NCBI GenBank assembly: GCA_947624285.1
Contig: CANQJS010000008.1
Coordinates: 1 to 61,886, forward strand
Source of the DNA: an uncultured Clostridia bacterium
GTDB taxonomy: Bacteria > Bacillota > Clostridia > Oscillospirales > Acutalibacteraceae
Direction of reading: 5' to 3'
DNA length: 61,886 nt
The notes beneath the pieces were generated by a model. It had not been told where the DNA came from, did not search any database, and saw nothing but the letters and a program-made list of their open reading frames with translations. The first letter of the stretch is position 1, and each line of letters begins with the position of its first letter. The position numbers were made by a program, and so were the translations under genes. Positions 1-61,886 of the stretch are shown one piece after another.

Positions 1-57
1 TGGTTCGGAATAGTGTAGTGCTGGCGGTCTATCTATTGTTTTCGGTTGCTTGCTTCT

Positions 58-147
58 TTACCGTACATGAGCATTGTATTGTGCAGTTACTGTAATTGGA
101 GTTAATACTAACACTGTTGCTAACAAAGCGCTAAAAAACTTTCTCAT
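58..147 (-). CDS. Small ORF that is little more than a signal peptide (29 aa)
   Basis: The ORF starts at ATG 147 behind an AAAGGA ribosome site and reads a positively charged start (MRKFF) then a hydrophobic stretch ending in an Ala-Gln signal-peptidase-like site. It hits a stop about seven residues later. It could be a tiny secreted peptide. It could also be the 5' end of a secreted-protein gene broken by a frameshift, since another frame runs on for a few codons (with a CSC motif) before stopping. No homology is recognised. A TTGACA box lies upstream on the same strand at 257-262. Confidence 0.35.
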   Translation of the reverse strand: MRKFFSALLATVLVLTPITVTAQYNAHVR

Positions 148-219
148 TTATATTAAATCCTTTCGATATAACCATTAAAACTGCCAAAGCACACATCATA
201 GATATTATGTTTAGGTTAT

Positions 220-264
220 AATTGACACATATAAAAATATTCTCTTATATACATAGTGTCAATT
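220..264. repeat. Inverted repeat with TTGACAC arms upstream of tsf terminator
   Basis: Nine-base arms, AATTGACAC (220-228) and GTGTCAATT (256-264), face each other across an AT-rich centre. Each arm contains a consensus -35 hexamer pointing inward: TTGACA at 222-227 on the plus strand and at 262-257 on the minus strand. The minus one could drive the ORF at 58-147. It may be a symmetric operator or two convergent promoters. The rest of bases 1-297 shows nothing else I can name. Confidence 0.4.
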
Positions 265-303
265 TTCATAAAAGTGTGAGGAAAAATCATAAAAAATATG
301 AAA

Positions 304-336
304 AAACGGCTTAAAACGATTTGTTTTAAGCCGTTT
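304..336 (-). terminator. Rho-independent terminator of rpsB-tsf
   Basis: A perfect 14-bp stem (304-317 with 323-336) with a 5-nt loop, followed on the minus strand by a T-rich run. It lies about 33 nt past the tsf stop. Confidence 0.85.
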
Positions 337-369
337 AAATCAAATTATTTTAAATTATTTGCAAAGGTT

Positions 370-1308
370 TTAGCCGTTTATCTGCTTTGCGATTTCTTCG
401 GCGAAATTCTCCTGACGCTTTTCAAGACCCTCGCCTCTCGTCATTCTGATAAAGCCGTTTGCCTTTATCGTTGTGCCGAGCTCTTTGGCAACGCTGTCGA
501 TATAGCCCTTGACAGAGCCTTGGAAAAGGTCGCCGCGGACAAATTCCTGCTCAACAAGGCAGCTTTCCTTATAGTACTTGCCCATCTTGCCCTCAGCAAT
601 CTTGATGAGTACCGCCTCAGGCTTGGAAGCCATCTTCGGGTCTTCCTTCATCTGAGCGGCAAGAATCCCTTTTTCATGCTCAATGACCTCTGCGGGAACG
701 GAAGCCTGATCGAGATAAGCGGGATTCATAGCGGCTATCTGCATAGCGACATTCTTGCCCATATCAATGAAAGCGGGATCGCTCGCCTTTGCCTCGTCCG
801 CAATATCAAAGCCTACCATAACGCCTACCGAGCCGCCGCCGTGAACATAGGTGGCTACAACGCCGTCCATAGTCTCAAAACGGCGGATCTTCATATTCTC
901 ACCGATTGAGAGGATGAGGTCGTTGAGAGTTTCGGTAACAGTTCTGCCCGTGCCCATATATTCGGCGTTGGCGAGCTCCTCAACGGTTGCCGCTCCTGTT
1001 GCGATAACCGTTTTGGCGCAATCCTTAACAAAATTAACGAATTTCTCATTCTTGGCGACGAAATCGGTCTCCGAATTTACCTCGATTACAACGCCTTTCT
1101 TTACCGACTCGTCGGCGTAAGAGAGAACAATGCCCTCGGCTGCTATTCTTGAAGCTTTTTTCTGCGCCGCGGCAAGACCTCTTTCACGAAGATAGTCTAT
1201 CGCCTTATCCATATCGCCGTCGGCTTCGGTAAGAGCCTTTTTACATTCCATCATTCCGACGCCGGTCTTCTCACGAAGAGCCTTGACATCCTGTGCAGTA
1301 AATGCCAT
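370..1308 (-). CDS. tsf: Translation elongation factor Ts
   Basis: EF-Ts is the guanine nucleotide exchange factor that regenerates EF-Tu-GTP in the cytoplasm. The 312-residue product begins MAFTAQDVKALREKTG with the conserved TGVGMMECKKAL helix, has the EGIVLSYAD and VEVNSETDFVAKN core signatures, and is close to the usual length (about 290-310). A strong AAGGAGG lies just before ATG 1308. It sits 44 nt after rpsB in the classic rpsB-tsf operon and is followed by a strong terminator. Confidence 0.98.
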   Translation of the reverse strand: MAFTAQDVKALREKTGVGMMECKKALTEADGDMDKAIDYLRERGLAAAQKKASRIAAEGIVLSYADESVKKGVVIEVNSETDFVAKNEKFVNFVKDCAKTVIATGAATVEELANAEYMGTGRTVTETLNDLILSIGENMKIRRFETMDGVVATYVHGGGSVGVMVGFDIADEAKASDPAFIDMGKNVAMQIAAMNPAYLDQASVPAEVIEHEKGILAAQMKEDPKMASKPEAVLIKIAEGKMGKYYKESCLVEQEFVRGDLFQGSVKGYIDSVAKELGTTIKANGFIRMTRGEGLEKRQENFAEEIAKQING

Positions 1309-1352
1309 TTTAATTCCTCCTTAATTTATACGAATATCAAACTTAATTCAAA

Positions 1353-2126
1353 TTATTCGGCTTCGGCCGCCGCTTCTTCTTCCTGAACAGCCTCTGCTTC
1401 AGCCTCGGCTGCATCTTCGGCAACTTCGGCGGCTGTATCGTCGCCGTCGCGGCCTTCGATAACGGCGTTTGCTATAGCGCCGGCGATGAGCTTAACGGCG
1501 CGGATAGCGTCGTCGTTGCCGGGGATAACATAATCTATCTCGTCGGGGTCACAGTTTGTATCGACAATAGCGACTATCGGCAGACCGAGCTTGATAGCCT
1601 CGGATACGGCTATCCTCTCCTTGCGGGGGTCAACGATGAACATTGCATCGGGTACTTTTCTCATTTCGGTGATGCCGCCGAGATACTTTTCAAGCTTTTC
1701 GATTTCAAGCTCAAGACCTGCCGCTTCTTTTTTGGGAAGCATATCAAATGTGCCGTCCTCGCGCATTTTCTTGAGCTGAGCAAGACGGGCGACGCGGCCG
1801 CGTATAGTCTTGAAATTTGTGAGCATACCGCCGAGCCAGCGGGCGTTTACATAGGGCATAGCGCAGCGCTCCGCCTCTTCCTTAACGGAATCCTGAGCCT
1901 GCTTTTTCGTGCCGACGAAAATGATAGAGCCGCCCTCTGCCGCGAGGTCTCTGACGAACATATACGCCTCGTCAAGCTTTTTTACGGTTTTCTGGAGGTC
2001 AATGATATAAATACCGTTGCGCTCCGTGAAGATATAATCCGCCATTTTGGGATTCCATCTTCTTGTTTGGTGGCCGAAATGAACGCCGGCCTCCAAAAGC
2101 TGTTTCATAGAAACTACATTTGCCAT
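1353..2126 (-). CDS. rpsB: 30S ribosomal protein S2
   Basis: Structural protein of the small ribosomal subunit. The 257-residue product begins [28 protein letters not shown] and contains the FVGTKKQAQ and [11 protein letters not shown] signatures. The C-terminus carries an acidic, Ala/Glu-rich tail of roughly 30 residues, common in Clostridia S2. AAAGGAGG sits a few bases before ATG 2126. It is first in the operon with tsf. Confidence 0.98.
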
Positions 2127-2236
2127 TATTTTTTCCTCCTTTTGGTTTTTCCTCCGCCCCGTTTCATGGCAAAGCCCCGAAAAAAATTCACCGCGGAGCC
2201 GAAAACAGAGCGTGCGTATTCTTGCGAATGCGGTTT

Positions 2237-2265
2237 ATTTTATCATAATAAAAAAGATAAATCAA
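2237..2265 (-). promoter_or_regulatory. Sigma-A promoter of rpsB-tsf
   Basis: On the minus strand, -35 TTGATT (2265-2260), a 17-nt spacer and -10 TAAAAT (2242-2237) with an extended TG. Transcription would start near 2230, giving a leader of about 100 nt before rpsB. Ribosomal protein S2 leaders can be autoregulatory, but I cannot assign a known structure here. Confidence 0.75.
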
Positions 2266-2321
2266 GAAAAATTTGCTTTTTTTACTAAAATTATTAAAAT
2301 ATATTGCCATAATCGCTTTTT

Positions 2322-3041
2322 TTATAAATATAGCGCGGTCACCTGAGCCCTTGCCAGCTTTTCAATGCTGTCGTTAAGCGGTCGAAGATGCGCCTCGCCG
2401 TACTTATTTTTCAGCGCCTTTTCGATGAGCATATCCGCAAAAGCGGGATTTTTCGGCAAAAGCGGGCCGTGGCAATATGTGCCGAATGTGTTTTTGTACC
2501 GCACGCCCTCCGTTTTATCCTTTCCGTTGTTTCCACAGCCCTTTATCACCTTGCCGAGCGGCTTTAGCCCGCCGCAAAGATAAGTTCTGCCCGAATGATT
2601 TTCAAACCCGATTATTTTCATTTTTTCAGCCGTTTTGAAAGCGTAATTACCTATCATTCGCTTTTCCGCGCCAACGGTGTAAAAATCGAGAACGCCGATG
2701 AAATTCATCCTATCCCCGCGATATGTCTCATAATATTTTCCGAGAAGTTGAAAACCGCCGCAAATCGCAAGCAGTACCGTGCCGTTTTCTATCTCGCGGC
2801 TTATAAAGCCGTCGCCGCCCGAAGCGAGATCTTTTAAAATCAGCGACTGCTCAAAATCCTGCCCGCCGCCTATAAAAATAATATCGTAATCGTTGTCGCC
2901 GAGCAGCTTTGCGGAGGTAAGCCGATAGGTCATACAGTCTATTTTTCTGTGCTTTATACGCTGTTCCAAGCACAGCACATTGCCCGAATCGCCGTAAAGA
3001 TTCAGCAAATCGGGATAAAGATGGGCAATTTTCAGCTTCAT
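2322..3041 (-). CDS. gatD: Lipid II isoglutaminyl synthase, glutamine amidotransferase subunit
   Basis: GatD is the glutaminase subunit that supplies ammonia to MurT for amidating the D-glutamate of lipid II. The protein (about 239 aa) begins MKLKIAHLYPDLLNLYGDSGN, has a class I amidotransferase nucleophile elbow (LAICGGFQLLGKYY) and a later conserved His (FENHSGRTYLGG-like region), typical of CobB/CobQ-like glutaminases. I chose ATG 3041 because it forms an ATGA overlap with the murT stop; TTG 3047 is an alternative. It is the promoter-distal partner of murT. Confidence 0.93.
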   Translation of the reverse strand: MKLKIAHLYPDLLNLYGDSGNVLCLEQRIKHRKIDCMTYRLTSAKLLGDNDYDIIFIGGGQDFEQSLILKDLASGGDGFISREIENGTVLLAICGGFQLLGKYYETYRGDRMNFIGVLDFYTVGAEKRMIGNYAFKTAEKMKIIGFENHSGRTYLCGGLKPLGKVIKGCGNNGKDKTEGVRYKNTFGTYCHGPLLPKNPAFADMLIEKALKNKYGEAHLRPLNDSIEKLARAQVTALYL

Positions 3042-4342
3042 TTCCAAAATTCTTCCTTATTGTATTTTTGCGCTAAATAAGGGCGCAAAGCCATCATTGC
3101 CGTGTAGGTGGGGATTATAACCGTGTTTTCCTCGTCGCAAAGGGCATAAAATTCTTCGTAATCCGCGATTATTTTCGGATCATAGCCCTCATATTTCAAC
3201 CGCAGAGCCATATCGCCGGAGCGTATGCCGAAGGTGTAGATATTCTCCACATTTTCGCTTATTCTCAAATCGGCATCCCATATCCATGAAACATCGCGAC
3301 CGTCCGCCGCTTTATCGTTCAGCACAAAAATAAGATTTTTGATATTAAGGGGATATATATAATTCATCGTCTGCGTAAAGCCGGCGGGATTTTTCACAAG
3401 CAGCATCTTAACTTTGCCGAAATCCTCCATTCTGCCGAAAGCCCCTGCGAAGCCCGCCAGCGAGCTTTCCACCGTTTTCGCGTCTATGCCGAGCAATGTG
3501 AGAACTGCCGCCGCACCTATGGCGTTATAGATATTGTAAGCGCCGCCGAGGTTTATCCTCAGCACTTCGCTTTTGCCGTTGAGGTTTACAAAAACGGTGG
3601 AATGCTCAGCGTCAGCGTCTATAAGCGCATCGGCGGAAAAATCGGGACGCTCCCTGTGATAGCCGCATTCCTCGCAGTAAAAATCCCCCAAATGGCTGTA
3701 GGTCTTATAGCGGTATTTGTAGCGGGAACGGCAGAAAACGCAGTAATCGCTGTCGCTCCTGCCGCCCATTTGCAAGGGGATACTCACGCCGTAGGAATAA
3801 TGCCTGTTTTCAAGAACATAAAGGCTGTAGGTCAGCGGGTCATCGGCATTCAGCACAAGCACGCAGTTTTTCATATTCTTCGCGCCTGTCTCAATAGCCG
3901 AAAGCGTTGAGGTAACTTCTCCGTATCTGTCGAGCTGGTCTCTGAAAACATTTGTGACAAGCAGTATTTGCGCGTCAATATAAACGCTGACTTTCTTCAA
4001 GGCGTTTTCGTCGCATTCGATGATCGCGTACTCTTTTCTGCACCTGCCGAAAAGCGTTGAATTCAATATAAAAGCCGTTGTTATCCCCGTTATGAGATTT
4101 GCACCCGAACGGTTCATAAAGTAGCTTTTGCCGCTTTCTTTCAAGCCCTCCTCTATCATTCTTGCCGAGGTGGTTTTTCCGTTTGTGCCCGTTATCATAA
4201 TTACCTTTACGCCGCGCGCAAGGCGCTCGAGAATATTTCTTTTAAGCGCAAGCGCTATTCTGCCCGGCAAGGTGGTTGCGCCTCTGCCGAAAAGGCGCAG
4301 CAATTTTTCCGCCGCTTTTGCGGCAATCATCGCAATAATCAT
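3038..4342 (-). CDS. murT: Lipid II isoglutaminyl synthase, Mur ligase-like subunit
   Basis: MurT activates the alpha-carboxyl of D-Glu in lipid II, which is amidated with ammonia from GatD. The 434 aa protein shows the Mur ligase P-loop (MITGTNGKTTSAR), the central ATPase region, and a Cys4 zinc ribbon (CVFCRS...CEECGYH) characteristic of MurT. The C-terminal DUF1727 region follows. It overlaps gatD by 4 nt. The predicted start of transcription lies almost at ATG 4342, so the mRNA may be nearly leaderless. Confidence 0.94.
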   Translation of the reverse strand: MIIAMIAAKAAEKLLRLFGRGATTLPGRIALALKRNILERLARGVKVIMITGTNGKTTSARMIEEGLKESGKSYFMNRSGANLITGITTAFILNSTLFGRCRKEYAIIECDENALKKVSVYIDAQILLVTNVFRDQLDRYGEVTSTLSAIETGAKNMKNCVLVLNADDPLTYSLYVLENRHYSYGVSIPLQMGGRSDSDYCVFCRSRYKYRYKTYSHLGDFYCEECGYHRERPDFSADALIDADAEHSTVFVNLNGKSEVLRINLGGAYNIYNAIGAAAVLTLLGIDAKTVESSLAGFAGAFGRMEDFGKVKMLLVKNPAGFTQTMNYIYPLNIKNLIFVLNDKAADGRDVSWIWDADLRISENVENIYTFGIRSGDMALRLKYEGYDPKIIADYEEFYALCDEENTVIIPTYTAMMALRPYLAQKYNKEEFWK

Positions 4343-4347
4343 ATTAA

Positions 4348-4381
4348 ATTATATTGATTAACGAAAATTTTATGATAAAAT
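4348..4381. promoter_or_regulatory. Back-to-back promoters for murT (minus) and the phosphatase gene (plus)
   Basis: Minus strand: -10 TATAAT at 4353-4348, which places the start site at about 4341-4342, right on the murT ATG; the -35 is weak. Plus strand: -35 TTGATT 4354-4359, 16-nt spacer, extended -10 TGATAAAAT ending at 4381. The two promoters abut without overlap. Confidence 0.6.
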
Positions 4382-4398
4382 ATGCTTTGGTGATAATT

Positions 4399-5169
4399 AT
4401 GCTTGAAAAAATAATCGAAACGGTCAAACAGGCGGCGCAGATCTACAAGAGCGCCACGGGAAGCCTGAAAATTCAGGAAAAGGGCTCGGCGGTAAATCTC
4501 GTAACGGAATACGATAAAAAAATTCAGGATTTTTTGTTTAAAGAGCTTGCAAAAATCGTTCCCGGCTGCTCGTTTTTAGGCGAGGAGGGCGACGGGGACA
4601 AAACGCTTTCTGACGGCTATTGCTTTATAATCGACCCAATTGACGGAACGACGAATTTTATCAAGGGCTTCCAGCACAGCTCGATATCCGTTGGTCTCGC
4701 GAAAGACGGGGAGCCTATCCTCGGCGTTGTGATGGACCCCGACCTTGACAATATCTATTACGCGGAAAAGGGAAAGGGCGCGTTTCTCAACGGAAAGCCG
4801 ATTTGCGTTACAGACTGTGATATGCAGGAGAGCCTTGTGCTTTTCGGCACATGCCCGTATGAGCATGAGCTTGCGTCAAAAACCTTTGCGCTTACAGAGC
4901 AAATTTTCTATAAATGCCTTGAGATACGCAGAGCGGGAAGCGCCGCGCTTGACATATGCTATGTGGCGGCGGGCAAGGCGGATCTTTTCTATGAGCTTAT
5001 ACTTCGCCCGTGGGATTTTGCCGCCGCTACGGTGATATTGAAGGAGGCGGGCGGCGTTTGTATGACGCTTGACAAGGAAGATATAGATTACGGGAAAATA
5101 AGCTCCTATTTCTGCTCTAACGGAAAGAATGTAAAAGAATTTTTTGAGCTTGCCGATGAAATATTATAG
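4399..5169 (+). CDS. Inositol monophosphatase family protein
   Basis: Member of the Mg-dependent inositol-1-phosphatase/SuhB family of phosphomonoesterases. Signature metal-binding residues are visible: GEEGDGD, then DPIDGTTNFIKG, and the C-terminal RPWDFAAATVILKEAGG motif. ATG 4399 is chosen because GGTGAT lies at 4389-4394; this gives 256 aa, the normal family length. Longer upstream starts lack a ribosome site. The physiological substrate cannot be told from sequence. The next gene overlaps its 3' end. Confidence 0.9.
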   Translation: MLEKIIETVKQAAQIYKSATGSLKIQEKGSAVNLVTEYDKKIQDFLFKELAKIVPGCSFLGEEGDGDKTLSDGYCFIIDPIDGTTNFIKGFQHSSISVGLAKDGEPILGVVMDPDLDNIYYAEKGKGAFLNGKPICVTDCDMQESLVLFGTCPYEHELASKTFALTEQIFYKCLEIRRAGSAALDICYVAAGKADLFYELILRPWDFAAATVILKEAGGVCMTLDKEDIDYGKISSYFCSNGKNVKEFFELADEIL

Positions 5170-6040
5170 CTTTAACGAATATCTTAAAAACACATTTGGG
5201 TGCAAGGTATATAAAATCGCTGTAAACGCAGGATTTACCTGCCCGAACAGGGACGGAACTCTCGGAACGAGGGGCTGCATTTTCTGCTCAAGGGGCGGAA
5301 GCGGTGATTTTGCCGAAAGCCCCGAAAAATCTGTTTTTCAGCAGATAGAAAGCGGCAAACGCAGAGTTGAAAAGAAAATAAAGGACGGAAAATACATTGC
5401 GTACTTTCAGGCTTACACAAATACCTATGCTCCCTTGGAAATACTTGAGGAAAAATTCACCGAGGCGATAAATCACCCCGATGTTGTTGCTGTTTCCGTT
5501 GCCACGCGCCCGGACTGCCTCGGCGGTGAAACCATTGAATTGCTTAAAAGACTCAACGGCATAAAGCCCGTTTTTGTGGAGCTCGGCTTGCAGACGATAC
5601 ATAAAAAAACGGCGGATTATATCAGGCGCGGCTATCCCCTTTCGGTATATGACGATGCGGTGGCTTCTCTGAAATCCGCGGGGCTGAATATTGTAACTCA
5701 TCTTATAATCGGGCTGCCCGGTGAAACAAAAGAGGATATGCTCAAAAGCGTTGAATATGTTTGCGCCGCTAAAACAGACGGTATCAAGCTTCAGCTTTTG
5801 CACATTTTAAAAAGCGCCGACCTTGCGGACGACTACCTTGCGGGAAAATTCGAGGCGCTGACGCTTGACGAATATGTTGACATTATCGCGGACTGCGTCG
5901 GTATTATCCCGAAAGACATTGTTATCCACCGGCTCACGGGCGACGGTGCGAAAAAAGACCTCATAGCGCCGCTTTGGAGCGCCGACAAAAAGACGGTGCT
6001 CAACAGAATAAACAAGGCGATAGCCGCGCTGCCCGATTGA
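5156..6040 (+). CDS. TIGR01212-type radical SAM protein (YtqA/YhcC-like)
   Basis: Iron-sulfur radical S-adenosylmethionine enzyme of unknown substrate. The cluster motif is a variant, CPNRDGTLGTRGCIFCSRGG (cysteines spaced as in this family rather than CxxxCxxC), followed by the family-typical YFQAYTNTYAPLE and the LGLQTIH region. ATG 5156 gives about 294 aa and lies inside the 3' end of the phosphatase gene, suggesting translational coupling; a TTG at 5144 is possible. It is a separate family from the second radical SAM protein at 23.8-24.8 kb. Confidence 0.88.
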   Translation: MKYYSFNEYLKNTFGCKVYKIAVNAGFTCPNRDGTLGTRGCIFCSRGGSGDFAESPEKSVFQQIESGKRRVEKKIKDGKYIAYFQAYTNTYAPLEILEEKFTEAINHPDVVAVSVATRPDCLGGETIELLKRLNGIKPVFVELGLQTIHKKTADYIRRGYPLSVYDDAVASLKSAGLNIVTHLIIGLPGETKEDMLKSVEYVCAAKTDGIKLQLLHILKSADLADDYLAGKFEALTLDEYVDIIADCVGIIPKDIVIHRLTGDGAKKDLIAPLWSADKKTVLNRINKAIAALPD

Positions 6041-6084
6041 CAACGGCAAAGCTAAACCTCTTGAATTAAGCGGAAAACGCAAAC

Positions 6085-6114
6085 CTCTTGTCAATACTTG
6101 CGTATTGACAAGAG
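6085..6114. repeat. Perfect 13-bp hairpin after the radical SAM gene
   Basis: CTCTTGTCAATAC (6085-6097) pairs perfectly with 6102-6114 around a TTGC loop. There is no T-run on the plus strand, so it is not a textbook terminator. It separates the GC-richer upstream genes from the AT-rich small ORF at 6201. Confidence 0.6.
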
Positions 6115-6200
6115 TCTTGAAGCCGTATTTCGTAAATAAGCCCGCAAAAACCTTGTTGTATTCAACTTCCCTCGGCTATAAAATAACAGGAGAACATAAT

Positions 6201-6467
6201 ATGAGTTGCGAATATGATTTTGATTATAAAACCAAATATGAATTCAAAGATTCTGTGATGCGTCATGCTGAGATTGTATTTGAATGGAATAATGAAGAGT
6301 ATGAAATTTGTTCTTTAGACGGTGAAAAATGGCTGTTCTGCAACCATAAAGATGATTCTGAAGATAAGTTCTTTGAAGATATTGATGATGTAATGAATCA
6401 TAAAATCGGTGATGACAAACTAATTGATATTTGCACAAAATTCACCGTAATTGAAAGAACTTTCTGA
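6201..6467 (+). CDS. Hypothetical acidic protein, 88 aa
   Basis: Small ORF with an AGGAGA ribosome site at 6188-6193, seven bases before ATG 6201. The product is rich in Asp, Glu and Lys (DDSEDKFFEDIDDVMNH), has four Cys (C3, C37, C46, C80) and no signal peptide or membrane segment. Codon use is more AT-rich than its neighbours, consistent with recent acquisition. I do not recognise the family. A terminator follows at 6540-6582. Confidence 0.6.
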   Translation: MSCEYDFDYKTKYEFKDSVMRHAEIVFEWNNEEYEICSLDGEKWLFCNHKDDSEDKFFEDIDDVMNHKIGDDKLIDICTKFTVIERTF

Positions 6468-6539
6468 ATTTACAAGTGCTGATGATTTTAGGAATTATCG
6501 GGCTTTATATTTTAAAAAATCGATGATATGGCAACGCAA

Positions 6540-6582
6540 AACACCCCCGAGACAGTTTATATTATTCTGCCGCGGGGGTGTT
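6540..6582. terminator. Bidirectional terminator between converging genes
   Basis: The stem AACACCCCCG (6540-6549) with CGGGGGTGTT (6573-6582) encloses an AT-rich loop. It lies between the plus-strand ORF at 6201 and the minus-strand GH26 gene. Confidence 0.7.
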
Positions 6583-6600
6583 ATTTGCTTTTACACATAT

Positions 6601-7623
6601 TCAGTTTTTCGGATTTGTGAAATCGGGCAATTCTTCAAGCGTGACGGCATAATCACTGTTGTATATCTCATTCAGCTCATCTTTTGTGTTTTCATCAATC
6701 AGCCATTCGGTGTGCCAAGTCATAAACGAGCACCACGGCGTTTTTTTAAGCTGTTCAACAGTAGGTATCTTTCCGCATTCGTGGAAAATCAGCGGCTTGC
6801 CGCCGTCTGTGATTTTTCGCACGATTTTATACAGCCGATTTTCGGCGCCGTTTTCCTCGACCTCGTAGCTGTCCGCGCCGACAAGATCGCAATATTCATC
6901 GCCGGGATACCACTTTTCGGGCTTGCCCTTATAATCTTTGCCGTTATGGGAATAGCCCAAAACCCAGATAAGATTATTGAGCTTCAAATCGTTGGTAAAA
7001 TGCTCATACATCATTATCCAAAGCTTTTTAAAATTTTCCTCGCCGCCTTTTCCCCACCAAAACCATTTTCCGTCAAACTCGTGAAAAGGCCGCCAAAGAA
7101 CGGTCACTCCGTTTTCCTGCAATTCTTTAAGCGCGTTGCCCGCGTTATCCATATTTGCAATGAATTTTTTATTTTCTTCTGTTCCTTCGGTGAGGACGGC
7201 GTTCCAATCGGTTATTTCGTCGTTTTTGCAATCGTCGTAATCGCCCGTGAAATCCGCACCGCAGTGCCAGCAGATAGTTACAAGACCGCCTTTATTCCAC
7301 CACTCGATACCGCGCCGAACGACTCCGTCAAAATCATCGTTCATAAAATCGAGTCCGCGCATCGCGGGCAGCTTGCCCGTTGCCTCAAGGATATAGTCCA
7401 TTTCATAATCAGGCCCGCCGACCCAAGTTGACTCCTGCTGGGCGGTAATAATTCGGTTTGTATAAATATCGCATATGTAATCATAAACGGCAACCGTTTG
7501 CGCATTTGCATTGCCGTTGCTGAGCTTCATTTCGTCGCCGCTTTTACTCGCAACACAGCCGCATAAAACGAGCGAAACGCAGACAGACAGCGCGACGACC
7601 GCAATTATTCTTTTCAGCCTCAT
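6601..7623 (-). CDS. Glycoside hydrolase family 26 lipoprotein (beta-mannanase-like)
   Basis: Predicted cell-surface lipoprotein: positively charged N-terminus, hydrophobic core and a lipobox ending in LCGC. The mature part has GH26 hallmarks: TICWHCG, the acid/base motif WRPFHEFDGKWFWWG, and a nucleophile region (LIFHECGKIP). GH26 enzymes mostly cleave beta-1,4-mannans; exact specificity is inference. ATG 7623 (340 aa) is chosen behind AAAGGTG; a TTG nine bases upstream has no better site. It is the most distal gene of the glycosidase cluster and the only one with an export signal. Confidence 0.85.
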   Translation of the reverse strand: MRLKRIIAVVALSVCVSLVLCGCVASKSGDEMKLSNGNANAQTVAVYDYICDIYTNRIITAQQESTWVGGPDYEMDYILEATGKLPAMRGLDFMNDDFDGVVRRGIEWWNKGGLVTICWHCGADFTGDYDDCKNDEITDWNAVLTEGTEENKKFIANMDNAGNALKELQENGVTVLWRPFHEFDGKWFWWGKGGEENFKKLWIMMYEHFTNDLKLNNLIWVLGYSHNGKDYKGKPEKWYPGDEYCDLVGADSYEVEENGAENRLYKIVRKITDGGKPLIFHECGKIPTVEQLKKTPWCSFMTWHTEWLIDENTKDELNEIYNSDYAVTLEELPDFTNPKN

Positions 7624-7689
7624 ATACAACACCTTTGATTGGAAAAGCCGTGCTTTACATCTTGAACAGCGGCGTTTTTTGCCGTTTTA

Positions 7690-9072
7690 TCATTCATAAA
7701 AGCCTATCTCGGATATAACGGGATTGCTTCTGCTTTGGCGCACAACAAGCCTTGCGCCGAAGCATTTTACATTTTTCAGCGGTATTATCCTGCAAGAGCC
7801 GATAACCGTGCCCGAAACCGACTTTTTATATTTTCCGAGCGCGTTTTTGAAGTATATATCAAACGCCTCCACCCTCTGAGATTTTTGAATATCCTCTTTT
7901 AGGATAACATATTTGAGAGTCTTTTCGGAGTCAAATTCAAAATCTATCCAGCCGTCTTTTTTCGTAAATTCGCCGAGATGCTCTACAATCACGGGGAACG
8001 CCGTCATTCGCTCGATTTTTTTGCCGAGGCCTTTTAACGCCTTTACCTCTCTGCGGTGGATCACGCCCTTATCGGTAGGGGGAACATTAAGAAGAAATGT
8101 GCAGTTTTTGCCGACGGAATTAACATAAAGGTCAAAAAGCTTCTTCGGGCTTTTAACGGTGAGATTGCTTTTTTTAGACCAAAACCAGCCCTTGCGAACG
8201 GAAACATCGACCTCGGCGGGATACCAACAAAGCTCATCGTTCGCCTTGAGCACATCGCGGCTGCCCAAATCCTCGTCAAGCGATGTAAGGTGCTTCATTT
8301 TTGACGCGCCTTTTTCGCTGTGTTGGCTGTTTTTGCTTACTTTTTCATTGTCGGCAAGATAGGACGGAACAACGGAAAATTCGGATTTTCTTGTTTTTCC
8401 GCCTTCGTTGCCCACCCACCTTATATCGGGGCCGCAAATCGCGATATTGGCGTTTGGCTGAAGTTCCCTTACAACTTGATAGTATCTTTTCCAATCATAG
8501 GTGAAATCGCGGGCATTCGCGCCCTTTGCACCGTCAAACCAAACCTCTTTTATCCCGCCGTAATTGGTGAGAAGCTCGGTTAGCTGATTGCAAAAATAGT
8601 CGTTATACGCCGGAGTACCGTAGGTTTTTTCGTGCATATCCCACGGGGAGAGATAAATTCCGAAAAAAAGCCCCTGTTCTCTGCATTCGTCGGAAACCAT
8701 ACGCACGACATCGCCTGTAAAGTTAGAATACTTTACAGAGAAGTTGCTGTATTTCGTGGGCCAAAGGCAGAAGCCGTCGTGGTGCTTGCAGGTGAGGATC
8801 ACGCCCGACGCGCCCGAGGCTTTTATGCTTTTTATCCACTGGGCAGGCTTAATGCTCTTGATCGTAAAATCCGCGGGTGTTTCCGTGCCTGCGCCCCATT
8901 CTCTGCCCGTTGCGGTGTTCATTCCGAAATGGATAAAGCAGTAAAACGGCTTTTTTGAAAGCATATACTGCCTTGCGGAGGGCACAACGGAAATATATCT
9001 CTCGACCTCCGCGTCGTTCAACGGCTTGCCGTTATTGTAATTCGTCCAGTTTTTTTCAAAATTCGCAGCCAT
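7690..9072 (-). CDS. Alpha-L-fucosidase, glycoside hydrolase family 29
   Basis: Retaining exo-fucosidase that removes L-fucose from glycans. The family block CKHHDGFCLWPTKYSNF near residue 95 is diagnostic, as is the catalytic nucleophile region EVWFDGAKG. The C-terminal about 110 residues look like a beta-sandwich domain. There is no signal peptide, so it is probably cytoplasmic and acts on imported oligosaccharides. Its ATG overlaps the stop of the GH38 gene by one base (TAATG), indicating co-translation. 460 aa, a usual length. Confidence 0.92.
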   Translation of the reverse strand: MAANFEKNWTNYNNGKPLNDAEVERYISVVPSARQYMLSKKPFYCFIHFGMNTATGREWGAGTETPADFTIKSIKPAQWIKSIKASGASGVILTCKHHDGFCLWPTKYSNFSVKYSNFTGDVVRMVSDECREQGLFFGIYLSPWDMHEKTYGTPAYNDYFCNQLTELLTNYGGIKEVWFDGAKGANARDFTYDWKRYYQVVRELQPNANIAICGPDIRWVGNEGGKTRKSEFSVVPSYLADNEKVSKNSQHSEKGASKMKHLTSLDEDLGSRDVLKANDELCWYPAEVDVSVRKGWFWSKKSNLTVKSPKKLFDLYVNSVGKNCTFLLNVPPTDKGVIHRREVKALKGLGKKIERMTAFPVIVEHLGEFTKKDGWIDFEFDSEKTLKYVILKEDIQKSQRVEAFDIYFKNALGKYKKSVSGTVIGSCRIIPLKNVKCFGARLVVRQSRSNPVISEIGFYE

Positions 9073-12000
9073 TATTTTCTCCCTCTGTTTCTGTCTTTTA
9101 TAAATCCGTCTTTATCATTCAAATGCCAAACGCATTTGTAGCGCTCATACCGCAGATATTCGCCGAAAGTAAATCTGAACGGCTGTTCTCTGTTTGGATC
9201 GACCTCGTCAAAAACAGGTGTAACGAGCCTTCCGTAAGCGCCGCTGTACTCGCAGGCGGAAATGATAACTATATCGCTGTCGTTCGGCAGAGTTACCGAT
9301 TTTTTGCCCTTCACGGGCAATTCCACCACATAAAAGCACATTCCCTTTGCAACGGCGTCGCTGCCGTTATTATGGCAGTGGGTGGTTTCAAATCCGAGCC
9401 TGCCTTTTTTGATTTTTGCCTTGTCGCCTATATCGGGAAGATCCCACTGCGCAAAATTCTCAAACGCGCTAAGCACTGTTTTGCGAATTGTTGCTCCGTC
9501 CGCCGAAAACTCCGCCGTTTTGTCGCCGTTCATTGAAGCGCAGAGGAGATAAAGCCTTTCGGCGTTATCCGATAAATTTAAAGTCTGCCCCTGAGCCTTC
9601 AAAGCGTTCTTTTCACCCTGAGAGATCCTGAACTCAAGACCTCTCGCTCTGATGAGGTCGGGTATAAGCTCGCGCGGGACGGTGTATTCAAAATCGCCGC
9701 TGCTTTCTCCCTGCGCCGTTATGATATTTGAGTCATAATCGAGCTTTACGGGAACACAGCGCCCTTTTTGCGCCTTTGCGGAGCTTTTCTTCAAGGTGAG
9801 CGCGAAGCTCTTTATCTCATACGGTTTGAAATCCGTAACGAGCTTCCCGTTTTTCACAACGGCGTCGCTCTTATGCTCCTCGCTCGCGTAAACCTCGCGG
9901 GCGCTTTCAATGCCCTCGCCGAGGGTGAGCGTGAAATTATTGATATTTCTGTTTGAGCCCTCATTCAGGCGAACGATTATCTCATCGCTGTTTTCCGCCT
10001 TTTTCATAGCTCTCATAATAACCGAATTGTCGGAGACCTCGCCGAAGCTGTAATTTGTTTTGAGCGCTCCGCCGTGCTTTTCGGCGACGAACGCCGTCAT
10101 CGGCTGAATAAATTTTCTCGCTTCAAGTTGCGTTTCCTCGCCTACCGCTCCTTTGTGACCGAATACGGCGAACGAATATCTGTTAAGCCCTATATCGAGC
10201 AGAGACTGCATTGAGTCTATTCTGTAATTCTTCTTCGGAGTGTGCAAAACGGTGAGGCGCAAAGTGGAATCATTGAACTTATCCCAGCCGTATTTGCATT
10301 CGCTGATTACGGAAACGCCGAAATCGCCGCTTTTGTCCGTTATATCCGCCCATTTCTGCGCGGGGACTTCAAACAGCTTTTCACTCATATTTCCGCGCTT
10401 TATCGTGCCTAAGCCGAGGTCAAAAGTTGCCTCTTCGTCAGCGCAGGTAAATGAAAATTTATTTTTCGCCATAGTGCAGAGGCTTTGCCATTCTATCTCG
10501 GAATAGACCTCAACGCACTGCCCGCCGTCCGTAAGGGCGATAATATTTGTAAAGGTTGAGCGTTTTTTATCCTGCTGAATCACCTTGTAAGCCACCCTTG
10601 CGGGTCCGTTTTCAACAATGCTTATGGTGACGAGCTGAGGCATCCTGTCCGCTTCTTTATTTGCCTGATCGAAATTCATTTCCCACGCGGGCCAATCCTT
10701 TGAGCCCGTGTAGTTGAAAAGACCGAGTGTGATCGGCTCTTTCAACAGCTCAAGCTCATCCTGCGTTTTATCGAGGATCGAGGCTATATTGCCTTTTTTG
10801 TTGAGGGTGACGATGTATTTTTGATTTTCCATAACATTATCGGTACCTATGGAAATCGAGCTTTCAAGCCTGCACGGCTCTGCGCTCGGGCGAACATCGT
10901 AAACACGGTAGCCGAGGCTTTTCAGCTCCGCTATAAACACGATTTCGGCAACGCCGTTTTCGTTGGAATTGATTTGGCTTTTAACCTCTTTGCCCTCATC
11001 GTCAAAAACGCGCACAAACGCCTGCTTTATATTGGTGAGGCGAACGCAAACCGCCCCGCGCACGGGAGCTTCGATCGGATTGGAGACAACGACGGGTATT
11101 CCCGTGCAGAAATCGGTTTTCATCAGCGACGATACCGCCGCTGACGACGCCTCAAGCTCACCGGTGAACTGATTGGCGGAAAGGGCGTAATCGTTCCAGC
11201 TTCTGCGATAGACGCGCTGAACGGAAGTGCCCGGCATATCATCGTGGAACTGATGGGCGATAAAGCGTTTCCAAGCGCGGGTAAAAAGCTCGCCGTTATA
11301 GTCATAAACGCCGTGATACGACGCTATAACGCTGCTTCTTTCGGTAATATCCGCAAGCTCCTCACAGCGCCTGTTCCAGCGTTTTCCGAGGGCGCGCGAA
11401 GTGTAGCCTCCCGCTCCGTGATTTTGCATAACGAGCTCCGTTTTCCATTCGGGCAGCTTTTCTGTCTGCTCTGGGCTCATCTCGCTGTCGATATCTTTAA
11501 AAATCTCATCGGCGGCGGCGGCGTAAACCTCCACATCGGAAGTTTCGTTTTTCTTTATCTCTTCCTCGACAAAGGCTATAGAGCTTTCTTTCGGAGCGCC
11601 GCCCCTGTCGCCTACGCCGTGGAATATGTATGTTTTATCGAGGCCGTATTTTTCGTTTTCCTCAAGCTTTTTTTGCACAAAATCCCAATCTCTCAGCTTT
11701 GTGAGCGTGAAATTGTAATCGTGCGGGTTTGTGCTTGCGTAGATATAATTTCCGTCCGAGCCGTACCATTTTCCTATATCGAAAGGCGTGCCGTAAGCGG
11801 AGCCCCAAGTCAGCTTTTGGGTGGTGAAGCCCTTTAAATTGGCATGCTTTGCGACGGACGGAAGCGCCCAGCCGAAGCCGAAGCAGTCGGGCAGATAAAT
11901 ATCGACGCTGCGCTTGCCGAATGTTTTATCAAAATAGGAATTGCCTATAAGGATATTTCTGAAAAGCGCCTCGGGCGAGGGAATATTCGTATCGCCGTTT

Positions 12001-12260
12001 TCAAACGCCGAGCCGCAGACGCTCCATCTGCCTTCCTCTACATATTTTTTTACCTGTTCAAACAGCTCGGGATAGTATTCCTCCATTAGCTCGTAGCGGT
12101 AGCTTCCCTCGAAGCTGAATCTGTAAGAGGGATATTTTTTGAACATCGCCGTATTATCGACGATCGTATTGTAAATATACTTCGTTATCGTCTCTTCCAG
12201 ATCCCAGCACCATACGGTATCAAGATGAGCGGTCGCGACGGTGTAAATCTTCTTTTTCAT
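9072..12260 (-). CDS. Alpha-mannosidase, glycoside hydrolase family 38
   Basis: Zinc-dependent retaining alpha-mannosidase, 1062 aa. The N-terminal catalytic domain begins with the metal motif TAHLDTVWCWD. The nucleophile region reads YLPDCFGFGWALP and later metal ligands lie around FIAHQFHDDMPGT. Long beta-domains follow, as in other GH38 proteins. No signal peptide is seen, so it is probably cytoplasmic. GGGAGAGG precedes ATG 12260. Within the cluster it fits trimming of mannose-containing (N-glycan or mannan-like) oligosaccharides, together with the GH29 fucosidase. Confidence 0.92.
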   Translation of the reverse strand: MKKKIYTVATAHLDTVWCWDLEETITKYIYNTIVDNTAMFKKYPSYRFSFEGSYRYELMEEYYPELFEQVKKYVEEGRWSVCGSAFENGDTNIPSPEALFRNILIGNSYFDKTFGKRSVDIYLPDCFGFGWALPSVAKHANLKGFTTQKLTWGSAYGTPFDIGKWYGSDGNYIYASTNPHDYNFTLTKLRDWDFVQKKLEENEKYGLDKTYIFHGVGDRGGAPKESSIAFVEEEIKKNETSDVEVYAAAADEIFKDIDSEMSPEQTEKLPEWKTELVMQNHGAGGYTSRALGKRWNRRCEELADITERSSVIASYHGVYDYNGELFTRAWKRFIAHQFHDDMPGTSVQRVYRRSWNDYALSANQFTGELEASSAAVSSLMKTDFCTGIPVVVSNPIEAPVRGAVCVRLTNIKQAFVRVFDDEGKEVKSQINSNENGVAEIVFIAELKSLGYRVYDVRPSAEPCRLESSISIGTDNVMENQKYIVTLNKKGNIASILDKTQDELELLKEPITLGLFNYTGSKDWPAWEMNFDQANKEADRMPQLVTISIVENGPARVAYKVIQQDKKRSTFTNIIALTDGGQCVEVYSEIEWQSLCTMAKNKFSFTCADEEATFDLGLGTIKRGNMSEKLFEVPAQKWADITDKSGDFGVSVISECKYGWDKFNDSTLRLTVLHTPKKNYRIDSMQSLLDIGLNRYSFAVFGHKGAVGEETQLEARKFIQPMTAFVAEKHGGALKTNYSFGEVSDNSVIMRAMKKAENSDEIIVRLNEGSNRNINNFTLTLGEGIESAREVYASEEHKSDAVVKNGKLVTDFKPYEIKSFALTLKKSSAKAQKGRCVPVKLDYDSNIITAQGESSGDFEYTVPRELIPDLIRARGLEFRISQGEKNALKAQGQTLNLSDNAERLYLLCASMNGDKTAEFSADGATIRKTVLSAFENFAQWDLPDIGDKAKIKKGRLGFETTHCHNNGSDAVAKGMCFYVVELPVKGKKSVTLPNDSDIVIISACEYSGAYGRLVTPVFDEVDPNREQPFRFTFGEYLRYERYKCVWHLNDKDGFIKDRNRGRK

Positions 12261-12272
12261 AGCCCTCTCCCG

Positions 12273-13637
12273 TTATTTCCAGCCTTGGCTGTATTTTTTG
12301 TTGTGCTCGATATATTCATTCACAAGCGATTTGGCAAGCGAATATGAATTGACGAGCGGATGAAGCGTGAGCGCCTGTATCGCCGCGCTTTTGTCCTTAT
12401 TTATTATTGCCTTTGAAGCAAGGCGTTCGTAAATTTTAACACGGCGTATAAGCTCAAGATTTTGCTCGTCTACCGCGCCGATACGGTGAGGAACACATCC
12501 GTTTTCGCCGACATCGCAGGTGATTTCCACAACATCGTCATCTCTCAGTCCCTCAATCGCGCCCTCATTAGGAACGCAGATTATCATTTCGCCTGTTTTT
12601 CCGCTTTGCGCGTTTTCAATAAATTTAAGCGCAACCCCCGCGTAGCCGCCCTCGTCTTCGCCGAAAATATCAAATTCCCACGGCTGAGCGCGCTTTACGC
12701 CGGTTTCGCTTGCCATATAGCTTGCCTCGCGCATACCGTACCATTTGTTGAACACCGAAAGGCAGCCTTCAAAATCGTTTTCAACATCCATTTCGGAAAG
12801 CTCGGCGGTCATTTTTTCGTTGATTTCGCATATCTGCTCGCCGCGCGTTTTATCGGCGTTCAGAATATTTGAAACCGCCTGCTCGCGGTAATAAAAATAA
12901 TAGAGATATTCATTGAGAATACATTTGCGATCCCTGAGCAGCGACTTTTCAAAATAGCGCATATCGGTTTTTTTATAAGCCTCGTCGTTTTCGATAAGCT
13001 CGGGCAATATTTCCCTGCCGTTCAGCTTAACGCTTTTAAAATATGAAAGGTGATTTAGACCGTAGACCTGTGCCGTTATGCTTTCGGGCGAAACTCCGTA
13101 AAGCATTGCGAACGAACGAAGCATACCCGAGGGCGCGTCGCAAATTCCGTAAGTAAAATCATAGCCCATATCGCGCAATGTCTGCGAAACAACGCCGGCG
13201 GGGTTTGTAAAGTTAAAGACCTTTACACCGCTTTTGGAATACTTTTTAATTAGCTCGCAGTATTCCGCGAGAGCGGGAACACTGCGCATAGCAAACGAAA
13301 AGCCCGCCGCGCCCGTTGTTTCCTGCCCCAAAACGCCTTTATCAAGGGCAATTCGCTCGTCTTTCGCCCTCATCGCGTCGCCGCCCGCGCGAATAGTAGT
13401 TATAACATAATCGGCGTTTGAAACGGCTTCTTTCGCATCAAGCGTAAGGCTGAAATTTAATTTCGGGCAAATCATCGAGGCAACGCGCTTTGCCATTTTG
13501 CCGTAGATATAAAGCTTTTTCGGATCGTTATCCATAAAGCAAAGCTCGTCGATACTCAGCTTCTCCGCTTTTTGGGCTATGCTTTTGGCAAGGAACATAG
13601 AGCGGACTCCGCCGCCCCCGATAACGGTTATTTTCAC
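12273..13637 (-). CDS. Glycoside hydrolase family 4 (NAD- and metal-dependent)
   Basis: GH4 enzymes cleave glycosides by an NAD-dependent oxidation/elimination mechanism with a divalent metal. Seen: an N-terminal Rossmann motif (KITVIGGGGVRSMFLAKS), NADYVITTIRAGG, FNFTNPAGVVSQTL, the metal-binding Cys in GICDAPSG, and YGLNHLSYFK with the conserved His. 454 aa matches the family. The usual subfamily cue at the Cys motif (CNxP for 6-phosphoglucosidases) is CDAP here, so the substrate is uncertain: 6-phospho-alpha/beta-glucoside, galactoside or galacturonide. Cytoplasmic. Confidence 0.87.
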   Translation of the reverse strand: MKITVIGGGGVRSMFLAKSIAQKAEKLSIDELCFMDNDPKKLYIYGKMAKRVASMICPKLNFSLTLDAKEAVSNADYVITTIRAGGDAMRAKDERIALDKGVLGQETTGAAGFSFAMRSVPALAEYCELIKKYSKSGVKVFNFTNPAGVVSQTLRDMGYDFTYGICDAPSGMLRSFAMLYGVSPESITAQVYGLNHLSYFKSVKLNGREILPELIENDEAYKKTDMRYFEKSLLRDRKCILNEYLYYFYYREQAVSNILNADKTRGEQICEINEKMTAELSEMDVENDFEGCLSVFNKWYGMREASYMASETGVKRAQPWEFDIFGEDEGGYAGVALKFIENAQSGKTGEMIICVPNEGAIEGLRDDDVVEITCDVGENGCVPHRIGAVDEQNLELIRRVKIYERLASKAIINKDKSAAIQALTLHPLVNSYSLAKSLVNEYIEHNKKYSQGWK

Positions 13638-13667
13638 AAAGCACCTCTTCGTTTCATAAAAATTTAA

Positions 13668-14252
13668 TCATTTTACGGCTTTAAAATAACAGGCTTTTGA
13701 GCCGTGCGAATCGTCGCTTATCCATTTTTCAACAAAAACGCCGTTTTCGCCGCACAGCTTAATAAAATCCTCCGCGTTTTCTAAGCGATCGGTTGTTTGA
13801 TAATACAGACTGCCGCCTGTTTTAAGAAATGAAAGCGCCTTTAAAATTATTTCGGAATACAGCCCGCTTTCCGCCCTTGTACTTCCGACCATGGTGACGA
13901 TATCGAATTTTTCTTCAAGCCCTTTTACGAGCATAACATCGCCGCATATCACATTTACACGATTCGGATTTTTTTCATATGCAAGCCCCTCTTCAAGGGC
14001 GCGAGTGCAGTCTTCAAGCCTGTCTATACTTGTAAGAGTTCCGTTCTTCAGCTTATAGGAAAGATACCTGTCCCAAATTCCTGCGCCGATACCGATATTG
14101 CAAATATCGCAGCCTTCGCCGACCGTAAAATTTTCCTCAAAAAATTTTGTTATCATATATTCAAGATATTTACTTTCAAGGCTTAAATTCCACGGTCCGG
14201 CATCAGGACCGTATCCTCCGCTGTAGGTTTCAAGCAAAAAATCTTTATCCAT
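13668..14252 (-). CDS. Class I SAM-dependent methyltransferase-like protein
   Basis: 194 aa, cytoplasmic. The SAM-binding glycine motif reads ICNIGIGAGIWDRYL, followed by an acidic residue at the end of the next strand (LTSIDRLEDC), then ICGDVMLVK and KFDIVTMVGSTRAESGLY, a degenerate class I methyltransferase pattern. The substrate is unknown. It lies 15 nt downstream of leuS and 30 nt upstream of the GH4 gene, bridging the housekeeping run and the glycosidase cluster. Confidence 0.65.
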   Translation of the reverse strand: MDKDFLLETYSGGYGPDAGPWNLSLESKYLEYMITKFFEENFTVGEGCDICNIGIGAGIWDRYLSYKLKNGTLTSIDRLEDCTRALEEGLAYEKNPNRVNVICGDVMLVKGLEEKFDIVTMVGSTRAESGLYSEIILKALSFLKTGGSLYYQTTDRLENAEDFIKLCGENGVFVEKWISDDSHGSKACYFKAVK

Positions 14253-14267
14253 ATTTTTTCTTTTACC

Positions 14268-16676
14268 TCAAACGGCAACTATATTTACAAGCTTTCCGGG
14301 AACATAGATCTCTTTTTTAATTGTTTTTCCCTCTATCGCGGCGGCGATTTTTTCGTCCGCCTTCGCAAGCGCAAGCACATCTTCCTTTTGAATATCGACG
14401 GGAACGGTTATACGCGAACGCACCTTGCCCATTATCTGAAGCACTATCTCAACGGTGTTTTCAACTGTTTTTTCCTCGTCGTATTCCGGCCATTTCGCTT
14501 CGTTTACCATTCCGCCGAAGCCCATAAGCTCCCACATTTCTTCTGTAATGTGCGGGGCAAACGGATTAAGCAGCACGGTAAGCGTTTTGAGCTCCGCCCT
14601 CGTTACGCTGCCCTTTTCATAGATTTTATTCAGCAAGGTCATCATCGCCGCTATAGCCGTGTTGCACTTTAACGCGTCTATATCCTCGGTGACCTTCTTT
14701 ATAGTTTTGTGCATAAGCGCCTCAAGCTCGGGGCTGTAGTCGTCGCCGTCAACAACGATTTCCTGAAGATTCCAAAATCTCTCCAAAAAGCGCTTGCAGC
14801 CCTTGATAGAATCCGAATTCCACGGAGCCGCCTTTTCAAAATCGCCTATAAACATCTCGTAAAGGCGCATCGTATCTGCTCCGTATTGCTCCACAATCTC
14901 GTCGGGATTTACGACATTGCCGCGCGATTTGCTCATTTTTTCGCCGTTTTCACCCAAAATCATACCGTGGGAGGTGCGTTTCTGATAGGGCTCTTTTGTG
15001 GGCACAACGCCTATATCATAAAGGAATTTATGCCAGAAACGGCTGTAAAGCAGGTGGAGCGTCGTGTGCTCCATTCCGCCGTTATACCAATCCACCGGCG
15101 ACCAGTATTCAAGCGCTTCCTTGGAAGCGATGGCGTTTTTGTTGTGGGGATCCATATAGCGCAGGAAATACCAGCTTGAGCCCGCCCACTGAGGCATGGT
15201 GTCGGTCTCTCGCTTTGCATCTCCGCCGCAGCACGGGCATTTTGTGTTTACCCAATCGGTCATTTTGGCAAGCGGCGATTCGCCCGTATCGGTCGGCTCG
15301 TATGATTCAACATTCGGAAGCCTGAGCGGAAGCTCCTCTTCGGGAACAGGAACATAGCCGCATTTGTCGCAATAAACTATCGGAATGGGCTCGCCCCAAT
15401 ATCTCTGGCGGCTGAAAACCCAATCGCGCAGTTTGAAATTGACCTTTTCTCTGCCCTTGCCCTGCTCGGTGAGCCAATCGGTCATAGCTTTTTTCGCTTC
15501 CTCAACGGTCATTCCCGTTATAAAGCCGCTGTTTACGAGCCTGCCCGTATAGCAATCGGTGAAAGCCTCTTTTTGAACATCCTCGCCGCCGGCGACCACT
15601 TCGATTATCGGCAAGCCGAATTTTTTAGCAAATTCCCAGTCGCGCGTGTCGTGCGCGGGAACTGCCATAATAGCTCCCGTACCGTAGGATGTAAGTACAT
15701 AGTCCGAAATAAAGATGGGTATCTCCTCATCGTTTACGGGATTTATGCCCATAACGCCCTCGAGCTTAACGCCCGTTTTTTCCTTGTTGAGCTCGGTCCT
15801 TTCAAAATCGCTCTTATGCGCGGCTTCTTCCTGATATGCGCGCACCTCGTCAAGATTAGAGAGCTTATCCGCCCATTTTTCAATGAGGAGATGCTCGGGG
15901 GAAATTACCATATAGGTGGCGCCGAAAAGAGTATCGCACCTTGTGGTGTAGACGGTGAGAGTGTCTCCGAGGGTGGTTTTAAAATCGACCTCCGCGCCGG
16001 TGCTTCTGCCTATCCAGTTTTTCTGCTGAACTTTTACCCTGTCTATAAAATCAACATCGTCAAGATCCGAAACAAGTCTGTCGGCATAGTCGGTTATTTT
16101 CAGCATCCACTGGCTTTGCTTTTTTCTTATGACCTCTGAGCCGCAGCGCTCGCAAACGCCGTTTACCACTTCCTCATTAGCGAGAACGCACTTGCAGGAG
16201 GTGCACCAGTTTACTGCCATTTCCTTTTTATACGCGAGCCCTTTTTTGAAAAGCTGAAGGAATATCCACTGAGTCCATTTGTAATATTCGGGATCGGTGG
16301 TGTTTATCTCCCTCGTCCAGTCAAATGAAAAGCCGAGCGACTGAAGCTGATTTTTAAAACGCGCAACATTTTTCTTTGTTACCTCAGCCGGATGGATATG
16401 ATTTTTTATGGCGTAATTTTCCGTTGGCAGACCGAAAGCGTCCCACCCCATGGGATAGAGCACATTGTAGCCCTGAAGCCTCTTTTTTCTCGCCACGATA
16501 TCAAGCGCGGTGTATGAACGGGGATGCCCGACATGAAGCCCCTGCCCGCTCGGATAAGGAAACTCCACAAGGCAGTAAAACTTAGGCAGCGAATAATCAT
16601 TCTTCGCCGCGAATGTGTTTTGGCTGTACCAAACATTCTGCCATTTTTTCTCAACCTTTTTGAAATTATAATCCAT
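14268..16676 (-). CDS. leuS: Leucyl-tRNA synthetase
   Basis: Charges tRNA-Leu. Class I synthetase motifs: HIGH variant [19 protein letters not shown] motif [10 protein letters not shown], the CP1 editing domain between them and zinc-binding cysteine pairs (CTSCKC...CERCGS and CDKCG...CPCCGG). ATG 16676 (802 aa, typical bacterial length) is chosen because GGAGG lies at about 16686-16691; an 18-codon upstream extension has no support. It starts 5 nt after the rsfS stop. Confidence 0.98.
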
Positions 16677-16681
16677 AACGC

Positions 16682-17035
16682 TCAATCCTCCATTAACTTT
16701 TCTGTATCGATTATATCTCCGTCCTCCCAAAGACGCTCCAGCTTGAAATACCGGCGCTGTTCCTTATAGAAAACATGAATGACCACTGTTGAATAATCAA
16801 GGCATATCCAGCCCGACTGCTTTCCCTCGATATGATGGGGCTCTTCGCCCGCCTCTTTCAGCTTAAATTCTATCTCATCGGCGATAGCCTTGATCTGCGT
16901 GGAGGAATTGCCCGTTACAAGCACGAAGTAATCCGCCAAAACGGAAATATCCCTTATGCCGATAACCTGGATTTCCTCGCCCTTTTTACTGTCCGCCGCT
17001 TTAACGGCTGTTTTAACTATATCAATCGAATTCAT
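16682..17035 (-). CDS. rsfS: Ribosome silencing factor
   Basis: RsfS (YbeB/Iojap) binds ribosomal protein L14 and blocks subunit joining when nutrients are scarce. The 117-residue product shows [27 protein letters not shown] in segments and the family motif [18 protein letters not shown] 17035 is preceded by GAGAGGGAAAG; the longer reading lies inside yqeK. It overlaps yqeK by 14 nt and sits in the conserved nadD-yqeK-rsfS order. Confidence 0.96.
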
Positions 17036-17615
17036 ATTTCTTTCCCTCTCTGTAAGCATTTTCAAGTATATCGTTATAACAATCAAGTGTGTCGGGGTGT
17101 ATAAGCATTATTTTTGACGATAGGCTGTTTATCGTGTATCTGAGCGAATAAAGCATCGCTTCATCAAGACTTCTCCGCGCTTTTTCCCTCATAACCTCCA
17201 CATCGGGGTAGCGTCTTTCCTCAGATATAAAATCGGCGGTGTAAAGCACTTTTTCGATAAGCGCCATATTTCGCCTGCCCGTGGTGTGATATCTTATGGC
17301 GCTCAAAATCTCCCCGTCGTCAATGCCGAGCTCCTTTCGGCAAAACAGCGCGCCCGACATTTGATGAAGCACCCTGCCGTTGATTTTTTCAAGCGCCGAC
17401 AGCTTAATTCCGTTTCTTTCAAGATATTCCACCTGCTCGATGTGGTCCGTCTCTTTAGTTATATCGTGCAATATGCCCGCCGTGTAAGCCTTTTCGGCAT
17501 CCGCGCCGTAAATTTTTGCAAGCTCCCGCGCGGCTTTTGCCACATTCATCGAATGAATAAAGCGCTCCTCTGAAAGCCTTTGCTTTATTATTTCGATATA
17601 ATCCTCATTACTCAA
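17022..17615 (-). CDS. yqeK: HD-domain nucleotidase YqeK
   Basis: YqeK proteins are symmetric diadenosine tetraphosphate (Ap4A) hydrolases. The HD metal motif is visible as HSMNVAKAARELAK with GILHDITKE, followed by HQMSGAL and IRYHTTGR. I chose TTG 17615 (198 aa) because AAGGATAAGGG lies about ten bases upstream and the length matches the family; the longer reading would extend 20 codons into nadD. It overlaps nadD by 8 nt. Confidence 0.92.
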   Translation of the reverse strand: MSNEDYIEIIKQRLSEERFIHSMNVAKAARELAKIYGADAEKAYTAGILHDITKETDHIEQVEYLERNGIKLSALEKINGRVLHQMSGALFCRKELGIDDGEILSAIRYHTTGRRNMALIEKVLYTADFISEERRYPDVEVMREKARRSLDEAMLYSLRYTINSLSSKIMLIHPDTLDCYNDILENAYREGKKYEFD

Positions 17616-18207
17616 TATATAATCCCTTATCCTTAATATAATCGTAAACTTTTTTCGGAAGCATTTTTGAAACATCGCCGCCCGTTTTAATTTTCTCCCT
17701 GATCAGACTGCTCGAAACCGTCACAGGGTCAAAATCGGCGAGAAAATAAGAATGCTTTTCACCCAAAAGCGTCTTTGCGAAATTCTCAATGGCTTCGCGT
17801 GAATTTTCGTTTCGCGCCGCGGTGCATAGGCATACCTCATCGAGCAGCTCGCCGTATCTGTACCATTTATCGAAGTTGAGGAACTGATCCTCTCCGACTA
17901 CGAGAAAAATATTCGCGTTCGGGTATTCCTCTTTTAAAAGCCGCACCGTGTCGAAAGTATAGCTTTTTCCCTCTCGTTTGAACTCAATATCGGAAATTTC
18001 GATTTTTTCCTCTCCCTCAAAAGCAAGCTCCAGCATTTTTAGCCTGTGCTTCGCGCCCGCAAAGCCATCCGCGCGCCTGTGAGGAGGATCGGCGGTGGGT
18101 ATCACGAGCATTTTATCAAGAGAGAGGCTTTTCAAAAAGAATTTCGCAAGCTTTATATGACCGTTGTGAACGGGATTGAACGCCCCGCCGAAAATACCGA
18201 GCTTCAT
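17608..18207 (-). CDS. nadD: Nicotinate-nucleotide adenylyltransferase
   Basis: Converts nicotinate mononucleotide and ATP to deamido-NAD in NAD synthesis. Nucleotidyltransferase signatures: GIFGGAFNPVHNGHIKLA (with the HxGH motif), PTADPPHRRA, LVVGEDQFLNFDKW and the C-terminal VSSSLIREKI. 199 aa, a normal length. Part of the yhbY-nadD-yqeK-rsfS-leuS run; its start overlaps the yhbY stop by 4 nt. Confidence 0.97.
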   Translation of the reverse strand: MKLGIFGGAFNPVHNGHIKLAKFFLKSLSLDKMLVIPTADPPHRRADGFAGAKHRLKMLELAFEGEEKIEISDIEFKREGKSYTFDTVRLLKEEYPNANIFLVVGEDQFLNFDKWYRYGELLDEVCLCTAARNENSREAIENFAKTLLGEKHSYFLADFDPVTVSSSLIREKIKTGGDVSKMLPKKVYDYIKDKGLYIE

Positions 18208-18680
18208 CTTGAGCCGCCCCTTGAGCTGTTCTTTGAGCCGTTTCTTGCTCCGCCGCCGTTCTTTGCGCCGCGCGTGAATTTCGGCTTTGGCTTCGGACGC
18301 GCCCTGTCATATTCTTTTTGCCTTTGACGAAGCCCTTTTATTTTTACCGCTTTCTTTTTCTGCTTCGTACCCGCCGCTTTAAGGCGTTCCTGCTTTTTAA
18401 GAGCGATTTTTTCCTTATCGGCTTTTCTGTATATAACGATTATTCCGCCGATGACCTGAATTATCTCCGCACCCAACGCTTCGGAAAGCTCGGCGGCAAA
18501 TTCACGCGGTTTCATCGGCGCAGTCTCAAGGTGTATGCGCACCTTCAAAAGCTCCCTCGCGTCAAGAGCGTCGTCAAGCTGGGCTATAAGATTTTCGGAA
18601 ATGCCCTCCTTGCCTATCTGAAATATCGGCTCAAGCGGGTTTGCCTTTGCGCGCAGCTCGGCTCTTTCCTTAGAAGTCAT
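18204..18680 (-). CDS. yhbY: CRM-domain RNA-binding protein YhbY with long basic tail
   Basis: The N-terminal about 97 residues are a complete CRS1/YhbY (CRM) domain: LRAKANPLEPIFQIGK, LLKVRIH, and the GxxG-type loop in QVIGGIIVIYRK. Such proteins bind 23S rRNA in pre-50S particles. The C-terminal about 60 residues are an unusual, low-complexity extension rich in Lys, Arg and Gly (for example KPKPKFTRGAKNGGG), probably disordered and RNA-binding. Family members are usually about 95-105 aa. Confidence 0.9.
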   Translation of the reverse strand: MTSKERAELRAKANPLEPIFQIGKEGISENLIAQLDDALDARELLKVRIHLETAPMKPREFAAELSEALGAEIIQVIGGIIVIYRKADKEKIALKKQERLKAAGTKQKKKAVKIKGLRQRQKEYDRARPKPKPKFTRGAKNGGGARNGSKNSSRGGSR

Positions 18681-19264
18681 ATCCTTTTCTCCAATTCTTT
18701 CGCAAGCAGCCGCAGAGCCTTGCCCCTGTGGCTTATTTCATCTTTTTCCTGTGCCGTGTATCTGCCGAAGCTTCTGCCGTTTATTATGAAAAGCGGATCG
18801 TAGCCGAAGCCGCCGTTTCCGTCCCTTTCAAAGCCGATATAGCCGTGGCATTCGCCCCTTACGGTTATCTCTTCGCCGTTTGGAAAAACACAGCAAATCG
18901 CGCAGACATAATATGCCGTGCGCTTTTCCTCCGGCACGCCGTTAAGCTTTTCGAGAAGCAAATCGTTATTTGCCTCATCGTTGCCGTGACCGCCGGAAAA
19001 TCTTGCGGAATATACCCCCGGCGCGCCGCCGAGATAATCAACGCAAATTCCGCTGTCGTCCGCTATTGCGGGCATATTCATTGCCCTGCACGCGGAATAC
19101 GCCTTTGTTCGCGCGTTTTCCTCAAAAGTTTCGCCGTTTTCTTCAACCTCGGGTATTTCCGCGCCCAGCATTTTCGCCGTTACCACATTTATTCCGAGCG
19201 GCGAAAGTATCCTCTGCATCTCCGCAAGCTTTTTCATATTGTTTGTTGCTAAAATAAAGTCCAT
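18677..19264 (-). CDS. rdgB: XTP/dITP diphosphatase (HAM1/RdgB)
   Basis: Hydrolyses non-canonical purine nucleoside triphosphates (XTP, dITP) to keep them out of DNA and RNA. Signatures: [18 protein letters not shown] at the start, [22 protein letters not shown], and GFGYDPLFI and SHRGKAL near the end. ATG 19264 (195 aa) fits the family; the 16-residue longer reading overlaps ftsY and has no better site. It overlaps yhbY by 4 nt. Confidence 0.96.
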
Positions 19265-19265
19265 A

Positions 19266-20183
19266 TCATTCCCCGTCGTCAAACAGTCCCGCCGCGAAAG
19301 CGTCCGCGTCAAAGGGCTGTAAATCGTCTATCTGCTCGCCCACGCCTATGAATTTCACGGGCACATCAAGCTCGTTGTTTATGGCAAGTATCACGCCGCC
19401 CTTGGCGGTGCCGTCCAGCTTAGTCAGTATTATGCCGGTAATGCCTGCCGCCTCTTTGAAATCCTTTGCCTGATTTACGGCGTTCTGCCCCGTTGTGGCA
19501 TCCAAAACCAAAAGCACCTCTTTTGAGGCTTCGGGCAATTCGCGGTCTATAACGCGCCGTATTTTGTTAAGCTCATCCATAAGATTTTTCTTGTTATGCA
19601 GCCTGCCCGCCGTGTCCACGATTATTACATCGGCGTTTCTTGCCTTGCCCGCCTGTATCGTATCAAACACAACGGAGGCGGGGTCTGAGCCCTCGGCGGA
19701 TTTTATAAGATCGACCTGCGCCCTGTCTGCCCAAACCTGAAGCTGCTCGATAGCCGCCGCGCGGAAAGTGTCCGCCGCGCCCAGAATAACGCTTCTGCCC
19801 TGCTCTTTTAGGCGCAGCGCCAGCTTTCCTATCGTGGTCGTTTTACCAACGCCGTTCACGCCGATAACAAGTATAACGGACGGCTTGGTGCGCAGTTTAA
19901 GATAGCTGCCGCCCCATACGATACCCGAAACAACATCTTTAAGAGTTTCCTTGACCTTTGAGACTTCCTTTATTTTGTCGTTTTCCACCTTTTCTTTGAG
20001 ACTTTTGATTATCTTTTCGGCGGTTGGAAAACCGACATCGCCCATTATGAGCACTTCCTCAAGCTCATCGAAAAGCTCGTCCGTGATTTTTTCGTAGGAC
20101 TCCATAACATCGTCTATCTGAGATGTTATTCCTTCCTCGCGCGTCTTTTTCAAGCCTTTTCTGAATTTATCAAACAATCCCAT
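19266..20183 (-). CDS. ftsY: Signal recognition particle receptor FtsY
   Basis: SRP-GTPase that docks the SRP-ribosome complex to the membrane translocon. N domain followed by the G domain: [18 protein letters not shown] (P-loop), [38 protein letters not shown]. 305 aa with a short N-terminus and no large acidic A domain, as in most Firmicutes. It follows smc, the common gene order. Confidence 0.98.
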
Positions 20184-20211
20184 AAGTAACTCCTGTATGA
20201 ATTATGTAAAT

Positions 20212-23200
20212 TTACGCGTCAAGCCCCATTTTCGCGGCAAGCTCCGCGCTTTGCAGTTCAAGCAGCTTTGACACGCCCTTTTCCTGCATCGTAACGCCGT
20301 AAAGCACATCCGCCTCTTCCATAGTACCGCGGCGGTGCGTTATTGAAATGAACTGAGTATTGTCCGTCATTTTACGCATATATTTTGCGAAACGCTCCAC
20401 ATTGACATCATCGAGCGCCGCTTCGACCTCATCGTAAATGCAAAACGGCGAAGGCATTACCTTTAAAACGCTGAACAGCAGAGCCAACGCGGCAAGCGAT
20501 TTTTCTCCGCCCGAGAAAAGGTTTATATTCTGAACGGATTTGCCGGGCGGCTGGATTTTGATTTCTATCGGGCTTTCAAGGCAGTTGTCGGGCTCTTCCA
20601 AAATCACCTCGCCCTTTCCGCCGCCGAAGAAATCCGCGAAAGAATTGTTAAATTCGGCGTTTATTTTTTTGAACTGCGCCATAAATTTCTCGCTCATCGA
20701 AGATGTGAGATCGTCTATAATTCTTCCGAGCTCCGCTTTGGATTTTTCGATATCGTCTATCTGCTCCTTCAAAAATTCGTAGCGTTCGGAAACCTCTTTG
20801 TATTCCTCGATAGCGCCCACATTTATAGAGCCGAGTTTTTTGACGGCGAGCTTTATTTCGGTAAGCCGCCTGTTTGCCTCGTGCATATCCTCTATCACGA
20901 TATTAAGATTTTCCGCCTCGCGTTTGGTGAGCTCATACTGCTCAAACAGCATATCGTTCAGCTCGTCGTATTCCTTGCGCATAGCGATTTTATGCTCGTC
21001 AAGGCGGACTATCTCTCCCGATATTCCCTCGCGCTCGTCTATCTTGCTTCGTTCAAGAACGCGAAGCTCTCCGGCGCGTTTTTCAAGAGCGTTTCTGCTC
21101 TCTATCCTGCCGGCGATGTCTCCGCTCAACGCCGAAGATCTCTCACGAAGCTCCTGCGCCTGTACTCTGATTTTTTCCGCGTCAGCACGAAGCTCGCCGT
21201 TTCGCGCCTCGATTTGAGCTATCTCGTTTTCTATTATCTTGACTCTGCCGCTTTGGGAATCACGACGCTCTCCAAGCTCTTTGACGGCAAGCCGCGCCGC
21301 CTGAGCGTCTCTTTCGAGCGAAACCGAAGCGAGTCTTATCTCCTCCGCCTTTTGGCGAAGCGTTTCACGCTTTTCGGAGAGGCTTTGAGCGTTGCCCGAA
21401 ACGGACGCCAGCTTTTCCTGCGCCTCGTCTATCTGAGCCTGAACGGTATTCATCTGCTTTTCAGCCTCTTTAAATTCGGCGTTGAGCATCGCAATTCGTT
21501 CGGAAGCGCTTCCCTTTTCCGATTCAAGCGCCTGCTTTTGCGCCTCTGTCGAGGCGAGCTTGTCGCCAATCAGCTTGTCCTCTCCCTCGGCGCGGATAAG
21601 ATATTCCTTCGCCGTTTGCAAATCGGCTTCACAAGCCTGAAGCTCCGCTTCGGCGCGCGCCTGCTCCTGAACGGCGGTTTTAAGCTGTGCTTCAAGAGAC
21701 GCCGCCTCTTTTTCAAGCTCCTTCGCCTGATTTTTGAGCTCCTCGATCATATTCGCTCTTGACAAAATTCCCGAGCCCTTTGCGCCGCTGCCGCCGGTCA
21801 TTGAGCCGCCGGGGTTCATAACCTGACCGTCAAGCGTTACTATTTTAAATCTGTTGTTATATTTTTTTGCCATACCGATGGCGCAGTCCATATCCTCCGC
21901 CACAACTACGCGGGAAAGAAGATTGCCTATTATTTCCCTGTATTTTTCGTCACAGCTCACAAGCTCGGAAGCTATGGCAATAAAACCAAAGCAGTCCTCA
22001 AGCCCCTTTTCTTCAAGCTTTCTGCTTTTGATATTTGAAATGGGCAAAAATGTGGCTCTGCCGAGATTGTTGTTTTTAAGGTAGTAAATAGCGCGTTTGG
22101 CGTCCGCCTCGTTTGTGGTTACGATATTCTGCATCGCCGCGCCGAGCGCGACCTCTATGGCGGTGGAATACTCATTATCCACCTGAATAAGCTGTGATAC
22201 GGGACCGTGTATTCCTCCCAAAGCCTTTGCCGAGGACTGCCTCATAACCGCCTTTACCGCGCCCGAATAGCCCTCCATATTTTTTTCAAGGTCTGTCAGC
22301 ATTTTCGCTCTTGAAAGCTTTTCGCCGAGAACTCTGCCCGTTTTATCAAGGGATTCTTTTAATTTTTCTGCTTTTTCCGTCTTTGACTTTACCTTGAGCC
22401 TATGGCCGCCGATAGAATTGTTGTTTTCCTCAATGCGCCTGTTCAGCTCTTTGAGCGTCTCCTCACTTTCGGCTTTGCGCGCCTTTTCCGCCTCAAGCTC
22501 GGCTGAAACGGCGCTTATGCTTTCCTCGATAGTTGAAGAACGCGACTCTATTTCCTCGATGCCCGATCTCGCGCTCGTGCATTTCACCCTGTGATCGGTG
22601 AGCTCAAATGCGAGGGCTGTTATTTTTTGGTTGAGCTGTGTTGAAAGCTTAGAAAACTCCTCGTTTGAGGTGGCAAGCTGCTCGATCTCTTTTTCTACCG
22701 CCGAAAGCTCGCCTTTTTTCTTTTCCGCATCTTCGGTGCACTGCGCAATAAAGCTCTCCCTCTCCGCTATTTGCGCCTCTATTGAAAGGCTGCCCTGCGC
22801 CGTTTCGGAAATATCCTCCCTGAGACGGGCTATCAGTTCATTGTTGTGCTCGATATTTGCCTCAAGCACGGAAGCCTCGCCGTCCTTGCGCAAAGCCTCC
22901 TCATCGCCCGCGGAGGCGCTTAACCTCTGTTCCTCGATTTGAGTGTTTACGGCGGCTATCTCCTCGCCCATTTTCTCTATTTGCGAGCCGATTTCGTCTA
23001 TCTCTTTTTCGCACGCTTCATAAGAGGCGTTCGCCGCGTCTATTCTGTGCTCCTGCTCTCTCAGCAAGCCTGTGAATTTATTTATTTTATTGAGCCATAC
23101 GCCTATTTCAAGATTTTTCTTTTCATTTGAAAGCTCAATAAACCGCGCCGCCTTTTCGCTCTGCTCTTTAAGAGGACCTACGCGCCCCTCAAGTTCGCCC

Positions 23201-23784
23201 AAAATATCAAGCAGACGAACAAGATTTTCCTGCGCCTGTTCAAGCCTGCGCTGCGCGTCCGTTCTTTTATGGCGAAAACGGGAAATGCCCGCCGCTTCCT
23301 CGAAAAGCTCGCGTCTGTCCTCATTTTTGGCGGAGATTATACTGTCTATCTTTCCCTGACCCACCATTGAGTATCCGTCCGCGCCGAGTCCCGTATCCAT
23401 AAACAGCTCGTGAACATCGCGCCGCCTTACAAGCTCGCCGTCGATTTTATATTCGCTCTCGCCGCTTCTGTAATATCTGCGGGTGACGGTGACTATCTCG
23501 TCCTTATCTTTAAGCGTTTTATCGCTGTTGTCAAGAACGAGTTTTACCTGCGCGAAGCCCAACGCCTTTCTCGACGAAGTGCCGCCGAAAATGACATCTT
23601 CCATCTTTGAGCCCCTGAGGGATTTGGTGGAGGTTTCGCCGAGCACCCAGCGGACGGCATCCGCGATATTGCTTTTTCCGGAGCCGTTTGGCCCCACTAT
23701 CGCGGTTATTCCCTTGCCGAAATTGAGCTCCGTCTTATCGGGAAAGGACTTGAAGCCCTGCATTTCAAGAGTTCTTAATACCAT
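20212..23784 (-). CDS. smc: Chromosome segregation protein SMC
   Basis: ATPase core of the bacterial condensin complex. 1190 aa. Head: LQGFKSFPDKTEL and Walker A GPNGSGKSNIADAVRWVLGE; coiled coil; hinge around residues 510-650 (GIHGPVSQLIQVDNEY); second coiled coil; C-terminal signature NLFSGGEKSLAALALLFSV and Walker B PFCIYDEVEAALDDVNV. ATG 23784 has GAGG seven bases upstream and lies 20 nt inside the preceding radical SAM gene. Confidence 0.98.
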   Translation of the reverse strand: MVLRTLEMQGFKSFPDKTELNFGKGITAIVGPNGSGKSNIADAVRWVLGETSTKSLRGSKMEDVIFGGTSSRKALGFAQVKLVLDNSDKTLKDKDEIVTVTRRYYRSGESEYKIDGELVRRRDVHELFMDTGLGADGYSMVGQGKIDSIISAKNEDRRELFEEAAGISRFRHKRTDAQRRLEQAQENLVRLLDILGELEGRVGPLKEQSEKAARFIELSNEKKNLEIGVWLNKINKFTGLLREQEHRIDAANASYEACEKEIDEIGSQIEKMGEEIAAVNTQIEEQRLSASAGDEEALRKDGEASVLEANIEHNNELIARLREDISETAQGSLSIEAQIAERESFIAQCTEDAEKKKGELSAVEKEIEQLATSNEEFSKLSTQLNQKITALAFELTDHRVKCTSARSGIEEIESRSSTIEESISAVSAELEAEKARKAESEETLKELNRRIEENNNSIGGHRLKVKSKTEKAEKLKESLDKTGRVLGEKLSRAKMLTDLEKNMEGYSGAVKAVMRQSSAKALGGIHGPVSQLIQVDNEYSTAIEVALGAAMQNIVTTNEADAKRAIYYLKNNNLGRATFLPISNIKSRKLEEKGLEDCFGFIAIASELVSCDEKYREIIGNLLSRVVVAEDMDCAIGMAKKYNNRFKIVTLDGQVMNPGGSMTGGSGAKGSGILSRANMIEELKNQAKELEKEAASLEAQLKTAVQEQARAEAELQACEADLQTAKEYLIRAEGEDKLIGDKLASTEAQKQALESEKGSASERIAMLNAEFKEAEKQMNTVQAQIDEAQEKLASVSGNAQSLSEKRETLRQKAEEIRLASVSLERDAQAARLAVKELGERRDSQSGRVKIIENEIAQIEARNGELRADAEKIRVQAQELRERSSALSGDIAGRIESRNALEKRAGELRVLERSKIDEREGISGEIVRLDEHKIAMRKEYDELNDMLFEQYELTKREAENLNIVIEDMHEANRRLTEIKLAVKKLGSINVGAIEEYKEVSERYEFLKEQIDDIEKSKAELGRIIDDLTSSMSEKFMAQFKKINAEFNNSFADFFGGGKGEVILEEPDNCLESPIEIKIQPPGKSVQNINLFSGGEKSLAALALLFSVLKVMPSPFCIYDEVEAALDDVNVERFAKYMRKMTDNTQFISITHRRGTMEEADVLYGVTMQEKGVSKLLELQSAELAAKMGLDA

Positions 23785-24754
23785 TCTCTAACCTCAATTC
23801 ATTTGATTTAAGTGAATTATCAAATAAAATATCTATTTTGTAACCGGCGTTTTCAAGCGCCGTAATATTCGATTTTTTGTTTCCTTTCAGCTTTGAAAGG
23901 CTTTTTTCATTTATGTAAACCGTGTAATCGCCCTTTTGACGGGAAAGAATTTTATTCAGCATTATGCGGGACTGCACCATTTCGCCGAGACTGTCGTGAA
24001 AGCCGCCGGCAAGCATATTTTCCTTAAGCTCCTCGCTCGAATGAAGCCCGAGACGAATTACTTTTATGCCGTTTTTCTCAAATTCCTCAACGAGCATCGC
24101 ACAAAGCGAAACAGTTTCCTCAAGAGAATCGGGAATATAATCCTTGCTTTCGTAAAGCCTTGCCAAATATGTGTTTTTAAGTATCACCGTGGGGTAGATG
24201 CGCACCGTATCCGGTCTGAGGGCGATCAGCTCCCTCGCCGTGTAAATATCAAGCTCGCGGGAAGAGCCGTAAAGCCCCGTCATCATCTGTAAGCCAAGCT
24301 CGAAGCCACGCTCTTTTATCATACTCGAAGCGTTTTTCACATCCGCCGCGGTGTGACCGCGAAGATTTTTTTTCAAAACCCCGTCGTCCATACTCTGCGC
24401 GCCGAGCTCTATTGCCGTAACGCCGTAGGCTTTTAGAACGCCGAGAACTTCATCATCAATAAAATCGGGTCTTGTGGAGCAGCGTATTCCCTTTACCTGA
24501 CCGCTTTTCACAAACGGGTATGCCGCCTTGAGAAGCGAGAGCATATAATCCCTGTCTATCGCGGTGAACGAGCCGCCGAAAAACGCCGCCTCAAACTCAT
24601 AATCGGGCTTTTGCAGAGCGGTTTTTATCGTTCTTTCCACATCCTTCGGTGTGGGCGCGCCTTGCTGCCCCGTTATGGTGTTTTGATTGCAAAATGAGCA
24701 TTTATGCGGGCATCCGATATGTGGAACGAAAATTGAGATATTGCCCTTTTTCAT
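23765..24754 (-). CDS. ELP3-like radical SAM protein (rnc-smc neighbour)
   Basis: Radical SAM enzyme with the canonical cluster motif CPHKCSFCNQNTITG near the N-terminus, then FEAAFFGGSFTAID and ELGAQSMDDGVL, resembling the radical SAM half of Elongator protein Elp3/YhcC relatives. It lacks the GNAT acetyltransferase domain of true Elp3. 329 aa. Clostridia commonly carry this gene between rnc and smc; the function is undetermined. It overlaps rnc by 4 nt and smc by 20 nt. Confidence 0.85.
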   Translation of the reverse strand: MKKGNISIFVPHIGCPHKCSFCNQNTITGQQGAPTPKDVERTIKTALQKPDYEFEAAFFGGSFTAIDRDYMLSLLKAAYPFVKSGQVKGIRCSTRPDFIDDEVLGVLKAYGVTAIELGAQSMDDGVLKKNLRGHTAADVKNASSMIKERGFELGLQMMTGLYGSSRELDIYTARELIALRPDTVRIYPTVILKNTYLARLYESKDYIPDSLEETVSLCAMLVEEFEKNGIKVIRLGLHSSEELKENMLAGGFHDSLGEMVQSRIMLNKILSRQKGDYTVYINEKSLSKLKGNKKSNITALENAGYKIDILFDNSLKSNELRLENGIKNS

Positions 24755-25434
24755 ATTCCCATCAGCTTCAGCGCCTCGCGCGCCGCCTCCTGCTCCGCCT
24801 GCTTTTTGCTTTTTCCCGTGCCCCTGCCGATAACATTTGAGTTAAGGTGGACCTCCACATCAAACCGTTTGTCGTGATCGGGGCCGCTTTCGCCCACCAA
24901 AACATAATTCAGGGTCTCGTCGGGATTTTGCTGAACTACCTCCTGCAAAACCGTTTTATAATCCTTGAAATTCATCTTGTGATTTTCAAGCGCGCTGTTG
25001 AGAAAGCGCAGTATATGAGCCCTTGCCTTTTCCATTCCTCCGTCAAGATAAACGGCGGCGATAAGCGCCTCAAAAGCGTTTTCAAGAATTGAGGGGCGTT
25101 CTCTGCCGCCGGAATTTAGCTCGCCCCTGCCGAGATACAGAAAACTGCCGAGCTCGATTTCACGCGCAAAGCCCGAAAGCTCCGCGGTGCAGACAAGACT
25201 TGACCTGAGTTTTGAAAGCTCACCCTCAGGCATATCGGGAAATTTTGTAAAGAGAAACTCCGCCGTGACGATAGAGAGCACCGCATCGCCGAGAAATTCC
25301 ATACGCTCGTTGCACTTTACCCCGTTTCTCATCTCATTCGCATAACTGGAATGGGTGAGCGCCTCGCGGAGAAGCTCTTTATTTTTAAATTCATATCCGA
25401 TTTTTTTCTCTATGGCATTAAACTCACTGTTCAT
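24751..25434 (-). CDS. rnc: Ribonuclease III
   Basis: Double-strand-specific RNA endonuclease for rRNA processing and mRNA decay. The signature motif NERMEFLGDAVLSIV and the second catalytic region ENAFEALIAAVYLDGG form the N-terminal nuclease; a dsRNA-binding domain occupies about residues 155-227 (DYKTVLQEVVQQNP to GTGKSKKQAEQEAAREAL). 227 aa. Its start overlaps the plsX stop directly; an acpP gene often found between plsX and rnc is absent. Confidence 0.98.
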   Translation of the reverse strand: MNSEFNAIEKKIGYEFKNKELLREALTHSSYANEMRNGVKCNERMEFLGDAVLSIVTAEFLFTKFPDMPEGELSKLRSSLVCTAELSGFAREIELGSFLYLGRGELNSGGRERPSILENAFEALIAAVYLDGGMEKARAHILRFLNSALENHKMNFKDYKTVLQEVVQQNPDETLNYVLVGESGPDHDKRFDVEVHLNSNVIGRGTGKSKKQAEQEAAREALKLMGI

Positions 25435-26422
25435 TTTCTTTACCGAACACCTTTTCCGTTTCGCTTATCAAATCGTTTTCCAAAAACCACACTGCCTGCT
25501 TGACGGCGTTTTTAAAAGTGCGGGCGTCGGCAGAGCCGTGAGCCTTCACAACGGGCTTTCTCACGCCGAGCATTACCGCGCCGCCGTATTCCTTATAATC
25601 AAACTGCTTTATCATATCCTTTATTCCGCCCATAACGCCGAGAGCGCAGAGCTTTGTAAAAAGATTTTTGCCGAATATGCCCTTAACGCCGTTCATAAGC
25701 ACCTTTGCAACGCCTTCGTAGGTTTTTAAGATGAGATTTCCAGTAAACCCGTCCGAAACCACAACATCGGCGTCGCCGTAGGGTATCTGCCGCCCCTCTA
25801 TGTTGCCGATAAAATTATAATCGGCGTTTTTCATAAGCTCATAAGCCTCTTTGACGAGCGGCGTGCCCTTCGTGTCCTCCTCGCCGTTATTCGCAAGAGC
25901 AACACGAGGGTTTGCCCTTTTCATTATGTTTTCCATATAAAGGCTGCCCATTTTGCCAAACTGATATAAAAATTCGGCTCTGCACTCGGCATTTGCGCCG
26001 CAATCGAGAAGCAAAAACGGTTTATCAGCGCTCGGCATTATCGTGGCGATACACGGGCGTTTAACGCCTTTAATTCTTTTGGTGAGAAATGTTGCTCCTA
26101 CCGTGATGGCGGCGGTGCTGCCCGCCGAAACGAACGCGTCCCCTCTGCCCTCATTGAGCAGGCGAAAGCCCACGCCCATACTTGAATCCGCTTTTTCCTT
26201 TAAAACGACCTTTGCATCGTCGTGCATATCGATAACGCCTTTAGTGTCGACTATTTCCGTGCGTTTGAGCTCTATTTTGTTTTCCTTTGCGCAATCGAGA
26301 ATTATTTTTTCATCGCCCGTAAGAACAACATCTATGCCGTATTCATCAACGGCGAGCATCGCGCCCTTGATTATCTCTTTCGGTGCGTTATCGCCGCCGA
26401 AAGCGTCAATTATTATTCTCAT
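25424..26422 (-). CDS. plsX: Phosphate acyltransferase PlsX
   Basis: Makes acyl-phosphate from acyl-ACP, the first step of PlsX/PlsY phospholipid synthesis. Signatures: IDAFGGDNAPKEIIKGA, STAAITVGAT, GANAECR and VVVSDGFTGNLILKTYEG. 332 aa, normal. It overlaps trmFO by 17 nt at its 5' end and rnc by 11 nt at its 3' end. Confidence 0.97.
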   Translation of the reverse strand: MRIIIDAFGGDNAPKEIIKGAMLAVDEYGIDVVLTGDEKIILDCAKENKIELKRTEIVDTKGVIDMHDDAKVVLKEKADSSMGVGFRLLNEGRGDAFVSAGSTAAITVGATFLTKRIKGVKRPCIATIMPSADKPFLLLDCGANAECRAEFLYQFGKMGSLYMENIMKRANPRVALANNGEEDTKGTPLVKEAYELMKNADYNFIGNIEGRQIPYGDADVVVSDGFTGNLILKTYEGVAKVLMNGVKGIFGKNLFTKLCALGVMGGIKDMIKQFDYKEYGGAVMLGVRKPVVKAHGSADARTFKNAVKQAVWFLENDLISETEKVFGKENEQ

Positions 26423-27710
26423 CGACAGCTCCTTTCAAATCATCCAGCGCCCTTTGAGCAAAGGCATGGTATCTTTCGCGCTTGTCCCTGATTTTATTTT
26501 CAAGTGGGGGAAGAATACCGAAATTAGCGCCCATAGGCTGAAAATTTTTCACCGTTTCATCGCCGATATATGCGCTGAGCGCTCCCGTCATCGTGGTTTT
26601 CGGCAGGTGCAAGGGCTTTTGCTCTCTCGCATATCTTACGGCGTTTATTCCCGCGACTATGCCCGATGACGCCGATTCCATATATCCCTCAACGCCCGTT
26701 ATCTGCCCCGCGAAAAACACATTGGGCTTTGATTTCAGGCTGAAATCGGAATTCAGCACCCTCGGCGAATCGAGAAAAGAATTTCTGTGCATAACGCCGT
26801 AACGCACAAATTCGGCGTTTTCAAGCCCGGGTATCATTGAGAAAACTCTTTTTTGCTCGCCGAATTTTAAATTAGTCTGAAATCCCACAAGATTATACAT
26901 CGTGCCGTCAGCGTTCTCGCGCCTGAGCTGAACAGCCGCCCAAGGTCTGCGACCTGTTGACGGGTCTGTCAACCCGACGGGCTTCATCGGACCGAAGCGC
27001 GGCGCGTCAAGCCCTCTTTTCGCAAGCTTTTCAATCGGCATACAACCTTCATAAACATCGAAATCGTGGACTACCGCGCCCTCGGCGTTAACAAGCTCGC
27101 CGATAAAACGCTCATACTGTTCTTTGTTAAAAGGGCAGTTGAGATAATCGTCGTCTCCGCCCCTGCCGTAACGGGAAGCGCCGAAAGCAACGCTCATATC
27201 AACGGATTCGGCGGTAACTATCGGCGCGGCGGCGTCATAGAAAGAAAGATAACCGCCGCAAAGCTCTTTGATAGCCTCGCTCAGCCTTCCCTCCGTGAGA
27301 GGACCGGTGGCGACTATCGTAACCGTATCATCGTTTGTCGGTATCTCACACGCCTCGGCGTAAATTATTTCTATATTCGGGTTGGATTTAATTTTTTCGG
27401 TGACGGTTTTTGAGAATATCTCCCTGTCCACCGCCAGAGCTCCGCCCGCAGGCACGGCACATTCGCGCGCTATGGGAACGGTAAGCGAGCCGAGTCGCAT
27501 CATTTCCTCTTTGAGAAGCCCCGCCGCCGAATCAAGTCTGCTTGCTTTCAGCGAATTTGAGCAGACGAGCTCAGCGAAATGATCCGATTTATGAGCGGGT
27601 GATTTTTTCAGCGGCTTTTGCTCGATAAGCGTAACCTTATGACCCGCGCGGGCTATCTGCCACGCCGCCTCAACACCCGCAAGCCCCGCGCCGATAACTT
27701 TAAAATTCAT
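26406..27710 (-). CDS. trmFO: Folate- and FAD-dependent tRNA (uracil-54-C5) methyltransferase
   Basis: Installs m5U54 in the tRNA T-loop using methylene-tetrahydrofolate and FAD. The FAD-binding motif is VIGAGLAGVEAAWQIARAG; the FAELVCSNSLKA segment and the GVMHRNSFLDSPRVLNSDF region are typical TrmFO, and a second FAD contact is FFAGQITGVEGYMES. 434 aa. Its ATG overlaps the topA stop by one base. Confidence 0.97.
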   Translation of the reverse strand: MNFKVIGAGLAGVEAAWQIARAGHKVTLIEQKPLKKSPAHKSDHFAELVCSNSLKASRLDSAAGLLKEEMMRLGSLTVPIARECAVPAGGALAVDREIFSKTVTEKIKSNPNIEIIYAEACEIPTNDDTVTIVATGPLTEGRLSEAIKELCGGYLSFYDAAAPIVTAESVDMSVAFGASRYGRGGDDDYLNCPFNKEQYERFIGELVNAEGAVVHDFDVYEGCMPIEKLAKRGLDAPRFGPMKPVGLTDPSTGRRPWAAVQLRRENADGTMYNLVGFQTNLKFGEQKRVFSMIPGLENAEFVRYGVMHRNSFLDSPRVLNSDFSLKSKPNVFFAGQITGVEGYMESASSGIVAGINAVRYAREQKPLHLPKTTMTGALSAYIGDETVKNFQPMGANFGILPPLENKIRDKRERYHAFAQRALDDLKGAVDENNN

Positions 27711-29812
27711 TATTCCTCGCTGCTCTTTTTCTTTCTCGGAGCGGGCTTTGTAAAGCCGCAGCCCTCCTTATCGGGGCAGTAGAGAATGTTGCCCTTTCTC
27801 TTGAAAAGAGACTTTCCGCATTTGGGGCAGACCTCGTCGCTCGGCGCATCCCATGTGCTGAAATTGCATTTCGGATAATTTGAGCAGCCGTAAAACGAAG
27901 TGCCGCGCTTTGTTTTCTTTTCAATCACATCGCCGCCGCATTCGGGGCACCTTGCCTTTGTTTTATAAACGAGGGGCTTTGTGTTTTTACATTCGGGATA
28001 GCCGGGGCAGGCGAGAAATTTGCCGAATCTGCCGACTTTTATAACCATATGCCTGCCGCATTTTTCGCAAATCTCGTCCGTCTCTTCCTCTTTGAGCCTT
28101 ATTTTAACGCCCTGCATTTCCTTTTTAGCCTGCTCAAGCGGAGCTTCAAATTCATTGTAATAAAGGCGTATCATATCAACATAGTTCACGCTGCCGTCGT
28201 CTATCCTGTCAAGGTCGGTTTCCATTTTTGAGGTATAGGTGACATCAACGATATTGGGTATTTTATCCTTAAGCAGCTTTGTGACCGCCTCGCCGAGCTC
28301 GGTGGGGACAAACTGCTTGCCCTCTCTTTTGATATATTCTCTTGAAAGAATGGTTGAGGTTATAGTTACATATGTGGAGGGCCTGCCAACGCCGTTTTCC
28401 TCCAACGCCTTTGTGAGGCTCGCCTCAGTGTATCTTGAGGGCGGCTGTGTGAAATGCTGATTTCCGAGAATGGATCTCAGCCTCAGAATATCGCCCTTGG
28501 CAAGCTCGGGTAGCGGAGTTTCGGTATCATCGCCGCCATCGTCCTTTAATTCCTCGTAAAGAGCCGTAAAGCCGTCAAATTTAACGGTGTAGCCGGTGGC
28601 AACGAATATATAATCGCCCGCCGCTATTTCCGCCTTGACCGTTTCCTGCACACAGCTTTCCATAAGAGAGGCTATAAAGCGCTCCCACACCAGCTTGTAT
28701 ATCTTATACTGGTCGGAGGTAAGCGAGGCTTTCACCTGCTCGGGCGTTACATTCGGCATAGTCGGGCGAATGGCCTCGTGCCCGTCCTGTATATTTCCTT
28801 TTGATTTATAGTATCTCGGCGTTTTCGGAAGATATTTTTCGCCGAAGGTGTCTTTAATATACTGATTTCCCGCCGCTCTCGCGTCCTCCGAGATACGAAG
28901 GGAGTCCGTTCTCATATATGTGATAAGACCGACTGTGCCGAGACCCGCAGCGTCAACGCCCTCGTATAGCTCCTGCGCCGCTTTCATTGTACGCTTTGCC
29001 TGAAACGAGAGCCTTCGGGAAGCCTCCTGCTGAAGCGTCGAGGTGGTAAACGGCGGAGTGGGATTTTTCTTTCTTGTTCCTTTTTTGACGGACGCAACTT
29101 CATACCGGGCGTTTTCAAGCTCCGCCAGCAGCGCATCGCTCTGTTCCTTATTTGTTATTTTAATCTTTTTGCCGTTTTTGCTGTAAACGGAGGCGGAAAA
29201 CACCTTTTTCCCGGGGGGATTCGTGAATTTCGCGTCTATTGACCAATATTCCTGCGGGACAAAGGCGCGTATTTCTTCCTCCCTATCCACTATAAGGCGC
29301 AGAGCTACAGACTGAACGCGTCCCGCGGAAAGACCGCGCCTTATCTTGTGACTGATAAACGGCGAGAGCTTATAGCCTATAAGACGATCGAGAATACGCC
29401 TTGCCTGCTGAGCGTCCACCAAATCTATATCGATAGAGCGGGGTTTGGACATTCCGTCCGTAACTCCGTGTTTTGTTATTTCATTAAATGTGACGCGGTT
29501 TTTTTCTTTGAGATCGAGCCCCAACAGAGTTGCGAGATGCCAGCTTATCGCCTCGCCCTCCCTATCGGGGTCGGTTGCAAGATAGACGCAATCCGAGGAA
29601 TCTGCCTTTTTTTTCAAATTTTTTACAAATTCCGCCTTGCCCTGTATAACTTCATACTTTGGCGCGAAATTGTTTTCTATATCAACGGAAAGCCGCTCCG
29701 CGGGGAGATCTCTGACATGCCCCATAGAGGCGACGACCTCGTAGCCCTTTCCGAGATAGCCCTTAATGTTTTTTGCCTTTGCAGGCGATTCCACAATAAC
29801 AAGTTTTGACAT
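27710..29812 (-). CDS. topA: DNA topoisomerase I
   Basis: Type IA topoisomerase that relaxes negative supercoils. TOPRIM motifs LVIVESPAKAKNIKGYL and DPDREGEAISWHL; catalytic Tyr in GLITYMRTDSLRIS. Three zinc-ribbon repeats at the C-terminus (CEKCGRHM, CPECGGDV, CPKCGKSL with their second Cys pairs); the protein ends in a basic tail. 700 aa, usual for Firmicutes. It follows dprA by 18 nt. Confidence 0.98.
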   Translation of the reverse strand: MSKLVIVESPAKAKNIKGYLGKGYEVVASMGHVRDLPAERLSVDIENNFAPKYEVIQGKAEFVKNLKKKADSSDCVYLATDPDREGEAISWHLATLLGLDLKEKNRVTFNEITKHGVTDGMSKPRSIDIDLVDAQQARRILDRLIGYKLSPFISHKIRRGLSAGRVQSVALRLIVDREEEIRAFVPQEYWSIDAKFTNPPGKKVFSASVYSKNGKKIKITNKEQSDALLAELENARYEVASVKKGTRKKNPTPPFTTSTLQQEASRRLSFQAKRTMKAAQELYEGVDAAGLGTVGLITYMRTDSLRISEDARAAGNQYIKDTFGEKYLPKTPRYYKSKGNIQDGHEAIRPTMPNVTPEQVKASLTSDQYKIYKLVWERFIASLMESCVQETVKAEIAAGDYIFVATGYTVKFDGFTALYEELKDDGGDDTETPLPELAKGDILRLRSILGNQHFTQPPSRYTEASLTKALEENGVGRPSTYVTITSTILSREYIKREGKQFVPTELGEAVTKLLKDKIPNIVDVTYTSKMETDLDRIDDGSVNYVDMIRLYYNEFEAPLEQAKKEMQGVKIRLKEEETDEICEKCGRHMVIKVGRFGKFLACPGYPECKNTKPLVYKTKARCPECGGDVIEKKTKRGTSFYGCSNYPKCNFSTWDAPSDEVCPKCGKSLFKRKGNILYCPDKEGCGFTKPAPRKKKSSEE

Positions 29813-29830
29813 ATTGTTTCTTTATTCCTT

Positions 29831-31036
29831 TCAGTTGCGTTTATATCTTTTTCCTCCGGCGCTTTGAGCGAGATCGGCTATTTCAAGCGTCGTCAGCGCG
29901 CCGAGCACCGCCGAAACGGGCATGGCGCATTTTTCTGTAATAATATCTATATGCTCAAAGCTATCCGTTAACGCCTCGTAAACAGCTTTGCAGCTTTCGC
30001 TGAGACCGAGCAGAGCTTTTTCGCGTTTTTCTATCTTTTGCCTGCCCTCTTCAAGCCTTTCAAATGAGAGTTTATCTTCCGCGGGGTTCACAATATTTGC
30101 GTTTTTATCCGCCGTTTCCTCCATAAGCTCGTTTACGGTTTTTACTTTTGACATATCGATTTTAAATCTTTCGGCATACGGAAAAAGCAGGTCGGCGGGC
30201 TTTAACGCAACCGTTGCGCCGTCCTCAATAAGCTTGTTTGTGCCCGCATAATCGGGCGAAAGTATCGAACACGGAACGGCAAAAACATCTCTGCCCTGCT
30301 CAAGCGCAAAGCCCGCTGTTATGAGACTGCCGCTCTTTACGCCTGCCTCAACAACGAGAACGCCTAACGAGAGCGCGCTTATCAGCCTGTTTCGCAGAGG
30401 AAATGTATATCGCGTTGCCTGCGTGAAAGGCTGAAATTCGGTGACGAGCGCCCCGTTTCTTTTAACTGCCTCCCTGAGCGAATGATTTACCATAAGATAG
30501 TTTGTGCCAAATCCGCAGCCGAGCACCGCCACGGTCTTACCCCTGCCGCTTATAGCGCCTCTGTGGGCGGCGGAATCAACGCCGAGAGCCCCGCCCGAAA
30601 CAACGACTGCGCCGCACAGCGCGACCCCGTTGCTCATAAGCTCCGTGACCTTAAGGGCGTATTCGCTTGCCTTTCTTGTGCCCACTATACCCAAAACCAC
30701 GCTTGAATCTATATCGGGCAGTTCGCCGTCAACATAGAGCACGGCGGGAGGATTAGAGATATCCTTCAGTCTTTCGGGGTAGCGCTCGTCGTCATAATCT
30801 ATTATCTGCCAGCCGTTTTTATCGCAAAGGCGAGCAATGTGCTCGGCATCGGCAAGCTTTATTTTTTCAAGCCTTGTTATCTGCTTTGGAACGAGGGCAG
30901 GGCTCATTTTCCAATCAAGGATATTCGCGTCAAACAGCGCTTTAACGCCGCCGAAATCGGCGATTATCTCTTTAAAATGCGCGCCCTCGCCGAGCGCCTT
31001 TTGCAGCCAAAGCCAATAAACAGCGTTTTTACTCAT
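29831..31036 (-). CDS. dprA: DNA-processing protein DprA
   Basis: Loads RecA onto incoming single-stranded DNA during transformation. Rossmann-like DNA_processg_A domain: LGIVGTRKASEYALKV, VVSGGALGVDSAAHRGAI, TRYTFPLRNRLISALS and VVEAGVKSGSLITAGFALEQGR. A C-terminal winged-helix-like domain follows a Lys/Glu-rich linker. 401 aa. The stop of the upstream SpoU gene immediately precedes its ATG. A second competence-type gene (TfoX-like) lies at the window edge. Confidence 0.95.
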   Translation of the reverse strand: MSKNAVYWLWLQKALGEGAHFKEIIADFGGVKALFDANILDWKMSPALVPKQITRLEKIKLADAEHIARLCDKNGWQIIDYDDERYPERLKDISNPPAVLYVDGELPDIDSSVVLGIVGTRKASEYALKVTELMSNGVALCGAVVVSGGALGVDSAAHRGAISGRGKTVAVLGCGFGTNYLMVNHSLREAVKRNGALVTEFQPFTQATRYTFPLRNRLISALSLGVLVVEAGVKSGSLITAGFALEQGRDVFAVPCSILSPDYAGTNKLIEDGATVALKPADLLFPYAERFKIDMSKVKTVNELMEETADKNANIVNPAEDKLSFERLEEGRQKIEKREKALLGLSESCKAVYEALTDSFEHIDIITEKCAMPVSAVLGALTTLEIADLAQSAGGKRYKRN

Positions 31037-31819
31037 TTATTTTCCCCGCACCATTTCCCACATAACTATAGCGCCCGCAGTTGAGGCGTTCAGGCTTTCA
31101 GCCCTGCCGGGCATATTTATCGTTATCAATTCATCGGCGGCGTTTTTTACTTCGTCGGAAACGCCGTTTGCCTCGTTGCCTATCACGCAGATTGATGATG
31201 CGGGAAAACTCACGGCGGTGACATCCCGCGCGTTACCGGACGGCACGGCGGCGTAAACCGAAAAGCCCGCCGCCCTTGCCTTATCAATATCCGCCGCAAG
31301 ATCAAGGCTCGGTATAACGGGCAGCCTTAAAATACTGCCCATAGAGGCTCTTAGCGCTTTTGGGTTATACGCATCACAGCAGGAAAAGCATATTGCGCCG
31401 TCTATTCCGAGAGCCTCCGCCGTTCTGATCAGCGCGCCTAAGTTTGACGGGTCTTGTATTCTGTCCAGCGCGATATATTTTTTGTCTTTTTCGATCTCGG
31501 CGGTTTTCTTTTGCATTTCGCAAATACAGAAAACACCCTGCGTGCTCTGCGTGCCGCCCAGCTTTTCGGCGGCTTCCTCAGAAATAAAATATGCGCTGTC
31601 GGAGATTTTAACCATTTTTTCAAATTGAGCGGGGTATTTCTCCGCCGCTTTCTCGGTTATTAGAAAATGCGTTACGGCGGTATCGGAATTAAGAGCGTCA
31701 AAACACAGCCTTGCGCCCTCAAGGACGAATTTTTGCTCCGAAATTCTCGCCCTGTGGGAGGTGAAAAGCTTTTTCGCGTACTTTATAAGCTCGTTGTTTT
31801 TGCTTGTTATCTTTTCCAT
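31037..31819 (-). CDS. TrmH/SpoU family RNA 2'-O-ribose methyltransferase
   Basis: SPOUT-class methyltransferase acting on rRNA or tRNA. Seen: an N-terminal RNA-binding extension, then ALDRIQDPSNLGALIRTAEA, VIGNEANGVSDEV and the knot motif INMPGRAESLNASTAGAIVMWE. ATG 31819 (261 aa) is preferred, preceded by GGGCGGAAT; the longer reading starts with a hydrophobic run inside the rplT terminator region. The target nucleotide cannot be told (RlmB-like). It heads the run through dprA, topA and trmFO. Confidence 0.92.
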   Translation of the reverse strand: MEKITSKNNELIKYAKKLFTSHRARISEQKFVLEGARLCFDALNSDTAVTHFLITEKAAEKYPAQFEKMVKISDSAYFISEEAAEKLGGTQSTQGVFCICEMQKKTAEIEKDKKYIALDRIQDPSNLGALIRTAEALGIDGAICFSCCDAYNPKALRASMGSILRLPVIPSLDLAADIDKARAAGFSVYAAVPSGNARDVTAVSFPASSICVIGNEANGVSDEVKNAADELITINMPGRAESLNASTAGAIVMWEMVRGK

Positions 31820-31904
31820 ATTCCGCCCGCGCTCTTTTTCGAGTATTTTAAGATATAAATTATAATACATTATAAGGGAAAAAAGTGCAACACTTAAAAA
31901 TAAA

Positions 31905-31931
31905 AAAGGCAAAGAATTTTCCTTTGCCTTT
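31905..31931 (-). terminator. Terminator of infC-rpmI-rplT
   Basis: A perfect 10-bp stem AAAGGCAAAG/CTTTGCCTTT (905-914 with 922-931 in this block) followed on the minus strand by a long T-rich run. It lies 12 nt past the rplT stop. Confidence 0.85.
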
Positions 31932-31942
31932 AAAATATCAAC

Positions 31943-32296
31943 TTACAGCGCCGACTTTGCGGTTTCAACAAGTGAAGAAAAGCCCTGAGCGTCCGCTACG
32001 GCGATCTCCGCGAGCATCTTTCTGTTGAGCTCAACGCCCGCCTTTTTAAGCCCATTCATAAATGTTGAATAGTTCATACCGTTTGCCTTGCACGCCGCAG
32101 AAATACGGCTGATCCAAAGACGGCGGAATTCTCTTTTTCTCTGCTTTCTGCCGATATAGGCATACTGACCGCTTTTCATAACAGCCTGCTTGGCGGTTTT
32201 GAAAAGACTGTGCTTGCTGCCGTAATAGCCCTTTGCTGCTTTTAATACTCTTTTTCTTCTTTTACGGGTGGCCAAAGCGCCTTTTACTCTTGCCAT
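31943..32296 (-). CDS. rplT: 50S ribosomal protein L20
   Basis: Large-subunit assembly protein and, in many bacteria, autogenous repressor of its own operon. 117 aa, begins [19 protein letters not shown], with [14 protein letters not shown] and [16 protein letters not shown]. Last gene of the conserved infC-rpmI-rplT operon. Confidence 0.99.
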
Positions 32297-32346
32297 AACT
32301 TAAATACCTCCGATAATAATGATTTCCTTAACCTGCCGCAATCGGT

Positions 32347-32544
32347 TTATTTGTAAGGAATAAGTCTTTTCATCTGCCTTTGATTTGTAACATCGCCGAC
32401 AGTGGTTTTGCGAAGATTTCTCTTGCGCTTTGTTGATTTTTTCGTAAGAATGTGTGAGGTGTAAGCATGAGCGCGCTTAACCTTGCCGCTTTTCGTTGTT
32501 TTGAAACGCTTTTTTGCGCCGCTGTGTGTTTTGATTTTAGGCAT
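32347..32544 (-). CDS. rpmI: 50S ribosomal protein L35
   Basis: 65 aa, begins [20 protein letters not shown] and contains [19 protein letters not shown], a textbook L35. Between infC and rplT as expected. Confidence 0.99.
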
Positions 32545-32564
32545 AATTTATTCCTCCCTGTGAT

Positions 32565-33083
32565 TTACTTGCTTTGCTTTGAGGACAGAAACATAAGTAT
32601 CTGCCTGCCTTCGAGCTTAGGTGCCTTATCAACGCTGATTTCTTCGCCGAGAGCGGCGGCAAACCTTTCCATATTGCCGACGCCTATATCGGAATGAGCC
32701 ATTTCGCGACCGCGCAACCGTATTGAGACCTTGAGTTTATCGCCCTTTGAAAGGAATTTCTTTGCCTGATTGACCTTCGTATTAAAATCGCCGATGTCAA
32801 TGTTCAAAGAAAGGCGTATTTCCTTAGTCTCTATCGTTTTTTGCTTTTTGCGATTTTCCTTTTCCCGTTTGGACTGTTCGTAGCGGAACTTGCTGTAATC
32901 CATTATTTTAACTACGGGAGGCTTAGCCTGGGGAGCGATTTTTACCAAATCCATTCCCCTTTTTTCTGCCTCGCTCAGCGCTTCTTTAGCGCTCATAATA
33001 CCGAGCTGTTCGCCCTGTGCGGTTATAACACGAAGTTCCTTATCTCTGATTTCGCCGTTAAGCTGCGGAGCTTCCTTGCCGAT
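32565..33083 (-). CDS. infC: Translation initiation factor IF-3 (probable ATC start)
   Basis: IF-3 checks start codons and initiator tRNA on the 30S subunit. The N-domain begins EAPQLNGEIRDKELRVITAQ, then GMDLVKIAPQAKPPVVKIMDYSKFRYE and the C-domain DIGDFNTKVNQAKKFL to the FLSSK end. The nearest conventional in-frame start, GTG 33092, uses the last G of the AAGGGG ribosome site (33097-33092) and cannot be correctly spaced. The ATC at 33083 is eight bases from that site. An ATC start would match the known self-regulation of infC through rare AUU/AUC-type codons. Start choice is inference. Confidence 0.93.
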   Translation of the reverse strand: MGKEAPQLNGEIRDKELRVITAQGEQLGIMSAKEALSEAEKRGMDLVKIAPQAKPPVVKIMDYSKFRYEQSKREKENRKKQKTIETKEIRLSLNIDIGDFNTKVNQAKKFLSKGDKLKVSIRLRGREMAHSDIGVGNMERFAAALGEEISVDKAPKLEGRQILMFLSSKQSK

Positions 33084-33210
33084 AGATAACACCCCTTAAA
33101 CAAATATAAGTGCGAACACAAAATGCCCGCACTTCAACCGTTTTACAAATTGAATATTGCCCTTTTTGCCTGCGCTTAAGGGGAGAACGAGCTGTGTTCT
33201 TCTTTGTTGT
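33084..33210 (-). promoter_or_regulatory. 5' leader of infC-rpmI-rplT (L20-leader candidate)
   Basis: About 127 nt between the predicted transcription start and infC. It contains a 7-bp stem AAGTGCG/CGCACTT (ends at about 33107 and 33133) just before the ribosome site, plus a purine-rich segment. In Firmicutes this position carries the L20-binding leader; I place it by position only, since I cannot fold it or match a covariance model. Confidence 0.45.
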
Positions 33211-33216
33211 GAAAAT

Positions 33217-33245
33217 ATATTAGCACAGGAAAAAGCATTTGTCAA
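33217..33245 (-). promoter_or_regulatory. Consensus sigma-A promoter of infC operon
   Basis: Minus strand: -35 TTGACA (33245-33240), exactly 17 nt, -10 TAATAT (33222-33217). It overlaps the folA stop codon region. Confidence 0.88.
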
Positions 33246-33721
33246 CAAATTTTTTCGTAAAGAATATGGCTGTATTTCACGCCGTTTTCGCACTGCTCTG
33301 AAAGGACTTGCCTGCTCCAGCGCGATTTATCAAATTCGGGAAAAAAAGTATCGGCGTCGGCGCATTCGGCGTCAACCTCCGTAAGATAGAGCTTTTGGGC
33401 ATATTTCAAAAACTCCCTGTAAATCATTCCGCCGCCTATGACGAAAACATTGTCGTTTTCGCAAAGCCTCAGCGCTTCCTCAACGCTTTTGCAGACCTCC
33501 GCGCCGGGCGCGCTGTAATCCCCGTTTCGGGAAATTACAATATTGCGCCTGTTGGGAAGAGCCCTCGGCAGTGATTCAAATGTTTTTCTGCCCATCACAA
33601 CGGTGCTGCCCGTTGTGGTCTCCTTAAAAAATCTCATATCGCCGTGCAGGCGGAAAATGAGCTCGTTGCCCCTGCCTATCTCGTTGTTTTTGCCCACGGC
33701 GGCAATCATTGAAACGGTCAT
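33242..33721 (-). CDS. folA: Dihydrofolate reductase
   Basis: Reduces dihydrofolate to tetrahydrofolate, recycling the dihydrofolate made by ThyA. 159 aa, begins MTVSMIAAVGKNNEIGRGNELIFRL in family pattern, with MGRKTFESLPRALPNRRNIV and the NADPH loop FVIGGGMIYREFL. It lies 8 nt after thyA, the usual thyA-folA pairing. GGAGAG precedes ATG 33721. Confidence 0.97.
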   Translation of the reverse strand: MTVSMIAAVGKNNEIGRGNELIFRLHGDMRFFKETTTGSTVVMGRKTFESLPRALPNRRNIVISRNGDYSAPGAEVCKSVEEALRLCENDNVFVIGGGMIYREFLKYAQKLYLTEVDAECADADTFFPEFDKSRWSRQVLSEQCENGVKYSHILYEKIC

Positions 33722-33729
33722 AAGCTCTC

Positions 33730-34632
33730 CTACTGCGCTATGGGAAAAGCTATCTTCCCCATATGCTTATAATCTATCAGCTTAACATCGGCGCAGTCGG
33801 CGCTGTTGTCAAATTCAAAGAAATCGGTCACCTCGGGATTGAGCCACAGCTTCGGCGCGGGTAAATCGCCCTGCTCGTTAAAGCGGCGTAGCTGTTCCTT
33901 TATTCCGTCGATTTGATTTACATAGATATGAGCGTCCTTAATGCTCCAGTCTATCGTGCCGGGCTTAAGACCGCATACCTGCGCCAGCATACACAGCAGC
34001 ACGGCGTATTGGGTGACATTGAACGGCAGACCGAGCGGCACATCACAGCTTCGCTGATGCACCCAGCAGTTGAGCCTGCCGTCTGTAACATCCCATTCGC
34101 TGCTCCAAACGCAGCTCGGCAAAACGGCGGTGTCAAGATAATCGTCCTGCCACAGGGTCATAAGCATACGCCTGTCCTGCGGGTAATGCTTCAGCTTATC
34201 TATCAGCCTTTGGGTCATCTGAAATTTTCTTACTATATAGCCGTAAGCAGTGCCGATGGTGTGGGCGTATTCCTTGCCGAAATTCTTATGTACTGTGGTT
34301 TTTACGAGCTTTCCGCTGTCGTCCGGCATCATTTGCTCCGCGGTCCATATTCCGTTTTCGTCTATCTCCCACTCGTTCCATATTTTCACATTCCTGCTTT
34401 GCAGCCATCTGACATCGTTTGACTGCGCCTGATATATCCACAGCATTTCAAGCACCGCCTGCCGTATGAAAAGCTGCTTTGTGGTGAGTATCGGAAATTC
34501 CTTTGAAAGGTCAAAATGAAAGTGATGGGTGGGTATTTTGACGGTATCCACCCCTGTTCTGTTTTCAACTCTTGTGCCCTCGTCAAGTATCTTTTGGCAA
34601 AGACCGAGATAATCCTTATCCCATTGTGACAT
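33730..34632 (-). CDS. thyA: Thymidylate synthase
   Basis: Makes dTMP from dUMP and methylene-tetrahydrofolate. The active-site Cys lies in VLPSCVWSSEWDV, followed by the dUMP-binding QRSCDVPLGLPFNVTQYA and DAHIYVNQ motifs. 300 aa. The active-site context differs slightly from the common LPPCH form (SCVWSS), as in some larger ThyA variants. It overlaps nothing and is 21 nt after mltG. Confidence 0.95.
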   Translation of the reverse strand: MSQWDKDYLGLCQKILDEGTRVENRTGVDTVKIPTHHFHFDLSKEFPILTTKQLFIRQAVLEMLWIYQAQSNDVRWLQSRNVKIWNEWEIDENGIWTAEQMMPDDSGKLVKTTVHKNFGKEYAHTIGTAYGYIVRKFQMTQRLIDKLKHYPQDRRMLMTLWQDDYLDTAVLPSCVWSSEWDVTDGRLNCWVHQRSCDVPLGLPFNVTQYAVLLCMLAQVCGLKPGTIDWSIKDAHIYVNQIDGIKEQLRRFNEQGDLPAPKLWLNPEVTDFFEFDNSADCADVKLIDYKHMGKIAFPIAQ

Positions 34633-34653
34633 AAATCATTCTTCCTTCCATTA

Positions 34654-35685
34654 TCATTTCCAAGGATACTGCTCCTTGAGGCGTTCAAATTCCGCTCCCG
34701 TGGCGGCAAAATGAAATTCGCCGTTAAGGTCGGAGAAAAAGTAAATATAATCCGTTTTCGGGTGAGCGATAACGGCGTCCGTTATCTCCGTGCCCGAATT
34801 TGTTATAGGCCCCGAAGGGAGCGCGGGGCATCTGTAGGTATAGTAAGAGTCGTAAACGCTCCTTGAAAAACCGTGGTCGAGCAGTGATTTCGCGTAAAAA
34901 TAGGTGACATCGCACTGAAGCTTCATGCCCCTATCGAGCCTGTTGATGAGGGCGGAGGCGATGTTTGCGGCGCTTCCCGCGGTCAGAGCCTCCTCTTGAA
35001 CGATCGAGCACAGCGTTATAAACTCATAGAGAGTCATACCGTTTTCCTCGCAGTAATCGAGGATCTTTGAGCTGAGGCGGCTGTCAAACGCGTCGAGCAT
35101 TTCCGCTACAACATCCTTTGCGGGCGTGTTTTCGCCCAAATCATATGTGGCGGGGAAAAGAAAGCCCTCCAAAATAAAGCCAATATTTTCCCTGCTTTGG
35201 GGAAAATCCTCAAGCCAATCGTAATCATAACCATCGGTGGTCGATACGGCGGCGTAAAAATCCTCGGCGGAGCAAATTCCGTTTTCCTCAAGGGTTTTGG
35301 CGATATCAAATACATTATAGCCCTCGGGTATCGCCACCCTCACGGTTTTGTGGCTTATATCGGGGTTTTGCAGCTTTTGGGCTATCTCCTCATAGCTCAT
35401 TGCGGAATTGAGGTTGTATTCGCCGTTTATAAATATGAAATCGGGATAATGCCTGTCCATCCACATAGTCCAAACGGAATTGTCGATAACTATGCCGTTA
35501 TTCATCAGCTTGTCCGCAACCTGATACTCAAAATCGTTTTCTTTTATGCTAAGGGTGTATTGCTTAGGCTCGCCGCTTTCCGCGCCGTTTATATCGTTCT
35601 TTACGGCTGTGTATATCCAAATAACCGCCCCTAAAACCGCTATGGCAATAATGACGGCGATGATTATAACCGCTTTTTTCTTCAT
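34654..35685 (-). CDS. mltG: Endolytic murein transglycosylase MltG
   Basis: Cleaves nascent peptidoglycan glycan strands at the membrane. One N-terminal membrane segment (KKKAVIIIAVIIAIAVLGAV) then the YceG domain, with IPEGYNVFDIAKTLEENG and the catalytic Glu in CSIVQEEALTAG. ATG 35685 (343 aa) is preceded by AGGAGG; a 50-codon longer reading has no ribosome site. The stop is 21 nt before thyA. Confidence 0.93.
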   Translation of the reverse strand: MKKKAVIIIAVIIAIAVLGAVIWIYTAVKNDINGAESGEPKQYTLSIKENDFEYQVADKLMNNGIVIDNSVWTMWMDRHYPDFIFINGEYNLNSAMSYEEIAQKLQNPDISHKTVRVAIPEGYNVFDIAKTLEENGICSAEDFYAAVSTTDGYDYDWLEDFPQSRENIGFILEGFLFPATYDLGENTPAKDVVAEMLDAFDSRLSSKILDYCEENGMTLYEFITLCSIVQEEALTAGSAANIASALINRLDRGMKLQCDVTYFYAKSLLDHGFSRSVYDSYYTYRCPALPSGPITNSGTEITDAVIAHPKTDYIYFFSDLNGEFHFAATGAEFERLKEQYPWK

Positions 35686-35765
35686 ATTCCAAACCTCCTG
35701 TGCCTTGAGCGTAATCGCGCTGCTCAAAGCGAATGCCGGCTGTAATTGCGACTTTATCGCCATTT

Positions 35766-35909
35766 TTAACAGACCGTTTTCAAGCCGGCACGGGAAAATC
35801 CCGCCGCATTCATATCCGCCATCCCGCCTTGGCAAGCTCTTTTAAAGCTCACTCTTTCGGTAAGCGGGAACTGTGGAGCATATGAGCTTTGTTTTCCTTT
35901 TGGCTTCAT
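35766..35909 (-). CDS. Possible 47-aa ORF in the mltG leader
   Basis: In the 324-nt stretch between the Nudix gene and mltG an ORF runs from ATG 35909 to TAA 35766, starting MKPKGKQSSYAPQFPLTERV. A -10-like TATAAT is upstream near 35945 but no clear ribosome site. It may be a leader peptide, a small gene or chance. The rest of the stretch has no other feature I can name. Confidence 0.2.
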   Translation of the reverse strand: MKPKGKQSSYAPQFPLTERVSFKRACQGGMADMNAAGFSRAGLKTVC

Positions 35910-36009
35910 TATTTTTACATCTCAATTATTGAACGATAATATTATACCAAATTATCATATAAAAGCAAATAAAAAATGCCGCCGTTTACAAAGAAAACAG
36001 CCGTGTTAT

Positions 36010-36522
36010 TCAGAATTTGCGGGCAACATCGGTGAAAAAGTAGCTTAATGTATCTACGGAATTTCCCTTATCAAAAAGCGCTTTAAATTCCTCGGCAGTG
36101 ACCCACTTTGTTGTTTTGACTTCGGCGGACAAAGCGTTTTTTAGATTTACCTCGCCGTCATATTCAAAGAGCCACACTTCCATAATATCGTTAAACGGCT
36201 TGCCGTCCACGGTTTTTCGCACACGCGAAAACAGCAATTTTCCGCTTTCGGGAGAAAGATCTATCCCTACCTCCTCCTTTACTTCACGAATAGCGCCCTG
36301 AAGGCTTGTTTCTCCCTTTAACACCGAGCCGCCGACGCATTCCCATTTAAGAGGGAAGGTCGGGCGGTCGGCCGCGCGCTGAGATATGAGCCACCGGCCT
36401 TTTGAATTTTTTATCCATATATGGACAACAAGATGAAAAAAGCCGTTCGGTATCTTTTCGCCTCTTATATGCGTTTTGCCTGTAAGCTCGCGGTTTTCTG
36501 TATATAAATCCCAAAGCTCCAT
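36010..36522 (-). CDS. Nudix hydrolase
   Basis: 170 aa with a complete Nudix box, GSVLKGETSLQGAIREVKEE followed by VGI, the metal site for cleaving nucleoside diphosphate-linked substrates. The N-terminus (MELWDLYTENRELTG...GFFHLVVHIWI) resembles IPP-isomerase-like Nudix enzymes. The substrate is unknown. It stands alone between the SCP2 operon terminator and mltG. Confidence 0.88.
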   Translation of the reverse strand: MELWDLYTENRELTGKTHIRGEKIPNGFFHLVVHIWIKNSKGRWLISQRAADRPTFPLKWECVGGSVLKGETSLQGAIREVKEEVGIDLSPESGKLLFSRVRKTVDGKPFNDIMEVWLFEYDGEVNLKNALSAEVKTTKWVTAEEFKALFDKGNSVDTLSYFFTDVARKF

Positions 36523-36544
36523 AAAAATTTCCTCCTATGAAATA

Positions 36545-36571
36545 ACAAAGCGAGGAATGACCTCGCTTTGT
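36545..36571 (-). terminator. Terminator of the SCP2/transketolase operon
   Basis: A perfect 11-bp stem ACAAAGCGAGG/CCTCGCTTTGT (36545-36555 with 36561-36571), AATGA loop, 19 nt after the last gene, followed by TTATTTC on the minus strand. Confidence 0.75.
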
Positions 36572-36589
36572 ATGTTGCCGTATCTTGGT

Positions 36590-37387
36590 TTATTTTGCGA
36601 GCGCTCCGACGGTCATCATATAATCGCCTATCTGAACGCCGAACTCGGGGCCGCCCTCCATTATAAGCTGCTGATCCGCCGTCATCTGGAACATATCGCC
36701 CGTGCCGAGCAGGATTTTAAGCGCGGAGGTGGGGCAATCGAATTTCATATTGAAAAACGGCTTTGCCCTTTTGTATTCTCCCCTGCCCGCGCGGGATTTG
36801 CCCGCCTTTACGCGGATATACGCGGTGCATTCGGGATGACCCGCCACCTCCCACTGATAGCAACGGTCGGGAGATTTGAGAGCCCATTCGTGAATTTCGG
36901 GATGCCCGAGCTTGTTGAGCTGGCTTATTCCGCTTGAGAGCAGATAGAAATAGAGCTTGCACAGCAAAACGGATGTGAATTCATCGTTTTCGGGCGGCTC
37001 GGGGATATTCAAAAGACTGCTCATTTTCAGAAGCACCATCATAAATTTGATAAACTTCGGCAATGATTTTATCTTCATCTTCGGGAGCTTTAACATATCG
37101 CCTTTCATAAAAGCGTTCATTCTTTCCATAGAGGAAAACTCAAGCTCGCCGTCTATCTTTTTATCGCCCTGATATTCGCCTAACTTTACCGACCACGCGC
37201 CGTTTTCAACGATGAAATGAACTGCCTCCTTGGGCTGCCCCTCCACAAGCGCGGAAACCTGATATACGGCGTCCACGCCCTCAAATTTTTTGGCGAGCTC
37301 CGGCACATCGGTGGCAATGGTTTTAAGAAGCGGCAGCGCGCCCGCCATAAAGACCTTGTTGGCAAAGCGTGTTTCGTCACTTGGCAT
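36590..37387 (-). CDS. Double SCP2-like domain protein, distal gene
   Basis: 265 aa, cytoplasmic by appearance, no signal peptide. Two regions show the sterol-carrier-protein-2 fold pattern: first half (HFIVENGAWSVKLGEYQGDK to SLLNIPEPP) and second half (CYQWEVAGHPE to GGPEFGVQIGDYMMTVGAL). SCP2-like domains typically bind hydrophobic ligands. Domain calls are from pattern, not a search. Last gene of the operon, 44 nt after the transketolase C-subunit. The ligand is unknown. Confidence 0.55.
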   Translation of the reverse strand: MPSDETRFANKVFMAGALPLLKTIATDVPELAKKFEGVDAVYQVSALVEGQPKEAVHFIVENGAWSVKLGEYQGDKKIDGELEFSSMERMNAFMKGDMLKLPKMKIKSLPKFIKFMMVLLKMSSLLNIPEPPENDEFTSVLLCKLYFYLLSSGISQLNKLGHPEIHEWALKSPDRCYQWEVAGHPECTAYIRVKAGKSRAGRGEYKRAKPFFNMKFDCPTSALKILLGTGDMFQMTADQQLIMEGGPEFGVQIGDYMMTVGALAK

Positions 37388-37431
37388 AGTAACACTGTCC
37401 TTTCATAAAATTATTCGTGAAAACGGGGATA

Positions 37432-38442
37432 TTAAAATTCATCGTCCCACGCGTCGTCCGCCTCGAAATCGGCGTGCATCATTTCCTGAATTGCCTCGGC
37501 TATGCCGTTTGCGTCTATCTTCGCAAGCGCAAGCAGATCCTCCTGAAGCCCTATGGTTGAAAATTCGTTCTGGTGACCGAGCATCTTGAAGGCGCACGCC
37601 TTGCCCGATTTGGCTACCACCTCGGCCACAGCCGAGCCGAGACCGCCCATAACCTCGTGATCCTCGGCGGTGATTATGCGGCGTGTATCCATAACGGCGC
37701 TGAGTATAGCCTCCTCGTCAATCGGCTTTATCGTGTGCATATTGATTACTCTAACCTTTATGCCGCCGTCCGCCTCAGCCATACGCGCCGCCTGCATAGC
37801 CTCAAAAACGCAAGAGCCGCAGGCGATGACCGTAATATCCGTGCCGTCGTTCATAAGCGTGGATTTGTTCCACTCGAATTTGCAATCCTCCACATTTTTG
37901 TAGATGACTTGGTCAAAGCCTCTGTTTATACGGATATAAACAGGTCCTTCAATATCATAAGCCGCCTTTACCGCGTGGTAAGTCTCCGCGCCGTCGCACG
38001 GGCAGATAACCGTCATATTCGGCAGGCTTCTCATACACGCGAGGTCAATAAGCGAATGGTGGGTAGAGCCCGCCTGACCGAATGATGTGCCCGCGTGCGT
38101 GGCTATGATTTTTACGGGAACATTCTGATAGCATATATCCGTATGTATTTGGTCAAGAGAGCGTGCGGCGGTGAAAATCGCAAATGTCGACGCGAAAGGA
38201 ACAAGTCCGTTTTTGGCAAGACCCGCGGAAACGCTGAAAAGATTTTGCTCCGCTATGCCCACATTGAAGAAGCGCTCGGGGAATTTTTCACCGAACATAC
38301 CTATTTTTGTTGATTTAGCAAGATCGGCTGTGAGGGCGACAACATCCTTGTGCTCCTCGCCCAGCTCGCAAAGGGCGATACCGTAACATTCAGCGGTTGA
38401 AAGCTTTGTGGTATCGGTCATTGTATAAGTCATTCCGCCCAT
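37432..38442 (-). CDS. Transketolase, C-terminal subunit
   Basis: 336 aa, the pyrimidine-binding plus C-terminal half of a split transketolase. Seen: the Glu that activates thiamine diphosphate in FFNVGIAEQNLFSVSAGLA, the HAGTSFGQAGSTHHS region and AEDHEVMGGLGSAVAEV. GGAGG precedes ATG 38442, three bases after the N-subunit stop. Its genetic partners are an aminotransferase and SCP2-like proteins rather than pentose-phosphate genes, so the physiological substrate may not be the usual sugar phosphates. Confidence 0.93.
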   Translation of the reverse strand: MGGMTYTMTDTTKLSTAECYGIALCELGEEHKDVVALTADLAKSTKIGMFGEKFPERFFNVGIAEQNLFSVSAGLAKNGLVPFASTFAIFTAARSLDQIHTDICYQNVPVKIIATHAGTSFGQAGSTHHSLIDLACMRSLPNMTVICPCDGAETYHAVKAAYDIEGPVYIRINRGFDQVIYKNVEDCKFEWNKSTLMNDGTDITVIACGSCVFEAMQAARMAEADGGIKVRVINMHTIKPIDEEAILSAVMDTRRIITAEDHEVMGGLGSAVAEVVAKSGKACAFKMLGHQNEFSTIGLQEDLLALAKIDANGIAEAIQEMMHADFEADDAWDDEF

Positions 38443-38445
38443 AGC

Positions 38446-39339
38446 TTACGCCTCCTTTTCCGCACGCTCACAGCGCGCCTTATAATACTTATCAAGGGAA
38501 TCGTCGGCTCTTTTCACCATTTCATCGTCAAGCGAGCCGTAGTGCCAGAGGTAGTTATCCTCCATAAAATCAACGCCAGCGCCCTTGAAGGTGTCCATAA
38601 TAACGGCGGTGGGTTTTTCTCCCCCGTCCTGATGATTTTTGATCGCCGCTTCAACAGCGTCGTTGAGCTCCTTGAAATTGTGACCGTCAACGCGCATTAC
38701 ATTGAAGCCGAACGCCTCAAATTTCTTGTCAACAGGCTCAATGCTCATCTCATCGTTTACCCTGCCGTCTATCATACACTTGTTGTTATCGACAAAAACG
38801 ACTACATTTGAGAGCTTGAATTGCGCGGCGCTCATAGCCGCCTCCCAGTTTGAGCCCTCGTTGAGCTCGCCGTCGCCCGTTACAACATAGTTCATATAGT
38901 CGATACCCTTTACTCTTCCGGCAAGGGCAAAGCCGACGGCAAGAGAAATGCCGTGACCGAGAGACCCCGTTGAGCAGTCAACGCCGTTTACCTTGTTGCA
39001 ATCAAGGTGCATTCCGATTTTCGCGCCCGTGAGGTTGAAAATGTGCAGCTCCTCCTCCGGCATAAAGCCATAGTCAACAAGAACGGGGGCGTAGCCGACC
39101 GCCGCGTGACCCTTTGAGAGGACAAAGCGGTCTCTGTCCTCCATTTTGGAGTTATTGACATCAAGCTTCATAAAGCGGTGGTAAAGGATAGTCATAATAT
39201 CCATTGCGCTCATAGCGCCGCCCAGATGACCCGAGCCGCCCCACACCGCCGTTTTGATAGTGAGCCGCCTTAACTCATCCGCCTTTTTTTCAAGGCGAAG
39301 CCATTCGTCTTTGTCAAACGGTTTGTAATTTGCAGGCAT
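38446..39339 (-). CDS. Transketolase, N-terminal subunit
   Basis: 297 aa, thiamine-diphosphate binding half. Substrate/cofactor His region GGSGHLGGAMSAMDIM, the GDGELNEGSNWEAAMSAA plus FVDNN diphosphate-binding motif, and KFKLSNVV-like core. Split transketolases of this kind form heterotetramers with the adjacent C-terminal subunit. 21 nt after the aminotransferase. Confidence 0.93.
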   Translation of the reverse strand: MPANYKPFDKDEWLRLEKKADELRRLTIKTAVWGGSGHLGGAMSAMDIMTILYHRFMKLDVNNSKMEDRDRFVLSKGHAAVGYAPVLVDYGFMPEEELHIFNLTGAKIGMHLDCNKVNGVDCSTGSLGHGISLAVGFALAGRVKGIDYMNYVVTGDGELNEGSNWEAAMSAAQFKLSNVVVFVDNNKCMIDGRVNDEMSIEPVDKKFEAFGFNVMRVDGHNFKELNDAVEAAIKNHQDGGEKPTAVIMDTFKGAGVDFMEDNYLWHYGSLDDEMVKRADDSLDKYYKARCERAEKEA

Positions 39340-39360
39340 AAATTTTCCTCCATAAAAATT

Positions 39361-40641
39361 TTATTTTATCGGCGAAAGATCAAGCTCTGGATGATTTGCC
39401 TGAACAACGCCGAACGCGTCCTCTGCTATATCTATCGCCAGCTTAACATCATCGTCGGTGATAGAAGCGTTTATAAAGTGATTGTGGTGCGAAGCGAGGA
39501 ACAAGCCTCTTGAAACGCACTCGGCTATCCATTCCTGGTGGAGCATAAGGCTGTCGTCGTTCGCTATTCTAAGATAGAACAGCGCGGGCTCGCCCGAAAC
39601 AACAAGATTAAATCCGTGCTCCTTGCCGGCGGCAACGAAGCCTTCGGTGAGCTGCGTGCCGATTTTGCGGAACATATTCGGAACATCGAGCTTTTTCATT
39701 TTGGGTATGCAGGCAAGGCACGCCGCGAACGGCTCGGCGCTCATCCAGTAAGAGCCCGTGTAGGTTACGGACGACGCGGTGGCTTTCATATGCTCGCCGC
39801 CGCACAGGGCTGACATATTGTAGCCGTTGGCGAGCGCTTTGCAAAAGCAGATGAGATCCGCCTTTATGCCGTAATAATGATCTGAGCCCGCAATATCGAG
39901 CCTGAAGCCCGTGCGCACATCATCAAAGATGAGGACGATGCCCTTTTCATCGCAGAATTTACGCACCGCCTGCCAATATTCCTTGTTTGCAACCTCGTTA
40001 TCCTTGAAATTTCCGTGGTCATAAGGCTGAGCGATAAGACCCGCCACATCGCCGTTGCACTCATCGTAAGCCCTTTGCAAAGCGTCGAGATCAAACCACG
40101 GAACAACAACATTGTTGGCTACATCTTCGGGAAGAATGCCCGGATAATCTATCTTCTGCGCCCACTGGAAATCGCCGTGATAGTATCCCTGAAGGAAGAA
40201 TATCTTTTTCTTGCCCGTGTGAGCGCGCGCTATCATAACGGAAAATGTTGTTGCGTCAGAGCCGTTTTTCATAAAGAACGCCCAATCGGCGCTGGCGACG
40301 GTATCTTTAAGAAGCTCCGCGCACTCCACCATTTTGTAGGACGGCGAGGTGGTGCAGTTGCCGATTTTAAGCTGTGCTATCGCCGCCGCGTCAACATCGT
40401 CGTCGCAATAGCCGAGCACATTCGGACCGTAGGCGCACATAAGGTCAAGATACTTATTGCCGTCCACATCCCAGAAATATGTGCCCTTGGCGTGATCGCT
40501 CATAAGAGGCCATTTTGTTATGGGCAGAAACAGACCCTCGCTCGGCCCCAGATGACCGTAAACGCCCGAAGGAATAGCGTCCAACGCTCTGTTGAACCAC
40601 TCGCGGCTTTTTTCGTGATTATATTCAGGATATTTACTCAT
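39361..40641 (-). CDS. Class III (GSA-aminomutase-like) PLP aminotransferase
   Basis: About 426 aa. Fold type I PLP enzyme: KGTYFWDVDGNKYLDLMCAYGP, MKNGSDATTFSVMIARAHTGKK, a variant FDDVRTGFR for the cofactor Asp and the Schiff-base Lys in CFCKALANGYNMSALCG. It resembles glutamate-1-semialdehyde aminomutase, but no heme genes are nearby, so the amino acceptor is unknown. ATG 40641 behind AGGAGA is chosen; TTG 40647 is possible. It lies 35 nt after the first SCP2-like gene. Confidence 0.88.
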   Translation of the reverse strand: MSKYPEYNHEKSREWFNRALDAIPSGVYGHLGPSEGLFLPITKWPLMSDHAKGTYFWDVDGNKYLDLMCAYGPNVLGYCDDDVDAAAIAQLKIGNCTTSPSYKMVECAELLKDTVASADWAFFMKNGSDATTFSVMIARAHTGKKKIFFLQGYYHGDFQWAQKIDYPGILPEDVANNVVVPWFDLDALQRAYDECNGDVAGLIAQPYDHGNFKDNEVANKEYWQAVRKFCDEKGIVLIFDDVRTGFRLDIAGSDHYYGIKADLICFCKALANGYNMSALCGGEHMKATASSVTYTGSYWMSAEPFAACLACIPKMKKLDVPNMFRKIGTQLTEGFVAAGKEHGFNLVVSGEPALFYLRIANDDSLMLHQEWIAECVSRGLFLASHHNHFINASITDDDVKLAIDIAEDAFGVVQANHPELDLSPIK

Positions 40642-40676
40642 AATCAATTCTCCTAAGCTATATATTTATCCGTTTT

Positions 40677-41441
40677 TCAGCCGAGATATGCGGCTACCCT
40701 GTCGAGTATGCGGTTGAGATTATCCACCATGGAAATCATACCCGCCATATAAATATTCCCCTTGCAAAGCTCCGCTATTGTTGATACGGAGCCCGTAAAC
40801 AGACCGTAGGCAAGGTCTATATCGGCAAATTCCATTACGGCGCGGGGGTTATCCGTCTTTGCCTTAACGGTTTTGAAGGTATGATCCTTAACAATTATCG
40901 TCGCGTGGCAGACATCCTTTATTCCCATCAAAACCTCGCCGTCAACGGTGCTTGAGGCGGTGAACATTGAAATCGAATCGGAATTTGCCAAAGCTGAGAT
41001 CGCGCCCGCTATGGTATAGAAAGTGAGTATGGTGGATTCCTCGAAAAACGCCCTGTCCTTTAGATCCTCCTCGCTCGGTCTGAGCAGCTTTGTCATTCTG
41101 TCCGTCAACTTGGTGAACGGGCCGAGCAGGAACGCGAGCACCTGCACCATTCCCTTTGACGGCATACCGGGCTTTGACTCGTCGATAAGCGCGTTGAACT
41201 TGGCGGGGGTCGCGAAATTCATCTTGCAGGTGCAGCCGTCCGAGCCCTCGGTCATTTTACATCCGTCTTTTGTGAAATGGAATGTGGCGCATGGGCCTTC
41301 GGTAACATCAAAACACAGGGAAACAGGCTTTTTCAGCGTTTTGAGTATTTCCTTTGCCTCACCGTCTATCTCACAAAGGTTTTCGAGAGTGGCAAGCACG
41401 CCGAACATATTTACATATGCCATTGCTTTTGCTTCTTTCAA
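40677..41441 (-). CDS. Double SCP2-like domain protein, proximal gene
   Basis: 254 aa, no signal peptide. Cys-rich (VTEGPCATF, KDGCKMTEGSDGCTCK). Two SCP2-like halves: a first around LCFDVTEGPCATFHFTKDGC and a second ending in GNIYMAGMISMVDNLNRILD, typical of the fold's C-terminal helix. TTG 41441 is chosen: AGGAGG lies seven bases upstream, whereas ATG 41423 would be too far. First gene of the operon. Same architecture as the last gene but divergent in sequence. Confidence 0.55.
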   Translation of the reverse strand: MKEAKAMAYVNMFGVLATLENLCEIDGEAKEILKTLKKPVSLCFDVTEGPCATFHFTKDGCKMTEGSDGCTCKMNFATPAKFNALIDESKPGMPSKGMVQVLAFLLGPFTKLTDRMTKLLRPSEEDLKDRAFFEESTILTFYTIAGAISALANSDSISMFTASSTVDGEVLMGIKDVCHATIIVKDHTFKTVKAKTDNPRAVMEFADIDLAYGLFTGSVSTIAELCKGNIYMAGMISMVDNLNRILDRVAAYLG

Positions 41442-41493
41442 ATTTATTCCTCCTTCTCAATATATTGTTAAATAAGAAATAACACTTAATAAA

Positions 41494-41523
41494 ATTATAG
41501 CATACGGAAAAACAGACTTTCAA
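41494..41523 (-). promoter_or_regulatory. Promoter of the SCP2/aminotransferase/transketolase operon
   Basis: Minus strand: -35 TTGAAA (41523-41518), 18-nt spacer, extended -10 TGCTATAAT with hexamer at 41499-41494. It gives a leader of about 45 nt. Confidence 0.8.
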
Positions 41524-41569
41524 TGATGAAGGGCGACAAAAAAAGGAAATGATTTTGGGCAAAATATAC

Positions 41570-41607
41570 AAAATGCCGCCCCGATAATTAAATCGAAACG
41601 GCATTTT
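41570..41607. terminator. Terminator after trpS
   Basis: The stem AAAATGCCG (41570-41578) with CGGCATTTT (41599-41607), followed on the minus strand by an AT-rich run. It lies between trpS and the SCP2 operon promoter. Confidence 0.65.
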
Positions 41608-41625
41608 AAATAAAATCATATCAAA

Positions 41626-42633
41626 TCAGATAACAAATCCTACCTTTTTCATCACCTTGGCAAGTGTGCGCCCCGCCACACGCGAAGCCTTTTCCGCCCC
41701 CGCCTTTTCACATTCGATAAGATATGCCTTGTCCGCAAGAAGGCGTTTATATTCCTCCTGCACGGGGCGAAGCTCCTCAATGACCGCCTCGCCCACGGCT
41801 TTTTTGAAATCGCCGTAGCCTCTGCCCGCAAAGTCGGCTTCTATTTTTTCAAAGCTGTCCTTGGTAACGGCGGAATAGATGGTCATCAGGTTATTTATTC
41901 CGTCCTTCCCCTCGCCGTAGTGAACGCTTGTCTCGCTGTCCGTAACGGCGGATTTAAACTTATTCATTATCACATTCGGCTCGTCCGTGAGCATAACGGT
42001 AGCTCTCGGATTGGGGTCGGATTTGCTCATTTTCTTTTTCGGGTCGGCAAGGCTCATTACCCTTGCGCCGAACTTTGGGATAAACGGCTCGGGAACAGTG
42101 AAAACATTGCCGTAAACGCCGTTGAAGCGCTGAGCGATATCGCGGCACAGCTCAACATGCTGCTTCTGGTCGTCGCCGACCGGCACAACATCCGCCTGAT
42201 AGATAAGAATATCGGCGGCCATAAGGCAGGGATAAGTAAAGAGCCCCGCGTTGATATTATCGCTGTGCTGGGCGGATTTATCCTTAAATTGCGTCATACG
42301 GCTGAGCTCGCCGAACTGCGTGTAGCAGTTGAGTATCCACGCAAGCTGGGAATGGGCGGGTACTTGAGACTGAACGAACACTATCCCTCGCTCGGGGTCT
42401 ATTCCGAGGGCAAGGAGCATTGCAAACATCTCGTGCGTGCGCTGCCTGAGCTTCGCGGGCTCTTGCCTTACGGTTATTGAATGGAGATCGGCAACGCCGT
42501 AAATCGTATCGTACTCACCCTGAAATGACGGCCAGCCCTTTAACGCTCCGATATAATTCCCGAGAGTGGGGACTGATGTGGGCTGTATAAATGACAGACT
42601 TCTCTTTTTTCTTTCCGTTTTCAATTCCTCCAT
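41626..42633 (-). CDS. trpS: Tryptophanyl-tRNA synthetase
   Basis: Charges tRNA-Trp. Class Ic motifs: TLGNYIGALKGW (HIGH variant) and KKKMSKSDPN. ATG 42633 (335 aa) is chosen behind GAGGT; the ORF could start two codons earlier at TTG. Long for a compact TrpRS but normal for Clostridia. It follows the PLP aminotransferase by 11 nt. Confidence 0.97.
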   Translation of the reverse strand: MEELKTERKKRSLSFIQPTSVPTLGNYIGALKGWPSFQGEYDTIYGVADLHSITVRQEPAKLRQRTHEMFAMLLALGIDPERGIVFVQSQVPAHSQLAWILNCYTQFGELSRMTQFKDKSAQHSDNINAGLFTYPCLMAADILIYQADVVPVGDDQKQHVELCRDIAQRFNGVYGNVFTVPEPFIPKFGARVMSLADPKKKMSKSDPNPRATVMLTDEPNVIMNKFKSAVTDSETSVHYGEGKDGINNLMTIYSAVTKDSFEKIEADFAGRGYGDFKKAVGEAVIEELRPVQEEYKRLLADKAYLIECEKAGAEKASRVAGRTLAKVMKKVGFVI

Positions 42634-42644
42634 AATCAATTACC

Positions 42645-43832
42645 TCACTTAAACTGTTTTGCGATCTCGCCCATCACTTTCACGCCCTTGACTATATCAT
42701 CATCGGACGGGGTGGAATAATTAAGGCGTATATATCGGCAGGGCTTAGTATCGTCCGTCATAAAGGCGGTGCCCGGAACAACGGCGACATTTTTCTCTAT
42801 AAGCTTATTTACATATTGAAGCATATCCGCGTTTTCGGGGAGCTTTGCCCATATGAACAGCCCGCCCTGCGGCCTTACATATTCTATGAAATCTCCGCAG
42901 TATTCGTCAAGGCATCTGCACATAAGCTCCAGCTTTCTGCGATAGATTTTTCTTATGCTCTCGATATGCGCGTCAACATCATATTCTGAAAACCAGCGGG
43001 AAACTATCATCTGATTCAGCACGCCCGTATGGACATCGGAAACCTGCTTGCCTATGGTGAACGCGCCGGCGGCTTTCTTGGGCACAACTGCGTACGCTAC
43101 TCTTATTCCGGGAGCGAGGATCTTGGAAAAAGAGCCCGCATAGATGACTATACCCTGAGTATCCATACTCTTTATTGACGGCACGCTTTCACCCTCAACG
43201 CGCAGGTTGCCGTAAGGGTCGTCCTCCAGAATAACGAGCCCGTTTTCCTTTGCGAGAGCATACATTTTCTTGCGCTTTTCAAAGCTCAAAGTCGTTCCGC
43301 CGGGGTTTTGGAAATTAGGTATCGTGTAGATAAATTTAGCATCGGGGTTATCTTTTATCGTCCGCTCGAGCGCATCGATATTCATTCCGTCGGCGTCTAT
43401 CGGCACGCCGGCAAGCTTGCAGCCGTGGGAGCGAAAGCAGTTGAGAGAGCCTATAAAGGAGGGATCTTCACAGATGACGGTATCGCCCTCGCTTGCAAGT
43501 ATTCTTGTTGTGATATCCATAACCTGCGTTCCGCCGGAGGTTATGATTATCTCATCGTCCTCTGTGCCTATATTATCGCGCCGCTTGAGCCATTCCCTCA
43601 CCTGAACGCGCAGAGGCTCATAACCCTCCGATACGCCGTAAACAAGGGCGGAAACAGGGTTTTCGCTCAAAATTTCGTTTGATATTTTTCTTACCTCGTC
43701 ACACGGGAATGCCTCCACGGCGGGAGAGCCGCCCGCAAAGGCTATCATACCCGGCTGGCTTGTTGCTTTAAGTATCTCTCTTACCGCCGACGGTTTCAAA
43801 TCGGCAAATTTTTTTGACAGTTCGTAGTTCAT
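42645..43832 (-). CDS. PLP-dependent aminotransferase, class I/II
   Basis: 395 aa, fold type I, of the kind seen in 2-aminoadipate/LysN-like and MocR-core enzymes. Seen: IAFAGGSPAVEAFP, TSGGTQVMDIT, YTIPNFQNPGGTTLS, cofactor Lys in YAGSFSKILAPGIRVAY, and RLNYSTPSDDDI. There is no N-terminal DNA-binding domain, so it is an enzyme and not a MocR regulator. The substrate is not assigned. ATG directly follows the stop of the CDP-glycerol transferase-like gene. Confidence 0.88.
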   Translation of the reverse strand: MNYELSKKFADLKPSAVREILKATSQPGMIAFAGGSPAVEAFPCDEVRKISNEILSENPVSALVYGVSEGYEPLRVQVREWLKRRDNIGTEDDEIIITSGGTQVMDITTRILASEGDTVICEDPSFIGSLNCFRSHGCKLAGVPIDADGMNIDALERTIKDNPDAKFIYTIPNFQNPGGTTLSFEKRKKMYALAKENGLVILEDDPYGNLRVEGESVPSIKSMDTQGIVIYAGSFSKILAPGIRVAYAVVPKKAAGAFTIGKQVSDVHTGVLNQMIVSRWFSEYDVDAHIESIRKIYRRKLELMCRCLDEYCGDFIEYVRPQGGLFIWAKLPENADMLQYVNKLIEKNVAVVPGTAFMTDDTKPCRYIRLNYSTPSDDDIVKGVKVMGEIAKQFK

Positions 43833-44960
43833 TTATTTCGCCTGCTCTATAATATTTTCAACAAAGCGCCTGCTCGAATCCCCGTCGCACAGGGAGACGA
43901 AGCGTTCCTTGAATTTTTTTAGCCTTTCGTCGCTTTTCCCCGCGTTTTTAACGGCGGCGGCAAGCTCACTCTGCTCCTTCACCACCGCGCCGCAGGAATA
44001 AGCGTCATAATCAAAGTAAAATCCCCTCTCGCCCGTGTAATCTTCAAGGTCGGGAGCGTATAAAACGGAGGGATTATCCAATATCGCGTTTTCAAAGATA
44101 ACGGATGAATAATCCGTTACCAAAACATCGGTTATGAACAGAATATCGTTTATTTCACGCTCATCGCTGAAATCAAACACCCTGTCGGAAACCGACGCGG
44201 GTATCTCAGGTTTGTTTTTAATGAACGGATGATATTTCAGAATAACCGCCCAATCGTCACCGAGCTCGTTTGCGAACTTGGAAATATCAAGAAATTCCGC
44301 GGGATAATAGCCGTCGTTGACGCTTGCGCCCCTGAATGTGGGGGCGAAAAGGCATATTTTTTTGCCGCGAAGCCGCGGCTCTCTTTCATAGAGTCTTTTT
44401 TCGGTTTTTGCCCTGTACTCGCTGTCAAACAGCATATCCGTTCTCGGCACGCCGACCGGCTTTACCCTGCTTTCGTCTATACCGAACGCCTCGGCGTATA
44501 TGCCCGTTATTTCCTTTGAGGAAACTATCGCCTCGGTATAATTTTTATGGGTGAGCGAGTTTTTCTCGGCGGAAGCTCTGCCGTAGCCGAATTTTTTGAA
44601 AGCCCCCATAGCATGCCATACCTGAACGAGATGCTGACCCTCTCGCAGCTTTAGAACATAGACAACAGGCTCAAAATCATCAACAAGAATAAATTTGCTG
44701 ACAGCCATTTCCCTCGCCACGGTCTTATCATCGGGCATATTTTCGCTTGTGAAAGCAGTTATTCTGTAGGGCAGGGCGTTTTTATCAATATATTCCTTAA
44801 TAGCCGTAAGATTGCCACCCAGCCTGCCTCTTGAGGTGGTAAACATAAGTATTTTATCGTTTTCCATAGGCGCTTTGCACGCCTTATTGAAAAGGAAAAT
44901 GAATTTTGAAAATCTAAGCCGCTGAAGCGCGGGATAAAGCATCGATATCAATCCGCTCAT
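43833..44960 (-). CDS. CDP-glycerol glycerophosphotransferase-like protein (downstream)
   Basis: 375 aa, TagB/TagF superfamily that adds polyol-phosphate units in teichoic acid synthesis at the membrane face. Seen: VQVWHAMGAFKKFGYGRAS, VPRTDMLFD, and the VTDYSSVIFENAILDNPSVLY end. It overlaps the upstream paralogue by 4 nt (ATGA). The polymer it acts on is inferred. Confidence 0.85.
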   Translation of the reverse strand: MSGLISMLYPALQRLRFSKFIFLFNKACKAPMENDKILMFTTSRGRLGGNLTAIKEYIDKNALPYRITAFTSENMPDDKTVAREMAVSKFILVDDFEPVVYVLKLREGQHLVQVWHAMGAFKKFGYGRASAEKNSLTHKNYTEAIVSSKEITGIYAEAFGIDESRVKPVGVPRTDMLFDSEYRAKTEKRLYEREPRLRGKKICLFAPTFRGASVNDGYYPAEFLDISKFANELGDDWAVILKYHPFIKNKPEIPASVSDRVFDFSDEREINDILFITDVLVTDYSSVIFENAILDNPSVLYAPDLEDYTGERGFYFDYDAYSCGAVVKEQSELAAAVKNAGKSDERLKKFKERFVSLCDGDSSRRFVENIIEQAK

Positions 44961-46153
44961 TTTTCTTGTGCTCCGTAATTAAATCTGCCGTCATAAACGC
45001 CTTTGATAAGCTCGTCTGCAACGGTACAGTAGATTTTTGTAACGCTCGGGAATTTTTTGTTGACATATGCTTTTTTAAAGCTTTCCGTTTTTTCGGCGGG
45101 GACTGTTTTTCCCTGCTCTATCGCGCCGTAGATCTCCCGCGCGGTTTTGCCGTAAACAGCGGGAATATCTTTCCAAAAATCAATGTAAAAGCCCCGTTCG
45201 TCGATATATTTTTCGCCGTCGAAGCAGTAGATATAAATGGGAAGCTCTTTCAAAAGCGCCTCATAGATTATGGAGCTGTAATCGGTTATAACGAAATCGC
45301 AAACACACATAAAATCCATTCCGATGAAGCTGCCGCCGACCGCTTTATTTTCTTTCGAGTCCGTGTAGATTTCCTCAAGCCCCGAATCAATAATATGATG
45401 CTTAACAACAAGATTAAAGCGGCTGAAATCCACGGAGTCAACAAGCTCTTCGGTTTTTTGACGAAGCTGCGCCGTATCCTGCGGGTTGTCGCGGAATGTG
45501 GGAACATAAAGTATTGTTTTTCTGCCGTTATTCAGCTGAGGATATGCGGAATATACGGCTTTTTTTGTTTTTTCATTCTCGCCTTCATCGGTGAGATAAT
45601 CCATCCGCGGAATCCCTATTGGTATGAATTTTTCCTCGGGCTGACCGAAAGCCTCGGCAAAATGCTTCACGCATTCGTCGCCGCTCGTTGCGATAAGGTC
45701 ATAATTTTCGTGCATTTTAAAGGCGCGGGCAACCTTGCTTGAGCTGCCGCCCTCCATATCGAGTATTGATTTCCCGAATCGCTTGAATGAGCCGAGGGCG
45801 TGCCACATCTGAATTATTTTAAGCTCTTTTTTATGCTTGAGCATACAGGCTAATATACAATAGCCGTCGAGTATGACGACCTTTGAGGTGGCAAGGGCGT
45901 TCATCTGCCGCAGCATCTCAAAAAAATAGCTTATTTTGCCGATAAGCCCGCTCGGTATCATTTTGCAAAGCACCGTTATCTCATACTGAGGATAATCGGC
46001 TTTAAGCTCATCGATAAGATAACGGAAATCGAGAGAGGGCTTTTCGCTTTGTCGGGAGATGAACGAGATCTTATTCCGCGTTTTTTTCAGCTTGAAAAAG
46101 GAATAGATTATCCCCATAAAAAATCCGAACAGCTTCGCAAATACGCCTATCAC
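44957..46153 (-). CDS. CDP-glycerol glycerophosphotransferase-like protein (upstream)
   Basis: 398 aa paralogue of the next gene. Seen: IQMWHALGSFKRFGKSI, GIPRMDYLTDEG, and FVITDYSSIIYEALLKELPI. Begins at GTG 46153 with a GAGATAAG site. A short hydrophobic N-terminal stretch (AKLFGFFMGIIYSFF) suggests membrane association. A TagH-type export ATPase lies 7 kb away. Confidence 0.85.
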   Translation of the reverse strand: MIGVFAKLFGFFMGIIYSFFKLKKTRNKISFISRQSEKPSLDFRYLIDELKADYPQYEITVLCKMIPSGLIGKISYFFEMLRQMNALATSKVVILDGYCILACMLKHKKELKIIQMWHALGSFKRFGKSILDMEGGSSSKVARAFKMHENYDLIATSGDECVKHFAEAFGQPEEKFIPIGIPRMDYLTDEGENEKTKKAVYSAYPQLNNGRKTILYVPTFRDNPQDTAQLRQKTEELVDSVDFSRFNLVVKHHIIDSGLEEIYTDSKENKAVGGSFIGMDFMCVCDFVITDYSSIIYEALLKELPIYIYCFDGEKYIDERGFYIDFWKDIPAVYGKTAREIYGAIEQGKTVPAEKTESFKKAYVNKKFPSVTKIYCTVADELIKGVYDGRFNYGAQEK

Positions 46154-46210
46154 CTTATCTCACTTCCCGTCTGCCTGTTTATCTGTTAAATCGGTTTTAC
46201 CTCGTGCCGT

Positions 46211-47464
46211 TTATTCGTAAAGAGGGTATTTCGCGCATATTTCGGCTACACCGTTTAGAATATGAGCTTTGCTGTTTTCAAAATCGGTAACGGCAAGGTG
46301 GATATACTCGGCGATCTTATCAAAATCCGCCTCGTTGAGCCCCCTCGTGGTAGCCGCCGGTGTGCCTATGCGCACGCCCGATGTTACGAACGGTGAAAGC
46401 GGCTCGTTCGGCACGGTGTTTTTATTGAGGGTGATATGCACCTCGTCAAGCCTTGCCTCAAGCTCCTTGCCCGTAACGCCCGTGCCGATAAGCGACAGGA
46501 GCATAAGATGATTGTCCGTTCCGCCGGAAACAAGATTGAAGCCTCTTTGAATAAGGCCTTTCGCAAGCGCTTTCGCGTTGTTTATGACTCTCTGCTGGTA
46601 TTCCTTAAATTCGGGCTTCAAAGCCTCGCCGAAGCAGACCGCCTTGCCTGCGATAACATGCATAAGAGGACCGCCCTGTGTGCCGGGGAACACGGCGGAA
46701 TTTAGCTTTTTGATGAGATATTCGTTATTGCACAGGATAAGCCCGCCCCTCGGACCTCTCAATGTCTTGTGCGTGGTGGTGGTCACAACATCGGCATACG
46801 GAACGGGATTTTGATGAAGCCCCGCCGCGACAAGTCCGGCAATATGAGCCATATCCACCATAAGCATCGCGCCGTTGGCGTGGGCGATATCCGCCATGGT
46901 TTTGAAATCAATTGCTCTCGGATAAGCGGACGCGCCTGCCACGATGAGCTTCGGCTTTACCTTTGAGACCTGCTTTGCCAAAGCGTTTAGATCAATATAT
47001 CCCTCGTCGTTCACGCCGTAGGGCACAAAATTAAAATACCTTCCGCTTATATTCGCGGGAGAGCCGTGGGTGAGATGACCGCCGTTGTCAAGGCTCATAC
47101 CCATAACCGTATCGCCGGGGTTGAGCAGAGCGAGATAAACGGCGGTGTTCGCCTGAGCGCCCGAATGAGGCTGAACATTTGCGAAATTCGCGCCGAAAAG
47201 CTCGCAGGCTCTTTTTATCGCTATATTTTCAACGATATCAACATATTGGCAACCGCCGTAATACCGCTTTGCGGGAAGACCCTCGGCATATTTATTTGTG
47301 AGCACGCTTCCCATTGCCGCCATTACCTGCGGGGAAACAAGATTTTCGGAGGCGATAAGCTCTATGTTTTCACGCTGGCGCGTCAGTTCCTGCGCCATTG
47401 CCCGTGCGACCTCGCCGTCCGTTTCCGCGACCTTTGCTATTGAATCGTAGTAATCTGAATACAT
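46211..47464 (-). CDS. glyA: Serine hydroxymethyltransferase
   Basis: Interconverts serine and glycine with one-carbon transfer to tetrahydrofolate. Seen: [20 protein letters not shown], the PLP Lys in [17 protein letters not shown], and [24 protein letters not shown] 47464 gives 417 aa, the family length, with AAGGAG nearby; a 40-residue upstream extension reading into the terminator region is rejected. Confidence 0.98.
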
Positions 47465-47493
47465 TGCAATTCTCCTTGTTAAATATTGTAAAT

Positions 47494-47522
47494 ATGATAA
47501 CATAACAAAAGTTTTAATACAA
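47494..47522 (-). promoter_or_regulatory. Promoter of glyA
   Basis: Minus strand: -35 TTGTAT (47522-47517), 17 nt, -10 TATCAT (47499-47494). Confidence 0.65.
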
Positions 47523-47527
47523 GACCC

Positions 47528-47577
47528 CGATAAGAAAAAAACAAGACTCTTCGCCCGCGAAAGCCAAAGAGCCTTTT
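47528..47577 (-). terminator. Terminator upstream of glyA
   Basis: An imperfect stem AAGGCTCTTTG with CGAAGAGTCTT around a GC-rich loop, followed on the minus strand by seven T. It ends the gene at 47606-48481. Confidence 0.7.
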
Positions 47578-47605
47578 TCGTCATTTTCCGTTTGAAAGCC
47601 GTTTT

Positions 47606-48481
47606 TTATTCTTCCTCGATGCCTGAATAGGTAAAATCCGTTTCGCGGGTAACCTCAAGCCGTATCGTCACATTGATGGTGTTGCCCATAAAGGAGACCT
47701 TGCCGTCCAAAGTAACGGGAACGGAAACATAAAGCTGTGAGAGGCAGGCGTTTTCATTGACCTTTGCGGTGATTTCGGTGTCGCCTATCGTTGCGGTAAC
47801 GCTTTGAACATCAAAAACATTCGCGGCGTTTTCATTACCCGACTGTTGACCGCCGTTTGCGGAGGAAAAGTCGAAAGTGAGCATATTTTCAATATGCCGT
47901 AATATCCCGTTCACATCAAGATAAGCGGAGTGGCGCGGCACAAATTCCGATATGTCGCCGTCGGGCTTTTTAATGATTTCCATGAGCTTTAACCCGTCCG
48001 CGCTCTCTTTCTTGATCGAAAACGATACGACGGTATCATCGTCTGCTCTGCTGACGGAATTAAGATAAAGACCGCCGCCGTATTCATTCGGAAGTTCATT
48101 TCCGGCGGGGCGCATCACCTGATAGGGAGCGGCGCCGGAGCCGTCGGAAAGAAAGCCGTTTACGAAATTATAGCTTTCAAAAGCTGTCTCCTGCTGACCG
48201 ACCTCATAGCCTAAGAGCTTTATTATCATATCCTTCAGCGTTTTTGCCGAGGTATCTAGCGATTTGAATTTTATCACGGTGGTTTCGTTGGCGGTAAAAT
48301 TCTTTTCGTTTTGCGTGCGCTTTGTCACTTCGGCATAATATTGCGCCGCATCCTCTATGTCCGCGTTTTCCTTTATGGAGGGCAATCCGTTTCCCGAAAT
48401 AACGCCCGTAAACCGAAGCACGGCTATCGCCGCCGCCGCGACCGCCGCAATACTTATTAAAGCTATAAGAATTTTCTTCAT
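47606..48481 (-). CDS. Hypothetical membrane-anchored protein, 291 aa
   Basis: I do not recognise the family. The N-terminus (KKILIALISIAAVAAAAIAV) is a signal anchor, so the rest is extracellular. The body is mostly beta-strand-like, with no Cys in the mature part except one near residue 245. It has its own promoter and terminator, so it is a single-gene unit, divergent from yebC. Confidence 0.65.
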   Translation of the reverse strand: MKKILIALISIAAVAAAAIAVLRFTGVISGNGLPSIKENADIEDAAQYYAEVTKRTQNEKNFTANETTVIKFKSLDTSAKTLKDMIIKLLGYEVGQQETAFESYNFVNGFLSDGSGAAPYQVMRPAGNELPNEYGGGLYLNSVSRADDDTVVSFSIKKESADGLKLMEIIKKPDGDISEFVPRHSAYLDVNGILRHIENMLTFDFSSANGGQQSGNENAANVFDVQSVTATIGDTEITAKVNENACLSQLYVSVPVTLDGKVSFMGNTINVTIRLEVTRETDFTYSGIEEE

Positions 48482-48534
48482 AAAATAGCCTCCCGCTCAG
48501 CCCCATCAAAAAGGCTGTTTAAGATATTGTTTCC

Positions 48535-48562
48535 ATTCTACCATAAAAAAATTATTTGTAAA
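48535..48562 (-). promoter_or_regulatory. Promoter of the 47606-48481 gene
   Basis: Minus strand: -35 TTTACA (48562-48557), 16 nt, -10 TAGAAT (48540-48535). Confidence 0.6.
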
Positions 48563-48573
48563 CATTTTTTCTC

Positions 48574-48602
48574 TTGAAAGGGTAAAGCATATGTGCTAAA
48601 AT
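48574..48602 (+). promoter_or_regulatory. Promoter of yebC
   Basis: -35 TTGAAA (48574-48579), 17 nt, -10 TAAAAT (48597-48602), 31 nt before the ATG. Confidence 0.75.
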
Positions 48603-48633
48603 TATTGCAGATTTTTTAAAGGAAGCGTTATAT

Positions 48634-49377
48634 ATGAGCGGACATTCCAAATGGAGCACGATAAAAAGAAAGAAAGGCGCAAACGACGCCGCAAGGGCAA
48701 AGGTTTTCACCAAAATCGGCAGAGAGCTTGCCGTTGCGGTTAAAAACGGCGGAGCAGACCCGAATGTAAATTCAAAGCTTAAGGATGTTATCGCCAAGGC
48801 GAAGCAAAACAATGTGCCGAACGACAATATCGAGCGTATGCTCAAGAAAGCCGCAGGCGAAACCGGCGGAGCGGACTATGAGGAAATAATCTACGAGGGC
48901 TACGGTCCGAGCGGCGTGGCGGTAATCGTTGAGGCGCTTACGGATAACAGAAACAGAACGGCGGGCGAAGTAAGGCATTATTTTGACAAGGCGGGCGGAA
49001 ATATGGGCAACCCCGGCTCCGTTACCTTTATGTTTTCCCGCGAGGGCGTTATCCTCATTGAAAAAGAGGATGTTGATGAGGAAGCGCTTATGATGGACGC
49101 TATCGAGGCGGGAGCGACCGATTTTCTTTCCGACGATGATGATGTTTTTGAAATCAGGACGGTTGCTAACGATGTGGGCGCGATACGCGACGATTTGGAG
49201 GCAAAGGGCTATAAGACCATTTCCAGCGAGCCCGCGTATATTCCTTCCACCTACACGCGCCTTGAAAGCCAGGACGATATGTGGAAAATGAGCAGAATGA
49301 TAGATATGTTTGAAGAAAACGACGATGTTCAGAATATCTGGCACAATTGGGAAAACGAGGACGATTACGAAGGCTGA
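48634..49377 (+). CDS. yebC: YebC/PmpR family protein
   Basis: 247 aa with the diagnostic start MSGHSKWSTIKRKKGANDA, then GYGPSGVAVIVEALTDNRNRT and the C-terminal VFEIRTVANDVGAIRDDLEAKG. Family members were described as transcription regulators; more recently YebC-type proteins were linked to relieving ribosome stalling on proline stretches. Monocistronic, with promoter and terminator. Confidence 0.95.
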   Translation: MSGHSKWSTIKRKKGANDAARAKVFTKIGRELAVAVKNGGADPNVNSKLKDVIAKAKQNNVPNDNIERMLKKAAGETGGADYEEIIYEGYGPSGVAVIVEALTDNRNRTAGEVRHYFDKAGGNMGNPGSVTFMFSREGVILIEKEDVDEEALMMDAIEAGATDFLSDDDDVFEIRTVANDVGAIRDDLEAKGYKTISSEPAYIPSTYTRLESQDDMWKMSRMIDMFEENDDVQNIWHNWENEDDYEG

Positions 49378-49391
49378 TCTCGCAATTTTCG

Positions 49392-49422
49392 GCTCCGAAG
49401 CACGCGCTTTCGGAGCTTTTTT
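49392..49422 (+). terminator. Terminator of yebC
   Basis: GCTCCGAAGC (49392-49401) pairs with GCTTTCGGAGC (49406-49416) with one bulge, followed by TTTTTT. Confidence 0.85.
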
Positions 49423-49440
49423 GTATTTTTTTGCGTAAAA

Positions 49441-49467
49441 AAATCCCTCCGAAATTCGGAGGGATTT
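49441..49467. terminator. Second, bidirectional terminator hairpin
   Basis: A near-perfect palindrome AAATCCCTCCGAA with TTCGGAGGGATTT, flanked by TTTTAC on the minus strand. It ends the minus-strand gene at 49508 and insulates it from yebC. Confidence 0.75.
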
Positions 49468-49507
49468 AATATGTAAAGCCATATGCCTTTACAGATATTT
49501 TATCGGC

Positions 49508-50788
49508 TTACTGCGTGAGCAGATCGATATTTTTTACGATGAGATCAAAGAAATGCTCAACGATCTCCTTATCCTGCTCGTTGCCCCTTACGCACATTGA
49601 TATTGTGAGCTCTTTTCTCACGGATGTGACCGACAGGAGCGCGTAGGGCTTGTATTTTACCGCCCCGCTCATAAAGCCGTCCGTAGGCTCATGACCGTTC
49701 AGCGCGAGCTTATCCACCTCAAGTATGCCGATATTGCTCATAGCCAGCAAGGGATTTGCGTAGCCTATCTTTATAACCTCCTCGGAGGCGGCGAGAGGCA
49801 TTATTTTATAGCCGAACGACAGCAGCGGCAGCCCGTGCAGACCCAAGAACTTATCCTCCTTAAACATATTGGAGGAATAGACAACATAGTTGAGCGTTTC
49901 AAAAATGGTGGCGCCTCTCTCGGGGACCTTGCACTGCATCCACGCGGTGTGGTTGGTTACGCCCTGATTTTTCGAGCTTTTTAGGTGACGCCTTAAATCG
50001 ACGGCGCAGGAGATGGAAATACTTTCCTTCGGGTCAAAATCGGCAAGCTCATAAAGAGAGTAGAAATACGCCGTAAGCAGCATTTCGTTTATTGTTGCGC
50101 CGTATTTTTTGCCCGTGAAGCGTATTTCGTCAAATTTGGAGGCGGGTATTTTTCTTTTGGCGATAAAGGATTTATCCTTAATACTGTTTGGAGTAAATGG
50201 AAATCCGTGATTATCCTTAGAATTTATATTCTTGTAAAGATTTTTAGCCATATACTTTTCGCCCGAGGAAAAATCCTCGTAAACGGACTCGTAGGCGCGT
50301 GTGCCCGTTCTTAAAGCGATGGGGCTTATGCCCTTTTCAACATAATCCGTATAGCTTTGGCATAGGGTTTTCATAAAGTATTTAAGGTCGCCGCCGTCCA
50401 TACACATATGATTTTCAACAACGCATAAAACGGATTTTCCGCTGTGCCTGAACACCGCCACATGCATTTGTATATCCGCCTCGGGCGGGATATACTGCAT
50501 AAGGAAGCTGTTTATCTCGTCCTCAAGCTCGTCCTCGCTGACATCCTTGACCGTGAGCACATCTTCTATCCTGTAATCCTTGACCGCCCAATAAGGAGAT
50601 ATTCTGTTGTCGGTAAATGATGAATGCAGCACGGGAGCTTTTTCAAAAAAGCAGATGAGCACCGTTTTGAGCGCCTCGATATCTATCTCGAAATCGTAAC
50701 GAAGCTCAACATGCACCATTCTGTCGTTATAATCGCGGAAAAGATAGTGCATCTTATCCCAAAGCTCTGCGTTTAATTTTCTTGCCAT
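49508..50788 (-). CDS. Condensation/acyltransferase-fold protein (CAT-like superfamily)
   Basis: 426 aa, cytoplasmic. An HxxxDG active-site motif is present in VENHMCMDGGDLKYF near residue 130, the hallmark of the fold shared by chloramphenicol acetyltransferase, NRPS condensation domains and PapA5/alcohol acetyltransferases. The second-half scaffold (SISCAVDLRRHL, with YANPLLAMSNIGILE as bridge region) also fits. It is a free-standing protein without carrier domains nearby. The acyl donor and acceptor are unknown. Its start overlaps the membrane protein gene by 16 nt. Confidence 0.72.
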   Translation of the reverse strand: MARKLNAELWDKMHYLFRDYNDRMVHVELRYDFEIDIEALKTVLICFFEKAPVLHSSFTDNRISPYWAVKDYRIEDVLTVKDVSEDELEDEINSFLMQYIPPEADIQMHVAVFRHSGKSVLCVVENHMCMDGGDLKYFMKTLCQSYTDYVEKGISPIALRTGTRAYESVYEDFSSGEKYMAKNLYKNINSKDNHGFPFTPNSIKDKSFIAKRKIPASKFDEIRFTGKKYGATINEMLLTAYFYSLYELADFDPKESISISCAVDLRRHLKSSKNQGVTNHTAWMQCKVPERGATIFETLNYVVYSSNMFKEDKFLGLHGLPLLSFGYKIMPLAASEEVIKIGYANPLLAMSNIGILEVDKLALNGHEPTDGFMSGAVKYKPYALLSVTSVRKELTISMCVRGNEQDKEIVEHFFDLIVKNIDLLTQ

Positions 50789-51585
50789 GCGTCAACGACC
50801 TCCTGATTGTAGCGTCTGTTTTTAAGCACGGAAGCGTACATAATAACAACATCCAAAAACAGTGAAAGGATTATGAGTATCCAGCCCGTGCTCCACGAAA
50901 GAACATGGAGTGCGGAAAGGATTATATAAAGCATTGCGGCAATTATCGGGATATAGATCAGATAATATATTATCGCAAATCTCACCTTTGTTATGTAGGC
51001 ATACGCGCCGTCCGCAACAAACATAAGCGCAACGCCCGCGATAAGGATTACCCAGCTTCTTGAAAAGCCCAGCGCCACGAGGCTGAAAAGGAACACCGCA
51101 ACCGAAAGTATCATAATATCGCCGGCAAGCAAAATCCTTGCGAAGATGTGGAAGATACGCTTAAACGAGGTTATTTTCTTAACGCCGAGCGATATGATGT
51201 AGACTAACCAAAGCAATATACCGTCAACGATTATAAGCCAGGTATGCCCCCAACTGTCGGTGCTGAAGCTCAAGGCGAAAAACAGAATGATCATACCGAT
51301 AAAATAGATGACCGAGCCGATAGCCCTTGTGATCACACGGGCTTTGGCGCGCTTTTTTGCCACCTGACGGGCATGGTACTTTTTATACTCATCGGCAATA
51401 TCCTGATGCTCGCTTATAATTAAATCCGTTATGACTCTTTGATTTGTTATTCCTCGGCGGGACACCTCAAGGTATCTCGCGTTCATTTCATCAAGCAGTT
51501 CTCTTTTGAATTTATACAGAATTTTATCATTCCCTCTGTCGGGCAGAGATTGATCGAGATATTCGATAAACTGTTGCATATTCAA
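50773..51585 (-). CDS. Polytopic membrane protein, DUF1700/HAAS-like N-terminus
   Basis: 270 aa. Residues 1-75 form a soluble helical domain (QFIEYLDQSLPDRGNDK to ADEYKKYHARQ) resembling the N-terminal regulatory/adaptor domain found in DUF1700-type proteins. It is followed by roughly six membrane segments from about residue 87 (VIYFIGMIILFFALS) to the end. It begins the two-gene unit with the condensation-fold protein, so the pair may act on a membrane lipid. That role is inference. Confidence 0.6.
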   Translation of the reverse strand: MNMQQFIEYLDQSLPDRGNDKILYKFKRELLDEMNARYLEVSRRGITNQRVITDLIISEHQDIADEYKKYHARQVAKKRAKARVITRAIGSVIYFIGMIILFFALSFSTDSWGHTWLIIVDGILLWLVYIISLGVKKITSFKRIFHIFARILLAGDIMILSVAVFLFSLVALGFSRSWVILIAGVALMFVADGAYAYITKVRFAIIYYLIYIPIIAAMLYIILSALHVLSWSTGWILIILSLFLDVVIMYASVLKNRRYNQEVVDAWQEN

Positions 51586-51698
51586 CCCCCTGATATCAGT
51601 TAGATTTTATTAACCTGATTTTACCACAAACGGCAAAACTTTTCAATACGGCGGAGTTATAAAATTTCTATATATCGGAAACGACAGCAGATTTCCAA

Positions 51699-51727
51699 TT
51701 GATTTTTGAATTTGTATTTTGTATAAT
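51699..51727 (+). promoter_or_regulatory. Promoter of the small-peptide mRNA
   Basis: -35 TTGATT (51699-51704), 17 nt, -10 TATAAT (51722-51727). Transcription would start near 51734, just before a GGACA/TGTCC hairpin (51735-51750) that caps the 5' end. Confidence 0.75.
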
Positions 51728-51752
51728 TTATTCAGGACATTAAGTTGTCCGG

Positions 51753-51816
51753 CAGGGAGCTATCACTGATAACGGTAGGCGGTTAGTCCTCTTTTAACAG
51801 AGGGCAGTGCCCTCTG
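51753..51816 (+). promoter_or_regulatory. Structured 5' leader of peptide mRNA
   Basis: Contains CAGGGAGCT (51753-51761), which matches inversely the downstream AGCTCCCTG (51975-51983), allowing 5'-3' long-range pairing, and a perfect 8-bp hairpin CAGAGGGC/GCCCTCTG (51798-51805, 51809-51816) eleven bases before the ribosome site. Confidence 0.6.
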
Positions 51817-51838
51817 ATTGATATTAGGGGGTGATGCT

Positions 51839-51910
51839 ATGGAGTTGTTTGCAATTATTGCTATAATTCTCTTTGCAGCCACGGGCTACATAGTAAGCAT
51901 AAAAAAATAA
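51839..51910 (+). CDS. Small hydrophobic peptide, type I toxin-like (23 aa)
   Basis: ATG 51839 has an AGGGGGTGAT ribosome site just upstream. The peptide starts MELFAIIAIILF, is one membrane-spanning helix and ends in Lys-Lys, as in type I toxins that insert in the membrane (TxpA/Fst/holin-like). Its 3' untranslated region is covered by an antisense transcript with its own consensus promoter. No protein homology could be checked. Confidence 0.65.
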   Translation: MELFAIIAIILFAATGYIVSIKK

Positions 51911-51986
51911 CCGCCAAGCCCTTGAAAAGTTAGCGGTTATTTATTAATCGTCCGGGGCTAACCGTCTATCGGAAAGCTCCCTGTTC
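51901..51986 (-). ncRNA. Candidate antisense antitoxin RNA
   Basis: A minus-strand RNA predicted to start near 51986 and to stop after about 85 nt at an intrinsic terminator (stem AAATAACCGC with GCGGTTATTT, 51905-51914 and 51933-51942, then seven U). Fully antisense to the 3' part of the peptide mRNA if that RNA reads on to the hairpin at 51998-52014. Overlap layout is like TxpA/RatA. Confidence 0.6.
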
Positions 51987-51992
51987 ACTTAT

Positions 51993-52021
51993 ATTGTAAA
52001 GCGGATAACGCTTTTTGTCAA
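51993..52021 (-). promoter_or_regulatory. Consensus promoter of the antisense RNA
   Basis: Minus strand: -35 TTGACA (52021-52016), 17 nt, -10 TACAAT (51998-51993). Its spacer contains a 6-bp hairpin AAAGCG/CGCTTT followed by TT (51998-52016), which could end the plus-strand mRNA. Confidence 0.85.
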
Positions 52022-52052
52022 GAGCATATTTGAATTGCGCAGCAAAGCTTAT

Positions 52053-52087
52053 AATAAAATCCTGCCTTTAACAGGCAGGATTTTATT
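52053..52087 (-). terminator. Terminator of the Cro/CI-type regulator
   Basis: A 14-bp perfect stem AATAAAATCCTGCC/GGCAGGATTTTATT with a 7-nt loop; the gene's stop codon lies inside the stem. Confidence 0.8.
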
Positions 52088-52292
52088 CTTTATCATTTTT
52101 TATATATATTAAAATATCTTCGACTCTGCAATCAAGAATGAAGCATAATTCATTAAGCGTTTTTGTTGTAATTGCCTCGCCGTGCTTCATTCTATGGAGC
52201 GTATTTGCGGGAATCCCGTGCTTAAAAATCAAGGCATATTCCGTTATTCCTTTTTTATTTAAGGTTTTATAAAACGGCTCGTAAGAAATCAT
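52083..52292 (-). CDS. Small Cro/CI-type HTH regulator, 69 aa
   Basis: A single helix-turn-helix covers nearly the whole protein: YALIFKHGIPANTLHRMKHGEA, then TTKTLNELCFILDCRVEDIL, typical of YozG-like XRE proteins. No effector domain. It is divergent from the threonine-rich lipoprotein gene and may control it, through the inverted repeat TATACT-N10-AGTATA at that promoter (inference). Confidence 0.85.
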   Translation of the reverse strand: MISYEPFYKTLNKKGITEYALIFKHGIPANTLHRMKHGEAITTKTLNELCFILDCRVEDILIYIKNDKE

Positions 52293-52343
52293 ATGCTATC
52301 ATCTCTTAATATAGTATATGAATAAAATAACATAACTAATCTC

Positions 52344-52372
52344 TTGACTATACTAAATATATTGAGTATAAT
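52344..52372 (+). promoter_or_regulatory. Promoter with internal inverted repeat, upstream of lipoprotein
   Basis: -35 TTGACT (52344-52349), 17 nt, -10 TATAAT (52367-52372). Between them TATACT and AGTATA form an inverted repeat across the spacer: a candidate operator for the adjacent HTH protein. Confidence 0.7.
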
Positions 52373-52471
52373 CTATGTATGTTCTATCTGTTGAGCACTG
52401 CTTATTACCAAAACTATGTTTAATGTGCGATTTCGACTGTAAATGTATATTTTTAGGAGGATATTAAAACT

Positions 52472-53260
52472 ATGAAGAAAACAATTATCAGTGTCCTGCT
52501 CGTAGTCCTTGCGGTATGCCTGCTTACGGCTTGCGCCGCCCGCGCACCCGCCGACTCAACAGCGACACAAAACGAAACCGAGGTCGCTAAAGACATAACG
52601 CCGGCCGACGACACCGCCGTCGAAGACAGCGAAACGACCGACAAAGTCGACACCGAGCCGACGACTGTTCCCGATAAGCAAACCGTCACCGAACAGAAAA
52701 AAGCCGAAACCACGACTGCCGAAGGCGTCGTAAAGCCCAACACGACTAAACACACAACCGCTCCCGCCGCGACTAAGCGCGCCGAGACAACTACCAAAAA
52801 GCGTGTCGAGACCACCACGACAAAGCGTGTTGAAACGACAACGACAGTCAAAAAGCCTGCCGTCACTACGACACAAAAGCATACGGAGCCTACGACGGCT
52901 AAAAAGCCGACTCCGACCACAAAGGCTCCGACAACACAAAAACCAAAACCTGCTACCACGGTACATCAGCATACTTACAAAGCCGTGTATCGTGAGGAAC
53001 CCGTCTACGAGGAACAGCCTCGATACAAATGCGTACAACACACATACTGTTCTGTATGCGGACTGGACTTCACTGAAATCGGTCGTAAAACAGGGCAAAG
53101 TGAGGTAGATGTATCCGGCGACCACCTCGCCATTCACCCATACCATCACGGTGTAGGCAAACTCGTAGAAGAACTTATCGGCTACGAAAAAGTTCAAGTC
53201 GGTACGAAAAAAGTCATTGACCATTACGAGTGTACGGGTTGCGGAGCCGTGAAGAAATAA
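52472..53260 (+). CDS. Lipoprotein with Thr-rich stalk and Cys/His module
   Basis: 262 aa, exported. Signal peptide ends in a lipobox LLTAC. Residues about 30-165 are a low-complexity stalk rich in Thr, Lys, Glu and Pro (repeats such as KRVETTTT). The last about 95 residues form a compact module with HQHTY, YCSVCGLDF, HPYHHG and YECTGCGAVK, two CxxC pairs suggesting zinc binding, plus two related strands (YREEPVYEEQ / YEKVQVGTKK), perhaps an internal duplication. I recall similar Cys modules in Firmicutes surface proteins but cannot check. AGGAGG precedes ATG 52472. Confidence 0.75.
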   Translation: MKKTIISVLLVVLAVCLLTACAARAPADSTATQNETEVAKDITPADDTAVEDSETTDKVDTEPTTVPDKQTVTEQKKAETTTAEGVVKPNTTKHTTAPAATKRAETTTKKRVETTTTKRVETTTTVKKPAVTTTQKHTEPTTAKKPTPTTKAPTTQKPKPATTVHQHTYKAVYREEPVYEEQPRYKCVQHTYCSVCGLDFTEIGRKTGQSEVDVSGDHLAIHPYHHGVGKLVEELIGYEKVQVGTKKVIDHYECTGCGAVKK

Positions 53261-53273
53261 CATCCGCTAAACC

Positions 53274-53310
53274 GTGGCTGAATATAGGCGGCAAACCCGT
53301 GTTCAGCCAC
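53274..53310 (+). terminator. Terminator of the lipoprotein gene
   Basis: The stem GTGGCTGAA (53274-53282) with TTCAGCCAC (53302-53310), followed by AAATTTTATT. Confidence 0.7.
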
Positions 53311-53354
53311 AAATTTTATTAAAAACCAAAAAAATCGAAATGGGGAATAAAATA

Positions 53355-53441
53355 ATGACCAAATCCGAATATGAAACTCTGCAAGCAAAATTCAACGAGA
53401 AAATCAAGCAAAACGGAATGCAATATTGGGCCGATGTTTAA
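53355..53441 (+). CDS. Small ORF, 28 aa
   Basis: Starts at ATG 53355 with GGGG ten bases upstream; product MTKSEYETLQAKFNEKIKQ and a further nine residues, soluble and helical. It may be the head of a decayed gene or a small peptide. A terminator follows at 53461-53488, so it can be transcribed. Confidence 0.3.
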   Translation: MTKSEYETLQAKFNEKIKQNGMQYWADV

Positions 53442-53460
53442 GCCTAAGAAAGCAAATTAA

Positions 53461-53488
53461 AATCCGCCGATATGATTATCGGCGGATT
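53461..53488. terminator. Bidirectional terminator before tagH 3' end
   Basis: A perfect 11-bp stem AATCCGCCGAT/ATCGGCGGATT with ATGATT loop, serving both the plus-strand ORF and the minus-strand ABC gene. Confidence 0.8.
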
Positions 53489-53500
53489 GCACTTTTTATT

Positions 53501-54577
53501 TTATTGCTGAAAGTGAGAGCTGCTGTAAATATCCACAAATTCCGTTACATTTGAGCTTTTGGGTTTCTCCGCGCGTATCTCGCCGACGGATCTATTAAAC
53601 CTGTCCGTGCGTTCGGACGCTTCATCCGCAGCGACGGACGCCACGGCTGTTACCGGCTGAGAGATCTCGGCCTCGCCCACGGGCTGCCGCTGCTCACCGT
53701 CAACAGCACCGTTTGCCTCCGAAGAAGCTTCTTTTTCGGCGGCTTCACGCTCCTCGCGGAGCTTTTTTTCCGCCTCCTGCTTGTTTTTATTGAAGAGCGC
53801 GACTTCTCTTTCAATAAGCGCTTTATCGTCCTTTTCTCCCTTGGAAATTCTCTGATAAAGCTCCGTCACCTCGTCGACGCCTCCGCCGGCGATGACCTCG
53901 CCGTGATTTATCAATATTGCCTTGTCGCAAAGCTCTTTTATCTGCTGAGCGTTGTGGGAAACGAAAAGCACGGTAACGCCCTTGTCAAACATCGACTTAA
54001 CTTTGTTCATACTCTTTTCGCGGAATTTCGCATCGCCTACGGAAAGCACCTCATCGAGAATGAGAACATCGGGCTCAACGGCGGTGGCTATGGAAAATCC
54101 GAGGCGGGCTTTCATACCCGAAGAATAGTTTTTCAAAGGTACATTTATAAAATTTCCAAGCTCGGAAAAATCGACTATCTCATCGTATTTAGACTGGATA
54201 TATTCTCTTGAATAGCCGAGAATCGAGCCGTAGAGGAAGATATTTTCCTTGCCGGAATAATTGGGGTCAAAGCCCGCTCCGAGCTCCAGCAGAGGGGCGA
54301 TAACGCCGCTTCTTTCCACCGTTCCGCTTGTGGGCTTATAAACGCCTACTATGGCTTTCAGCAGCGTGCTCTTCCCCGCGCCGTTAAAGCCCATAATGGC
54401 AAGCCGCTCGCCTTTTTTTACATCGAAGCTGATATTTTTCAAAGCGTCGAACTTTTTATAATCCAGCTTATGTGTAACAGCTTTTATGAAATATTCCTTA
54501 AGATTGTCTACTTTTTCTTTATTAAGGTTGAATGACATTGTGACATTCTTAACCGAAATAGCAACATCTTTATCCAT
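53501..54577 (-). CDS. tagH: Polysaccharide/teichoic acid export ABC ATPase (TagH-like)
   Basis: 358 aa. Walker A GFNGAGKSTLLKAIVG, signature YSSGMKARLGFSIATAVEPD, Walker B VLILDEVLSVGD and switch His in VLFVSHN. Residues about 20-45 (KEKVDNLKEYFIKAV) are typical of exporters of wall polymers. The last about 100 residues form a charged, Ala/Glu-rich, probably disordered tail. The usual permease partner TagG is not next to it in the window. Confidence 0.9.
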   Translation of the reverse strand: MDKDVAISVKNVTMSFNLNKEKVDNLKEYFIKAVTHKLDYKKFDALKNISFDVKKGERLAIMGFNGAGKSTLLKAIVGVYKPTSGTVERSGVIAPLLELGAGFDPNYSGKENIFLYGSILGYSREYIQSKYDEIVDFSELGNFINVPLKNYSSGMKARLGFSIATAVEPDVLILDEVLSVGDAKFREKSMNKVKSMFDKGVTVLFVSHNAQQIKELCDKAILINHGEVIAGGGVDEVTELYQRISKGEKDDKALIEREVALFNKNKQEAEKKLREEREAAEKEASSEANGAVDGEQRQPVGEAEISQPVTAVASVAADEASERTDRFNRSVGEIRAEKPKSSNVTEFVDIYSSSHFQQ

Positions 54578-54620
54578 TATTCAGTCGTCCTTTAATTTTT
54601 GCTTTATGCACACGGCAAAA

Positions 54621-56285
54621 TCAATCGTCTTCAAAAACCGCGCCTCTTGAGCCGCTCGTAACATGCTGAGCGTATCTCTTGAGATAGCCTGTAAGCTCCC
54701 TTGCGGGCGCGTGCCATTTTGCCTTTCTTTCGGCAAGCGTCTCATCCGAAACATTTACGCGAAGCACTCTCGCGGGAATATCTATCTCTATCTCGTCGCC
54801 ATCCTCAACAAGGGCTATCGTTCCGCCCACTGCCGCCTCGGGGCTGACATGGCCGATGGACGCGCCTCTTGTAGCTCCGCTGAATCTGCCGTCTGTTATC
54901 AAGGCTACCGAATTGCCGAGCCCCATACCTACTATTGCGGAGGTGGGTGAAAGCATTTCTCTCATACCCGGTCCGCCCTTGGGACCCTCGTAACGGATAA
55001 CAACAACATCGCCGGATACGACTTTGCCCGAATTTATAGCGTCGATCGCTTCTTCCTCGCTGTCATAGCACTTGGCAGGACCTTTGTGCTTCATCATTTC
55101 GGGAAGAACTGCGCCTTTCTTTACTACGCAGCCCTCCTCGGCGAGGTTGCCCCAAAGCACAGCGATGCCGCCGTCCGCCGAATACGGCTCTTCAAGTTTG
55201 CGGATTATTTTACCGTCCGCATCGGGTGCAAGAGCTATCCTATCGGCTACAGTGCCGCTTACCGTGAGAGCGTCGGTATTTATCAAGCCGCCTCTCGCAA
55301 GCTCCTTCATAACGCCCTGTATTCCGCCAACCTCGTTCAAATCGGTTATAAATACAGACGACGCGGGATTGAGCTTACATATCTGGGGAGTTTTTCTTCC
55401 GTAAGCGTCGAGAGTGGCAAGGTTTATATCGTGACCCGCCGCGTGAGCTATGGCGGTCAAATGCAAAATCGTATTTGTGGAACAGCCGATAGCCATATCG
55501 GTGCGCATAGCGTTCTCAATAGCCTTTTCGGTTATAATATCGCTCGGCTTGATATCCTCCTTAAGAAGCTCCATAACCCTCTCGCCAGCCATTTTCGCAA
55601 GACGAAGCCTTGCGCTCATAACGGCGGGGATAGTGCCCGAGCCGGGCAGAGACATACCGATAGTTTCGGTAAGGCAGTTCATTGAGTTTGCGGTGTACAT
55701 ACCGCTGCAAGAGCCGCAGGTGGGGCACGCCGAAAAAGCGCAGGATTCAAGATCCTCAAGGCTCATATTGCCCACATTGTATTTTCCGACATACTCGAAA
55801 AGCTCCGAAAGACCGATGCCCGCGTCCGTCTCCGTGCTCTTGCCGGGGAGCATGGGACCGCCCGAAATAAAGATACACGGCAAATTCAGCCTGCACGCCG
55901 CAAGGAGCATACCCGGAACGATTTTATCGCAGTTGGGGATAAATACTATCGCGTCAAGCGGATGAGCGGTGAGCATTACCTCGATTGAATCCGCGATAAG
56001 CTCGCGTGAGCAAAGGCTGTATTTCATACCCTTGTGATTCATTGCGATACCGTCGCAAACGCCTATCGTGTTGAACTCAAAAGGAACGCCGCCGGCGTTT
56101 CTGATGCCCGCCTTGACCTGCTCCGCGATTTTATCAAGGTGCATATGACCGGGGATATAATCGCTCTTTGAATTAACGACCGCGACGAAGGGTCTTTTCA
56201 TCTCAAGCTCGTCAATGCCCAGCGCCCTTAAAAGAGAACGGTGGGAGGCTCTTGACGGGCCTTCTTTGATTAAATCTGATCTCAT
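54621..56285 (-). CDS. ilvD: Dihydroxy-acid dehydratase
   Basis: Penultimate step of valine, isoleucine and pantothenate synthesis; iron-sulfur dehydratase. 554 aa. Cluster cysteines in [11 protein letters not shown] and [19 protein letters not shown], substrate region [20 protein letters not shown] and [27 protein letters not shown] precedes ATG 56285. Monocistronic. Confidence 0.98.
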
Positions 56286-56357
56286 ATTAACATCTCCGTT
56301 TTAAATGAAAATAAACATATTCTTTTGATTTGAAGCGGCAACGCCGTTATTTCATAC

Positions 56358-56386
56358 ATTTTACTATATTTTATTTCATTTGTAAA
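56358..56386 (-). promoter_or_regulatory. Promoter of ilvD
   Basis: Minus strand: -35 TTTACA (56386-56381), 17 nt, -10 TAAAAT (56363-56358). The leader of about 65 nt has one small hairpin (CGGC/GCCG). I see no T-box. Confidence 0.7.
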
Positions 56387-56431
56387 TAGCAAAATTATTG
56401 ATAAAAACGCGCCGCGGCAAAGCGACTGAAA

Positions 56432-57043
56432 TCAAAGATTTTCCCAATCGATTTTCTCGTTTTTATAGAAATATACCCTTTCCCTCTCGCCTATTTCTCT
56501 GAGAACGCGGCAGGGATCGCCCACCGCAACGACATTTGCGGGAATATCCTTTGTAACAACGCTGCCCGCGCCTATCACGGAGTTTTCGCCTATCGTCACG
56601 CCGGGAACGATTATCGCGCCCGCGCCTATCCAGACATTGTCGCCTATGCGCACTTCGCGGTTATACTGCAAAGCGCGTTCTCTCAGCTCGGGGAGTATAG
56701 GGTGATTTGCCGTGGCGATCGTCACATTAGGGCCGAACATCACTTTGTTGCCTATATAGATATTCGCGTCGTCCACAAGGGTGAGGTTGAAATTCGCGTA
56801 AACATTATCGCCCATAAAAACATTTCTTCCTGCCCAGTTGGCGTGAAACGGAGGCTCGATATAGCAGCCCTCGCCTATTTTGCCGAACATCTTTTTCATC
56901 AGCTCGGCGCGCTTTTCCGTCTCCGACGGGCGCGTGGCGTTAAAATCGTAAAGCAATTCAAGATATGAATTTTGCTCGTCCATTATCTCGCTGTCAAGAG
57001 GGTCATAAACAAGCCCCGCGTTCATTCGTTCTTTATTGGTCAT
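56432..57043 (-). CDS. Sugar O-acetyltransferase, left-handed beta-helix (Maa/LacA-like)
   Basis: 203 aa. N-terminal mac domain (MTNKERMNAGLVYDPLD), then hexapeptide repeats giving a left-handed beta-helix (VFMGDNVYANFNL, IYIGNKVMFGPNVTIATANHP, VRIGDNVWIGAGAIIVPGV, GENSVIGAGSVVTKDIP). The catalytic His is in the ATANHPI segment. It acetylates sugars such as maltose or galactosides, donor acetyl-CoA; substrate not certain. Confidence 0.92.
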   Translation of the reverse strand: MTNKERMNAGLVYDPLDSEIMDEQNSYLELLYDFNATRPSETEKRAELMKKMFGKIGEGCYIEPPFHANWAGRNVFMGDNVYANFNLTLVDDANIYIGNKVMFGPNVTIATANHPILPELRERALQYNREVRIGDNVWIGAGAIIVPGVTIGENSVIGAGSVVTKDIPANVVAVGDPCRVLREIGERERVYFYKNEKIDWENL

Positions 57044-57076
57044 AAACAGCCTCCGTAAACAATTATTCCGATTTTT

Positions 57077-57105
57077 ATTCTACATTCGGCGAATAAAAAA
57101 GTCAA
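57077..57105 (-). promoter_or_regulatory. Promoter of the acetyltransferase gene
   Basis: Minus strand: -35 TTGACT (57105-57100), 17 nt, -10 TAGAAT (57082-57077). It partly overlaps the terminator of the GNAT gene (imperfect stem at 57106-57143 with the T-run in the promoter). Confidence 0.7.
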
Positions 57106-57167
57106 TTCCCGTAAAGCAAAATTACTTTACAGGAATATATTTTTCTTTTTGGAACAAAATCAATCTG

Positions 57168-57623
57168 TCAATTGAGCTTTTTAAGAAGTTTAAAATATTT
57201 TCCGTCAGCGTCCTCGCCGATAAAGAGAATATGGGAAAAGCCTGTTTCAAAGTAGAGCTTAACAGCGGGATAATTTTCAATATCAACGCCGACGGACAGC
57301 TCGCATAAGCCCATATTTGAGGCTGTTTGCGAAACATAATCAATAAGACTTCTGCCGATTCCCCGCCGCCGATATTCGTTTTTTACAACAAGGTGCGAAA
57401 CGCAGGCGCGGCGACCTTTGATCGTATAATCCGAATCGTTCATATCAAGCACAAGAGAAATTTCGGCTATAAATTCGCCGTCAATCTTGTAAATATATGT
57501 AATCCTGTTTCCCGAAACAAGCTCGCCGCAGAAGCGTTTTGCAAGCTCGGCGTGCTTTTTTAAATTCCAAATACCCGCGCATTTTTCAAAATCCCGCGCG
57601 TCAAGCCGTTCTATCGTGTTCAT
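57168..57623 (-). CDS. GNAT family N-acetyltransferase
   Basis: 151 aa. GNAT core: beta-strand VSHLVVKNEYRRRGIGRSLIDYV (acetyl-CoA binding, R/Q-x-x-G-x-G/A pattern RRRGIG) and the C-terminal VDIENYPAVKLYFETGF. ATG 57623 behind AAAGGA is chosen. It lies 23 nt after the Sir2 gene, same strand. Confidence 0.85.
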   Translation of the reverse strand: MNTIERLDARDFEKCAGIWNLKKHAELAKRFCGELVSGNRITYIYKIDGEFIAEISLVLDMNDSDYTIKGRRACVSHLVVKNEYRRRGIGRSLIDYVSQTASNMGLCELSVGVDIENYPAVKLYFETGFSHILFIGEDADGKYFKLLKKLN

Positions 57624-57646
57624 AATTTTTCCTTTCTTTTTCATCG

Positions 57647-58360
57647 TCAAAACTGTGAAAAAACATCTCCGAGGCTTTTGTGCAGCACAAGATTGGCGTA
57701 GCCGTCGTAAGGCGTGGAGTCGCGGTTAATAAGCACAAGGCGGTTTCCCCTGTAATATCTGATAAGTCCTGCCGCGGGGTAAACCGTAAGACTTGTGCCC
57801 GCTACTATCAACATATCCGCCTCGCCTATGGCGGATACGCTTTTTTCTATCGTTTCCTCATTAAGGGGCTCTTCGTAAAGCACGACATCCGGCTTTACCG
57901 CGCCGCCGCAGGTGCACCTTGGCACGCCTTCGCAATCCCGAATATATTCGGCGGAATAGAATTTACCGCATCGCGTGCAATAGTTGCGAAAAACGCTGCC
58001 GTGAAGCTCCAAAACATTTTTGCTTCCGGCCTTTTGATGAAGCCCGTCTATATTTTGAGTTATAACGGCAAGAAGCCTGCCCTCGCTTTCCCATTTTGCA
58101 AGGACCTTGTGAGTTATGTTCGGCTCGAAGCCGATAGGCAGCATTTTTTCACGGTAAAACCGAAAAAAATACTCGGGATCTCTAAGGAAAAAGCTGTGGC
58201 TTATGATCGTTTCGGGCGGATAATCGAATTTTTGGCTGTAAAGCCCGTCCACACTGCGAAAATCAGGAATGCCGGATTCCGTGCTTACGCCCGCTCCGCC
58301 AAAAAACACAATATTTTTGCTTTCGCTTACCCATTTCTTTAATGTTTCAAGCTCCGTCAT
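57647..58360 (-). CDS. cobB: Sir2-family NAD-dependent protein deacylase
   Basis: 237 aa. NAD-binding GAGVSTESGIPDFRS, TQNIDGLHQKAG, catalytic His in ELHGSVF, zinc site CTRC...CTC, and AGTSLTVYPAAGLI. Removes acetyl or other acyl groups from lysines using NAD. It precedes a GNAT gene on the same strand by 23 nt, a possible acetylation/deacylation pair. Confidence 0.94.
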   Translation of the reverse strand: MTELETLKKWVSESKNIVFFGGAGVSTESGIPDFRSVDGLYSQKFDYPPETIISHSFFLRDPEYFFRFYREKMLPIGFEPNITHKVLAKWESEGRLLAVITQNIDGLHQKAGSKNVLELHGSVFRNYCTRCGKFYSAEYIRDCEGVPRCTCGGAVKPDVVLYEEPLNEETIEKSVSAIGEADMLIVAGTSLTVYPAAGLIRYYRGNRLVLINRDSTPYDGYANLVLHKSLGDVFSQF

Positions 58361-58436
58361 ATTTCAAACACCCCCGTTTTTTATCCGCCCCGCGCAAACG
58401 GCGAATCGGTTTTTGCAAAATCTCTTTGCCTTAAAA

Positions 58437-58679
58437 TCAGAGCAGCGGATCTTCAAAATCAAGACTGAGCCGCGATGACCCGTCGGGAAAAATCGTCAGG
58501 GTATTGTATACACCTTTGATATTTATTTCCGTTGAAACAACGGTTTTTCCGTCTCTCGCTCCGATTTTCGTGTTTTCGGCATAAGAATAACGCATTATTC
58601 TGCGCAGAGTATCATCGTTTAACCTGTATTTCTCACAAGCCGACGAAAGTAATGCCTCTTTTATTTTACCGTCTATCAT
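58437..58679 (-). CDS. Hypothetical protein, 80 aa
   Basis: No family recognised. Begins MIDGKIKEALLSSACEKYRL; GGAAGGG precedes ATG 58679. Soluble, mixed alpha/beta, C-terminal strand pair (GVYNTLTIFPDGSSRLSLDF). It overlaps the SLOG-type gene by 14 nt, so the two are probably co-translated. Confidence 0.55.
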   Translation of the reverse strand: MIDGKIKEALLSSACEKYRLNDDTLRRIMRYSYAENTKIGARDGKTVVSTEINIKGVYNTLTIFPDGSSRLSLDFEDPLL

Positions 58680-59151
58680 TATAATACCCTTCCTTTGGCA
58701 ATGCAAGATTGACCGTTTCTTTTTTTCTCCTCAGCGCATAGCGATATGTTTGATACGCGCCGCCAAAATCACGGCATACATAAGCTATGAGAATATCGGC
58801 TTTGTCGACCATCCAGCGATTTCTGCGGCCGATCGCAGCTTTATAATGAGCGTTGTCAAGTGCGGCGGGAATGATTATTTTATCGTAACTTATGCGATAG
58901 TATTCCTTATCTTCATTGAGCTTTTCGGTAAGATAAGGCATAACGAGCGCCAAAGTTATTTTTATTTCGGGATGGCGGCTTTTCGCCGCCCTGACAGCGG
59001 AGGCGCATATACCGTCAAATTTGCCCATACCGCCGTTTAAAAACAGAAACTCGCTGTCGGTTAGCAATATTTTTTCTATTACGGCTTCCACATGCTTTTC
59101 GAGATTCGGCAGATACGCTTCTCTGTGCCCCGCGAAAGTGCAGGTAATCAT
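58666..59151 (-). CDS. SLOG/YpsA-like (DUF1273) protein
   Basis: 161 aa. The start CTFAGHREAYLP resembles the YpsA SLOG motif (C-x-x-x-GHR), with a Rossmann-like body: FLFLNGGMGKFDGICASAV, KITLALVMPY and VDKADILIAYVCRDFGGAYQT. SLOG proteins bind nucleotide-like ligands; the role here is unknown. ATG 59151 behind AAAAGGG. It starts from a promoter that fully overlaps the divergent XRE promoter. Confidence 0.75.
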   Translation of the reverse strand: MITCTFAGHREAYLPNLEKHVEAVIEKILLTDSEFLFLNGGMGKFDGICASAVRAAKSRHPEIKITLALVMPYLTEKLNEDKEYYRISYDKIIIPAALDNAHYKAAIGRRNRWMVDKADILIAYVCRDFGGAYQTYRYALRRKKETVNLALPKEGYYNDRR

Positions 59152-59170
59152 TTTATACACCCTTTTATTA

Positions 59171-59207
59171 AATAATCTGTAACCGTAGAATACGGCTACA
59201 GATTATT
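59171..59207. promoter_or_regulatory. Near-perfect 17-bp inverted repeat (candidate operator)
   Basis: Arms 59171-59187 and 59191-59207 are complementary except one base, centre GAA. It overlaps the start region of the minus-strand SLOG promoter and touches the -35 of the plus-strand promoter at 59206, a natural site for the XRE protein at 59270. Confidence 0.7.
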
Positions 59208-59234
59208 ATAATACACTTCCTCAAAGGTTACAAT
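59205..59234. promoter_or_regulatory. Superimposed divergent promoters
   Basis: Minus: -35 TTGTAA (59233-59228), 17 nt, -10 TATAAT (59210-59205). Plus: -35 TTATAA (59206-59211), 17 nt, -10 TACAAT (59229-59234). The two use nearly the same bases on opposite strands and cannot fire together. Confidence 0.65.
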
Positions 59235-59269
59235 AGTACAAATGAAATCTAAATCAAGGGGGAAGCATT

Positions 59270-59623
59270 GTGAAACTTGATTATAAGGCGATAGGCAAAA
59301 GAATAAAAATTGCGAGAATAAGAGCGGAACTCACTCAGGAAAAGCTTGCCGAAAGCGTAAGTGTTTCACCGTCACATATGAGCAATATTGAAACGGGCAC
59401 AACCCGCGTCAGCCTGACGACTATCGTTGCCATTGCCAACGCTCTTTCGGTAACGGTTGACGACCTTCTTTGCGACAGCGTAAAAAAGACGCGCGTGCAA
59501 TTTGAAAAAGATATTGCGCAAGCCCTTGAGGACTGCAACGAATATGAAATACGCATAATCGCCGATACTGTGCAGGCGCTGAAAGAAGCTCTCAGAAAGG
59601 ACGAACACCTGAGAAAGAGCTGA
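59270..59623 (+). CDS. XRE family transcriptional regulator, 117 aa
   Basis: N-terminal HTH: RAELTQEKLAESVSVSPSHMSNIETG, then TLTTIVAIANALSVTVDDLLCD in family pattern; about 40 further residues form a helical extension. GTG 59270 with AAGGGGGAAG. Divergent from the SLOG gene across a shared operator; probable autoregulation. Confidence 0.9.
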   Translation: MKLDYKAIGKRIKIARIRAELTQEKLAESVSVSPSHMSNIETGTTRVSLTTIVAIANALSVTVDDLLCDSVKKTRVQFEKDIAQALEDCNEYEIRIIADTVQALKEALRKDEHLRKS

Positions 59624-59648
59624 TTTTTCAATACGCGATTTTGCGCGC

Positions 59649-59688
59649 AACACAAATATGTGCACCCGACACATATTTGTGTTTTTTT
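59649..59688 (+). terminator. Terminator of the 59270 XRE gene
   Basis: A 14-bp perfect stem AACACAAATATGTG/CACATATTTGTGTT with a 7-nt loop, then T run. Confidence 0.88.
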
Positions 59689-59766
59689 AAATTTTTTCAA
59701 AGCACAAATATCATATATATTATGATTTCAAATTTATTTGCCGCGCTTCCTTAACCGATGCTATTA

Positions 59767-59818
59767 TGCTACACTTCTGTAGCATTTGCAACACTTTTGT
59801 AGCATATTGTGATACAAT
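59767..59818 (+). promoter_or_regulatory. Tandem 18-bp operator boxes and promoter of 59847 gene
   Basis: TGCTACACTTCTGTAGCA (59767-59784), a perfect palindrome with a CTTC centre, and TGCAACACTTTTGTAGCA (59787-59804), twenty bases later. They precede an extended -10 TGATACAAT (hexamer 59813-59818); the second box covers the -35 position. Suggests autoregulation by the following XRE protein. Confidence 0.75.
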
Positions 59819-59846
59819 TAGTTAACAAAATTAAAGGGGCGTAACT

Positions 59847-60071
59847 GTGCAATATACACAAAGGTTGGAAGATTTAAGAAAAGATAACGATTTAACGCAA
59901 GCGCAAGTGGCTAAATTATTAAATATACCGAGAGAGCAATACAGAAGATATGAAACAGGCGTAAATGAAGTAAAGGCAGGTTTCATAATTAAAATATGCA
60001 AATTGTATAATGTATCGGCAGATTATCTGTTGGGCATCACAAATCAATATACGGAGCTGCCAAAGAAATAA
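59847..60071 (+). CDS. XRE family regulator, 74 aa
   Basis: Single HTH: LRKDNDLTQAQVAKLLNIPREQYRRYETG, then IIKICKLYNVSADYLLGITN. No extra domain. AT-rich. A terminator (60096-60126) follows. Confidence 0.88.
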   Translation: MQYTQRLEDLRKDNDLTQAQVAKLLNIPREQYRRYETGVNEVKAGFIIKICKLYNVSADYLLGITNQYTELPKK

Positions 60072-60095
60072 CCGCCGCCGTTAAAAACGCAAAAC

Positions 60096-60126
60096 ATCCC
60101 CCTGAAAGCATTGCTCTCAGGGGGAT
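60096..60126 (+). terminator. Hairpin after the 59847 XRE gene
   Basis: ATCCCCCTGA (60096-60105) with TCAGGGGGAT (60117-60126). No strong T-run, so termination is probable but not certain. Confidence 0.55.
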
Positions 60127-60233
60127 ATTCAATAAACGGGAAATTGTACTGCCAATCTTAATTTATAAAGCGGTATTTTATTTTTAACAATCGTTTTACA
60201 ATATTATATATTTTTATTGATTTATGTAATCTA

Positions 60234-60280
60234 TTATCTTTACTATTCCTCTTTTATCTTTACTATTCCTCTTTATCTTT
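60234..60280. repeat. Tandem 20-bp repeat at the 3' end of the XRE-membrane gene
   Basis: A 20-base unit (60234-60253) is repeated exactly at 60254-60273, with a partial third copy. One copy contains the natural stop of the gene at 60263; the second downstream copy would supply another stop. A local slippage duplication. Confidence 0.6.
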
Positions 60281-60784
60281 TTTATTGCTTATTTGTCTAT
60301 ATGCGTTTTTTTCTATATAGGCTTTCTTTCTGTTATTTTCCCAAATTCCATAAATAAAACCTACAATCATAAATATAAATTGTATTCCATTATCTTTTAT
60401 AAACCCATAAATTATAAATCCTACTATAACAATCATTGCAATAGTTAATTCAAAAAAATGTTCCTTATTCCATTTATCGCTATAATATTTTATCTTCTCT
60501 TTTAAAGTGAAGGAACTGTTTTCTAACGCCCTAAACAAATTATTGTCAGCCTGTTCTTTAAATTTTTCTTCTTCAATTTTTTCACCGCTAAAAAATTCAT
60601 TTAGAGTAATACCTAAAATATTACATAAATCTCTAAATAAAGACACATCCGGCAGGCATTTTCCGTTTTCCCAACGACTAACCGATTTATCGGATACTCC
60701 TAATTTCTCAGCAAGCTGCACTTGTGTTAATTTTTTCTCTTTTCTCAAATTGGCAATAAATTTTCCTATTTTCTCTTGATCCAT
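60263..60784 (-). CDS. XRE regulator with C-terminal membrane segments
   Basis: 174 aa. HTH at residues about 7-62 (LRKEKKLTQVQLAEKLGVSDKSVSRWENG, KCLPDVSLFRDLCNILGITLNEF). Then a linker and two hydrophobic helices (FELTIAMIVIVGFIIYGF, IQFIFMIVGFIYGI), so it is probably a membrane-anchored regulator. ATG 60784 has AAAGGAGC. AT-rich relative to the window. Confidence 0.85.
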   Translation of the reverse strand: MDQEKIGKFIANLRKEKKLTQVQLAEKLGVSDKSVSRWENGKCLPDVSLFRDLCNILGITLNEFFSGEKIEEEKFKEQADNNLFRALENSSFTLKEKIKYYSDKWNKEHFFELTIAMIVIVGFIIYGFIKDNGIQFIFMIVGFIYGIWENNRKKAYIEKNAYRQISNKKDKEE

Positions 60785-60916
60785 ATTTCTTGCTCCTTTC
60801 AAGAACAATTATATAACACCTGTAAAATATTGAACAGGACATAGAGCGAGAGTTAGAAAAATTTACGCTTGTTTATCTGTATTTTCTAAAAATGGGCAAA
60901 ACCAGATCGCCTTAAA

Positions 60917-61471
60917 TCAATACTTTTCGTTTATATCGCTTATTGCCCCGGCTAATATTTTCTCTGCATCATTGCCTTCGATATCGAGATATTCCGCGCA
61001 GATCAATTCCGTCTCCTTAATTCCAAACATATTCTTCGCCAAATAATCTATGTAATCAAAACTAAACCTTGGATCATATTCTCCGCCGGCGGTTGTGATA
61101 TAGTATAGCTTCTTCGCTTTGCAGAGGCCATGTGGCTGTCCGTCCTCGCTGTATTCCGAAACAATGCCTGTGCAGTAAATATTTTCAAAATATGTTTTCA
61201 AAACGGCGGGAAACTGACCGTCCCAATATGGGGCGGATACAACTATTAAATCAGCTTTTGCAAACTGCTTTGACAGATCAAAGATACTGTCATTATAATT
61301 TCGTTTTTCGATTTGAGCTTCGCGATAATTCAGGCTCTGCGCATCAAGCGACTTTATCGCCGAATCGGTCAATCGAATTTCCTCATAAGCCCCAAGCTTG
61401 TTCAATAAAGCCTTTGCCAACCTGTTTGTCCTCGATTCTGCTCTTACGCAGGCGTTTATATATAATATCAC
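60917..61471 (-). CDS. FMN-dependent NAD(P)H oxidoreductase, flavodoxin-like (azoreductase-type)
   Basis: 184 aa. Flavodoxin-like fold: ACVRAESRTNRLAKALL, ADLIVVSAPYWDGQFPAVLKTYFENI, LYYITTAGGEY. Quinone/azo reductase class; substrate unknown. GTG 61471 with GGAGG six bases upstream. Confidence 0.85.
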   Translation of the reverse strand: MILYINACVRAESRTNRLAKALLNKLGAYEEIRLTDSAIKSLDAQSLNYREAQIEKRNYNDSIFDLSKQFAKADLIVVSAPYWDGQFPAVLKTYFENIYCTGIVSEYSEDGQPHGLCKAKKLYYITTAGGEYDPRFSFDYIDYLAKNMFGIKETELICAEYLDIEGNDAEKILAGAISDINEKY

Positions 61472-61553
61472 TTTTAACCTCCGCTATCCCGATTTATCGT
61501 TTTTCTAATTCTACTACACGCTGACCCGCTATTGAGATGAAACAGAATCAATT

Positions 61554-61579
61554 CTGCCGAAATTTTGGGCAGTTTTTTT
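61554..61579 (+). terminator. Orphan plus-strand terminator-like hairpin
   Basis: CTGCC (61554-61558) with GGCAG (61568-61572), then seven T. No plus-strand gene is upstream; it could end a small plus-strand RNA or be chance. Confidence 0.35.
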
Positions 61580-61625
61580 CTGTTAGTTATCTGCTGTTTT
61601 ATCAGCCGGACAAACCGGAAATTTC

Positions 61626-61886
61626 CTATTTCTTCTTTTTCGGTTTTGGCGCCGGCAGTTCCTCATACATGGCGTTGAATAAACCTGTTAAAAGCTCTCT
61701 GTTGTCAACTTCGTCCACCAACAACATCTCTTTTGCCCCCTCATATGGTAATTCATACGGAGCTGTCGGCATATAGCGGATTGCTGCCTTTGTTGGTTTT
61801 ACAAGCAATCTGTCATCATAGATACCGCCTATGATTTTGCCGCGGTAATAGATGATAAATTCTCCCATCATAGCCCGATATGTAAT
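61626..61886 (-). CDS. TfoX/Sxy-like protein, 5' end beyond the window
   Basis: Reading frame is open to the window edge (ITYRA before the first internal Met-Met), so the start lies beyond 61886. Seen: MMGEFIIYYRGKIIGGIYDDRLLVKPT, typical of the TfoX N-terminal domain, in segments, ending in a basic Lys-rich tail. TfoX/Sxy regulates competence in Gram-negatives; in Clostridia the role is unclear. Partial. Confidence 0.8.
   Translation of the reverse strand: MTYRAMMGEFIIYYRGKIIGGIYDDRLLVKPTKAAIRYMPTAPYELPYEGAKEMLLVDEVDNRELLTGLFNAMYEELPAPKPKKKK

Follow-up and report, generated by a model that had tools for sequence, protein, structure and literature searches.

An aminotransferase-transketolase operon in Clostridia and Spirochaetes that looks like an apparently undescribed way of taking apart, and possibly making, sphingosine-type lipids

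According to a 2016 paper (PMC5234717), sphingoid bases are known to leave the sphingolipid pool irreversibly through one enzyme only, sphingosine-1-phosphate (S1P) lyase. The S1P lyase pathway, as in Burkholderia (S1PL, followed by fatty aldehyde dehydrogenase; PMC5234717), ends in a long-chain aldehyde, which in the case of sphingosine is (2E)-hexadecenal oxidised by FALDH-type enzymes. In Pseudomonas aeruginosa, free sphingoid bases are metabolised and detoxified through sphBC, a periplasmic FMN-linked oxidoreductase and a cytochrome c (PMC11893366). A third system is FumI of Sphingopyxis (6hbs, 6hbv), the enzyme of 6HBS_A, which serves in fumonisin detoxification and attacks a long-chain aminopolyol at its C2 amine; according to PMC9858248, such transaminases deaminate fumonisin, which is structurally analogous to sphinganine, at C2.

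Here we describe a five-gene operon from an uncultured Clostridia bacterium, found in a window of 61,886 nucleotides (the whole stretch of DNA that was analysed). No paper describing it was found among the matches listed from the open-access literature. Its FumI-like aminotransferase and lipid-retooled transketolase probably convert sphinganine into a fatty aldehyde and a sugar-phosphate ketol, or the reverse, with a separate SCP2-type carrier for each enzyme, and we tentatively read the operon as a route that dismantles sphingoid bases of the sphinganine/sphingosine type without a kinase or S1P lyase. The proposed end product, a long-chain aldehyde, is that of the S1P lyase pathway. In contrast to that pathway, the base would carry no phosphate, PLP would serve for amine removal only while ThDP served for C-C cleavage, and the two-carbon unit would pass to a sugar phosphate and not to phosphoethanolamine. 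Neither a PLP lyase nor a sphingoid kinase was found among the five genes, which also include neither gene kind of sphBC.

Gene order, carriers and spread of the operon

All features lie on the minus strand of the window:
41494..41523 (-), promoter-like site, TTGAAA-18-TATAAT with TG ahead of the -10 (11 of 12 matches; top of 23 in the scanned region)
40677..41441 (-), SCPa, SCP2-like protein (putative double-domain), the aminotransferase's partner
39361..40641 (-), AT3, class III PLP aminotransferase of the FumI sequence group (PF00202; 36.8% identity to FumI over 408 aa)
38446..39339 (-), TKN, transketolase N-terminal (ThDP-binding) subunit (PF00456)
37432..38442 (-), TKC, transketolase C-terminal subunit with D424A, R318A and E423Q in human numbering (PF02779, PF02780)
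36590..37387 (-), SCPb, second SCP2-like protein (putative double-domain), the transketolase's partner
36545..36571 (-), terminator-like hairpin (11 pairs, T tract weak)

The order SCPa-AT3-TKN-TKC-SCPb was found again in 22 of 43 related loci from Clostridia and Spirochaetes, and the SCP2-like genes were conserved beside the other three. This confirms the initial annotation, which had proposed one self-contained operon from the sequence of this locus. Where the modules are rearranged (L047, L052 and L166/L167), SCPa is still with AT3 and SCPb still with the transketolase (TK) genes, in line with a partnership of each with that enzyme.

SCPb served as the marker for the TK module; the adjoining TK genes were unread in G052, G689, G691, G695 and G696, while for G424 the TK genes themselves were read, SCPb lying past the contig end. 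SCPb was present in 52 of 80 searched genomes of the window's genus and missing from 13 of 51 high-quality ones, so that the operon is patchy. Among 398 genomes of the phylum it occurred in five, all of which also had SCPa. In five cases (G052, L039, L046, L055 and L056) an SCPa-AT3 pair seemingly without TK was accompanied by SCPb elsewhere in the genome (in G052, on another contig), indicating that AT3 without TK is rarer than neighbourhoods imply; this search covered the genomes of 12 pair-only loci, with L043 and L050, whose contigs end shortly past AT3, outside it. No Rfam match was obtained in 36300-42700, and viral contigs gave no relative of the operon (three pattern matches only). Many of the carriers are of animal-gut origin, and Eubacterium coprostanoligenes is among the relatives of the window's genus.

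Structure prediction gave a confident SCP2 sandwich fold for both SCPa and SCPb, in keeping with their first assignment. In ubiquinone synthesis, the SCP2-fold protein UbiJ is a non-catalytic partner that holds lipid for enzymes. A similar lipid-holding role is predicted here, with SCPa as carrier for AT3 and SCPb as carrier for TK, although UbiJ (6h6n-6h6p) has one SCP2 domain only and belongs to another pathway. Sterol metabolism, suggested by the SCP2 fold and by E. coprostanoligenes, was rejected: no sterol-enzyme family matched any of the five genes, and the AT3 and TK chemistry is unsuited to it.

AT3, its kinship to FumI and its sphingolipid-type neighbours

The top PDB match of AT3 was the aminopentol aminotransferase 6hbs/6hbv, with 279.7 bits, and the next was glutamate-1-semialdehyde (GSA) aminomutase, with 154.1 bits. 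In a quick tree built from 42 of 80 loci, the window and two PDB sequences, AT3 and FumI fell into one group of 36 of the 45 rows (SH-aLRT 100) with GSA aminomutase outside, and the identification of AT3 as a GSA aminomutase, an enzyme of heme synthesis, is ruled out by both score and tree. Within the 36-row group AT3 formed its own clade and was not nested in the FumI clade. AT3 has the class III fold and a catalytic Lys, in CFCKALANG, that aligns with that of FumI, and the two proteins have the motifs IPxGxYGH, MCAYGPN, ADWAxFxKNGSDAT, DDVRxGFR and TGSxWxSA in common. Family membership thus predicts that AT3 removes the C2 amine of sphingoid bases, with a substrate that may be shifted from that of FumI at only 36.8% identity. 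To our knowledge, FumI has no transketolase partner; SCPa was not found by tblastn in 37 loci (L061-L097), FumI's nearest rows included.

Genes adjoining SCPa-AT3 in some relatives had serine palmitoyltransferase (SPT, 536 bits) and 3-ketodihydrosphingosine reductase (229 bits) as best models, both under the cut-offs. They occur in two gene orders, SCPa-AT3-SPT-SDR (L014, L015) and SPT-SDR-SCPa-AT3 (L044). Of the SCPa genomes that lack SCPb, 8 of 13 had a close SPT match (at least 440 bits), compared to 25 of 197 in the order sample (E <=1e-130). Where SCPa and the TK module occur together, the figure was 1 of 29 (Fisher p 8.5e-5 against the 8 of 13, kinship ignored, the 29 and 13 genomes being a chosen set and not all carriers). 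The one exception, G453, has both, so that SPT and TK are not strictly exclusive of each other. Within the order sample, SPT was found in 4 of 4 SCPa genomes without TK compared to 21 of 193 others (p 0.0002, kinship ignored). Weaker SPT-like matches, at 36-43% identity, occurred in G209-G211, G216, G217 and G599. By these counts, SCPa-AT3 is for the most part accompanied by either SPT or the TK module but not by both, as though the two supplied one and the same base.

The same neighbourhoods bear on another reading, in which the substrate is a different long-chain 2-amino lipid or a lipophilic amine and the operon serves mainly for detoxification, as FumI does for fumonisin. The kinship of AT3 to FumI is consistent with it, as are the TetR-family genes near L033, L049, L051, L057, L060, L163 and L164 (only that of L049 by Pfam). 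SCPa-AT3 also stands alone in three Actinobacteria, with a TetR-like gene directly upstream in two of them (L034 and L037, by eye) and an MFS transporter gene behind AT3 in L034. However, SPT-like and ketosphinganine-reductase-like neighbours directly beside SCPa-AT3, found in two arrangements, point to sphingoid bases, and the conserved TK histidines that grip the ketol hydroxyls are more in keeping with a 1-hydroxy base than with a 1-deoxy base. We regard this reading as unlikely.

A split transketolase apart from the housekeeping enzyme

In the phylogeny, the operon TK formed a clade of its own (support 99), apart from the housekeeping split TK. The latter was present as a separate enzyme in 13 of 17 searched genomes, among them a genome of the window's genus that is 99% complete; from G198, G205, G209 and G212 no separate split TKC was obtained, and a full-length TK of G209 (L098) stands outside this count. 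The operon TK does not group with the pentose-phosphate enzymes against which the initial annotation had wanted it placed, and neither outcome that the annotation had named as refuting its reading was observed. That it is an ordinary pentose-phosphate enzyme sharing an operon with unrelated genes is scarcely credible: genome G000 shows no other transketolase except a dxs-like gene, but is only 75% complete, and the second TK in relatives, the tree and the changed pocket residues all contradict this reading. No sulfo gene (sulfoquinovose, sulfo-TK) was found in the operon.

In human numbering, D424 is the acceptor-sensing Asp that reads the C2 hydroxyl of the acceptor, and Arg318 belongs to the phosphate site; TKN Arg102 is taken as the salt-bridge partner, and the conserved TK histidines hold the ketol hydroxyls. 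D424 was lost, as D424A, in 34 of 34 operon copies, E423 in 34 of 34 and R318 in 32 of 34 (to A, S or G), whereas all three were kept in 13 of 13 housekeeping TKC from the same genomes. At least 90% of operon copies have Asn in place of TKN Arg102. In contrast, catalytic Glu366, His416 and R474 were retained in 34 of 34 operon copies. The ThDP site and the conserved His residues of TKN are also retained. The residue table left out TKC shorter than 300 aa, took L040 and L169 as partial rows, and had no TKC on the contigs of L025 and L059. The two subunits, the ThDP site and the catalytic His and Glu are shared with the split TK of Carboxydothermus hydrogenoformans (6yaj) and the housekeeping split TK; the operon TK differs from these in D424A, R318A/S/G, E423Q and further pocket changes, in its separate clade and in its linkage to AT3 and SCPb. 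Engineered at the D424 position, E. coli TK (D469T) and yeast TK (D477E) gained activity on aliphatic aldehydes. The pocket of the operon TK is thus predicted to be altered toward lipid (aliphatic aldehyde) substrates.

The initial annotation had suggested that the operon builds or modifies an amino-bearing carbohydrate or lipid. The lipid part is strengthened by the kinship of AT3 to FumI and the SPT- and reductase-like neighbours, while the FumI grouping and the loss of the TK residue for hydroxylated acceptors weaken the carbohydrate part. A split TK does lie immediately ahead of a class III aminotransferase in L090, L092 and L097, two of which resemble a nonulosonic-acid locus by eye. They make up a genuine but separate cluster type, read as amino-sugar loci; their aminotransferases are 30-34% identical to AT3 and branch outside the 36-row group. 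The operon itself has no glycosyltransferase or sugar-nucleotide gene and carries two SCP2-like proteins, and amino-sugar synthesis by its TK and aminotransferase is very improbable.

Proposed pathway, its direction and meaning

The chemistry of the proposed sphingoid-base route, deamination followed by ketol transfer, is well supported; its substrates, direction and carrier roles are predicted. In the first step, suggested by the family of AT3, SCPa would present the long-chain base and AT3 would move the amine from C2 of the base onto an oxo acid, for instance pyruvate, giving a 1,3-dihydroxyalkan-2-one. In the second, suggested by the altered TK active site, SCPb would hand this ketone to the split transketolase, which would cut the C2-C3 bond, hold the C1-C2 ketol on ThDP and pass it to a sugar-phosphate aldose, freeing the long-chain fatty aldehyde. 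The aldehyde would then be oxidised by an aldehyde dehydrogenase (ALDH) or aldehyde:ferredoxin oxidoreductase (AFOR), and an OYE-type flavoenzyme might reduce a 2-enal derived from sphingosine beforehand. In some genomes SCPa-AT3 occurs without the TK module and may there be a shorter version for deamination, turnover or detoxification.

Genes for handling the aldehyde were seen in a few divergent loci only, and none lies beside the window's operon. In L047, alcohol dehydrogenase (ADH) and ALDH genes lie between the two modules, the ALDH retaining the ELGG Glu and GQTC Cys motifs. AFOR genes were found about 4 kb from the operon or the SCPa-AT3 pair in L055 and L057, and OYE and VOC genes downstream of SCPb in L049, L051 and L057. 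It is these aldehyde-oxidising neighbours that favour degradation, and the TetR-family genes near the seven loci named above are counted on the same side. Ceramidase (PF04734) co-occurred weakly, over the cut-off in 4 of 27 genomes and at E <=0.001 in 6 of 27, and was absent from G000 and G145; given this scarcity, carriers would rely on free bases set loose by others.

Since AT3 and TK both catalyse reversible reactions, the chemistry would also permit synthesis. The same enzymes run backwards would make sphingoid bases independently of SPT, TK adding a sugar-phosphate ketol to a fatty aldehyde and AT3 aminating the C2 ketone, and the product would be exactly sphinganine. The near-exclusion of close SPT from genomes with the TK module and the commonness of the operon in the genus agree with this direction. 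However, AT3 would be superfluous in SPT genomes, where the amine is already in place, and a source of the ketone would be missing from the five genomes with SCPa-AT3 and neither SCPb nor close SPT (three Actinobacteria, G513 and G693; G213 and G214 are among the five). Moreover, the ALDH, with its oxidative motifs, and AFOR in relatives would drain the aldehyde, and the operon is patchy within the genus. Synthesis is thus a doubtful reading; taking apart is ranked ahead of building, with less support for the direction than for the chemistry.

If the dismantling of sphingoid bases by this operon is borne out, the sphingolipid pool would have a second exit, an anaerobic one through transaminase and transketolase, or, if the route runs in reverse, a new entrance. 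Such a route would tie sphingolipids directly to the pentose phosphate pool, bypassing both SPT and S1P lyase, and would provide a natural transketolase for long aliphatic substrates, a goal of enzyme engineers. It would also explain how anaerobes of the gut could cope with the antimicrobial long-chain bases that come from the diet, the host and Bacteroides, and would connect gut bacteria with host sphingolipids in a concrete way that is open to test.

Gene order and distribution of the two modules

36545..41523, minus strand: five-gene operon of SCPa (double-domain SCP2-like protein), AT3 (class III aminotransferase), TKN and TKC (N- and C-terminal subunits of a split transketolase) and SCPb (double-domain SCP2-like protein)
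43833-46153: two adjoining genes, CDP-glycerol glycerophosphotransferase-like by eye (teichoic-acid type)

When genome contigs were scanned with the AT3 alignment, at least 80 loci were found. Among the matches listed, AT3 was at least 48% identical in 43 loci (L018-L060), which came from Clostridia and Spirochaetes and, with the SCPa-AT3 pair alone, from three Actinobacteria. The identical five-gene order was present in 22 of these listed loci and SCPa-AT3 alone in 14; contig ends truncated the operon in four (L025, L029, L040 and L059), the modules were rearranged in two (L047 and L052), and L038 had AT3, TKN, TKC and SCPb with no detectable SCPa. Twelve of the 14 pair-only genomes were searched for SCPb, which was found elsewhere in four (L039, L046, L055 and L056) and not found in eight. 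No SCPa was detected by tblastn in the remaining 37 listed loci, where AT3 identity was 44% or less. A different cluster occurs in Chloroflexota, Chlorobiota and Bacteroidota (L090 7900-13600, L092 8080-11314, L097 6938-13780), consisting of a split transketolase and a class III aminotransferase that shares 30-34% identity with AT3. Read by eye, SDR, phosphatase-like and NeuB-like genes come after it in two of the three, and the cluster resembles a pathway for nonulosonic or extended sugars.

Because the scan was anchored on AT3, an additional search with SCP profiles was performed over 398 genomes of the phylum. SCPa was found in seven and SCPb in five, all five of which also carried SCPa. 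This search added three loci with the five-gene order (L163, L164 and L165), one with four genes before the contig end (L169), one SCPa-AT3 pair (L168) and one genome with the modules split over two contigs (G454). In the genus of the window, SCPb was present in 52 of 80 genomes. Together these findings divide the genes into two modules, SCPa-AT3 and TKN-TKC-SCPb; within the phylum sample, the second was not seen without the first.

Kinship of AT3 and the transketolase pocket

The best solved relative of AT3 was the aminopentol aminotransferase 6hbs (279.7 bits), compared to 154.1 bits for the best GSA aminomutase. The accessible text of PMC9858248 identifies 6HBS_A as FumI, of fumonisin detoxification, and describes removal of the C2 amine of fumonisin by FumI-type transaminases, the use of pyruvate by their relative FumUPTA, and sphingosine and sphinganine as structural likes of fumonisin. 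AT3 and FumI were 36.8% identical and formed separate clades inside one well-supported group in a quick tree.

The product of C2 deamination of a sphingoid base would be a 1,3-dihydroxyalkan-2-one, a compound with precisely the bond that transketolases cleave: C1-C2 would leave as a ketol and the remainder as a fatty aldehyde.

The operon TKC formed its own clade in the tree (99*), and a separate split transketolase was found in 13 of 17 genomes examined. Residues were mapped by alignment to 4kxu in human numbering; D424, the acceptor-sensing residue, is presumably equivalent to D469 and D477, and R474 to R528. D424 was replaced by Ala and E423 by Gln, His or Thr in all 34 operon copies, and R318 by Ala, Ser or Gly in 32; all three were retained in 13/13 housekeeping TKC. 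At least 90% of operon TKN copies have Asn in place of an Arg that the housekeeping copies conserve and that, judging by motif, is probably E. coli R91. R474 and the catalytic His/Glu residues were retained. Because of these losses and retentions, the pocket appears adapted to one partner that is neither hydroxylated nor phosphorylated, and the other partner may still be a sugar phosphate. In the accessible text of PMC6310800, R91 and H100 are the salt-bridge partners of D469, and D469T raises propionaldehyde activity fivefold; that of PMC5573996 reports a 50- to 100-fold gain with aliphatic aldehydes for yeast D477E, and binding of substrate phosphate by R528.

Serine palmitoyltransferase-like neighbors

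Evidence on the AT3 substrate independent of the FumI kinship came from a gene pair adjoining SCPa-AT3 in two gene orders (L014 and L015 versus L044). Its best NCBIfam models were serine palmitoyltransferase (SPT) and 3-ketodihydrosphingosine reductase, both below curated cut-offs. Of 13 genomes with SCPa but no SCPb, 8 had a close SPT match (at least 440 bits), compared to 1 of 29 genomes with the transketolase module (Fisher p 8.5e-5, uncorrected for phylogeny). The one exception, G453 (L164, L177), has the five-gene operon and a match of 588 bits. Weaker matches of 36-43% identity in six transketolase-module genomes (G209-G211, G216, G217 and G599) may be other members of the enzyme family. 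In the sample of the order, 25 of the 197 genomes had an SPT match (E up to 1e-130), and the SPT-like gene adjoins a ketosphinganine-reductase-like SDR in L014, L044/L144, L142, L143 and L145, which suggests that a number of these Clostridia carry out sphingolipid-type synthesis.

Neither SCPb nor close SPT was found by genome search in G513, a 6.4 Mb genome whose pair (L168, G513:C1:2227000-2239000) adjoins, by eye, a permease-like and a large regulator-like gene; this pair is possibly a stand-alone deamination unit.

Direction of the proposed route

Several observations were counted for degradation. In L047, ADH and ALDH genes lie between the modules, and the ALDH retains the Glu as well as the Cys motif; L039 has an ALDH of 50% identity about 8 kb away from the pair, and aldehyde:ferredoxin oxidoreductases lie about 4 kb distant in L055 and L057. 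A VOC/glyoxalase-type gene and a large OYE-type flavoenzyme directly follow SCPb in L049 (14284-17750), L051 (13979-17525) and L057 (8931-11555; OYE identity only 25%), and are possibly extra pathway steps; sphingosine would be expected to yield a 2-enal, which the OYE could reduce. TetR-family genes occur near the operon or pair in seven loci, beside the VOC/OYE genes in L049 and L051 and upstream of SCPa in L057, and five genomes carry SCPa-AT3 with neither SCPb nor close SPT. Run in reverse, transketolase and AT3 would instead make sphinganine. Counted for synthesis was that SPT and the transketolase module are largely alternatives next to SCPa-AT3, with both present in a single one of 29 transketolase-module genomes. 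We give synthesis less weight, with degradation or detoxification at a little under twice that of synthesis, lowered from about twice because of the genomes with SCPb elsewhere and the SPT/transketolase recount.

Known examples of sphingosine handling by bacteria are S1P lyase and the Pseudomonas sphBC genes, according to the accessible text of PMC5234717 and PMC11893366, respectively. No description of this operon was among the papers listed in searches of the open-access literature. The enzymes belong to known families, and the novelty would lie in their combination and in the proposed route; G453 is a useful test case of whether the SPT and transketolase routes work together.
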